Origin: Bacteroidales bacterium
Lineage (GTDB): Bacteria; Bacteroidota; Bacteroidia; Bacteroidales; VadinHA17
DNA: 45,905 nucleotides
Direction of reading: 5' to 3'
Assembly: GCA_019429325.1 (NCBI GenBank)
Contig: JAHYJA010000005.1
Location: 1 to 45,905, forward strand
Notes under the pieces: model-generated
The model's input: only the letters and a program-made list of their open reading frames with translations
What the model was told of the DNA's origin: nothing
The model's database searches: none
Program-made: the position numbers and the translations under genes
In this document: piece after piece, positions 1 through 45,905 of the stretch
Numbering within the stretch: the first letter of the stretch is position 1
How the letters are laid out: the number at the start of each line of letters is the position of its first letter

Positions 1-443
1 TTCTCAAGGCAACATCAATAAATCCCATTGATCCGACATCCCTGCACGCAGTAAAACCTGCCTCAAGGGTTTTTTTTAGCATACCCGGGAGCCAATATTG
101 CATAATCGACAAACGATTTACGAAAAGTGTCATCATAATAATTGTCTCCGATTTCCATTGTAATATGGGTATGGCAATCGATCAGGCCGGGTAAAACAGT
201 TGCATCTGAAAGATCAATAATTGTTGCATCTTCAGGAATTTTAATATTGCTGCCAACTTCCTTAATGGTATCATTCTTAATCAAAATCATTTGATTTAAA
301 AGTACTTTGCCATTTTCAGTATCAATCAGCCTGCCTGCCCTGATTACTTTAAAAATGTTGTTTTGCGCAGATAAAATTCCTGCAGCAGATGTCAGTAACA
401 GAACTGTTAAAAGGATCTTCTTAAGGGTGATTTGTAGTTTCAT
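1..443 (-). pseudogene. Amidohydrolase family protein, N-terminal part, frameshifted at a poly-A tract and running off the window edge
   Basis: ORF 63..443 has a signal peptide and amidohydrolase start motifs (VIRAGRLIDTENGKV, ATVLPGLIDCHTHI). The other frame of bases 1-62 continues with TLEAGFTACRDVGSMGFIDVAL, typical of the same family. The frames separate at an A8 run (minus strand gctaaaaaaaaccc). Confidence 0.8.
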
Positions 444-453
444 TTTGTTTTAT

Positions 454-1257
454 TTAGTTTCTTATTTCATATCCCCTGAACGGCCCGGAGAAGAATTTCG
501 CAACAGTTGAATTAAAAAGATCGGGATTTTCACTGGTTATCCAGTGGGTTTCACCAGGGAAGATGCACAGATTAGCTCTTGGTATGTTTCTGTAAATATC
601 AAGGGTATGTTCCTCTTTAATCACATCCCTGTCGCATGATAATAATAGAACCGGTACTCTTATCTTTCTTAGATCATAGACTGAAATATGTGGCTGAAAT
701 TCCATAAGCCTGTTGAGTTGCCTGATCAGGTACCAGTCCCGGGTTGTATCATTTTTTTCAATCATTTCTTCTGCCTGTACCCGGTCACGATGTATCTCTT
801 CAACTATAGAAGGATACAATACCGTTGTATCCGGGACAAGGCTTGCCCCGAATGCGACAATCTTTTTTACCCTTTCCGGATAATATATTCCCATTAATAA
901 TGAAATGATTCCTCCATCGCTTCTTCCAATCACGTAAACTGAATCTAAACGCAGGTGATCCAGCAGAGAGATTATGTCTTTTGTCATCAACATATAAGTA
1001 AGTGTATCACTACCCAGCTCAGATTTGCCCCTTCCCCTGCAATCCATAGTTATTACCTTGTAACTCTTTGAAAAGTAGGCAATCTGGTTTTCCATCCCTG
1101 CTATATTTCCACCGTTGCCATGTAATAATATCAGGGGATGTCCTTTCCCATATATTTCATAAGTCTGACAATTTAATTCCCTTTTTAGGTGCCAGTTTTC
1201 TGAATCTGTTGATTTCTCCCTCAATCCCGGACGAAGGATCTCCCTCATAGCGGGCAA
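454..1257 (-). CDS. Alpha/beta hydrolase; true N-terminus probably lost
   Basis: HGNGG oxyanion motif, MDCRGRGKS, nucleophile-elbow-like IGRSDGG, late ETHW histidine. No signal peptide; the 5' end overlaps the upstream ORF in another frame. Confidence 0.75.
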   Translation of the reverse strand: MPAMREILRPGLREKSTDSENWHLKRELNCQTYEIYGKGHPLILLHGNGGNIAGMENQIAYFSKSYKVITMDCRGRGKSELGSDTLTYMLMTKDIISLLDHLRLDSVYVIGRSDGGIISLLMGIYYPERVKKIVAFGASLVPDTTVLYPSIVEEIHRDRVQAEEMIEKNDTTRDWYLIRQLNRLMEFQPHISVYDLRKIRVPVLLLSCDRDVIKEEHTLDIYRNIPRANLCIFPGETHWITSENPDLFNSTVAKFFSGPFRGYEIRN

Positions 1258-2672
1258 TTACAGGCTTCAGATAGGGAAATTCTTCTATCATGGCATTGAG
1301 CCCCCCGTTCGCCCTCTGGACTTCCACTGAAGATTCCCAGACTTTCATGATCGAATACACCTGTCCGGCAATTTGTTTTTTCTGAGCCCTGGAAAGCTTT
1401 TTGCCTGCTGCCAGCTTATCATTAATTGCTACAAGGTCATTCACTGCAATAGCCGGGTCGAACTGGGTGAACATAAAACCACGCATACTTTCCGGTAATA
1501 CCTTTTCATCATTCAGGAACCACAGGTTACCCTTCGGATTACCTCCGTCAGCACGTAAATAAACGTTGACTATATCACGGCTGTTGGTGCCATCCTGCAG
1601 CCATTCCAGGATGTTACCCTTTTCAAACAAGGGATGAATCTTTGAAATGCGGATGCCGGCATTGGTCAATCCCCGGATTATATCTTTCCCTGATCTCATA
1701 TCTTCAATCATGTCAGCTGCTTCAAGCGTTTCACTTTCATGGCCTCTGCGGAAAAATCCGGAGATGTAAAAACCATCCATCATAAAATAATTTGAATCTG
1801 GCTTTTTCAACCAGCTCCTTTCTGATCAGACCATATTGCGGATTTCCGGGATCCATAACTTCAGGTTGTTCTTTGTCGACCAGCCGGTTCAGGTAATCGA
1901 CCGGATTGGAAAAGTACTGCAGGGCATGAAAACTATCATGCTCCATGACGTCCATATGATAAACAAGAAGTCCGGTTACAACAGGATGCCGGATTCCCAA
2001 AGCCGGGATTCCCAATTCTGAGTTACCCTCAATCAGCCAGGTGGTGAGCAAGGCCATCTGGCCATTCTTTTCCGAAAAATTCACCCTGACTGTCTGCCCG
2101 TTGCTTTTACCGTTGGTCATCCTGAATAGCCCGTTTTTGCCGGGAGCGGGATCGTAGTTTTTTGTGTCATCCTCAGAACCATAAGCGCTGTATGTCTTTG
2201 TAAAGAATGGTTCCAGGTTCAGAACATAGGTCATATTGTGGTGAATATACTCCAGGAGAAGCGGCAGATCACCGGGGGCAAATTTCTCCGAAAGCAGATT
2301 TACCCGCTTGTTTTTGCTCAGGTCGAAATCCAACCTGTCGGCAATACGATCCAGAAAGTCAGGATTATATAATTCCAGGTATGCTTCCCGGCCTTCTTCG
2401 GTTCTGTAAAGGGTAGTTGCCAGGCTTCTCAGTTTGATAAATGCCTGTACATAAGCCCTCTCACGTTCTGTGGCCGGTTCAGAATAAACTTTACCCGATC
2501 CTTCATGATCAACGACAACTGAAATCAGCGTATCGACCGGGATTTTGTCCCTGTTTGCCCTGACTTCACGGTCAAGGATTTCAAGCCAGGAGTTAGAAGT
2601 GGGTGGCGGTTTGATATGCAAAATATTATTATGAAAAGAAATCCATTTGAGAAGTAATCTTTCATAATTCAT
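1157..2672 (-). pseudogene. Hypothetical protein split by a frameshift (ORFs 1737..2672 and 1157..1810)
   Basis: Two same-strand ORFs overlap by about 70 bp. The DNA around 1740-1810 reads as plausible protein in both frames (ELVEKARFKLFYDG and MDGFYISGFFRRGHESETLEAADM), next to an A5 tract. Confidence 0.55.
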
Positions 2673-2675
2673 ACA

Positions 2676-4475
2676 TTATTTTTTTGAATCAATCCATCCA
2701 TTAATTCTGTCTTCGAATAATTGCATAGGGATACACCCGGATTCAAGGACTTTATTATGAAACTCCTTGATATTGAATTTGTCTCCAAGGGTATTTTCAG
2801 CTTTTGCACGCAATTCAAGAAACTTGAGTTGTCCGATCTTATACGCTAATGCCTGTCCGGGAAGTGCCATATACCGCTCAATCTCTGCAATTATGTTACT
2901 TTCAGACTCAGGCTCATGGTCCAGCGAATATTGAATTGCCTGTTCCCGTGTCCATCCTTTTGTATGTAACCCGACGTCTACAACAAGCCTGATGGCCCTG
3001 TGTATTTCCTCTTTTAAGTTACCCGGATATTGATACGGATCCGAATACATACCAAGCTCTTTGCCGAGGGTCTCAGCATACATTGCCCAGCCTTCGACAT
3101 AAGAACCATAAATCATTATTTTTCTGAATTGCGGAAGGCTGTCATTTTCCAGTTGAAGTGATAATTGAAAATAATGACCGGGAACTGCTTCATGCAGGAA
3201 CAGGCTTTCATCCTGTAAAATGTTATATGTTCCTGCATCAGGAATGGGGACATAAAATATAGCTGGTCTTGAACCATCCGGCAGTCCTATTTCAAATTCA
3301 GCACTAGCCGTTTTTTCGCGGAAAGCTTCAGTTCGTCTCACTTCCAGAGGTGTTTTTGGTTCGCTGTCAAACAATCCGGGCATCTTTGACTTAATGATCT
3401 CATGGATGTTATTGAAATTAGCAATCACCTGCTCTGGTTCAGAAAAGGGCATCAGATCCTGGCTTGTCCGTACATGACTGAAAAATTCTTTAAGGTCTCC
3501 TTTAAAACCTACCTGATCTTTAATTTTTCCCATCTCCCGGGAAATCCTGTCCACTTCATTTTGCCCGATCTCAAAGATTTCATCCGCTGACAGTTCTGTG
3601 GTGGTATAATACTCAATTAAATACTGATAATATTCCTTGCCATAAGGGATGTCATCTATACCTGATGTTTCGCGGCAACGAGGTAAGTATTCATTTTTCA
3701 GAAAATCATGCAATTTTTTATATGCAGGAATTATTTTCTTTTCAATCACTGCTTTATACTCACTTTCAAGCCTTTTTTTATCAGCAGCTGACATATCTCC
3801 CGGGAATACTATTACAGGTCCATAAAAAACATGTTCCTCTGCCGGACCGTGATCGAAACTATCCATCTGAGGTATCATTTTATACACTAATGCTTTGGGC
3901 AGGGTGTAACCAGTTCTCATCCCTCTCTGCATATTGGCAATGGCAGTATCGCACCAGATTACAAAACCGCTTAGTCTTTTAAGCCAGTTTTCATAGTCCG
4001 GGGTATTACGAAAAGGCTGAACGTAATTTCCACCCGCCATAGTGGCAAGATAAATGTCGACAGATGCAAATTGATCAACAGGTAATAACTCCTTCTTAAA
4101 ATTCAAACCTTTCAGACCGATATTACATTCCCATTTTAAAATGTCCACATTCAGCCTTTCCGGCTCCGATAGTTGAGGTTCATCAAATTCATCCAGTTTT
4201 GCTTTGAAGGATGTGTAAAAGTTCCTTAGTTTTTCAATGTAGGACTGAGTTAATGAGTTTGGGAACAGATCGTTAAAACGGTAGTCTCCAAACTCTGTAG
4301 CCAGGATTGGATTAAGCTCCATATAACCATCATAATACTCCTCATAGAGTTTATTCAGAGACCTGGATGTCTCGTCAGATTCTTTCCCGGGTTTTGTTTG
4401 CTGACAGCACTCAAAACCAATCAGGATCAGGAATGAAAAAATAAGAAGTTTTTTCATATGTTTTGATATTATCAT
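2676..4475 (-). CDS. DUF885 domain-containing lipoprotein, putative metallohydrolase
   Basis: Signal and lipobox-like start MKKLLIFSFLILIGFECC. HEAVPGHYFQL motif is typical of DUF885. Full length at about 599 aa. Confidence 0.85.
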   Translation of the reverse strand: MIISKHMKKLLIFSFLILIGFECCQQTKPGKESDETSRSLNKLYEEYYDGYMELNPILATEFGDYRFNDLFPNSLTQSYIEKLRNFYTSFKAKLDEFDEPQLSEPERLNVDILKWECNIGLKGLNFKKELLPVDQFASVDIYLATMAGGNYVQPFRNTPDYENWLKRLSGFVIWCDTAIANMQRGMRTGYTLPKALVYKMIPQMDSFDHGPAEEHVFYGPVIVFPGDMSAADKKRLESEYKAVIEKKIIPAYKKLHDFLKNEYLPRCRETSGIDDIPYGKEYYQYLIEYYTTTELSADEIFEIGQNEVDRISREMGKIKDQVGFKGDLKEFFSHVRTSQDLMPFSEPEQVIANFNNIHEIIKSKMPGLFDSEPKTPLEVRRTEAFREKTASAEFEIGLPDGSRPAIFYVPIPDAGTYNILQDESLFLHEAVPGHYFQLSLQLENDSLPQFRKIMIYGSYVEGWAMYAETLGKELGMYSDPYQYPGNLKEEIHRAIRLVVDVGLHTKGWTREQAIQYSLDHEPESESNIIAEIERYMALPGQALAYKIGQLKFLELRAKAENTLGDKFNIKEFHNKVLESGCIPMQLFEDRINGWIDSKK

Positions 4476-4581
4476 GTATTTTCCTGATTACCGCAGCTTC
4501 AGCACTGATATCAATAACCGGTGTGCGGTTGCATGCTATTGAAATCACCACTAAAACTAAAAGCATTAAAGTCTTTTTCAT
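4411..4581 (-). pseudogene. N-terminal stub of a DUF4440/SnoaL-like lipoprotein
   Basis: Manual translation: MKKTLMLLVLVVISIACNRTPVIDISAEAAVIRKIHDN..., with a lipobox and a start resembling the copy at 6308..6591. It then runs into the start of the DUF885 gene. Confidence 0.6.
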
Positions 4582-4869
4582 AGTTAAGCTATAGTGATTT
4601 CCTTTTTATTGATGAATTCTATATCAAATTTACGCCATGAAAAAGCGGAAGTCAATAATTAGTCGATGATTTTTATGGGATCATCTAAAAATGATGCAAT
4701 GCTGTATTTCAACAAATTATGGGATTAAGGCAAAATAGAAAGAGGTACCAGCCTGATCTGAACAAAACTTTTTAGATGGGAGTTGACAAATTCTAAGTAT
4801 GCGCAGAATTATGGAATCGTAATCCAATATTATCGTATATTTATGGATTTATTGTCCAAATTTATTTAA

Positions 4870-5016
4870 TCCGCCTTCGCGTAAAGCTTCGGCGGACGCG
4901 AAAAATAGGTATAATTGGCTTCGCCGAGCTCACCCCGCTGATGCGGGGTTCGGTTCCTCGGTGCTTGCACCGTTCTTTGAGTCCAGAGCTTGCTCTGGGG
5001 TTCATACCATTTGATT
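4870..5016 (+). repeat. 147-bp multi-hairpin dispersed repeat, copy 1
   Basis: tccgccttcgcgtaaagcttcggcggacgcg...ccatttgatt. Identical by eye to 26775..26921 and to the reverse complement of 35159..35305. Contains hairpins accccgc-TGAT-gcggggt, cggtgc-TT-gcaccg and ccagagc-TT-gctctgg. Confidence 0.95.
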
Positions 5017-5041
5017 TTAGTATTTTTGAAAGAAAATTGCC

Positions 5042-6289
5042 ATGTATATCCAACGTAAAATCCATCCGGAGATAAGGAAACATCTTGTAAGAAAGGAATT
5101 TACCATTATAACTGGTCCCAGGCAAAGTGGGAAAACTTCACTTATCCAGGACTTATACAGGGAATTACGAAATGAAAACAAAACAGTTGCTTACATCACA
5201 TTGGAGGACCGTGACATCCTTTCAGCAATCAATATCCACCCTGAGGAGGTTTTCTCCTTTGTAAAACGGCCTGTAAAATCGCTGGCCGGAACTCAAAAAG
5301 GGGCTGAAAGAGTATTTCTGTTTATCGATGAAGTCCAGTATGCTGCGGATCCTTCAAATTTCCTTAAATACCTCTATGATGTATATGGTGAAAACCTTAA
5401 GGTGATTGCAACAGGCAGCAGCGCATTTTATATAGATAGTAAATTCAAAGATTCACTGGCCGGCAGGAAACGGATATTTGAACTCAAAACGCTTTCATTT
5501 GAAGAATGGTTGCTATTCCGGGATTTCCGGAGCCTCCTCGGGGAGCTTAACCTGATCAGGAGCCGGAGTGAATATATTTCTCCTGATTACAGACAACTCT
5601 TACATTCATTCAATGAATACCTTGTTTATGGGGGATACCCGTCAATCGTCCTGGAAAATGACAAAGAAGAAAAAGTCTTACTGCTTAAGGAATTAAAGAA
5701 TGCATTTTTAAAAAAGGATATTGATGAAGCCGGAATTGCCAATCCGGAAAAATTTTATCTGCTGCTTGTCCTTTTAGCCGGACAGACAGGAAATCTTGTT
5801 AACAAAAATGAACTGGCCAACACCATCGGAGTCGATAATAAAACCGTTGACAAATACCTTTATGTACTTCAGAATTGTTTTCATATAAGGCTTGTAAAAC
5901 CTTTTTATACCAACCATAGAAAAGAACTTACCAAGATGCCCAAGGTGTTTTTTAAAGATTCGGGCATGAGAAATATTGTTTTGAATCGTCTGTTTGATTT
6001 CAAAGACAGGGGAGATGAGGGACAATTAATTGAAAACTATGTGTTTAGCCGTCTGTCTGAGATATATGATAAGGATATGATCAGGTTTTGGCGGACAACT
6101 GATAAGCAGGAGGTCGATTTTATTGTATCTACGTCGTCTAACGAAGGCCTGGCACTCGAAGTTAAGTTAAAATGTCCGGGAGTAAAACCTGCCGTCAATA
6201 AAAAGTTTATCGAAAGTTACCCGGGTTTTCAATTCCGGATAATTTCCTATGCTTTAGATAAAGAGTGTGACTGGATTCTCAAGCTTTAA
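5042..6289 (+). CDS. ATP-binding protein, AAA_14 plus DUF4143 family
   Basis: Walker A TGPRQSGKTSL, Walker B VFLFIDEVQYA, C-terminal DUF4143-like FWRTTDKQEVDFIV and ALEVKLK. Confidence 0.92.
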   Translation: MYIQRKIHPEIRKHLVRKEFTIITGPRQSGKTSLIQDLYRELRNENKTVAYITLEDRDILSAINIHPEEVFSFVKRPVKSLAGTQKGAERVFLFIDEVQYAADPSNFLKYLYDVYGENLKVIATGSSAFYIDSKFKDSLAGRKRIFELKTLSFEEWLLFRDFRSLLGELNLIRSRSEYISPDYRQLLHSFNEYLVYGGYPSIVLENDKEEKVLLLKELKNAFLKKDIDEAGIANPEKFYLLLVLLAGQTGNLVNKNELANTIGVDNKTVDKYLYVLQNCFHIRLVKPFYTNHRKELTKMPKVFFKDSGMRNIVLNRLFDFKDRGDEGQLIENYVFSRLSEIYDKDMIRFWRTTDKQEVDFIVSTSSNEGLALEVKLKCPGVKPAVNKKFIESYPGFQFRIISYALDKECDWILKL

Positions 6290-6307
6290 TGACATTTGCA
6301 CCATTGC

Positions 6308-6591
6308 TCAGTCGCATGTTCCGGACTTCAACTTTGAGCGAGCTGCCTGACCAGGAAAATATTTTCGGATAGACGGAAGACCAACACAAACCAGACCATT
6401 GGCGTTCATTTCTACAGATCCGGGAGCAAAAGAGCTCATGTATTTATTTGCGTCCATGGTTTTAGTTGCATCTTCCCATTGATCATGATTTTCCTGATTA
6501 CCTCTGCTTCAGCATGGATATCAATAATCGATGTGCGGATGCAACCTGCTATAACAAAAAAAGTAAATAAAAACATCAGGATCTTTTTCAT
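6308..6591 (-). pseudogene. Second DUF4440/SnoaL-like lipoprotein remnant with frameshifts
   Basis: Manual translation: MKKILMFLFTFFVIAGCIRTSIIDIHAEAEVIRKI, then a frame change near 6480 to DQWEDATKTMDANKYMSSFAPGSVEMNANG, then a further frame change to SGSSLKVEVRNMRLSNGANV. Confidence 0.65.
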
Positions 6592-6922
6592 TTCGCAGAT
6601 AAAATGGTTTACTTTTTATTGATGAATTCTATATCAAATTTAAGCCATAATAAAGCGGAAGTCAATTATTTATCATTTATCTATGACAGGATAGATTAAA
6701 AACGATTCACATTTAAAGAAAGCCGAATAATACTACAGACTAACCCCCATCTGTTTCTTTCCATAAAGTATCTTCTGCACACATTATCTCTTCAGGTAGT
6801 TGACAGCAAATAATCAAGTCCAAATGGAACGGCAATCTTAGTTAAAATGAAATGCGCATGGATGAAATTGAAATTCAAGAGACAATCAGGTATGACAGTC
6901 AAAACACTTCTTAACTTCACAC

Positions 6923-9421
6923 ATGCTTTTAACAAAACTGCATATTCCTCCTGCCGGAGTTAATGTAGTTCACCGATCAGGTCTCTTTGAAAAATTAAAC
7001 TCCGGCCTGGGCAGAAAGCTGATTCTTGTTTCTGCTCCAGCCGGGTATGGTAAAACAACATTGTTAAGCTACTGGATCAGCCAGAATAAAATTCCTGCTG
7101 CGTGGCTTTCGCTGGACAATAGTGATAATGACCCTGCAGTTTTTCTGGGCTATGTAATTTCGGGAATTCAAAGTATTCATAACGATTTCGGACAAAGTTC
7201 CCTTCGCCTTCTAAATTCACCCAATTCACCATCTGTCGAATCAATTGCCAGCCTGCTGATCAACGAATTACTCAGTATTGACCAACACTTTTTGTTGGTT
7301 CTCGACGATTTTCATTTGATTAAGAAATTTAAATTAGGCCTGTCTGTTGACGAAGTTCATTCTCTTGAAATAAAAACAGAAGGCTGGATTGCAGGGCTGC
7401 AACTGGCAGCTATATCAATGCAGGGTACTGAAGATATCTCAGGCTTCATTCGCGACTTGGAGGGCGACAACAGGTATATAATGGATTACCTGATTGAGGA
7501 GGTGTTAAAGACACAAACCGACGACAGAAGAGAATTTTTGCTTCAAACCTCAGTACTGGAGCAAATATCTGCCTCTCTGTGCAATGCTGTGGTAAACAGG
7601 AATGACAGTCAGTATATTCTCGAAAGCCTCGAAAAAAATAACATGTTTGTTATTCCCCTGGATGAAAACAGAACATGGTACAGGTATCATCATTTGTTTG
7701 CAGGCTTGTTGAAGCAGCGATTCCTGCAATCTTATCAGGAAAAAATTAAGGATATTCACGATAAAGCCTCGGCCTGGTTTGAAGAAAATGCCCTACACGA
7801 ATTGGCAATAGATCACGCCCTTGAAATCAGGGACTTTGAACAATCCATCCGGATTCCAGGCCGGATTGTTGAGAGAATGTGGGAAGTCGGCCATCATTCA
7901 GCCATCCTCAGGTATGGTAAACTGTTGCCTGATGAGGTTATCAAAAGTAACCAGGAGTTCGCTTTGTTCTATTCATGGATTTTAATCGCAGCAGGACAGG
8001 CAGCAGAGTCTGAAAAATATCTTGCTGATGCACAGAAAGTGATAGATGCCCTAATTAATGGAGAGGTATCAACAACGGAAGCCATCGGGGCCAACAAGTT
8101 ACTTTTCGGAAAACTTGCAGCCACACTGGCCTATATGAAATTATTTACAGTACTCCCGGAAACAATAATAAAATATAGTGAAATTGCCATTGAAAACCTT
8201 TCTGAAATCAACCCGTTGTGGACGGGATGGGCCTGGTATTTTATCGGTAATGCTGAGCTGGTAAAGGGCGATGTGCATAAAGGTCTGGATGCGTTTAATT
8301 ACGCGCTCGAGCACAGCAAGAAAACAGATAATATTTATCTGATTGCTACAATAACATCTGCAATTGTGTCGCGCCGGTGTGCATTAGGTCAGTACAGGAA
8401 AGCATTTGCTCTATGCACCGACACTCTTTCCCTTATGGACAGGCGTGGTTTTTCGGGTATTGCGAAGGTTGAATGGACTTTCACCGGACTCTTTTCAATG
8501 ATGTCGGTGATTCAATGTATCTGGACAAATTTTGATGAAGCTCTTGAAAACGCCAGGACAGCATATCAGCTATGTGAAAATGCCAGGGATATCAGGTATA
8601 GAATAATGGCATTACTGGCTTATTCATATGCTCTTCATGCTGTTGAAGACAAAATGGGAGCTTTTGATAAGATAGGCGAACTTGAGGATGTCCTGAAGAG
8701 GTATAAAATAGCTCCGTTTCTCGCATCAACTTATATCGGATGGAAAATATACCTCCTTATTGAAAGACATGAAATTGATAAAGCTGCAGATTTTGCTAAG
8801 GAAGTTGGATTAGGACATCAGCTGAAGTTAACTTTTGAAACCCTGTACTCATACATTCAGTTTGCCCGGTTGCTTCTGCAGCAGAACGAAAACACCAGAG
8901 CAGAAGAGCTTATGTTGGAAATATATGCAATTGCAAAAACGTCGAATGGAATTGAAAGACTGATTGACCTTAAACTTGTTTATATATTGATGTATTTAAG
9001 GAGGAATGAACACGAAAAAGCGGTATCAGAATATATTGATGCACTTGAAATGGCGGCCGATGATAATTTGATAATACATTTTCTTTTTGACCTCGACCAG
9101 ATGAGTGTTCTGCTGAATGATGTATACAAGAGGCATGCTGCCGGAAGGACAAGGATACCTGAGAGCTTTATGCAGAAGTTCAGACAGGCTGTTGAGACGA
9201 AGAAAAAACGACGAAAGATTATTCCGGACCTGGAATTAAGTGCACGCGAGCTGACTACTCTGAAGCTTATGGCTGAGAACCTGACGAATAAGGAAATTGC
9301 CGAAAGAACCTTTGTTTCGATAAACACTGTTAAAACACACCTGAAGAACATTTTCATCAAGCTTGACGCCAGTAACCGTTCAGGTGCCGTAGCCAAAGCA
9401 AAAAAGATGGGATTATTATAG
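6923..9421 (+). CDS. MalT/LuxR-family ATP-dependent transcriptional regulator with an apparent internal deletion in the ATPase domain
   Basis: Walker A SAPAGYGKTTL, LVLDDFHLI, TEGWIAGLQLAA, TPR-like middle, C-terminal LuxR HTH (LSARELTTLKLMAENLTNKEIAERTFVSINTVKTHLKNIFIKL). Confidence 0.9.
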   Translation: MLLTKLHIPPAGVNVVHRSGLFEKLNSGLGRKLILVSAPAGYGKTTLLSYWISQNKIPAAWLSLDNSDNDPAVFLGYVISGIQSIHNDFGQSSLRLLNSPNSPSVESIASLLINELLSIDQHFLLVLDDFHLIKKFKLGLSVDEVHSLEIKTEGWIAGLQLAAISMQGTEDISGFIRDLEGDNRYIMDYLIEEVLKTQTDDRREFLLQTSVLEQISASLCNAVVNRNDSQYILESLEKNNMFVIPLDENRTWYRYHHLFAGLLKQRFLQSYQEKIKDIHDKASAWFEENALHELAIDHALEIRDFEQSIRIPGRIVERMWEVGHHSAILRYGKLLPDEVIKSNQEFALFYSWILIAAGQAAESEKYLADAQKVIDALINGEVSTTEAIGANKLLFGKLAATLAYMKLFTVLPETIIKYSEIAIENLSEINPLWTGWAWYFIGNAELVKGDVHKGLDAFNYALEHSKKTDNIYLIATITSAIVSRRCALGQYRKAFALCTDTLSLMDRRGFSGIAKVEWTFTGLFSMMSVIQCIWTNFDEALENARTAYQLCENARDIRYRIMALLAYSYALHAVEDKMGAFDKIGELEDVLKRYKIAPFLASTYIGWKIYLLIERHEIDKAADFAKEVGLGHQLKLTFETLYSYIQFARLLLQQNENTRAEELMLEIYAIAKTSNGIERLIDLKLVYILMYLRRNEHEKAVSEYIDALEMAADDNLIIHFLFDLDQMSVLLNDVYKRHAAGRTRIPESFMQKFRQAVETKKKRRKIIPDLELSARELTTLKLMAENLTNKEIAERTFVSINTVKTHLKNIFIKLDASNRSGAVAKAKKMGLL

Positions 9422-9455
9422 GCCCTCAAATTTCTGTAACAAATAAATCACCCTC

Positions 9456-9481
9456 AAAATCACCCGTTCGGGTGATTTTTT
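9456..9481 (+). terminator. Rho-independent terminator after the MalT-like gene
   Basis: aaaatcaccc-gttc-gggtgattttt: perfect stem followed by a T-run. Confidence 0.8.
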
Positions 9482-9528
9482 CCGGTCGGGTGTACCCGAC
9501 CTTTGCTGAGAGTAAAACAAGTTATTAT

Positions 9529-9750
9529 ATGAAAGGTAAAATCAAAATATCAATTCAGGGGCAGCTTGATAAAAATTGGAAAAACAGTTTTGAGGGTATG
9601 AATATCAGTTATGAAGGAGATAATACCATCCTGACCGGACAGATTAAGGATGAGGCTCATTTGCACGGGATATTAAATATCATCAGGGATTTAAACCTTA
9701 AGTTGATTTCCATTAATCCGCCTGATAACGAGGAAGAAAAAATGCAATAA
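9529..9750 (+). CDS. Small conserved hypothetical protein next to the MalT-like regulator
   Basis: In-frame ATG at 9529: MKGKIKISIQGQLDKNWKNSFEGMNISYEGDNTILTGQIKDEAHLHGILNIIRDLNLKLISINP. Located between the terminator and a same-strand gene. Confidence 0.65.
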   Translation: MKGKIKISIQGQLDKNWKNSFEGMNISYEGDNTILTGQIKDEAHLHGILNIIRDLNLKLISINPPDNEEEKMQ

Positions 9751-9769
9751 ATAAAAAAAACAGACAAAA

Positions 9770-10414
9770 ATGAAAAGATTAATTTCAACAACATTACTCT
9801 TTGCGACTCTTGCTGCAATGACATTCTGTCAGGAGTTCAAAGAGACAAATGGAGGAGCAGCCAGAGACGGTGTTCCTGCCCGCAAATTCTCAGTAAGCAC
9901 TACTTACTATTCATTTCTTAATTTTGGAGAAGAAAAAACGAACACGCATCATTATGAATTTCATGTTGGATACAAACTTACTCCAAAAGACAGGCTTGGA
10001 ATAAAGGTCGCTACCTGGAAAATGTTTGCCCCAATGGGCCTGCCAATGCAGGAGCAACTAAAGTTCGATGAGAATAATTTTTATCCTGGCAGGCTCAGAG
10101 AAAGCGGAATTGGAGTTACCTATCAACGTATGCTATGGAAAGGATTATTTGCTGCGGCGGAAGTTTTGCCTCAACTGAAAACTTACATAGACATAAATGA
10201 TGAAAAAATCGGAAATGGCTTCAAGTTATATACTTCATATCATCTTGGGTATCATTTTTCCTTTTTCAAGGATAGAGTTTATTTAGAACCTCAAATTCAT
10301 TGTCAATACTGGCCTGTTAACACCAATACCCCTCAAGCCTTTAAAGAAGAAGATATCAAATGGAATAATTACTTCCTCTTTGAACCCAATTTGTATATCG
10401 GAGTCAGTTTTTGA
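9770..10414 (+). CDS. Secreted or outer-membrane beta-barrel-like hypothetical protein
   Basis: Signal peptide MKRLISTTLLFATLAAMTFC, alternating aromatic strands, terminal YIGVSF. Confidence 0.65.
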   Translation: MKRLISTTLLFATLAAMTFCQEFKETNGGAARDGVPARKFSVSTTYYSFLNFGEEKTNTHHYEFHVGYKLTPKDRLGIKVATWKMFAPMGLPMQEQLKFDENNFYPGRLRESGIGVTYQRMLWKGLFAAAEVLPQLKTYIDINDEKIGNGFKLYTSYHLGYHFSFFKDRVYLEPQIHCQYWPVNTNTPQAFKEEDIKWNNYFLFEPNLYIGVSF

Positions 10415-10447
10415 ATGTTAGTCTGTGTGCAAGATATAGCCTACAGA

Positions 10448-10576
10448 GTTCAGACGATCCCGAAACTGCATGAAATAGCAGGGTTTGAAAAGCCTAAACA
10501 TCCTTTGGTCTCAGTAATTGGTTATTCAAAAAAAAGTTGGCAGCTCTCCGACGGAATACAGAAACGAACTATCTAA
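10448..10576 (+). pseudogene. N-terminal stub of an AraC-family regulator
   Basis: Manual translation: VQTIPKLHEIAGFEKPKHPLVSVIGYSKKSWQLSDGIQKRTI*, resembling the N-termini of Bacteroidota AraC regulators (xxTIxxLHxxAGxxKPxHPLVSVI). No HTH follows. Confidence 0.55.
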
Positions 10577-10587
10577 AAATTAAATAA

Positions 10588-11595
10588 ATGAAAACAATAA
10601 TTTATACAGAATATGGCAATCCCGAGGTACTCAAAGTTCAGGAGATGTTAAAACCATACCCGAAGGATGGTGAAGTACTTATAAAAGTGCAGGCAGTTTC
10701 TGTGAATTTCGGAGACCTCATAGCCAGAAGATTCAGGTATGTTTCTGCTAAAGATTTCAATATGCCTTTCCTGATCTGGATTTTTGCTAAACTCAGTTTC
10801 GGTCTTAAATCGCCAAGGATAAAAATTCTTGGCAATTCCTTCGCAGGTACAATTGAGCAAACAGGAAGTGATGTCAGGAATTTCAGGGTCGGAGATGATG
10901 TTTTTGGCTACACCGGAGAAAAAATGGGTGCATATTCCGAGTATCTGTGTGTGTCAGAAAAAGGTCTGCTCGCGCACAAACCAACAAATACATCTTATGA
11001 AGAAGCTTCAACCATTCCTTATGGTTCATTAATTGCCCTATGCCTATTAAAAAAAGTTAATATAGAAAGGGAACAGAAGGTGTTAGTATTCGGTGCCTCC
11101 GGAGGTATTGGTTCTGCAGTAGTTCAACTGGCCAAAAATCATTTCGGAGCAGAAGTTACAGGTGTATGCAGCACAGAGAGAGTGGATTATGTAAAAAAAT
11201 TGGGCGCTGGCAATGTGATTGATTATAAAAGAGAAGAATTTTCAAAAAATGGAGAGACCTATGATCATATTATTGATATTCTGGGAAAGGGCTACAATTC
11301 ATCTTATAAAACATTACTGAATCGAAAGGGAACCTATTTGTTCGTCAGTTTTAAAGCGAAGAACCTGCTTCAGATGTTGTGGACAAAAATTTCAGGGCAA
11401 AAGAAAGTCATTTGTGCTTTGGTATCTCCTCATGCGAAAGATTTGCAGTTCATAAAAGAACTTGTTGAAGAAGATAAAATCAGGACTGTAATTGACAGGG
11501 TATTTAAAATTGACCAGGCACCTGAAGCCCATAGACATGCAGAAAGTGCAGCGAGAAAAGGAGATGTGGTAATTAAGCTTACGCGGGAGGCATAG
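10588..11595 (+). CDS. NAD(P)-dependent MDR-family alcohol dehydrogenase / quinone oxidoreductase-like
   Basis: MKTIIYTEYGNPEVLKV, GDDVFGYTGEKMGAYSEY, VLVFGASGGIGSAVVQLAK nucleotide-binding motif, C-terminal IRTVIDRVFKIDQAPEAHRHAESA. Confidence 0.92.
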   Translation: MKTIIYTEYGNPEVLKVQEMLKPYPKDGEVLIKVQAVSVNFGDLIARRFRYVSAKDFNMPFLIWIFAKLSFGLKSPRIKILGNSFAGTIEQTGSDVRNFRVGDDVFGYTGEKMGAYSEYLCVSEKGLLAHKPTNTSYEEASTIPYGSLIALCLLKKVNIEREQKVLVFGASGGIGSAVVQLAKNHFGAEVTGVCSTERVDYVKKLGAGNVIDYKREEFSKNGETYDHIIDILGKGYNSSYKTLLNRKGTYLFVSFKAKNLLQMLWTKISGQKKVICALVSPHAKDLQFIKELVEEDKIRTVIDRVFKIDQAPEAHRHAESAARKGDVVIKLTREA

Positions 11596-11702
11596 AATCA
11601 TGTTCTTGGAGATAGAATAGAAAACTCACAAAATGCTGAGAAGGTACTATAGAGCTCTGGTAACGCGGAATACAGCCTTAATTATGACTGCTTTTTTCAA
11701 AT

Positions 11703-12713
11703 TTGCAGACGTTGTCTATACTCAAACAATACCAGAAAATGATCACTTCTCAAACAGAACGGCATAAAAACCATTCATCGCCCGGAATAGGCTTCTATTT
11801 AATATTCCTGGCTATAACCTCCTGCATTGGAGAGACTAATCCTGGTCGTAATCTACCTGCCAGCGATGAGAACGGCTCACTTGTGAAGGTGAGAGATGGA
11901 TCTGAAATATTTGTCTGGGAGCACCGTCCGGCAGACAATCCTGTCAACTCAATCTATATTCTCTCGGGAATAACCGGAGTTAACCATGAGCAGGAGAGGG
12001 AGATCATAGATGTTTTGAGTAATCACAAAAACCGCATTGTTGTTATACACCCTCGGGGAACCGGTTATTCTTATGGAGAAAGCGGAGACACTGATCCGGG
12101 TGATATTATTGAAGATTACTGTGAAATTATCAGGAATGACAGCGCTTATTTGTCGTGTAGTAAAAAGATTTTCCTGTTTGGTCACAGTATGTCCTGTGCA
12201 TTTGCCCTTGGGGTGGCGGTAATACTGCCCGGAATAGATGGAATGATACTTGTAAACCCTCCATTCAAACTAAAACCTGCAAAGGGGATGAGTCCCGGCT
12301 TCTTCGATTACCTGAAGTATATCGGATATTATGTTTTCGCTCCTCATAAACCTGTTGTAAACATGGCCGGGGATCCTTCTTTAATAACGGATGAATCGGA
12401 CAGGTTGGAATCAGAACTGCGGAATAGCGATTCTCTTCTGGTTAAGTACTTCAGCATGCACAGTATGGCTGCATCAAAAAAAATAATGGATGCAATGTCT
12501 GAAAATGCCAGGGTGGCAGATTTCCCATTACTTCTGCTGTACGGTGAAAATGATAATATTGTTGATAAATCTGGTTGTGAGGAGATTTTTTCTGCATGGC
12601 ATTGTGATATGAAAAGTTATGTAATAATAAAGGATGGTTCACACGGCAGATCGACTGTGGTAAAAGGAGCCGATACCATTGCTAAATGGATAGGCAGTTT
12701 ACAAGCACAGTGA
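11703..12713 (+). CDS. Alpha/beta hydrolase
   Basis: IHPRGTGYS, nucleophile elbow FGHSMSCAFA, LLLLYGENDNIV, DGSHGR. The ATG at 11739 is an alternative start. Confidence 0.75.
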   Translation: MQTLSILKQYQKMITSQTERHKNHSSPGIGFYLIFLAITSCIGETNPGRNLPASDENGSLVKVRDGSEIFVWEHRPADNPVNSIYILSGITGVNHEQEREIIDVLSNHKNRIVVIHPRGTGYSYGESGDTDPGDIIEDYCEIIRNDSAYLSCSKKIFLFGHSMSCAFALGVAVILPGIDGMILVNPPFKLKPAKGMSPGFFDYLKYIGYYVFAPHKPVVNMAGDPSLITDESDRLESELRNSDSLLVKYFSMHSMAASKKIMDAMSENARVADFPLLLLYGENDNIVDKSGCEEIFSAWHCDMKSYVIIKDGSHGRSTVVKGADTIAKWIGSLQAQ

Positions 12714-12819
12714 CCGTCGACGCTGATCTTTGTTTTCAGAAACGGATAAAGAGATTACTTTTTGACAAAGGAATGGTTAAATGGTTTCAGTCAGTTCTAT
12801 ATATAGAATCAAAGAAAAA

Positions 12820-12847
12820 GAGGCTGTTTACCTTTTGAAACAGCCTC
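12820..12847 (-). terminator. Rho-independent terminator downstream of SusD
   Basis: gaggctgttt-accttttg-aaacagcctc, followed on the minus strand by ctttttcttt. Confidence 0.75.
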
Positions 12848-12877
12848 TTCAAACTAATCCAGAAACCCAAAACCAAC

Positions 12878-14938
12878 CTAATAACCCGGATTCTGCATTG
12901 CTGCTTTTTCATCTGCTGTAAGCGCTCTTCCTTCTGCATTATAAATAGCATCGAGGAAGGTCTGCGGCAGCGGGCGCAGGTAATGCTTCTCCCTGATAGC
13001 ATTTGCCCCCGCCGTTCCCTCGTTGAATGTCAGGGCTCGGCTTAAAAGCGTTTTAGTCCGCGCAAGGTCTTCCCAGCGGAAAAGCTCGCCGTAGAGCTCG
13101 CGTGAACGCTCGTTGAGCAGAAAGCACATCATCCTGTCGTAGTCGCCGGAAAGGCCGAGTTTTGTTATAATGGCCTCGTCAACAGCCGGAAGGCTTGCCG
13201 GGGTGATCCCGGTGGTAATGTCCGTGGCAGCGGTTGTTACAGGAATATCGAGCGATTCGTAGTACGAGTTAGCATTGGAATTCGAATTTATCAATACACC
13301 GTTTGCGTTCAGAGGTGCATTAGAATTTGTAAGAACAGCGGCGCCGCCATCCCTGTATGCAGCCCTGTCTTCACCGTCCCTGAACTGTGCGCGTTCACGG
13401 ACAATATTCATAACCGAGATGGCCTCAGTATAGTTGTTTTGGCGGATAAGAGCCTCAGCTTTAATAAGATATGTCTCGGCTACCCGTGCATATATTCCAT
13501 CGCGGCGGCCGGCAGTGGCGGCTACCGCTGTTCGGGATCCGTCAAGATATTTGCTGAGCGCCGGGTACCTGCTGACATTGCCAGGCAAGCGTAAGTAACC
13601 GCTGCCATCGGCAAGGTAACGTGCATAGGAATGGGGTGTGGGCTTACCGGTTACAGGGTTATTAAAATAGACCCCGGAATGTGTACTTTTTACCAGCGGA
13701 GTTCCCCCGGCAGCAGGATTACTGAACCTGGTGTCACCCTCCTTATTGATAATATAGATCAGTCCCAGGTCACCCTGTGCATAAGTTACTTCAACAGATG
13801 TATTCGGGTCTGTTCCGTTAAGCTGGGCAAGGTTCGAAATATTGTTCAGGTTTGCTTTGGTTTTAAAGCTTTTCCAGAAACGCGAGTCATTCTCTATGTC
13901 AAATACGTCGAAAGTGTAATCATTTGTCCTGCATCTCTGGTACTCGCGCCCTCCGGCTATATCTCGTACAAAACCGGTAAGTGTTTGATATACCGAAAGA
14001 AACAGAAGATGCAGATAGTTCCCGTTCCCAACATCAGCGATGGTAGTTGTACTGGAGAACTGTGCGGCAAAAATCACCTCAGGGAGCATCTCGTTTGGGC
14101 CGTCAGATCCCGTGTAAGCGAAAATATCGGAAAAATCTGTTGCAAGCGGGTGGTGGGCAATAACCTCGTTTGTCAGGGTTATGATCTCTGCAAGGTCTGT
14201 TGTTTTGTACGAAGCGTTCCAGTCATCGTTTATTTCAGAACACCTGTAAAGGAGCGCCTTTGCCAGGAAGTGGGCTGCCACATCCTTGTAAAGCTTTCCC
14301 TCTGATTCTTCAACATCAGGCAGACCTGCATAAGCAGTCCTCAGATCTGCGATGATCTGGTTAACGCACTCCTCTTTCGTTGCGCGTATAAAGTACCTTT
14401 CAACACCTGTGGATGGCTCCAGTTTCAGCACAACGGGCCCGTACTGTTGTACAAGCCTGAAATATGAGAACGCGCGAAGGAACGATGCCTCGGCTTTAAA
14501 AAGTTTGTTTTTACCGGCATCGGTTATAACTTCATCGACATTTGCAAGAAGAACGTTGGCATCGCTGATGGCCTTGTACATCATGTCCCATATCTCATAG
14601 GTTTTTGTAACATTAGCTGTTGGAACATTAGGAACAATGGAACCCAGGTTGGAGTTATAATCGTTCCAGGTTTGTTGAGCCTGGTCGCCCCCTACAATGA
14701 ATTCATCAGTGCCGCATGCGTTAGTGGCAACTGCCTGTTCCCTGTTCATGAAAAAAGCCCTGTAGTGGTTGTACAACGCATCGGCGAGGTCGGAAATCCC
14801 CTCGGGAGTCTTAAAATAATCGGTGTTTCTCTGGGTCTTCAGCTCTTCGTCGAGAAAATCCTTTTTGCATGAGCTGATACCTGACACAAGCAGGATAATT
14901 GCCCAAAGCACTAATATGTTTATTTTAAACTTATTCAT
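12878..14938 (-). CDS. RagB/SusD-family nutrient uptake outer membrane protein
   Basis: Lipobox start ending SSCKKDFLDEE, EIWDMMYKAISDANVLL, KAEASFLRAFSYFRLVQQYG, C-terminal LNERSRELYGELFRWEDLART, downstream of SusC. Confidence 0.95.
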   Translation of the reverse strand: MNKFKINILVLWAIILLVSGISSCKKDFLDEELKTQRNTDYFKTPEGISDLADALYNHYRAFFMNREQAVATNACGTDEFIVGGDQAQQTWNDYNSNLGSIVPNVPTANVTKTYEIWDMMYKAISDANVLLANVDEVITDAGKNKLFKAEASFLRAFSYFRLVQQYGPVVLKLEPSTGVERYFIRATKEECVNQIIADLRTAYAGLPDVEESEGKLYKDVAAHFLAKALLYRCSEINDDWNASYKTTDLAEIITLTNEVIAHHPLATDFSDIFAYTGSDGPNEMLPEVIFAAQFSSTTTIADVGNGNYLHLLFLSVYQTLTGFVRDIAGGREYQRCRTNDYTFDVFDIENDSRFWKSFKTKANLNNISNLAQLNGTDPNTSVEVTYAQGDLGLIYIINKEGDTRFSNPAAGGTPLVKSTHSGVYFNNPVTGKPTPHSYARYLADGSGYLRLPGNVSRYPALSKYLDGSRTAVAATAGRRDGIYARVAETYLIKAEALIRQNNYTEAISVMNIVRERAQFRDGEDRAAYRDGGAAVLTNSNAPLNANGVLINSNSNANSYYESLDIPVTTAATDITTGITPASLPAVDEAIITKLGLSGDYDRMMCFLLNERSRELYGELFRWEDLARTKTLLSRALTFNEGTAGANAIREKHYLRPLPQTFLDAIYNAEGRALTADEKAAMQNPGY

Positions 14939-14982
14939 ATCGTGTATTTTCTTTAATGGTTAAAAATTCATTCAGTAATTTC

Positions 14983-17194
14983 TCAGAATCCCACGTTAAT
15001 ACCGAATACATAGCCGCGGTTATAATAGAGAGTGCCATATTCAGCATCTCTGAATTTGATCTGAGACCAAAGCATCCCGGCATTCTGTACCTGGGCATAT
15101 ACCTTAAGGCTGTTGATCTTTATCCGGTCGAGCAATTTTGCGGGCACCTGGTAACCCAATGAAATATTCCTGATCTTTATTTTTCCTGGCGCAAACTGGG
15201 ATCCGTTAGCATTGAAGAGCGCCATCTGTTCCTGGTCCTGAGGTGTATCCTGCCAGATGCCGATTTTTTCGTAATTATATATTATGCCTATCGATTCTCC
15301 AATGAACCAGTTATTTGCAACCATATCCTCTTTGCCGTTCATCAGCGATTCAATCTGGTCCCTCTGCCATGCAGCGGTTGCATTTATATTCCATGAGAAA
15401 TCGCTCATAGCTAAAAGTGTGGCATTGATTGTGAGGTCGATACCCCTGTTGCTTGTTTCACCGATATTTGCAATTGTCGAGGTAAAGCCCGAAACGCTTG
15501 GAAGGGCTACAGTTAAAAGAAGATCGGTAGTAGATGACCTGTAAGCTTCGATGGTCCCGTTAACCCTTCCTCTGAGGAAAGCGAAATCGACAGCAAGGTT
15601 GAACTGGGTTGTCTTCTCCCATCCAAGCTCCTGGTTTGCAACAGCATTTGTAAGAGTATAACCGGTCACGGTTGAGGTGCCAAAAGGCAGGGTAACCATG
15701 TTGATAGCGCCCTTTGTTGAGTAAAGCCCTACCGCAGCGTTACCTACTGTACCAAAGCCTAAACGGAGTTTTAACTGGTCGAGCCATGTAACATTAGTTA
15801 AGAAGCTCTCCTGGTCTAAACGCCATGCTATGGCAGCGCTCGGGAAGAATGCCCATTTATTTCCTGCTGCAAGCTGTGAGGCGCCGTCCCAGCGGCCTGA
15901 TAATGTTAGCAGGTATTTGCTGTTGTAGTTGTAATTAACGCGGGCCATATACGATTCAAGCTGCCGTTCGGTAAGACCGGAGCTCCAGGATGTAAGCTGG
16001 GCGCTGGTAAGGGTCCCGAAGGCGTACCACATCTGGCTTGGCATCTCGATACCCTGGCCTGAAATGCTCGACGACTCGCTGGTCCATTTTGATGCTGTCT
16101 GGAGCAGGGTGACACCTACTGTATGGGCACCGAATTTATTGTCGTAATAAAGAAGGTTATCGATCGTATAGGAGAAGTCTTTCGTATTGGAGATACTTGC
16201 ATTGGAAGCGCTGAGTTCCCTTACAATTGACTTAGCGTCGTTATAATAGCCGTTCCTGTAGTAGCGGAAGTCGGGGCCGAAGTTCATCCTGTACCTGAGT
16301 CCTTTAAAGAGTTTTACTTCTGTGAAGAGGCTGGCAAGAAGACGGAGTGTCTCGCGCTGATTGGTGGAGTATTTCCATTCGTCTATAACATTCCACACAC
16401 GTGCCTTTCCACCGGGATGCACAATAAGGTTTCCTTCTGCATCATAAGGAAGGGAATAGGGCTCAATCCTTGCGGCTGCCGCTATCAGGTCGGCAGTCAC
16501 ATTTGTGCTTCCTCCCGCCTGGCTTTGCCCGTAATCCTGGTACTGCCACGATCCGTTGACGCCTGCACCGAATGTGATCCAGTTCTTAGGGTTCAGCTCA
16601 ACGTTTGTCCTTAATGTGTAACGCTGGTACTCCTGTCCCTTTGTAGTACCCTGGTTGTCGAGGTAACCTATCGAACCGTAAGCCTTCATCGTTCTTGTAC
16701 CGCCGCTCGCGCTGATGGAATGGTCCTGGGTATAGGCAGGCTGCGTTACCACTCCCAGCCAGTCGAAAGTTTCGACTTTCGAGGGGTCCCATGTGTTGCC
16801 TGCCCAGCCTCTCTGGATGTTCTGCCATGCTGGTCAGGATTATCTGCCTGTCGAAGACGGCGTATCTGACATCAGTCCCGTCAAAAATATTATTAAGAAT
16901 ATCTCTGATGGGTTTATTCTCGGCTACGACGTCTACTATTCGTTCGACATCAACAAGCTTCTGGTTAAAGAGAAAGTAAAACTCACTTTCCTGTTCAATC
17001 TTGTTGAGGACACTCTCGATGGGAGAATTCCTCAGGTCAAGTGAGATTTTTGTGGTCTGTGAATATGCCGGACCTGCCATTATATTCATCATACCAAGAA
17101 ACAGAAGGAGAATAGTGATTTTCATCTTTAGAAGTAATTTCCGGCTTCGGGAATTTGAGCCGATCAAACTACAATAATTCAGAATTTTTTTCAT
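14983..17194 (-). pseudogene. SusC/RagA-type TonB-dependent receptor, internally deleted and frameshifted
   Basis: ORF 16598..17194 carries the signal peptide and STN domain (TTKISLDLRNSPIESVLNKIEQESEFYFLFNQKLVDVERIVDVVAENKPIRDILNNIF). ORF 14983..16752 carries the barrel (YTQDHSISASGGTRTMKAYGSIGYLDNQG to GYVFGINVGF). CarboxypepD-like and plug domains are absent. Confidence 0.85.
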
Positions 17195-17384
17195 ACTTTT
17201 GTAAAGTTAGAAGGTTAATACTCAGAGATGTTTTGCAAGAAATGTTGGTTAACCGCTAATAGGAGAGGGATTGTGTTACAGCACATTTCCTCTTTTTTTT
17301 TAAAAGCTTAAGGGTAGGTGTTTTTCATGGTCAGCAGGATTTAGGTTAATACTTGGTGTTATCTGTCAGGTTGAAATTTTCAGT

Positions 17385-18452
17385 TTAGTCGGGATCAGGA
17401 GATCTTAGCGGGAATATTATTACTTTTTTTCTGGGGAAAGTGCCATCTTCCAACGGTGCACGTTTTAGTTCCTTATAGCCAATGGGTGCCGAAATCTCAA
17501 GTAATTTCAGGATATCGGAAAGCGTCTCGTCCTGAAAAGTTGCCCTGTATCTGTAGTCATGGAGAACGTCTCCCTGTATTTCGATATCGACATTAAATAC
17601 CTGGCTTAATTTTTTTGCCACTTCACTTAATGGCTCATTGCGGAAAATGAGCTTACCGTCTTTCCATGAAATGAATTTATAGGTATCCTCATCCCTGACG
17701 GACACAACTCCTGTACTTTTATTATAGACCATGTGCTGGTCAGGGATCAGGTGGGTTATTAAAGTGTCGATGCCTTTGTTATTAATCTCACTCACAGATA
17801 CTTTCCCGGCTACAAGAGTAACCTCTGATACCTGGCCGGAATTAAAACCGAGGATATTGAATTTTGTGCCCGTCGCTCTTACAGCAATATCTGCAGTCCT
17901 GACAATAAATGGCATTTGCTCTTCGGATTTTACTTCAAAATAGGCTTCACCATTCAGGTAGACTTCCCTGTGCGATCCGGTGAATTTATCGGGATATCTT
18001 AAACTGCTTCCTGAGTTAAGCCATACCAGCGAGCTGTCCGCGAGCCTCAATGCCGTGCGGGTTCCAAACGTTGCATAGACTTCACTGTAAACAGGTTGCT
18101 GGAATGATATATCTTCAGCAGGCTTTTGAAATAGTTTCATTATATTCCATATTACCAGAGGGATAATAAGTACAGCTGCAATTTTTCCCCAGGCAAACCA
18201 TAACCTGCGCATGGCTGAATCTCCTGAGATACGTTTCCTGATCTTTGTTAACGCCCTGCTGGTATCAATTTCGTCAGATACGCAATCAGCATCGGCAGTT
18301 GCCCAGATATTTCCAAGCTGTCTGAAATATGTTGCATTCTCTTCGGAGTCATTTATCCATTTTTCCAGGTACTCTTTTTCCTCCGGACTCCCATTTCCTG
18401 AAAAGTACTTTGCAGCAACCTCTGTAATATCTGTTTTTTTTCTTTTTTCCAT
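17385..18452 (-). CDS. FecR-family anti-sigma factor
   Basis: EKYLEKWINDSEENATYFRQL, GTRTALRLADSSLVWLNSGSSLRYPDKF, REVYLNGEAYFEVKSEEQMPFIV; next to an ECF sigma factor. Confidence 0.95.
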   Translation of the reverse strand: MEKRKKTDITEVAAKYFSGNGSPEEKEYLEKWINDSEENATYFRQLGNIWATADADCVSDEIDTSRALTKIRKRISGDSAMRRLWFAWGKIAAVLIIPLVIWNIMKLFQKPAEDISFQQPVYSEVYATFGTRTALRLADSSLVWLNSGSSLRYPDKFTGSHREVYLNGEAYFEVKSEEQMPFIVRTADIAVRATGTKFNILGFNSGQVSEVTLVAGKVSVSEINNKGIDTLITHLIPDQHMVYNKSTGVVSVRDEDTYKFISWKDGKLIFRNEPLSEVAKKLSQVFNVDIEIQGDVLHDYRYRATFQDETLSDILKLLEISAPIGYKELKRAPLEDGTFPRKKVIIFPLRSPDPD

Positions 18453-18567
18453 ACAGCAAAGACGTTTGGCGAAGTGATTACCACACTGTAATTGTCAATT
18501 ATTTTCAGGATATTTTTCAGGAAGCCTTAAAAACAGACCGGAGATAAAAACTTCCCGGCACAATTTT

Positions 18568-19149
18568 CTAAATCAGATAGTCTTTCAATTCTTCCCTCAG
18601 AGAGATGAGAGCTTTACCTATTCTGACTTCCACCGTTCGGACAGAGACTTTTAGTTTCGTTGCGATCTCCTTGTATTTCAGGCCTTTGTACCGACTAAGG
18701 CAGTATGCTTCGTATATCTCGGGAGAAAGCTTGCTGAGGGCAACCTTCAGAAGATCCTTGAGTTCGGAGTTAATCACATAATTATCTGTATTGTATTCGA
18801 AGGTTTCAAGAGTTGAAGAAACTTCATCACGATATTTCTGCCTGATCTTTTTATGACGGATCCAGTCAATGCACCTGTTCTGTATACAACGGAGAAGATA
18901 GGATTTCAGGGAAATGCCGATAGTGATGGTCTTGCGTTCATCCCACAACCTGACGAAGGTTTCCTGGACGATCTCTTCGGCAATCTCTTTTTCCCTGGTA
19001 AAATTCATGGCAAAGAGGACCATGTCTTTATAATAGGTCGTGAACATGACAGTAAAAGCATCCTGGTCTCCTCCTCTTAATCTTGTCAATAAAGATTTTT
19101 CCAGCAGATCGTATTGCCTCGAAAGCATCGAGATGGTTATTTCTATCAA
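18568..19149 (-). CDS. ECF RNA polymerase sigma factor (sigma-70 family)
   Basis: FTTYYKDMVLFAMNFTREKEIAEEIVQETFVRLWDERKTI (region 2) and YKGLKYKEIATKLKVSVRTVEVRIGKAL (region 4). Confidence 0.95.
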   Translation of the reverse strand: MIEITISMLSRQYDLLEKSLLTRLRGGDQDAFTVMFTTYYKDMVLFAMNFTREKEIAEEIVQETFVRLWDERKTITIGISLKSYLLRCIQNRCIDWIRHKKIRQKYRDEVSSTLETFEYNTDNYVINSELKDLLKVALSKLSPEIYEAYCLSRYKGLKYKEIATKLKVSVRTVEVRIGKALISLREELKDYLI

Positions 19150-19321
19150 AAATAAATTAAAAGGATATCAAAACAAAATTAAATGCAGCCGGAGGAGGCG
19201 GGATTATATGGACCGGTTTTTAAGAAAACATATGCTGTTATTATTCCCGGCATATTGTCCGATTGCACGATTCAATCGAAGATTGTTTATCTTTAAAGGT
19301 TACTAACCAAACTCCACTGCC

Positions 19322-21736
19322 TTGACACAGAAAAGCCTGATAATCCTCCTTATCTTCCTGGCAGCCTGTAAAGGGTTTGAGCGAGAAACGGGAAGCACTG
19401 TTTTTACCGAAAAAAAGGAAGCAGAATGGATAACCGATGCCCGTCCGCTTCCGGAGAGCGATTCACTGTTTTACCTCGATCATCCTGCACCCCTGTTCCG
19501 CAAGGAATTTGAACCGGGCAAAAACATCAGGAGTGCACGATTGTATATCACTGCTGCAGGTTATTACAAGGTTTCTGTAAATGGGGAGGCCATTGAAGAC
19601 AATATCCTTGATCCTGCATGGACCGATTTCAGCAAAACGATCTGGTATTCTGAATATGACGTTACGTCGCTTCTGGCCGATGGACCCAACTGCCTGGGTG
19701 TTACAACCGGGAACGGCTTCTATAACCCTCTTCCGCTCCTTAAATGGGGACGGCGTAACCTGAGGGACGATCTGACGGTGGGTAAACCTGCCTTTATAGC
19801 AAAGCTCATTATCAGTTACAATAATGGGAAAACAGAAGAAATAGTAAGCGACCGGAGCTGGAAATATGCTTATGGTCCTGTCATGAAAAACTGCGTTTAC
19901 CTCGGGGTTCTCTTCGATGCCCGAAAAATAATACCCGGATGGGACAGAGCCGGATTTGATGACACTTCCTGGCAGACGGCCGTGCCGGGAGTACCACCCG
20001 GAGGTGAACTGAAAAGATCCTTTTTCCCGCCTGTACGGGTAACGGAAGAGATCAACCCGGTGAAGATCTACAATCCCGAAAGCGGGAAATATATTGCCGA
20101 CATGGGAGTAAACTTTACCGGTACCTTCAGGATCAGGTTAACAGGGAACAAAGGCGATACTATTGTTTTCAGGTTTGGTGAGAGGGTATATGATGATGGC
20201 ACTCTTAACCCGATGACCGCGGTTGCGGGCCAGATAAAGAGGAAAGGCATGGGAGGACCCGGCGCACCTGATATTGCCTGGCAAACCGATAGTTATATTC
20301 TCGCCGGGGAAGAAGAAGAGTGGTTCACTCCTGATTTCACCTATCACACATACAGGTATATGGAAATCTCAGGTCTGGGATATCAGCCGGGGATATCAGA
20401 TATTACGGGCTTGTTCATTCATTCTGATATTCCGGTGCCAAATCACTTTTCGTGTTCATCCGGATTGTTGAATTCAATACAGGAAATAACGGTAAGAACA
20501 TTCAGGGCGAACCTGGTTAGTGTGCAGTCGGACTGCCCGGCAAGGGAGAAATTTGGCTACGGAGGCGACCTGAATGCAACAGCCGAATCGTTCATTTACA
20601 ACCTGGATATGCAGTCGTTCTACCGCAAAACGATATATGACTGGGTGGATGCCATGAATGATTCATCTTTTGTCGACACAGCCCCGTACGTCGGGATAAG
20701 TTATTGCGGTATCAGCTGGGAATCAGCTTTTATAATCACCCAGTATTACCTTTACATGTATTATAACGATACCGCGACTATCCGGAAGCTGTACGAACAG
20801 GACCTGCAATGGATGGATAAGGCTGCGAAGATTCATCCTGAGGGCATGGTTCATGAAGGGTTAAGCGACCATGAGTCACTGGAACCTGTTCCGGTGGAGC
20901 TGACAGGTACATGCCATTACCTGCAGGTTGCCAGGATAATGCAGACTTTTGCATCTTTTATGCGTGATAAGGAAAATGAAAGGAAATTTGAACAGCTGAC
21001 ACAAAAACTGAAGTCGCTTGTAAAAACTGAGTTCTGGGATAAACCGGTAGCGGGAAAAATAAACCGGCAGACACTCTTTTCAACCCTGCTTTACCACGAC
21101 ATTATTCCAGAAGATGAGATTGAAGCTGCAACAGATTCATTAAGAGCTGCAATAGGTAAAGGACCTTCGGGGCATCTTGCAACAGGGATCTTCGGGACAA
21201 AATATTCACTGGAAACACTCTCCGAACATGGATCACCCCAGGAAGTTTTTGACATTGTTAACAGTACGGCTTACCCGGGATGGGGGCATATGATCGACCG
21301 AGGTGCAACAACGGTCTGGGAAACCTGGAAAGAGAGCGACAATACCTATTCGAACTGTCATCCCATGTTTGGTTCGGTAACCGAATGGTTTTACCGGTGG
21401 TTGGGAGGGATCCGCCCGGTGGCCGATGCCCCGGGGTTTAAGAAATTTATCCTTGCCCCGTTGGTCCCTGCCGGACTTGATTATGTTGATTGTTCCTATT
21501 ATTCACCTTACGGAGAGATTGTTTCAAACTGGAAAAAAGAAGGACCAGATGGTATTCGGTTCGAAATAAAAATACCGGAAGGAAGTACAGCACTGGTTGA
21601 TATGCAGACCAGCCCGGCTCAGAAAACAGAGATACTGAAAGACAACAAGCCATTAACAACCGGCATCCCGGAAGGTCTAGGAACCGGCAAATTTAAACTT
21701 ACAGGTGGAGAATATTTGATAACTGTAAGGTACTAG
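19322..21736 (+). CDS. GH78 alpha-L-rhamnosidase lipoprotein, probable TTG start
   Basis: SARLYITAAGYYKVSVNGEAIEDNILDPAWTDFSKTIWYSEYDVT, QSDCPAREKFGYGGDLNATAES, RGATTVWETW, APGFKKFILAP. Confidence 0.92.
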   Translation: MTQKSLIILLIFLAACKGFERETGSTVFTEKKEAEWITDARPLPESDSLFYLDHPAPLFRKEFEPGKNIRSARLYITAAGYYKVSVNGEAIEDNILDPAWTDFSKTIWYSEYDVTSLLADGPNCLGVTTGNGFYNPLPLLKWGRRNLRDDLTVGKPAFIAKLIISYNNGKTEEIVSDRSWKYAYGPVMKNCVYLGVLFDARKIIPGWDRAGFDDTSWQTAVPGVPPGGELKRSFFPPVRVTEEINPVKIYNPESGKYIADMGVNFTGTFRIRLTGNKGDTIVFRFGERVYDDGTLNPMTAVAGQIKRKGMGGPGAPDIAWQTDSYILAGEEEEWFTPDFTYHTYRYMEISGLGYQPGISDITGLFIHSDIPVPNHFSCSSGLLNSIQEITVRTFRANLVSVQSDCPAREKFGYGGDLNATAESFIYNLDMQSFYRKTIYDWVDAMNDSSFVDTAPYVGISYCGISWESAFIITQYYLYMYYNDTATIRKLYEQDLQWMDKAAKIHPEGMVHEGLSDHESLEPVPVELTGTCHYLQVARIMQTFASFMRDKENERKFEQLTQKLKSLVKTEFWDKPVAGKINRQTLFSTLLYHDIIPEDEIEAATDSLRAAIGKGPSGHLATGIFGTKYSLETLSEHGSPQEVFDIVNSTAYPGWGHMIDRGATTVWETWKESDNTYSNCHPMFGSVTEWFYRWLGGIRPVADAPGFKKFILAPLVPAGLDYVDCSYYSPYGEIVSNWKKEGPDGIRFEIKIPEGSTALVDMQTSPAQKTEILKDNKPLTTGIPEGLGTGKFKLTGGEYLITVRY

Positions 21737-21752
21737 CCCCGAGTGTCAGTAG

Positions 21753-21817
21753 TCATTCAGTGGTCATTCGGTGGTCATTCGGTGGTCATTCGATGGTCAT
21801 TCGATGGTCATTCGATC
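21753..21817. repeat. 11-bp tandem repeat, about 6 units
   Basis: tcattcagtgg tcattcggtgg tcattcggtgg tcattcgatgg tcattcgatgg tcattcgatc. Confidence 0.95.
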
Positions 21818-22136
21818 TTGGTTCCACCAGGATTACCACTTTCCCTGCTGCGTGCCCGTTGATCAGATAGTTCATAGCTTCTGCAGTTTTATCAAGGGTA
21901 TATCGCCGGTCAATTACAGGCCGGATAGTGCCATTTTCAAGAAGATTGGTCAGAAATTCCAGATCCTGCCGGTTCGGTTTTGCTGATAACGACTTCATCG
22001 ACCGGTAATCGGCGGCGTTTAAAGAGACTGCATGCACCCGGATCAGGACCTCATTATCTCCAGGCAGCGGCTTGCCAATTTCACGCAACGACAGTTTCTC
22101 CGGTACTCCCTTTTTGTTATAGATCACGGCTTTCAT
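21786..22136 (-). pseudogene. Mini MDR dehydrogenase: N- and C-termini joined in frame, middle missing
   Basis: [48 protein letters not shown] is joined to AKPNRQDLEFLTNLLENGTIRPVIDRRYTLDKTAEAMNYLINGHAAGKVVILVE. These align to the two ends of the full MDR at 10588..11595. ATGA overlap with the upstream HTH gene. Confidence 0.85.
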
Positions 22137-22402
22137 TTCTCAGTGGTTTTTAGATTTTTAATTTTTTTGAATATGGGATCATTCTCCGCATTGTAGCTGA
22201 ACACTTCATTTAGTGATACCTTAAAGACATATGCCATCCGAAAAGCCAGCTCCAGCGACGGGAAGTACTTTCCATTTTCGATGGCTACAATGGTCTGGCG
22301 GGTGACTCCTGTTCTGTCGGCCAGCTCCTGCTGTGTCATCTCATCGGCAAAGAAGCGGAGCTTGCGGATATTATTGGTTATTAACATCTTGTCTTTCGCC
22401 AT
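22133..22402 (-). CDS. XRE-family helix-turn-helix regulator
   Basis: [61 protein letters not shown]. Confidence 0.93.
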
Positions 22403-22403
22403 T

Positions 22404-22868
22404 TTAAACCCCCTTCCTGTAGTAGACTATTTTGGCAACCTCCGATGCCAGGCTGGCCAGGAACCCTGATGACAGAAGCGTAAGAAACATTACGTATGGC
22501 TTCATACCCAGGGCTAAGGAACCCATTGAGAGCATAAAGCCGAATACGAAAATCCAGTGTGATATGCGAATGGATTTCAGTTCAATGAGCTTGTCGCGCT
22601 CATCGGTCAGGTCGGGCATATCCTCCTGTGTTACAATCCTGTTTCCAATGGCAAACAGGATGTGTATTACAATCTGCACGACAATAGCAATAGGTATCAG
22701 ATACAAGAAAGATTTACCCCAGAACTGGAAATCATTAAGGATTTCCGGATCCCCGGCAACGTAGTTTTTGTAAACGTAAAGTGTGTAGAATCCAATGATC
22801 AGCACAGAGCCGATCATTGAAACGATTGATTGTTTTTCCTGATGTCCCATAATAACCTCTTTTGTCAA
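22404..22868 (-). CDS. Four-helix membrane protein paired with the XRE regulator
   Basis: Several hydrophobic segments and the loop [20 protein letters not shown]; one base from the HTH gene. Confidence 0.75.
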
Positions 22869-22901
22869 TTAGATTATACAATATGTAAATTAGTATTGAC
22901 A

Positions 22902-22909
22902 CAAAGATA
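22902..22909 (-). promoter_or_regulatory. Bacteroidota -7 promoter element for the XRE operon
   Basis: Minus strand TATCTTTG (TAnnTTTG consensus), about 35 bp upstream of the first gene. Confidence 0.55.
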
Positions 22910-23093
22910 ATAATAATATACATGATGTACAATAAAATATACATATATTTAAATAAAAAATACTTAAAAATGTATAATTACCTTATTATGTGATATTTAC
23001 AATTGAATTGAGTCAGGATATTTTTTCTGGCAGGAATTGGGGAGTCGAAAGTCATTCGAAAGCTTAGCCCTCTGTAGCTTTGGCGAAAGAGAG

Positions 23094-24188
23094 TCATTCT
23101 TTAATCGATAAGAACTTCCGTTTTTCCTTTTTACAGATCAGTTGAACAACCCATTTCCCTGTTTGAGCAGAAGGTGGAAGGCCACCTCCCGGAAACAGCC
23201 ATTGCCCTGCCATATAGAAGTGTTTGAGCTTCGGCAGCTGCAAATCCAGGGATTTCATCATATTTTCTTTTGACGGCATAAATCCTTCGTAGGCACCATC
23301 CTTTACACCCGTATAGCGTACATCGGTCAGGGGAGTTGCAACATCAACCACCCCGATATGCTCCGTAATGCCGGGGTAGATAGTTTCTAAACAATCAACA
23401 GCATCCTTTTCTATCTGCTTCTTTTCGTTCTTATAATCCTCGCCTTCAAGATTCTCCCATAGCCTCCAGGGGCTTTCAAAACGTAGAACAATGGTAGTTT
23501 TGCCATCGGGTGCCATTGTGGGATCGTAGGAGTAGTTCATTACAGAAAAACCATGTTCAAGACTGGTCCGCCCGATTTTCGAATCTTTTGTAATATTTAC
23601 AATTATGGGGGCTTCCGATGGAACTGATTTTAGCCTTTCATTTTTGAAATTGAGCTTATCGAAATATTCCTTGCAGGTTAACCGGCCAAATTTTCTGACA
23701 ATCCTGAATATTGGCAGCATCACGGGTATAACTTTTAAAGAATCGAGAGGGCTTCGTAATTCAGGTGGAAGTGCAAATGGTTCAATCAAAGCGCTCTTGC
23801 GCATATCGCTGCACATCTTTTGTATGGTCTTGCTGTCTTCGGGGGCAATTTCAATAAGGTATTTTTCCCACCGGTCGATGTTTGAATAGATAAAGAACTC
23901 GTTTCCGTTTTTGTCGATTATTTTGGAATGGATGTCGTGGTCAATAATTTCAGTTTGTTCGTTAATCACGTTGGTTTCCCTCCAGATATCGTAAAACGGC
24001 CCTTTTGAGGTTCCTACGAGCCAGTGCAGGCAATAATCGAACCTGAAGCCTTTACGTTCCCATGCTGTGCACTGACCGCCTGCAACCGAGTGCATCTCAA
24101 GAATCTCGGTATCAAAACCATTCAATGCAGCGTATATTCCGGCAGATAATCCGGCAACCCCGCCGCCAATTATTACTACTTTTTTCAC
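23094..24188 (-). pseudogene. Phytoene-desaturase-like FAD-dependent oxidoreductase with an in-frame internal deletion
   Basis: VVIIGGGVAGLSAGIYAALNGFDTEILEMHSVAGGQCTAWERKGFRFDYCLHWLVG; C-terminal HFYMAGQWLFPGGGLPPSAQTGK. At 364 aa it is shorter than expected for the family, with an abrupt junction at ERLKS-VPSEAP. Confidence 0.75.
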
Positions 24189-24658
24189 AGGACTTTTACT
24201 TATAAAATTTTATCCCGAAAAGTATGGATTTTCTTTTAAACTCAGTGCACAAAATATTTTAGTAACAGCAACTTAACAAAAAATTAATCCGGTTCATCTG
24301 ATCTGCCGGGATTCACATGCCCGCCAACTCCCAGGAGGAGCTTGTTATGCAGCCTTTTCTCTGTCTGTCCGGATCTCCTCTGAAATAAGAAAAATGATTC
24401 TTTATTTGAGATGTTAAACACACATATTCATACTGTTCGGAGGATGGGATCATAATCAACCACAACAAAATCACCGAACGTCAACTGGTCAAAAGGTTTT
24501 TCTGCAATTCCCTGAAATTATCCCCATGCCAGGGAGTTCTCTTGCCGATGCCGGAGCAGAAATGTGAATCTCCGAAAGTCAGGATTGCTTTTAATCGATC
24601 CAGGTATTGCTGCGCCATTCTATACTGCTTTTTTTGATTATCAAATTGAATTATTTTT

Positions 24659-24666
24659 TATCTTTG
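24659..24666 (+). promoter_or_regulatory. Candidate Bacteroidota promoter upstream of fic
   Basis: TATCTTTG (TAnnTTTG), with TTTG about 22 bp upstream. Confidence 0.5.
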
Positions 24667-24791
24667 ATGCACAATAAACTAAATATGGCACAACGCGATA
24701 TACTAAAGATATAACAACATAATAAACCAGACATGACACATCATTAAAAACTAAAGCCAGAACCTCATTAAATTATTAGTCTAATTAAGAA

Positions 24792-26312
24792 ATGGCAACA
24801 CCGTCAGAAAAATTAGCAGAATCACTCAGAGCGCTTAAAAAGTTGCAGGGAGATAGTGGCATTACAGCGATCAGGGCTAAAGATATCACAAGGACTCATC
24901 GTGAAAGGCTGACTGAAAATGGGTTCATACGAGAAGTAATAAAAGGATGGTATATTGTCTGCCGGCCCGGGACAGGCCCCGGGGATCCTGCGTCATGGTA
25001 CACCAATTACTGGAATTTTTGTTCAGAATACCTGAGGAGCAGATTTTCAAATAACTGGTGTCTCTCCCCTGAAGAATCAATTTCGATACATGCCGGTAAC
25101 ATGAGTATTCCTAAGCAATTACTTGTCAGGTCTCCTGAGGCTCAGAATAATCTTTTAAAACTACTATATGGAACCTCCATGTTAGAGGTCAGGTTGAGCA
25201 TTCCTGAAAAAAATGAGATTGACACATTTAAAGGTATCAATATCTATTCACTTCCGAATGCCTTGATTTCCTGCTCTGAAAGCTATTATCAGCAGTTCCC
25301 GGGTGATATCCGCACATCATTATTTCTTATAAAAGATTCTTCTGAGATACTCAGGCCACTCCTGGAAGGAGGACATTCAGCAATTGCGGGAAGACTTGCC
25401 GGAGCATTTAGAAATATAGGTAAACCAGCCATTGCAGATAATATAATCGCTTCAATGAAAGCTGCCGGATATGATGTTAGAGAAAAAGATCCATTTGAGA
25501 AAAGTGTTCCGTTATTGATATATGAAAAAGAGAGATCACCTGTTGTAATACGTATTAACGTATTATGGCGGCAGATGAGAGATACAGTTATTAAAAACTT
25601 TCCCGGGAAACCAGATATTTCAAAAAGCATAGATGAGTATTTAGAAGAAGTGGAAGAGGTTTACAAGACGGATGCTTATAATTCTCTTTCAATTGAGGGG
25701 TATAAAGTATCTCAGGAATTAATTGAAAAAGTAAGAACAGGCAATTGGAAACCTGATGAATCAGATGCAGATAAAGAACATAAAGATGCGCTGGCTGCCC
25801 GGGGTTACTGGCAAGCTTTCCAAAGTGTGAAAGAGAGTATAAGAAAAATTCTAAACGGACAAAATGCAGGAGAAGTCGTCAAGAAAGACCATGCTGATTG
25901 GTACAGGGAGTTGTTTGCACCAGGTGTTACTGCCGGTATTTTAAAGCCTTCTGATCTGGCAGGATATAGAAATGGTTCAGTTTTCATAAGTGAGTCAATG
26001 CATATCCCCGCCGACCCAGGCTCAGTCAGGGATGCTATGCCTGCATTTTTTGATCTTTTAGCAAAAGAGACGGAATCTTCTGGTAGAGCAGTTCTTGGCC
26101 ATTGGATTTTTGTTTTTCTCCATCCTTATCCTGACGGAAATGGAAGAATCGCAAGATTTCTTATGAATGCAATGCTGGCCTCCGGAGGTTATTCCTGGAT
26201 AGTAATTCCGGTTGAGAAACGGGAACTTTATATGGAATCCCTCGAGAAAGCGAGTGTGAATCAAAATATTGAACCTTTTGCTTCTTTTCTTGCAAGCCTT
26301 TTAAAGAAGTAA
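24792..26312 (+). CDS. Fic-family protein (putative AMPylase) with N-terminal AbiEi-antitoxin-like domain and class II inhibitory motif
   Basis: Fic motif HPYPDGNGRIARFLMN. Upstream inhibitory motif SLSIEG fits [S/T]xxxE[G/N]. N-terminal AIRAKDITRTHRERLTENGFIREVIKGWYIV resembles AbiEi wHTH. Confidence 0.9.
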   Translation: MATPSEKLAESLRALKKLQGDSGITAIRAKDITRTHRERLTENGFIREVIKGWYIVCRPGTGPGDPASWYTNYWNFCSEYLRSRFSNNWCLSPEESISIHAGNMSIPKQLLVRSPEAQNNLLKLLYGTSMLEVRLSIPEKNEIDTFKGINIYSLPNALISCSESYYQQFPGDIRTSLFLIKDSSEILRPLLEGGHSAIAGRLAGAFRNIGKPAIADNIIASMKAAGYDVREKDPFEKSVPLLIYEKERSPVVIRINVLWRQMRDTVIKNFPGKPDISKSIDEYLEEVEEVYKTDAYNSLSIEGYKVSQELIEKVRTGNWKPDESDADKEHKDALAARGYWQAFQSVKESIRKILNGQNAGEVVKKDHADWYRELFAPGVTAGILKPSDLAGYRNGSVFISESMHIPADPGSVRDAMPAFFDLLAKETESSGRAVLGHWIFVFLHPYPDGNGRIARFLMNAMLASGGYSWIVIPVEKRELYMESLEKASVNQNIEPFASFLASLLKK

Positions 26313-26410
26313 ATTTATATGCTATAGGCTCCTACACCCTGCAACCTTATTTTGAAATTATATACCAGGATACTTCGAATCTTTAACATATACGACAAAA
26401 AAATCAATAA

Positions 26411-26542
26411 GTGATTGGAGCAATAACAGGAGACATAATCGGTTCCACCTACGAATTTGATAACGCCGGCAGATACAATTTCGATCCGTTTCCGCCACGA
26501 TCAGATTTTACAGATGATACAGTCCTGAAATTGTCCGTGTAA
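26411..26542 (+). pseudogene. N-terminal stub of an ADP-ribosylglycohydrolase (DraG-like)
   Basis: Manual translation from GTG: VIGAITGDIIGSTYEFDNAGRYNFDPFPPRSDFTDDTVLKLSV*. GDxxGSxYE and FTDDT are DraG-family metal-site motifs. Confidence 0.75.
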
Positions 26543-26774
26543 GCAGCTGGCGACAATTTTACAAATCTTCTGTTTTGAGATTTTTTAAATATTCCTTGTT
26601 AAAGAGAATATACTGGGCTGATGGAGATCTATTCGTCTTAATCTCATCAAGTAATATTTTTTCTGTCATATTGATTTTGTCTTCTGTAAATCTGCAACAT
26701 GAAAAGCACTTCCGCCCCGTTCGATGAAGCCGGAAGAAATAGCGCGCGATCCCGCACTAAGGGAATCCTTTTAT

Positions 26775-26921
26775 TCCGCCTTCGCGTAAAGCTTCGGCGG
26801 ACGCGAAAAATAGGTATAATTGGCTTCGCCGAGCTCACCCCGCTGATGCGGGGTTCGGTTCCTCGGTGCTTGCACCGTTCTTTGAGTCCAGAGCTTGCTC
26901 TGGGGTTCATACCATTTGATT
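26775..26921 (+). repeat. 147-bp multi-hairpin dispersed repeat, copy 2
   Basis: Identical by eye to 4870..5016; lies 13 bp beyond the stop codon of the minus-strand PIG-L gene. Confidence 0.95.
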
Positions 26922-26934
26922 AAGTTAAGTCTTT

Positions 26935-27562
26935 TCAGAATGACATCGATTCCGACAGCCTTCGGAATCTTTCATAGATTTTTTCGCCTTTCTTTATTCT
27001 TTCAGCATTATTGGTCAGTTGCCTTTTGAGATTCTCCTGGTCTGGCTCCGGACCAACATATTTAAAGTTACCGGCACCAAACTGGCTCACGTACCATGCA
27101 CGGCCGCGGATCTTTTTATCGCTCACACTGGTAATATCCACTTCATAATCGGGTTCTCTAGTGTAATAGAACAGAAATTCCGTTACCGTATAGGCCTGCA
27201 GGCCTTCGGTGATCCTGTGGTGAGGAAAATAGAGGTGGTAGGCGGCTGCCCTTGCTGCATCGAGGGTCACGAAAGCTGACATGCGATGATCGGTCTTATG
27301 AGACTGCATCCATGTATCGCCGGTACCATACAAGCACCAGTTTATTACCGTTTGCCTTAAGCAGCGATAATGTTCCCATGCAACCGGCCTCATCGTCCTG
27401 GTGAGGACCAACCCACATTATCGTCTTGTTCTTCCATTGAGTAATGTCATCGGGTTTTTCCCCGGTTCTCCCGGCCTGGGGATTTGTCTGCCCTGACAGG
27501 CTTAGCGGGAGCAGGGTCATCAGGAAACATACGGAAATAATTGTTATTGCAGTAGTCTTCAT
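26935..27562 (-). pseudogene. PIG-L family deacetylase with an internal deletion and frameshift
   Basis: ORF 27296..27562 has signal peptide, MWVGPHQDDEAGCMGTLSLLKANGNKLVLVWY. ORF 26935..27411 has, in another frame, GTGDTWMQSHKTDHRMSAFVTLDAARAAAYHLYFP. The family segment between them is missing. Confidence 0.8.
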
Positions 27563-27651
27563 AGCTGGTTCGTTTTTAATTAAGTGATGAAAGAATTAAA
27601 GAATACTTCAGATTACGCTTATGAAATTAAGAAGTTCGCAGAGATCATTTT

Positions 27652-28767
27652 TCACCAGAATCTGACAACCTCCCAATATGCCTTTTTGGGTTTAAGGTCC
27701 TCATCGAACAGCAAGGGGTAACATTTTCTTTCCCGCCGGTCGAGCCAGCTATGCCTGTCGGAGATATTCCAGAAGGTTACTCCGGTGATAAAATCTTTCT
27801 TTTCCCGAAACATGTCAAAAGCCGTTCTGTAAAAATCCATCTGCTTCTGCTCTCTTTCGGGAGTGAATCCCATATTGATTGTATCATTTCTCGATGCATA
27901 TATTGACACATCAAGCTCTGTTATCTGTATTTCCAGACCCAGGGAGGAGAATTTATCAATTGATTCCCTGATTTCCTGAGCGGGGGGGTTACTGATATTC
28001 CAATGACCCTGAAGACCAACGCCATGCACCGGCACCCCTTCTTCAATCAATTTCTTAAGCAGATTGTAAATTTTTTCCCGTTTTACCGGATTCTCAGTGT
28101 TATAGTCGTTATAAAAAAGCACAGCACCGGGGTCAGCTTCGTGGGCCCATTGAAAAGCCTTTGAAATGTATTCCTCACCGCATATGTTATACCACAGCGA
28201 CTCCCTGAAGATTTTTGCAGGATCCTGGTCGTCAGTTACTGCTTCATTTAAAACATCCCATGCATATATTTTCCCTTTATACCGCGTAACAACCTGTTTA
28301 ATGTGATCCTGCAACCTTGCCAGGGCTGTTTCCCTGGTAACCTGGTTCCCCTGAGAATCCTGAAACATCCATGCTCCGGTCTGGTTATGCCAGCAGAGTG
28401 TGTGACCGCGTACTTTCATTCCATATACCTGTGCAAAGTCAACAATCAGGTCCGCATGTTCCCAGAAATATCTGTTCTCTTCAGGGTGAATCGGACCCGG
28501 CTTCATAGCATTTTCAGCAGTGAGGCTGTTAAAATGTTTCCGGATCAGTTCTGCCTGATCTCCATCGAGAGAATTTGGTGCCACAGCCACTCCGACTGGA
28601 AAATATCCCATATAGAAGTCTTTCAGGCCTTTAAGGCTGTCTGATTCAATTGAAGCCTTTTCCCTGCCGCAAGCCCCGCAGCTGCTCGCTAAAACGATAA
28701 TAACACCTGATGCAACAAGCGAAATCAGGGTTATTAACCTTACTGATAAAAATTGTCTGTTTTTCAT
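27652..28767 (-). CDS. GH10 endo-1,4-beta-xylanase, secreted lipoprotein
   Basis: FNSLTAENAMKPGPIHPEE, VRGHTLCWHNQTGAWM, YAWDVLNEAVTDD, LEIQITELDVSIY, TGVTFWNISDRHSWL. Confidence 0.96.
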   Translation of the reverse strand: MKNRQFLSVRLITLISLVASGVIIVLASSCGACGREKASIESDSLKGLKDFYMGYFPVGVAVAPNSLDGDQAELIRKHFNSLTAENAMKPGPIHPEENRYFWEHADLIVDFAQVYGMKVRGHTLCWHNQTGAWMFQDSQGNQVTRETALARLQDHIKQVVTRYKGKIYAWDVLNEAVTDDQDPAKIFRESLWYNICGEEYISKAFQWAHEADPGAVLFYNDYNTENPVKREKIYNLLKKLIEEGVPVHGVGLQGHWNISNPPAQEIRESIDKFSSLGLEIQITELDVSIYASRNDTINMGFTPEREQKQMDFYRTAFDMFREKKDFITGVTFWNISDRHSWLDRRERKCYPLLFDEDLKPKKAYWEVVRFW

Positions 28768-28871
28768 TCGTGTAAGTTACAAAATCTTAATTACCCGACT
28801 TTATTTTCAGCGCCGTTTTTTTAACAAGGCAGGGCTCCTTGAGTGGTGCAATCTTTTATCCCTGGCTCCTG

Positions 28872-29105
28872 CCCGGGATTTTCGGTTAATTCCTCTATGA
28901 TTCCTGAGATTTCCCCGATCTTGTTACCATGGTTTGTATTTGTGTTCAGTATATATGTTGAATCACAAACCATTCGCATACAAGTAAGATAAATGAGGAG
29001 TTGCTGTTTCTCCTCTTCACTCAGATGACCGGTTCGGATCCACGATCTGCTGCAAATTGCTTTCTTAAATGTGTTTGCCATTCTTCCACACTCATCCCGT
29101 AAACG
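28872..29105 (-). pseudogene. Internally deleted partial duplicate of the SNF2 helicase gene at 30520..32811
   Basis: Bases 28872..~29053 match about 31222..31402 nearly exactly, then jump to sequence matching 32706..~32760. About 1303 bp of the parent is absent at the junction ggatccac|gatctgctgc. Confidence 0.92.
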
Positions 29106-29199
29106 GAACAGGCTCACAAGATGGATTGATTGTCCCGACCCTTCGGTCGCCAGAGTGATCATGCGATCCTCAGATCGCGAGATCGCAAGATTATTTCCC

Positions 29200-29207
29200 T
29201 ACCTTTG
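29200..29207 (+). promoter_or_regulatory. Candidate -7 element for the MATE-like gene
   Basis: TACCTTTG (TAnnTTTG) 16 bp upstream of the GTG at 29223. Confidence 0.5.
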
Positions 29208-29222
29208 CGCTTTCCAAGAACC

Positions 29223-30515
29223 GTGGTTATTACCGAAGGACTGACATACCGCAGGATATTCCTTTTCTGGGGGCCGCTGGCACTTACATGGCTGATGATG
29301 GCCCTGGAGCAGCCAATCCTCATTGCTTTTATCGCCCGGCTGAGTGAAGCAAAATATAACCTCGCTGCCTTTGGTATAGCAGGATCGTTTGCCATGATAA
29401 TAGAAGCCCCCATAATTATGCTGATGAGCGCCTCTACAGCACTTGTCACGGGACGCCACTCCTATATAAAGCTCAAAAGATTCACGGATATTCTCAATGC
29501 AGGCATTACTGCTTTCCAGCTGATAGTTCTTTTCCCTCCGGTATTCAACTATATTGTTATCGTACTGATGGATGTGCCGGCAGAAGTGGCCAGGATTGCC
29601 CACATTGCGCTGCTTATTTTTCTTCCCTGGGCTGCATCGATAGGTTACAGGAGATTCTACCAGGGGATCCTCATCAGGAATAACCTTACGCGACGGGTAA
29701 CATACGGGACCATGGTACGCTTGTCAGTTATTGTGGTCGCCGGATTAATCCTTTATTTCGCAGGAGCCAAAGGGGCATACGTCGGAGCGGGAGCAATGTC
29801 GATAGCAGTGATCTGTGAAGCCATAGCCACCAGGTTAATGGTTTCCCGCACCCTGAAGGATCTTCATCTTAAGGAAGATACAGAGAACGGCAGCATGCGT
29901 TTAAGATCAATTGCAAAGTTTTACTATCCTCTTGCACTTACGTCAATACTGTCGCTTGGCGTGCATCCCTTTGTCACTTTCTTCCTTGGCCGGAGCTATA
30001 TGGCGCTGGAGTCGCTGGCTGTTCTTCCTGTTGTGAGTTCCCTGGTATTCATTTTCAGAAGCATGGGACTATCATACCAGGAGGTTAATATTGCCCTTAT
30101 TGGAAAGCAGAAACAGAACTACACACTGTTGAGGAATTTTGCCATCTATCTCGGAATAGCTGTTACTTTCCTGATCTCTGTTCTGGCTTTCACCCCTCTT
30201 GCCGATCTGTGGTTTATAAACATTTCCGGCCTCAGCAAGGAACTTGCTGATCTGTCGTACCTTCCGCTTAAGATAATGATCCTCCTTCCGGCACTGACGG
30301 TACTGCTGAATTTTCAGAGATCTTCCCTCATAATCAACGGGACCACGGGCCCCATCTCGGTGGCTACAGCATTGGAACTTGCCGGGATAATTGTGGTATT
30401 GCTCGTATGTGTGGTATTCCTCAACATGACCGGTGTGGTTGCAGCTTCAATTGCCTTCATGATCGGCCGGAGCATGTCGAACCTGTACCTTTGTCACATT
30501 GCTCCACGGGTGTGA
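29223..30515 (+). CDS. MATE/flippase-like multidrug or lipid transporter
   Basis: About 12 hydrophobic segments; MOP-superfamily-like sequence. GTG start inferred from promoter spacing; the ORF opens upstream at 29130. Confidence 0.75.
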   Translation: MVITEGLTYRRIFLFWGPLALTWLMMALEQPILIAFIARLSEAKYNLAAFGIAGSFAMIIEAPIIMLMSASTALVTGRHSYIKLKRFTDILNAGITAFQLIVLFPPVFNYIVIVLMDVPAEVARIAHIALLIFLPWAASIGYRRFYQGILIRNNLTRRVTYGTMVRLSVIVVAGLILYFAGAKGAYVGAGAMSIAVICEAIATRLMVSRTLKDLHLKEDTENGSMRLRSIAKFYYPLALTSILSLGVHPFVTFFLGRSYMALESLAVLPVVSSLVFIFRSMGLSYQEVNIALIGKQKQNYTLLRNFAIYLGIAVTFLISVLAFTPLADLWFINISGLSKELADLSYLPLKIMILLPALTVLLNFQRSSLIINGTTGPISVATALELAGIIVVLLVCVVFLNMTGVVAASIAFMIGRSMSNLYLCHIAPRV

Positions 30516-30519
30516 TCGT

Positions 30520-32811
30520 TTAGCCCTGACCCCTGCCCAGGATTATGGCTGCAACAGCTCTGATGATACCTCTTAATCTTGTGAAAAATGACCCTGAAGA
30601 AGCACTTACGGTTTTTTCTGCCTTGTTCTCGGATGATTTAGTGACTTCGCTATCAAGAAGATGATTCGTTATCGACACATTTTCCCCTTCGTCACTGTTT
30701 TTTGAGTCATTTTCTTCATTCTGAAGCAGGGATTGAAGCGAAGAGTTCTTAATAAAAGATTCCGTATTGATTTCAGTCAACGCTCTGACAGAATCCATAA
30801 ATCCCTCAAGCATAACACTATCTTTTCCCTCTTCTTCTATTACTCCTGTAAAGACAGACTTTTTAAAATCGAGCAGATACAATATGCGGTGTTCAATTGT
30901 ACCCCTTGAAATAAAATTGAACACATTTATGTGTTTTTTCTGACCGAGCCTGTATATCCGTCCTATTCTCTGCTCCAGCACCGCCGGGTTCCAGGGAAGA
31001 TCCATATTAATCAATATGTTTGCAGACTGGAGGTTAACGCCAACTCCTCCTGCATCAGTTGAAAGGAATATTTTCAACTCCGGATCCTTTCCGAACCTCT
31101 CAATAATGGCGTTTCTCTGGCTTGCTGGGATATCCCCGTTCAGGTATTCAAACGAGAGGTTTCTTTTATTGAGCTCCTTTATCAACAGGTCAAACATGCG
31201 TTTCCACTGACTGAAAATTACCAGTTTGTTCCCGGGATTTTCGGTCAGTTCTTCTATGATTTCTGAGATTTCCCCGATCTTGTTACCATGGTTTGTATTT
31301 GTGTTCAGTATATATGTTGAATCACAAACCATTCGCATACAATTAAGATAAATGAGGAGTTGCTGTCTCTCCTCTTCACTGAGATGACCGGTTCGGATCC
31401 ACTTGTTTACCAATTGTGATACATGATCATAGTAACTGTTATGATCTGCCATTTGCTCCCTGGTCATTTCCACAAAGAAATTTTTGTCAACTCTGTTGGG
31501 CAGCTGGCCGGCAATTTCTTTTTTGGTTCTTCTGATCAGAATCTCCTCTAATGTTTTATTAATATTCCTAAGGTTCCTGTAACCTGTCAACTTGCCATTC
31601 TCGTCTGTTACCTGATGATTATCAAGAAATTTAAACAATGCACCCAATCTGTACCTGTCAATATACTCAACTATGGAATGGATCTCGTCTATCCTGTTTT
31701 CAAGCGGCGTTCCGGTAAGAACTATTAAGTATTCTGATCTGATTTTCTTCACCGATTGCGCGGTTTGGGTTTTCCAGTTCTTAATCCTCTGCGCTTCATC
31801 AATGATCACCAGATCCGGTTTCCAGGCATAAATAAATTCCAGATCGTTTCTGCCGGCTCCGTAGCTGATAATCTTTATGAGATCTGTTTGGGCATATAAA
31901 TCTTTCCGTTTATGAATTAATCCTTCAACAATGGTTGACGTTCTGCCTGTAAATTTCTCGATTTCACTTTTCCACTGATATTTAAGGGAAGTAGGGCAAA
32001 TAATCAGGATTTTATTAACATTCAGATGTTTATGGAATAATTCAATCGCAGCAATAGTCTGAATGGTCTTCCCCAACCCCATATCGTCAGCCAGAAGTAC
32101 CCTGCCGGTCTCGAGAATTCGTATCACCCCGTCTTTCTGATAGGGATATAAGCGGGTGTCAATAAGGTCCTCGAAGACTTGGCTATCCCTGCCCTGCGGG
32201 AAGATATCAGCAATAAGTTTCTTCCTTTCTTCTTTTTTCCGATGCTGGTCGATCAACTGAAAGATATCAGGATATACCTTTATATCCGGATCGGTGATTT
32301 TTGCCTTGTGAATGAAAGAACCCAGCTCTGATAGTTTCGCCGGGAATAAAAATCCATCATCGTCAAAAATATCCCTTTCATCTTCGAAAACAGTAACTGA
32401 ATCTGCCTTTTTCAGCCGGATTCTCCTTTCCTTTCCATAAAAGACACTCAATGAAGAATATCCATTCTTTTGGCTTGCATTTAAATACTTTTTGTATTTT
32501 TTGAATCTCTCAAAATTCAGCAGTGTATATTCTATATGCTTGCAGGTGCCCAGATTGTTAATCGTGAAATCCGGACAGTTGCAGAAATGAAAGCTTTTAA
32601 TATTGTCTCTGATGGACACCTTATAGGTATTCCCGGATTCCGGGTTAAAGACTTCAAAGTCTGAGAAATATGGATGGTTCCCGATATTCTTTATCTTGAA
32701 ACGCTGATCTGCTGCAAATTGCTTTCTCAGCTGTGTTTGCCATTCTTCCACACTCATTCCGGAAGGTTTCCGCGAGTATGACACTCTGTCTTTTTTCGAA
32801 GGTTTTTGCAT
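30520..32811 (-). CDS. SNF2-family DEAD/DEAH helicase with SWIM zinc finger
   Basis: SWIM FHFCNCPDFTINNLGTCKHIEYTL; LLADDMGLGKTIQTIAAI; LVIIDEAQRIKN; LTGTPLENRIDEI; STDAGGVGVNLQSANILINMDLPWNPAVLEQRIGRIYRLGQ. Confidence 0.96.
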   Translation of the reverse strand: MQKPSKKDRVSYSRKPSGMSVEEWQTQLRKQFAADQRFKIKNIGNHPYFSDFEVFNPESGNTYKVSIRDNIKSFHFCNCPDFTINNLGTCKHIEYTLLNFERFKKYKKYLNASQKNGYSSLSVFYGKERRIRLKKADSVTVFEDERDIFDDDGFLFPAKLSELGSFIHKAKITDPDIKVYPDIFQLIDQHRKKEERKKLIADIFPQGRDSQVFEDLIDTRLYPYQKDGVIRILETGRVLLADDMGLGKTIQTIAAIELFHKHLNVNKILIICPTSLKYQWKSEIEKFTGRTSTIVEGLIHKRKDLYAQTDLIKIISYGAGRNDLEFIYAWKPDLVIIDEAQRIKNWKTQTAQSVKKIRSEYLIVLTGTPLENRIDEIHSIVEYIDRYRLGALFKFLDNHQVTDENGKLTGYRNLRNINKTLEEILIRRTKKEIAGQLPNRVDKNFFVEMTREQMADHNSYYDHVSQLVNKWIRTGHLSEEERQQLLIYLNCMRMVCDSTYILNTNTNHGNKIGEISEIIEELTENPGNKLVIFSQWKRMFDLLIKELNKRNLSFEYLNGDIPASQRNAIIERFGKDPELKIFLSTDAGGVGVNLQSANILINMDLPWNPAVLEQRIGRIYRLGQKKHINVFNFISRGTIEHRILYLLDFKKSVFTGVIEEEGKDSVMLEGFMDSVRALTEINTESFIKNSSLQSLLQNEENDSKNSDEGENVSITNHLLDSEVTKSSENKAEKTVSASSGSFFTRLRGIIRAVAAIILGRGQG

Positions 32812-32995
32812 GATGCCGTGATTTTTACAAAGATTAAAACAAATGGTAAGAATGAAAATTTATAAGGCTTTATTCTTTAATAAATTTTGAACACTAAACA
32901 AAGAGGATTGCACTATTTCAGAAATTCCATTTTCTCATTTTTTTTACCATACCTGTCAGCATGGATTTTCATATACTTACACAAAGGCGCAAATA

Positions 32996-33085
32996 ATGGA
33001 AATAACAGTAATTTGCCTTGCAGCATTCTTAACTGCGATCCTGACATTTTTTTCCGGATTTGGCCTGGGATCAGGAATTATTTAA
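32996..33085 (+). pseudogene. N-terminal stub of a TauE/SafE-type sulfite exporter
   Basis: Manual translation: MEITVICLAAFLTAILTFFSGFGLGSGII*, matching a TauE/SafE first helix (FFSGFGLG). Confidence 0.5.
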
Positions 33086-33095
33086 TAATCACGAT

Positions 33096-33539
33096 ATGAA
33101 GAGATTGAGTAAAGCAATAATTGTTCTTTTACACACAACCGATAATTACAGGTCGCTTATACCACGAATAATTGTCGGACTGGTCTTTATTTCTGAAGGG
33201 ATTCAGAAATTCCTTTTCCCGGAATTAGTTGGAGCAGGTAGGTTTGAAAAGATCGGTTTTTCAAATCCCGAATTCCTGGCTCTGTTTGTAGCCTCCTTTG
33301 AGATTATCTGCGGATTCATGGTCCTGACCGGATTCGTTATCCGGCTTGCATCTATTCCGCTGCTTACTATTATGGTAACTGCCATCATTACTACCAAGAT
33401 TCCCATTCTTCTGAACCGGGGTTTCTGGTCGATGGCGCACGAGTCGCGGACAGATTTCGCAATGTTGCTTCTGCTTGTTTATATGATTATTTATGGCTCA
33501 GGCAAGTGGTCGTTCGACAGGCTGTTCTCAAAACAATAA
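33096..33539 (+). CDS. DoxX-family membrane protein
   Basis: LIPRIIVGLVFISEGIQKFLFPELVGAGRFEKIGF, FEIICGFMVLTGFVIRLASIPL, DFAMLLLLVYMIIYGSGKWSFDR. Confidence 0.9.
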   Translation: MKRLSKAIIVLLHTTDNYRSLIPRIIVGLVFISEGIQKFLFPELVGAGRFEKIGFSNPEFLALFVASFEIICGFMVLTGFVIRLASIPLLTIMVTAIITTKIPILLNRGFWSMAHESRTDFAMLLLLVYMIIYGSGKWSFDRLFSKQ

Positions 33540-33613
33540 TCTATAAATTCCGGTACTTCCAGCCGGTATTCAGTAACGAATTATTCATTAGACGGAAGAC
33601 CGAATAGGAACAA

Positions 33614-33705
33614 CAGTTGGCCAGCCTTCGCTGAAGCTTCGGCTGACAAAGCAGTTGGCCAGCCTTCGCTGAAGCTTCGGCTGACAAAGCAGTTGGCAGT
33701 TGGCA
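33614..33705. repeat. 38-bp tandem hairpin repeat, 2 full copies plus a partial
   Basis: cagttggccagccttcgctgaagcttcggctgacaaag at 33614 and 33652, partial from 33690. Core agccttcgctgaagcttcggct is an imperfect palindrome. Confidence 0.95.
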
Positions 33706-33875
33706 AGAAGTCAGAGGAGAGGTTATTAATATCATGATTGTGCCGATCCACAAATGGCGGATCGAGCATCCTCGCGGCTTTGCCGCGGGACATGATTGCC
33801 TGATCGCAAGATCTTTTCAAAAAAAAGAATAAATTTACCTCTGTAACTGCGTAACAAATTTTAAGCAATCCAACC

Positions 33876-35144
33876 ATGAATAAATCCCTTTTCCTCATTA
33901 TGTGCTTAATGATCTGTATCAGCAGATCACCTCTTGCTGCCCAGGAGTTTGTTGCCAATTACGACGAGTCGAAGGTATCAGCTTACACTTTACCAGATCC
34001 GCTGGTCTTCAATGAAGGTGATAAAGTAAGGAATGCAAAAGAGTGGGAAAAACGGCGGGCTGAGATTTTAAAGATTTTTGAAAATGAGGTTTATGGCGTA
34101 AGCCCAGGCTGGAAAGGTAAAATAATTCCGGCTGAGCTGTCATCAAAAACGGATGCCCTTGACGGTACAGCAATCCGGAAAGAGATAAAGCTCACTCTCA
34201 GGAACGGGTCGGAAGAACTGGATATGGTGATGCTGCTCTACCTTCCAGAGTCATCCGGTCCGGTTCCGCTCTTCCTGGGATATAATTTCGGGGGAAATCA
34301 CACTGTTACAGATGAGCCGGGTATCTCTGTCACGACCTCATGGATTAGGAACAATACCGCAAGTGGTGTAACAGGGAACAGGGCTTCGGAAGCCGGAAGG
34401 GGCAGTGACGCCTCCTCGTGGCAGGTTAAGGAGATTATCTCAAGGGGATACGGGCTTGCAACCATTTATTATGGTGATGTTGATCCGGATTTTGATGACG
34501 GGTTCAAGAACGGTGTGCACGGATTATTTGACCACCAGCCGGATAATGCCTCATGGGGCTCAATTGCGGCATGGGCATGGGGATTGTCGCGTGCCATGGA
34601 TTACATTGAAACTGTCACGGCCATTGATGCGGAAAAGGTAATTGTTATGGGTCACTCACGGCTCGGTAAAGCTGCCCTGTGGGCAGGTGCAACAGACCAG
34701 CGGTTCGCCGTCGTGATTTCAAATAACTCCGGATGCGGAGGAGCTGCACTATCAAAAAGAGCTTTCGGAGAGACCGTCGGAAGGATTAATTCGTCATTTC
34801 CCCATTGGTTCTGTGATAATTTCGGCAAGTACAACGAAAAAGAGGAGACACTTCCGGTTGACCAGCACCAGCTGCTCGCCCTTATTGCTCCCAGGCCTGT
34901 ATATGTAGCAAGCGCTGAAGATGACCAGTGGGCTGATCCGAAAGGAGAGTTCCTGTCCTGTGTTGCAGCATCACCGGTTTACACTCTTCTCGGAACCAAA
35001 GGATTCCCTGCCATTGAAATGCCGGCAGTCAATTCACCCGTTGCCGGCACCATCGGTTATCATATCAGAACCGGCGGACATAACGTCACACTGTACGACT
35101 GGACACAATACATCGATTTTGCCGACAGGCACCTGAAGAGATAA
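33876..35144 (+). CDS. CE15-like glucuronoyl esterase / acetyl xylan esterase family protein
   Basis: Signal peptide; VIVMGHSRLGKAALWAGATDQRFAVVISNNSGCGGAAL; HWFCDNF; DQHQLLALIAPRPVYVASAEDDQWADPKGEF. Confidence 0.9.
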   Translation: MNKSLFLIMCLMICISRSPLAAQEFVANYDESKVSAYTLPDPLVFNEGDKVRNAKEWEKRRAEILKIFENEVYGVSPGWKGKIIPAELSSKTDALDGTAIRKEIKLTLRNGSEELDMVMLLYLPESSGPVPLFLGYNFGGNHTVTDEPGISVTTSWIRNNTASGVTGNRASEAGRGSDASSWQVKEIISRGYGLATIYYGDVDPDFDDGFKNGVHGLFDHQPDNASWGSIAAWAWGLSRAMDYIETVTAIDAEKVIVMGHSRLGKAALWAGATDQRFAVVISNNSGCGGAALSKRAFGETVGRINSSFPHWFCDNFGKYNEKEETLPVDQHQLLALIAPRPVYVASAEDDQWADPKGEFLSCVAASPVYTLLGTKGFPAIEMPAVNSPVAGTIGYHIRTGGHNVTLYDWTQYIDFADRHLKR

Positions 35145-35158
35145 AATGAAAGTCCCGC

Positions 35159-35305
35159 AATCAAATGGTATGAACCCCAGAGCAAGCTCTGGACTCAAAG
35201 AACGGTGCAAGCACCGAGGAACCGAACCCCGCATCAGCGGGGTGAGCTCGGCGAAGCCAATTATACCTATTTTTCGCGTCCGCCGAAGCTTTACGCGAAG
35301 GCGGA
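35159..35305 (-). repeat. 147-bp multi-hairpin dispersed repeat, copy 3 (inverted)
   Basis: Reverse complement of copies 1 and 2, identical by eye; begins 14 bp after the CE15 stop codon. Confidence 0.95.
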
Positions 35306-35427
35306 TTAAACCAGCTCCGGGATCAGCATTGAGGCTTATTCTTCTACATTACAGTATTATCCTGTTAACTTGAGAATAAATCCTTCCCCTTTCCGTTATT
35401 GAGAAGATCTTCTTTAAACCTGACGTA

Positions 35428-37191
35428 ATGAATTCAATTATCCGTAATCTGTTAATTCCGGTCCTGGCAATTGTAATCATTAATAATGCCGGAGCACAAA
35501 CAGCAGTTTACACCACCAATAGTGGTATGACCATTGGCTTTGGACCGGGGGCCACCTGGCAGCAGTCTGATATAGCCAACTCGCGGGGAGCGGGTTTCAA
35601 CTTTTATCTGGGAAGTTATATTTATAAAAAGGAAAATGCCCTGCTGTCGCTCGACTGGAAAATAAGGTTCCTGGGAGGCGGAAACCAGGCTTTTGATCAC
35701 AGGATCAATGCCGATGGAACTTACAGCAATATAAGTTACGGCTTCTTCAATTACGATCTGGAACTTGGCCTTACACTGAATCGCCTGAAAGAAAGGACCA
35801 GGATCGTACTTACAGCTTTTGCCGGTCCCGGAATAACCCACGGAATGACTTCCACCGACCTTTTGGATGCAGACGGGACTCCCTATGATTTCAGTGTAAT
35901 AGATCCGAACGACGGGAGGAAACAGATCAATGAAGGATTGCTTGAACTGTCGGATAAGGAGTTCGAAACCAGACTTGTAAATAAAGCCGCATTATTGCCG
36001 ACACTCGGTATTTATCTCGGTTACCAGTTTTCACGCAGCTTCTCACTGGGGATTGAACACAAGATAAACTTCTCTCTTACAGAAAGGAACAGTTTTACCG
36101 GAGTCGACATGGATAATAATATTGTAACGGCTTCCGCGAAAGACAGGAACCATTATACTTCACTCGGGTTCAGGTGGAACCTGGGCGGGGCAACGCGCCC
36201 GGCCAGAAGAAATACGGGAAGCTATATAAGCACTCCTGCCAATTCTTACAGGACCACTCCGGCCAGACCGGTTGCCGACCCAACACCGGCTGTTACCGTT
36301 CCCCCTCCTGTCGGGGAGAAGGCTCCACCTCCGGTCAGGACTAAAGAGGAGCCTGCTGCCAGCCGGGAAAAACCTGCAGGAATTGCACAGCCGGAGGTCA
36401 GGTTTGTGGATCCGGTCTCCCCTCTGACCGTTGAAAAGAATGTGTTCTCAATAAGGGTGCAGACAAGAAACCTAAGGACATGGAACGATGTGACAGTCGT
36501 GGTTAACGGAACAACTACAAGCAACTTCAACCTCCTCCCCGATGGTATGGTTACGACAAACCTAGGGCTGAAGGAAGGAGAGAACAGGGTGGAGGTCAGA
36601 GGAAAAAATGAATCCGGTGTTGCATCAGATGTAATGACAATTACATACAAGAAACCGGTACAGCCTGTTAAGCCCACAGAGATTACCGAAGAGAAACAAC
36701 CTCCACTTCCGCCTGTTCAGAAAACAGAAGAGCCTGTTCAGGTTGAAATTAAACCTGACAAACCAGCAGAGGTTATATCTGATAAACCATGTGGCATAAG
36801 GATCAATCCCGGGAATTCATCGTGGGAGTTCTGTCTCGTAACACCATCGGTTACTATAAACAGAGATTCACTGACAAACCGGAACTTCAGGTATTCCGGC
36901 CCGGCAGGCAGTCTGTACTTTTTGCCGATCGCCGGGGGAGGTAATGCCGTGGTAAAAGGTAAGGAGTTTACACTTAAACCGGGACAATACTATCTTTTCA
37001 CCGGGAATCTGGCAGTTACAATAAGCACAAAAAATCCGGGTTCAATGGGGCAATGGTCAGTATGCATAATTTCCGACAGGGAACCTCTGTCCGGCAGTGG
37101 CAGCAACAGGCCTCAAAGTCCGTGTGAGGAAAAACAGGATGAAAAGAACCGGAGAAAGGAAGCCCGGTTAGATGATACAGGTGATTTATAA
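35428..37191 (+). CDS. Outer-membrane beta-barrel-like protein with proline-rich linker and Ig-like C-terminal region
   Basis: Signal peptide; barrel-like strands to about residue 255; PTPAVTVPPPVGEKAPPPVRTKEEP linker; VTVVVNGTTTSNFNLLPDGMVTTNLGLKEGENRVEVRGKNESGVAS repeat-like Ig domain. Confidence 0.65.
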   Translation: MNSIIRNLLIPVLAIVIINNAGAQTAVYTTNSGMTIGFGPGATWQQSDIANSRGAGFNFYLGSYIYKKENALLSLDWKIRFLGGGNQAFDHRINADGTYSNISYGFFNYDLELGLTLNRLKERTRIVLTAFAGPGITHGMTSTDLLDADGTPYDFSVIDPNDGRKQINEGLLELSDKEFETRLVNKAALLPTLGIYLGYQFSRSFSLGIEHKINFSLTERNSFTGVDMDNNIVTASAKDRNHYTSLGFRWNLGGATRPARRNTGSYISTPANSYRTTPARPVADPTPAVTVPPPVGEKAPPPVRTKEEPAASREKPAGIAQPEVRFVDPVSPLTVEKNVFSIRVQTRNLRTWNDVTVVVNGTTTSNFNLLPDGMVTTNLGLKEGENRVEVRGKNESGVASDVMTITYKKPVQPVKPTEITEEKQPPLPPVQKTEEPVQVEIKPDKPAEVISDKPCGIRINPGNSSWEFCLVTPSVTINRDSLTNRNFRYSGPAGSLYFLPIAGGGNAVVKGKEFTLKPGQYYLFTGNLAVTISTKNPGSMGQWSVCIISDREPLSGSGSNRPQSPCEEKQDEKNRRKEARLDDTGDL

Positions 37192-37224
37192 CCATGTGTA
37201 TTTAATATTCAATCCAGGCAGAAG

Positions 37225-39006
37225 GTGAATCAGTTACTGCGAACAAATGGTAAAATCAACGCTTTTCTTAAACGTGCAGGCAGAACTCCGTTTGTCATAA
37301 GTCTGTTTTCAATTTTATGTTTTTTGTTTGAGTTCGGGTTTGAACATGATTCAGACGTGATTGATGTTCTCAGAAAAATATATATCTTAAGCATATTTGC
37401 CGGTTCAATATCAATAATTGTCAGGTACTTTTTCAGGAACAACCGTCCAAGACTAAAATCCATTCCCGCTGATATCCTGCTTCTGATATTCCTGGTTCTG
37501 ATTGTTCATCAGAATGTAGAAGCCGACCCGCTGCATAAAATGAAAATATTCACACAATTTTTCTGGATTTACATAGCAATTTTCCTTGTTTTCTTTCGGG
37601 AATTCTCAGCAATAAGGGTGGAGTTTAAAAGAGCCGTTTTCAACCCGGCACAATTATTTATTTTAAGTTTTCTGTTAATAATCATTGCCGGGACATTTTT
37701 ATTGCTTCTCCCAAAAGCTTCTGTAGCGAAGATCAGTCTTATAGATGCCCTTTTTACCTCCACAAGTGCTGTTTGCGTAACTGGTCTGACTGTAGTTGAT
37801 ACAGGAAGTTACTTTACAGGGTTTGGGCAAATAATCATAGCAATATTGATTCAGGCAGGAGGATTGGGCATTATGACATTTGCCAGTTATTTCAGCTATT
37901 TTTTCAGAGGTGGCTCCTCTTACGAAAACCAGCTGATCCTTAAAGATCTGACAAATGCTGAAAAAATATCTGAAGTGTTTACGGTTCTGAAAAAAATTAT
38001 ACTGATCACATTTTTCATTGAAGGGATCGGGGCAATCCTTATATACAATGCTGTTGACAGTGAACTGATCCCGTCACTTGCAGACCGGTTGTTCTTTTCG
38101 GCTTTTCATGCTGTATCAGGCTTCTGCAATGCAGGCTTTTCAAATCTGCCCGACAGTTTTTATGAAGATGCATACCGGTTGAATTACCCCTTGCACCTGA
38201 TAGTTGCCTTTCTTTTCATACTTGGGGGACTGGGATTTCCGATAGTTTTTAATCTGATCAGACTTCTGAAAGCCAGATTAAAGTCATTCTTCCTGCTGCT
38301 TTTAAGCAGAAAAAAACAAATTCACTCTCCCTTGCTGATTAATATCAACACAAGGCTGGTACTTATTACATCCCTGATCCTTTCAATAACGGGCACTATT
38401 GCTTTCTTTATCCTCGAATATAACAACACTCTTTCTGACCACGGTTTTTCCGGTAAGGTTATCACTTCATTTTTTGCCTCGGTAACAACCAGAACTGCCG
38501 GTTTTAATTCTGTGGATACCTCCGCATTAACCCTTCCGACAATGCTGATCGTAATCTTTTTAATGTGGGTTGGAGCATCCCCTGCCTCAACGGGTGGTGG
38601 TATTAAGACGAGTACCATCGCAGTTGCGCTGCTTAATATCGTTAGTATTGCCAGGGGAAATTTGCGCCTTGAGGTTTACGGGAGAGAGATACCGGGAGTC
38701 TCTGTGAACAGGGCGTTTGCAATTATTGTTCTGTCAATGGTCGTAATCGCGTTTTCGATAGGATGTCTTACTGTTTTTGAAACAGGTAAAGGTTTTCTTC
38801 AAATATGTTTTGAATGTGTTTCAGCTTTCAGCACCGTCGGACTAAGCACGGGAATAACAGCTGACCTGACATCAGCAGGTAAACTGGTTTTAATCTTCAC
38901 CATGTTTACAGGCAGGGTAAGTATGCTTACAATATTGATAGCATTCTTTAAAAAAGTATCTTCAGGGAATTACAGATATCCTACTGAGAGTATCTTAATA
39001 AACTAA
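37225..39006 (+). CDS. ktrB: TrkH/KtrB-family potassium uptake channel subunit
   Basis: TSTSAVCVTGLTVVDTGSYFT selectivity-loop motif, GASPASTGGGIKTSTIAVALLNI, SAFSTVGLSTGIT; followed by an RCK protein. GTG start. Confidence 0.9.
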   Translation: MNQLLRTNGKINAFLKRAGRTPFVISLFSILCFLFEFGFEHDSDVIDVLRKIYILSIFAGSISIIVRYFFRNNRPRLKSIPADILLLIFLVLIVHQNVEADPLHKMKIFTQFFWIYIAIFLVFFREFSAIRVEFKRAVFNPAQLFILSFLLIIIAGTFLLLLPKASVAKISLIDALFTSTSAVCVTGLTVVDTGSYFTGFGQIIIAILIQAGGLGIMTFASYFSYFFRGGSSYENQLILKDLTNAEKISEVFTVLKKIILITFFIEGIGAILIYNAVDSELIPSLADRLFFSAFHAVSGFCNAGFSNLPDSFYEDAYRLNYPLHLIVAFLFILGGLGFPIVFNLIRLLKARLKSFFLLLLSRKKQIHSPLLININTRLVLITSLILSITGTIAFFILEYNNTLSDHGFSGKVITSFFASVTTRTAGFNSVDTSALTLPTMLIVIFLMWVGASPASTGGGIKTSTIAVALLNIVSIARGNLRLEVYGREIPGVSVNRAFAIIVLSMVVIAFSIGCLTVFETGKGFLQICFECVSAFSTVGLSTGITADLTSAGKLVLIFTMFTGRVSMLTILIAFFKKVSSGNYRYPTESILIN

Positions 39007-39019
39007 TTACCTTATAGCA

Positions 39020-39709
39020 ATGAAATTTATAATTATCGGACTGGGAAACTTTGGTTCTTCACTGGCAGAGAAACTGACCAGAATGGGTCATGAAGTAATA
39101 GGCGCTGATAACAAGCTTGAGAAAGTTGAATCAATGAAAGATAAGGTCACTCATGCAGTTTGTCTGGATTGCAAAAATCAGGATTCCATCAAAAATCTGC
39201 CACTGAGGAATACAGATGTGGTTGTGGTAAGCATTGGGGAGGATGAAGGTGCAAATCTGCTTACAACTGCCTTGCTGAAGAAAATGGGTGTCCCAAGATT
39301 AATCAGCCGGTCGGTATCTCCTATTCACGAGACAATCCTGGAAGCGATGGAGGTGACGGAAATTGTGCGGCCGGAAGAGGAGACAGCAGAACGATGGGCA
39401 AGAAAACTAACCACTGAGGGCATGATTGATTCATACGAACTGACAGATAAATACAGTATAGTGGAGGTAAGGGTCCCTGAAAAATTTGCAGGGAAAACCA
39501 TCGGTGAAGTTGGATTTAACCGGGATTATAACGTTATTGTCCTTACAATATTGAAAAATGTAAAGGAGAGAAATATATTGGGGCTCTTCAGAAAACCGGC
39601 AAAACCGGTAATTGAGGGAGTCGCGACAGCTCAGACCATGCTTTATGAAGGCGATGTAATGGTTTTATACGGTCATAACGACCGGATATCTGAATTACTG
39701 AAAGAATAG
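39020..39709 (+). CDS. ktrA: TrkA/KtrA-family RCK regulatory protein
   Basis: MKFIIIGLGNFGSSLAEKLTRMGHEVIGAD Rossmann motif; about 229 aa single RCK; adjacent to KtrB. Confidence 0.92.
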   Translation: MKFIIIGLGNFGSSLAEKLTRMGHEVIGADNKLEKVESMKDKVTHAVCLDCKNQDSIKNLPLRNTDVVVVSIGEDEGANLLTTALLKKMGVPRLISRSVSPIHETILEAMEVTEIVRPEEETAERWARKLTTEGMIDSYELTDKYSIVEVRVPEKFAGKTIGEVGFNRDYNVIVLTILKNVKERNILGLFRKPAKPVIEGVATAQTMLYEGDVMVLYGHNDRISELLKE

Positions 39710-39779
39710 CACAAAATACTTATGGTTCCGGGATGAATGAGTCCTAAGTTCAAGGCTTTTAATAAACTAAAACTATACC

Positions 39780-41915
39780 ATGCTTCTGAGTGCTGTTGAT
39801 CTCCAGCTTCCATTGACCGACCCTGTATTAAAATTCCTTATAATCCTCCTGATTATTCTGGTTATTCCGATCCTTTCCGACAGGATCAAGATCCCTCATC
39901 TGCTTGGAATGATAATCGCAGGGGTTGTAATCGGCCCCAATGGTTTCAACCTGCTGACCCGCGACAGCAGTATTATTCTGTCAGGCACGGCAGGACTACT
40001 TTACATTATGTTTCTGTCGGGACTGGAGATTCATATGATCGATTTTAAAAGGAATGCATCGAGGAGTACCCTGCTCGGCCTTTATGGATTCATTATTCCA
40101 ATGGTTTTGGGGACCCTGGCCGGGATATATGTTTTAAATTTTTCTGTTATTACTTCCGTCCTGTTAGCCAGTATGTTTGCATCACACACCCTGATCACTT
40201 ACCCGATCATAAGCAAATTTGGCATTTCAAAGCACAGGGCAGTCAATATTTCTGTTAGCAGTACCCTTGTAACAAATACCCTGGCGCTCACAGTACTGGC
40301 TGTGATTGTCGGAATAACAAGCGGAGAATTGAATAACAGTTTCTGGTTTAAACTTATATTTTCCTACATTGCATTTTCTGCCGTTATCCTCTTTTTATTC
40401 CCGGTGGTTTCAAGATGGTTTTTTAAACGTTTCAGCGATAATATCTCACAGTATATCTTTGTGCTGGCAATCGTCTTCCTGGGAGCTGTCCTGTCGAAAT
40501 TTGCCGGCATTGAAGCTATAATAGGAGCATTTCTGGCCGGATTGTCGCTGAACCGCCTGATCCCCCGGACATCACCACTTATGAACAGGATAGACTTTGT
40601 GGGGAACGCGATTTTCATCCCGTTTTTCCTGATCGGAGTTGGAATGCTGATTGATTTCAGGGCATTCGTCAAGATGGAAACTGTTCTGGTTGCCCTGGTT
40701 ATGACGATTGTTGCAACTGCAGGCAAATACATCTCGGCCTGGCTGGTCCAGAAGAATTTCAGGTTCACCAAAGATGAGCGCAGGCTTATTTTCGGACTGA
40801 CAAATTCACAGGCTGCTGCAACACTGGCCGCAGTCACGGTAGGGTATACCATCATAACCGGATACACTGCCGATGGGGAGCCTGTACGACTCCTTAATGA
40901 CAGTATCTTAAACGGTACAATAATAATGATACTTGTAACCTGTACCATCTCTTCATTCTTCACACAAAGAGGTGCCCAGAATATTGCCCTCTCGGAACTT
41001 ACCGGTGAAGAGCAGCTTGAAAGCACGGAAAGAATTCTGATCCCGGTAAGCAATCCGGGCAATATAGATGAACTGGTCAGCCTGGGCACGATCATAAAAT
41101 CAAGGAAAAACAGACAGGGTTTCTTTTCCCTTAATATTATAAACGCGGAGAATGCGGAACCCGAAAAGGAAGAGCTTGCCAGAGGGCTTCTTGATAAAGC
41201 TAAAGTTGCAGCTTCAGCCACAGATATTGACCTGAAAACAATTCTGAGATATGATATAAGTCTTGCCAACGGCATCACGAATACTGTCAGGGAAAACAGT
41301 ATTTCAGACCTGCTGCTGGGACTCCATGTGAAGAATGATTTTTCTGATTCATTTTTTGGCAGACTGACCGAGGAAATCTTGTCGAAATGCAAATGCGCAA
41401 CCTACATTTACCGTCCTCTTCAACCGATTTCCACTGTAAAACGGCACCTCGTAATAATCCCCGAAGATGCCGATACCGAAGCGGGGTTCTCTTTCTGGCT
41501 CTCCAAAGTCTGGAATATTGCCAATAACACAGGTACAAAAATCGGTTTCTTTGCGCCTGAGCGAACCCTTAACCTTTTAAAAGAGGTTATCAGAAATCAC
41601 CCGATCGATGCCGAATTCAACATTTTCACCGATCTGGATAGTTTCCTTGCGTTCAGGGATGAAGTAAAGGATGATGACAATATGATTATCGTATTAAGCA
41701 GGAAAAACTCAATTTCTTATCAGCCTGCAATGGAGAGGATTCCTGTTTACCTTGACAAATATTTCCGGAAGAAGAGTTTTCTGATAATCTACCCTGCTCA
41801 ATCATTGTCCTGGCAGTCGGACCAGCTTGATCTGACAAACCCTTCACTGCTCGAAGCAATTGAACGAATAGACCTTATCGGAAAAACCATCGCCAGGATC
41901 ATCAGCGGGAAATGA
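39780..41915 (+). CDS. CPA2-family cation/proton antiporter (Kef-like) with USP-like C-terminal region
   Basis: KIPHLLGMIIAGVVIGPNGFNLL, LSGLEIHMIDF, GIEAIIGAFLAGLSLNRLIP, FIPFFLIGVGMLIDF. Confidence 0.92.
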   Translation: MLLSAVDLQLPLTDPVLKFLIILLIILVIPILSDRIKIPHLLGMIIAGVVIGPNGFNLLTRDSSIILSGTAGLLYIMFLSGLEIHMIDFKRNASRSTLLGLYGFIIPMVLGTLAGIYVLNFSVITSVLLASMFASHTLITYPIISKFGISKHRAVNISVSSTLVTNTLALTVLAVIVGITSGELNNSFWFKLIFSYIAFSAVILFLFPVVSRWFFKRFSDNISQYIFVLAIVFLGAVLSKFAGIEAIIGAFLAGLSLNRLIPRTSPLMNRIDFVGNAIFIPFFLIGVGMLIDFRAFVKMETVLVALVMTIVATAGKYISAWLVQKNFRFTKDERRLIFGLTNSQAAATLAAVTVGYTIITGYTADGEPVRLLNDSILNGTIIMILVTCTISSFFTQRGAQNIALSELTGEEQLESTERILIPVSNPGNIDELVSLGTIIKSRKNRQGFFSLNIINAENAEPEKEELARGLLDKAKVAASATDIDLKTILRYDISLANGITNTVRENSISDLLLGLHVKNDFSDSFFGRLTEEILSKCKCATYIYRPLQPISTVKRHLVIIPEDADTEAGFSFWLSKVWNIANNTGTKIGFFAPERTLNLLKEVIRNHPIDAEFNIFTDLDSFLAFRDEVKDDDNMIIVLSRKNSISYQPAMERIPVYLDKYFRKKSFLIIYPAQSLSWQSDQLDLTNPSLLEAIERIDLIGKTIARIISGK

Positions 41916-42035
41916 GTAATTCAGCCTGATCCCGGAATAAAACTGCCTTGGCTCAAACCCGACGCTGATTCCTAAGGGAAGCCTGCTGGCATCGGCAGCA
42001 GAGAGCTGCAGATGCCTTCTCATGAGGACACTATA

Positions 42036-42704
42036 TCAATAGCTTATTCCAAATCCAAAAGTATAGGCATTACCATCCCTGTCGGTGTAGACATAATCAA
42101 AATCTTCTGCATATCCGGGAACGTCAGATGCATTTTTCCTGACGGCTTCCTGATCTTTTGGAATGGTAAAAGGCAGTTTTCCGGCCGGATTGAGATCTTC
42201 CTCCGGGAGTAAACCATTCTTAACCGCGCTTATCAGGGGAAATGGATCTTCTGCTGCGGCCCCGGGAGCATCTCTGACGGCTTCAGCTCCTTCAGCCCTG
42301 CCAGGTTCAGCTCCTGCAGCCCTACCTGGTTCAGCTCCTGCAGCCCTGCCAGGGAAAGCACCGCCGCCGGGTATACCACCACCCCGCCTGCGCTCTGAAG
42401 TAATGTGCATCAAACCTGCTTTTTCTTCGAGCGTCATCCTTGACGACAAATCCTCTGCCCGCTCTTCAGCTGTCAATCGCCAGTCTTCATAAGGATCGAG
42501 TTTACCGTTCTTGTTAAGATCCTTAAACTGAAGTCCGTTCTTTTCAACGACAGATACTGACTTTGTTCCAAGTACAGGTTGCTTCGATCCTTTTTCTATG
42601 GCGCATGAAACCAAAAGCACACTGATCAATATACCTGCAAATACGATGTTAATGTGTTTTCTCATGAGTAATTTCATTTTTCTGCTGGTAAACCTCAAAA
42701 TCAT
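42036..42704 (-). pseudogene. GH3 beta-glucosidase reduced to its termini by internal deletions
   Basis: N-terminal DLNKNGKLDPYEDWRLTAEERAEDLSSRMTLEEKAGLM; GH3-like PLISAVKNGLLPEEDL joined directly to NPAGKLPFTIPKDQEAVRKNASDVPGYAEDFDYVYTDRDGNAYTFGFGISY. About 222 aa, catalytic core absent. Confidence 0.85.
42281..42352 (-). repeat. 24-bp coding tandem repeat, 3 units (A-x-G-A-E-P-G-R)
   Basis: cttcagctccttcagccctgccag / gttcagctcctgcagccctacctg / gttcagctcctgcagccctgccag, within the GH3 remnant. Confidence 0.9.
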
Positions 42705-45375
42705 AATTCCCTGATTTCAGTGAAATTTTGAGGGAATTATCTTTTTCTTTTACGACTTTTAATGCCTTGTTCTTCAATATGTCCTGCCCCTCCTCAGTTA
42801 TTCTTTCGCCCTTCAGGCAGAGTGTGGCGGTGCTGTTAGCCGGGATAGACACATGGTATTTCACCATATCCCGGGATCTTTCCCACTTAGAGACAATCGT
42901 GCCGTATGGCCCTTCATGCTCAGCCTCAAAATGGTCAAGACCTTCAACAAAATTGGGTCTCAGTATGACATTTTTAAATCCGGGCGCCCCTTCGTCCGGG
43001 AAAATGCCTCCCAGGGCCTTGTAGTACCAGGCGTTTATCTCGCCGAACATGATATGGTTCATCGAGATATCACTTGATGCATCAAGGGGCCAGTTTTCGT
43101 AAAATGTTGTTGCACCATTTACGATCCACCATCCCCACGAAGGGAAGCTCTCCTGTGCCGCCACCCTGTATGCCAGATCGGCGTAGCCATTTTCGCTGAG
43201 CGCGTTAAGAATAGTCTTTGTTCCAAGCAGTCCGACATCAATATGTTCATTATCAGCCATTACCCTCTCAGAGAGGTTTTCAGCCACACGCGGGATGTAT
43301 TCTTCCGGCACCAGGCCCCAGTGCAGTGCGGCGCTCAATTCAGTCTGCAAACCTGTCCCGTAAATACCTTTTTCAGGGTCGAGGTATTTACCATTGAAGG
43401 CTTTTTTGATTTTCTCAGCCAGACGAGAATACTTCGTGGCGTCATCATATCTTCCCAGAAGCCTTGCTGTTTTTGCGAGTATGGTGGCATCGGCAAAATA
43501 GTATGCCGTCGATGTAAACTCTTTGGGTGTTATCGATTTTACGGGCACCCAGTCACCCAGGCCCCAGTCGGTGATCCCGTCCGGACTCCTTGAGTCGATC
43601 TGATCAACATACCTTTTAATATTATCGTAACAATCCTCAAGCAATCTCCGGTCACCGTAAAACAGCCATATATTCCAGGGTATCAGTGCAATGGTGCTGG
43701 TCCAGTCGGGCCCGTTGGCCCAATGGTAGCCCCATCCGCTTGTGGGTATTATTGCCGGCAGTACGCCGTTAGACAGTTGCTCGTCGCGGTGGTCAGCCAG
43801 CCACTTTTCATAAACCGTAATGGCGTCGTAGTTGTAAAGCCCGGTCTCTATATTGATATGCGCATCGCCTGTCCATCCGTTCTTTTCGCGCTGCGGGCAG
43901 TCGGTCGGATAGCCGAACAGGTTTGAGAGGTATGAGGCGTTGGAAGCCATCCATGTCCTGTTCAGGGTGTTGTTTGAAGAACTGATCTTTCCTGCAGGAG
44001 GCACATCGCTGTGCATGAAGTGTGCTGTCATGCTCTCACTTGTAATGTCGACAGGTTTATCAGAGACGATCTCCACATACTGAAATCCCTTGTAGTTAAA
44101 ACGCGGCATGAAAACATCCTCTTTTTTGCCGCTGAGGATAAGGATATCAGTCTGAAAGGGGTCCGTGTCGTCGGTTGGACGGAAATGGACATCGATGTTC
44201 GACAGATCAGCATGTCCTTTCTGATCAAGTCGTTCAGCATGTATGAGCCTGATCTGAGTGCCTTCCTCACCCGAAACCTTAATTTTTATGACACCGGATA
44301 TGTTTCTTCCGAAGTCGAAAAGATAGTTTTTACTGGTAAACTGGACCATTTCAGCGGGAGCGATCTCCAGGACATTGCGTATGGGGTGCAGGACCTGTGC
44401 TGTGATATTTGAAGAGGGCGCACCTGTATTAAGCGAATTCCGCCATTTGGAGTCATTAAAGCCCGGGCTGTCCCAGCCAGGTTGCTCAAGCCTTGCATCG
44501 TAGTGTTCTGCCGTATAGATGCTATTGAAGATAACAGGTGAATGTGAGGTTTTCCAGTCGCGGTCTGTGGCAACTATCTCTTCTGTACCATCTTCATAGG
44601 TGATCCTCAGGTCCATGCAGAATTTGGGCCGCGCACGCCATGGAGCCTTGTCGAAGTACCACACGGCAGTCGACTGGTGGTTATACCAGCCGTTGCCGAG
44701 CAGTACTCCGATGACATTTTCCCCGGTCTGCAACTGACCGGTGACATCATAGGTGACATAGAGAGTGCGGCGGTCGAACCTGGTATACATTGGATCCAGA
44801 CGATGGTCTCCCGCTTTTTCGCCGTTTATGCTGAGTTCATACAATCCAGCCACGGCTATGTACGCCCTGGCTGATGTTACCTGCCTGCTGACTGTGAATT
44901 CCTTCCTGAAATATGGGGCAGGCTTCAGGTTATAATCATAAGTATCGGTTATCCAGTGGCCTTTCCATGGGACTTTTTTCATGTAGCCAGTCTCGAAGGA
45001 GGCGGTTTCGGAAAGCTTTGTCCAGCCTCCCTTCCTTTCCCTTATTTTTACAGCCCAGTAATACCTGGTAAAAGGCTGAAGCGGGGGGCCCGACCAGAGT
45101 GCCGGAACGGTTGAGCCTTTAATCCTTCCGGATGCCCAGACGTTAGCTTTGCCGGATGCAACGTCAACAGGGTCGGTACCCACAAGAATTTCGTAAGCGG
45201 ACTGTTCAGCGCCCCGGTTCCCGGAATCCATCTGCCATGTGAAGCGTGGTTTTTCAGTATCGATACCGACCGGATTGACCATGTATTCGCACCGGAGGTT
45301 ACGGATATGAGTTATATTATCCCTGGTGCACGAACAGATAGTGACCAGGGATAATACAAAAATGATTCGTTTCAT
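42649..45375 (-). CDS. GH78 alpha-L-rhamnosidase lipoprotein
   Basis: NLRCEYMVNPVGIDTEKPRFTWQM, ARAYIAVAGLYELSINGEKAGDHRLDPMYTRFDRRTLYVTYDVT, PTDCPQREKNGWTGDAHINIETGLYNYD, GATTFYENW. Confidence 0.96.
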   Translation of the reverse strand: MKRIIFVLSLVTICSCTRDNITHIRNLRCEYMVNPVGIDTEKPRFTWQMDSGNRGAEQSAYEILVGTDPVDVASGKANVWASGRIKGSTVPALWSGPPLQPFTRYYWAVKIRERKGGWTKLSETASFETGYMKKVPWKGHWITDTYDYNLKPAPYFRKEFTVSRQVTSARAYIAVAGLYELSINGEKAGDHRLDPMYTRFDRRTLYVTYDVTGQLQTGENVIGVLLGNGWYNHQSTAVWYFDKAPWRARPKFCMDLRITYEDGTEEIVATDRDWKTSHSPVIFNSIYTAEHYDARLEQPGWDSPGFNDSKWRNSLNTGAPSSNITAQVLHPIRNVLEIAPAEMVQFTSKNYLFDFGRNISGVIKIKVSGEEGTQIRLIHAERLDQKGHADLSNIDVHFRPTDDTDPFQTDILILSGKKEDVFMPRFNYKGFQYVEIVSDKPVDITSESMTAHFMHSDVPPAGKISSSNNTLNRTWMASNASYLSNLFGYPTDCPQREKNGWTGDAHINIETGLYNYDAITVYEKWLADHRDEQLSNGVLPAIIPTSGWGYHWANGPDWTSTIALIPWNIWLFYGDRRLLEDCYDNIKRYVDQIDSRSPDGITDWGLGDWVPVKSITPKEFTSTAYYFADATILAKTARLLGRYDDATKYSRLAEKIKKAFNGKYLDPEKGIYGTGLQTELSAALHWGLVPEEYIPRVAENLSERVMADNEHIDVGLLGTKTILNALSENGYADLAYRVAAQESFPSWGWWIVNGATTFYENWPLDASSDISMNHIMFGEINAWYYKALGGIFPDEGAPGFKNVILRPNFVEGLDHFEAEHEGPYGTIVSKWERSRDMVKYHVSIPANSTATLCLKGERITEEGQDILKNKALKVVKEKDNSLKISLKSGNYDFEVYQQKNEITHEKTH

Positions 45376-45376
45376 T

Positions 45377-45905
45377 TTACAGAGACCAGCCTTTGCGGTA
45401 TTCGTAATGGAAATAGTTGTTTGCTTCGGGCAGGTTTGTGATCTTCATGTTCACTCCGTCATACTGCAGGGTGGTGTTGGCCCGCTGAGTCAGAACGGCT
45501 ATGTTCGTAAGCAGCATAATCTCGGTCACTCTTGATGCCCACGAGAAATCGTTGCATGCTTTTTTCTTGTTGACAATGGCGCCGATCCAGTCCTCAAATA
45601 TGTCGCCTGTTCTTTCAAGCCATGGATCGGGTCCCTTGAAGTCGGGATCTGCGGGCACGAGGGATGGCATAACTGCGTTGCCTCCCATCATGATGCCTTT
45701 ATCGCCATAGAATACCGTACCCACACGACGTCCGGGTTCGAGTTTTGCGGGCCTTTCCGGCAGAAGACCTCCGTCGCACCATTTGACTTTTACCGGAGGC
45801 ATATACCCTATTCCGGGTTCAAACCTTTCGGGGAACTCATAGGTAACTGTCTGGGCAAGCGGGAGGTATTCGTTATTATAAGGTGTTGAGGTAGCCTGTA
45901 TTGTT
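45377..45905 (-). CDS. Gfo/Idh/MocA-family oxidoreductase, C-terminal part (runs off window)
   Basis: MPPVKVKWCDGGLLPERP, VGTVFYGDKGIMMGG, GDIFEDWIGAIVNKKKACNDFSWASRVTEIMLLTNIAVLTQRA. Frame stays open to the window end (...YNNEYLPLAQTVTYEFPERFEPGIGY). Confidence 0.88.
   Translation of the reverse strand, partial: TIQATSTPYNNEYLPLAQTVTYEFPERFEPGIGYMPPVKVKWCDGGLLPERPAKLEPGRRVGTVFYGDKGIMMGGNAVMPSLVPADPDFKGPDPWLERTGDIFEDWIGAIVNKKKACNDFSWASRVTEIMLLTNIAVLTQRANTTLQYDGVNMKITNLPEANNYFHYEYRKGWSL

Follow-up and report, generated by a model that had tools for sequence, protein, structure and literature searches.

Experiments on the levan SusC show that it loses function without its TonB box: when the box is deleted or mutated, growth is impaired much as it is in a strain lacking SusD (PMC7782687). 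In Bacteroides fragilis, SusC/SusD pairs are exchanged by inversion at the start codon in regions known as shufflons (PMC5729914). Small deletions in bacteria are known to arise by slippage at short repeats (PMC2884548). No direct precedent for a SusC without a plug, or for a SusC pseudogene, was found in the open-access literature.

The locus described here resembles known SusC/SusD loci in its gene order (sigma factor, FecR, SusC, SusD), in the STN domain at the SusC N-terminus, and in a barrel related to the SusC homologues 8aa4 and 5t3r. Unlike these loci, it has no carboxypeptidase-like domain or plug, 106 barrel residues are gone, and the reading frame is broken after the STN domain. We consider the locus likely to be a dead chimeric SusC, in which a regulatory cassette of one family was combined with the SusC body and SusD of another and then damaged by deletions.

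Locus and sequences compared

The window, by which we mean the whole 45,905-nucleotide stretch of DNA analysed, is contig C171 of a 3.39-Mb MAG (assembly G000; 263 contigs, 97% complete) from a species-rich genus of the Bacteroidales. The locus spans positions 12878-21736, with the ECF sigma factor, FecR, STN-bearing ORF, barrel ORF and SusD on the reverse strand and a GH78 rhamnosidase on the forward strand. Its features, with the family to which each belongs, are as follows.

19322-21736, forward: GH78 alpha-L-rhamnosidase, divergent from the sigma gene, intact (Pfam Bac_rhamnosid domains, full length)
18568-19149, reverse: ECF sigma factor of family A, which opens the regulatory cassette, intact (Pfam Sigma70_r2 and r4_2)
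17385-18452, reverse: FecR anti-sigma factor, family A, intact (Pfam FecR and FecR_C)
17265-17294, reverse: conserved stem-loop gaggaaatgtgc..acacaatccctc between FecR and SusC
16829-17194, reverse: signal peptide and STN domain, 122 aa, family A (Pfam STN, E=5e-11)
16829-16836, reverse: junction J2, from the end of STN to the barrel; CarboxypepD-reg and Plug missing, frame broken
14983-16830, reverse: SusC barrel remnant, family B, matching from about residue 404 onward through the C-terminus apart from the 106 lost residues
15171-15180, reverse: junction J1, a 318-bp in-frame deletion at an imperfect direct repeat
12878-14938, reverse: SusD, family B, 686 aa, intact (Pfam SusD_RagB and SusD-like_3; 82-87% nucleotide identity)

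The barrel and SusD were compared with five family-B relatives (G013=L020, G012=L021, G022=L022, L018 and L019). Six family-A relatives (G024, G062, G048, G046, G064 and G006) were compared by pairwise identity; they were chosen by FecR similarity, a choice that alone cannot produce a mismatch between STN and body. The wider pattern of erosion was drawn from sampled stretches of the assembly, namely the window and parts of other contigs. Rfam and tRNA scans of the window returned nothing.

A broken and chimeric susC gene

The initial annotation described a SusC without its plug among intact neighbours, and our results bear out both statements. Pfam found STN alone in ORF 16601-17194 and no domain in ORF 14986-16752, so that neither ORF has the Plug (PF07715) or CarboxypepD domain expected before the barrel; in L018, an intact relative, Pfam detects CarboxypepD-reg and Plug as well as STN. 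In intact relatives the STN, carboxypeptidase-like, plug and barrel regions are contained within 1123-1173 residues. SusD, FecR, the ECF sigma factor and GH78 are complete by length and Pfam, and homologues along the entire GH78 gene are present in G067, G012, G069 and others. The damaged gene still adjoins a SusD (12878-14938), and its barrel, with 106 residues missing, is homologous to SusC (PDB 8aa4, E=4e-53). The sigma factor, FecR and STN-bearing transporter gene of a trans-envelope signalling unit likewise stand in one row, with the transporter part broken.

At J2, homology in the STN frame stops at 16829 (ILTS) and barrel homology starts at 16830, with just 2 bp (GC) common to both sides as far as relatives show. 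The signal peptide is thus separated from the barrel by a break of frame at 16829-16830; a TGA at 16834-16836 puts a stop in the barrel frame, and the STN-bearing ORF continues out of frame to 16598, past the end of STN. Given the broken frame and the stop codon, no product bears both a signal peptide and a barrel. The SusC gene cannot make a working transporter.

A compensating SusC, raised earlier as a possibility, did not emerge from a search across the assembly. The barrel was found at 85% in the window, and the missing 5' half had no close copy: searching with an intact relative gave nothing above about 50% for this first part, short conserved stretches aside, and the other SusCs in the assembly are each distant. 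SusC fragments at the starts of contigs C57 and C138 were considered as the lost part of the family-A SusC and set aside, being no closer to family A than any SusC. The assembly also encodes a family of standalone plug proteins, represented by four small complete ORFs of 221-248 aa (L105 1514-2233; L106 1058-1801, reverse strand; L107 3262-3975; L110 5382-6044), which have a signal peptide, a carboxypeptidase-like domain and a TonB plug and no barrel. These proteins (C192, C16, C219 and C185) were rejected as partners for the plugless barrel because the barrel has no signal peptide.

The two sides of J2 have different relatives. The STN domain of the window is 56-71% identical to that of family-A SusCs and 27-33% identical to that of family B; over the length of signal peptide and STN together, identity to SusC N-termini is 53-66% for family A and 31-34% for family B. 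FecR is closest to proteins of G024, G059, G048, G062, G046, G064, G006 and G007 (48-52% over almost the whole length), as against about 30% to the FecR adjoining the barrel's own family. The barrel and SusD are 82-88% identical in nucleotides to the five family-B relatives, and the barrel remnant is 80-85% identical in protein to the SusC of G013 and G012. Since STN and FecR group with family A and the barrel and SusD with family B, the gene is a chimera. The initial annotation had proposed a deletion inside one SusC at J2; the loss of domains and the broken frame stand, and the single parent gene does not, as STN and barrel come from two SusC families. The history of J2 must therefore include either an exchange of cassettes or a large deletion that brought two PULs together.

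In the history that we favour, a family-A cassette of sigma factor, FecR and STN would first have been joined to a family-B SusC body and SusD at the end of STN. An out-of-frame loss, visible in the assembly, would then have taken the plug and the carboxypeptidase-like domain, some 0.85 kb on the assumption that the chimera had been complete until then; the 318-bp in-frame loss, also visible there, would have taken part of the barrel. Short direct repeats probably mediated these losses, through illegitimate recombination or replication slippage, and the same mechanism may also have eroded other dispensable genes. The predicted outcome is a barrel with no signal peptide, TonB box or plug and hence no transporter, an STN peptide with an out-of-frame tail, and an orphaned SusD. 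We place the chimera before the deletion with moderate confidence, judging by size and boundaries alone.

The end of STN as a possible module boundary

Within family A, identity falls directly after STN. Among the six genomes compared, STN domains are 56-78% identical and the rest of SusC 26-37%, which is the level of unrelated SusCs; the SusDs of this family also differ in size. Family B has the opposite pattern (STN 69-88%, body 84-89%), so fast-evolving bodies are no general rule. J2 appears to lie at a natural module boundary: judged by sequence, in six other species the cassette of sigma factor, FecR and STN seems to sit on unrelated SusC/SusD pairs.

The region between FecR and SusC may belong to the same module. 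All six family-A relatives have its stem-loop at -96 to -103 relative to the start of SusC, each copy folding into a hairpin, and it is perhaps an attenuator or an RNA-processing signal. Besides the window, the loci in which it was seen upstream of SusC are L017 and L205-L209. Family B has a different inverted repeat in this gap, GCGCAGGAT..ATCCTGCGC.

On the other side of the locus, homology to family B covers the body and SusD and ends exactly at the SusD stop codon, as would be expected if body and SusD moved as a unit. The genes that flank this pair in family B, a sigma factor, FecR and two genes that we take from their sequences to be GH28-like and GH105-like, are not found beside it here.

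We tentatively suggest, at somewhat less than even confidence, that in this genus the sigma-FecR-STN cassette with its stem-loop is a unit bounded by the end of STN, that it may have been joined repeatedly to unrelated SusC bodies and SusDs, and that the window would hold one such exchange, later destroyed. This arrangement is like the SusC/SusD intergenic shufflons of B. fragilis (PMC5729914) in that alternative SusC/SusD pairs stand behind one common upstream region. Unlike the shufflons, which act by inversion at repeats overlapping the start codon within one genome, the mismatch here is between species and the boundary lies after STN. No silent SusC/SusD pairs were seen beside the family-A genes within a few kilobases of flank, where only single pairs occur.

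The same junction could have arisen from a single multi-kb deletion across tandem PULs, which would have joined the STN of a family-A SusC to the barrel of a family-B SusC and removed the rest of the first SusC, its SusD, the sigma factor and FecR of family B, and the first part of the second SusC; J1 would be separate, before or after. STN and barrel do come from families that each have their own sigma factor and FecR, and a 1.8-kb multi-gene loss exists in the same genome. Such a deletion nevertheless leaves unexplained the exact end of family-B homology after SusD. Losses measured in the window mostly stay under 0.7 kb, and two PULs side by side were seen in no relative examined. We regard it as unlikely. 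Because of the module pattern of cassette and body, and because family-B homology stops at the SusD stop codon, we prefer with moderate confidence a chimera followed by a loss of about 0.85 kb.

Junction J1 and the age of the damage

The in-frame junction placed near 15168-15186 by the initial annotation, where QFAPGKIKI meets RNISLGY, was correctly read. All five close relatives (intact orthologues, 82-88% nucleotide identity) carry exactly 318 bp more, and the window aligns to both flanks; as 318 bp corresponds to 106 codons, the frame is kept. Microhomology at IKI had also been proposed. In the relatives the ends of J1 do fall in a direct repeat, around GATCTT(T/G)ATT, and this repeat is imperfect. 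In G012 an exact match covers 7 bp, and one of 10 bp results when a single mismatch is allowed (p 0.001 and 0.0003, respectively, against random positions); in two other relatives only 3 bp are exact (p about 0.3 by exact match). The search across the assembly gave no close copy of the 318-bp piece either, with nothing above about 50% besides short conserved stretches.

Of the changes specific to the window lineage in 547 codons of the barrel, 33 are synonymous and 17 nonsynonymous, giving an N/S of 0.52 that is like the 0.45-0.60 of intact relatives, and the N/S of SusD falls between its relatives. An old pseudogene was ruled out by these counts, and the breakage is either recent or false. 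The barrel bears no sign of relaxed selection, and an intact gene that had been misassembled would show the same.

We think it very improbable that the remnant is functional, with a free periplasmic STN peptide that keeps signalling to FecR and holds the sigma regulon (GH78 and SusD) on in the absence of a transporter. In favour of this reading, nothing is missing from the signal peptide or STN, both of which are conserved, and the sigma factor, FecR and GH78 are intact. Yet the peptide bears an out-of-frame tail of about 76 residues, and signalling by STN transducers normally requires a substrate-loaded transporter. Furthermore, the damage looks recent, so the intact neighbours prove nothing.

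Losses elsewhere in the window and the assembly

The locus had been thought to stand out. The same kind of internal loss is in fact present in at least four other genes of the window and on other contigs, and the window holds eleven junctions (J1 among them) plus J2 in one 46-kb contig. About ten of these, other than J1 and J2, lack 137-634 bp that are present in one or more relatives at 78-94% nucleotide identity, including the following.

1152-1162, reverse: alpha/beta hydrolase (ORFs 454-1257 and 1157-1810), 223 bp missing, out of frame, compared with G021 C311
7321-7326, forward: MalT/LuxR-type regulator (6923-9421), 189 bp missing, in frame; G062, G001, G005 and G015 all carry the 189 bp
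21995-21999, reverse: zinc-type dehydrogenase (21786-22136), 621 bp missing, in frame, compared with G021 C95
23622-23630, reverse: FAD amine-oxidase family gene (23094-24188), 393 bp missing, in frame, compared with G021 C102
24287-24641: gene relic with four successive gaps (634, 193, 166 and 388 bp) compared with G021

The zinc-type dehydrogenase retains 116 of 306 aa and has lost its ADH_N domain, and in the FAD amine-oxidase family gene the domain match is reduced from profile positions 1-435 to 1-118. The relic corresponds to two ORFs of G021 (303 and 207 aa) and retains about 300 bp of them, and further gaps of 157 and 137 bp lie near 30510 and 41916. For losses within genes the direction is clear from truncated Pfam domains or several intact genomes; for intergenic ones it is not clear. 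An 11-bp exact repeat marks the hydrolase junction (p=0.005) and a 7-bp exact repeat that of the dehydrogenase (p=0.003), and several junctions besides J1 have repeat p values at or below 0.005. End repeats are clearly above chance at the 223- and 621-bp losses and, in other species, at losses in G021 (452 bp) and G067 (347 bp). Four of the five clean gene-internal losses are multiples of three (one-sided binomial p about 0.045), or four of six with J2 (p about 0.10), an in-frame bias that is not decisive and was rejected as proof of selection.

Losses are also found beyond this contig. On C104 (L108 4488-6102) a second SusC/SusD relic, in which the plug match starts no earlier than profile position 70 and SusD is reduced to its C-terminus, lies between core-like, intact-looking genes that we read from their sequence as rpsP/rimM and dnaE, and C185 has two losses of 892 and 1699 bp in one stretch. 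About 53 kb of core-like sequence on three contigs, compared with the sister G067, showed three losses on the G000 side, two of them small and intergenic and the third spanning several genes; none was confined to the inside of one gene. These losses are like deletions by short-homology illegitimate recombination (PMC2884548) in their size of a few hundred bp, their frequent position within genes and their repeats below 30 bp, and unlike them only in density.

Some further observations concern the window. The alpha/beta hydrolase has lost different segments in G000 (223 bp, within 454-1810) and in G021 (452 bp, L099 3436-3774), both at short repeats. A GH10 xylanase is intact in the window (27652-28767) and its copy in G067 is broken (347-bp loss at a 6+4-bp repeat, L126 2823-3477). 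Three copies of a 152-bp element, 99-100% identical, occur at 4865-5016, 26770-26921 and 35159-35310; the element is also present in C5, C30 and C16, where it forms the contig end, has empty sites in G073 and G014, and is a MITE-like mobile repeat. The 231-bp stretch 28872-29102 duplicates two segments of the SNF2 helicase gene next to it (30520-32811) at 92-96% identity and lacks the roughly 1.3 kb between them.

A rival reading, to be weighed for a MAG of 263 contigs, is that one or both junctions in susC are false joins of short-read contigs and the true gene is intact. The undecayed barrel fits it, as does J2 in particular with its nearly complete lack of shared sequence, and contig ends can be joined on short overlaps. 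The contrast between core and dispensable genes comes from a sample, moreover, and a fault could be limited to C171. Against an artefact, the junction repeats in relatives reach about 11 bp at most, below the k-mer lengths usual in short-read assemblers, so repeat collapse is unlikely; no close copy of either missing piece turned up in other parts of the assembly; and the same kind of loss occurs in assemblies of other species (G021 and G067). The losses also cluster in dispensable genes and spare core-like regions, and since an assembler is blind to the dispensability of a gene, this distribution favours real erosion. We hold misassembly to be quite improbable, the evidence as a whole favouring erosion of the gene itself.

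Conclusions

The locus is a new example of known processes, an ordinary pseudogene produced by known mechanisms, and in itself it matters little. Its annotation should read as a broken, chimeric susC, which keeps the intact SusD, sigma factor, FecR and GH78 from implying a working uptake system. Assignment to a family by STN and FecR can disagree with assignment by the barrel. The possible shuffling of cassettes is the part worth following. If it holds, predictions of PUL specificity that start from the regulator would mislead in this genus, as they assume a common history of sensor and transporter, and nutrient sensing and nutrient uptake would evolve as exchangeable modules.
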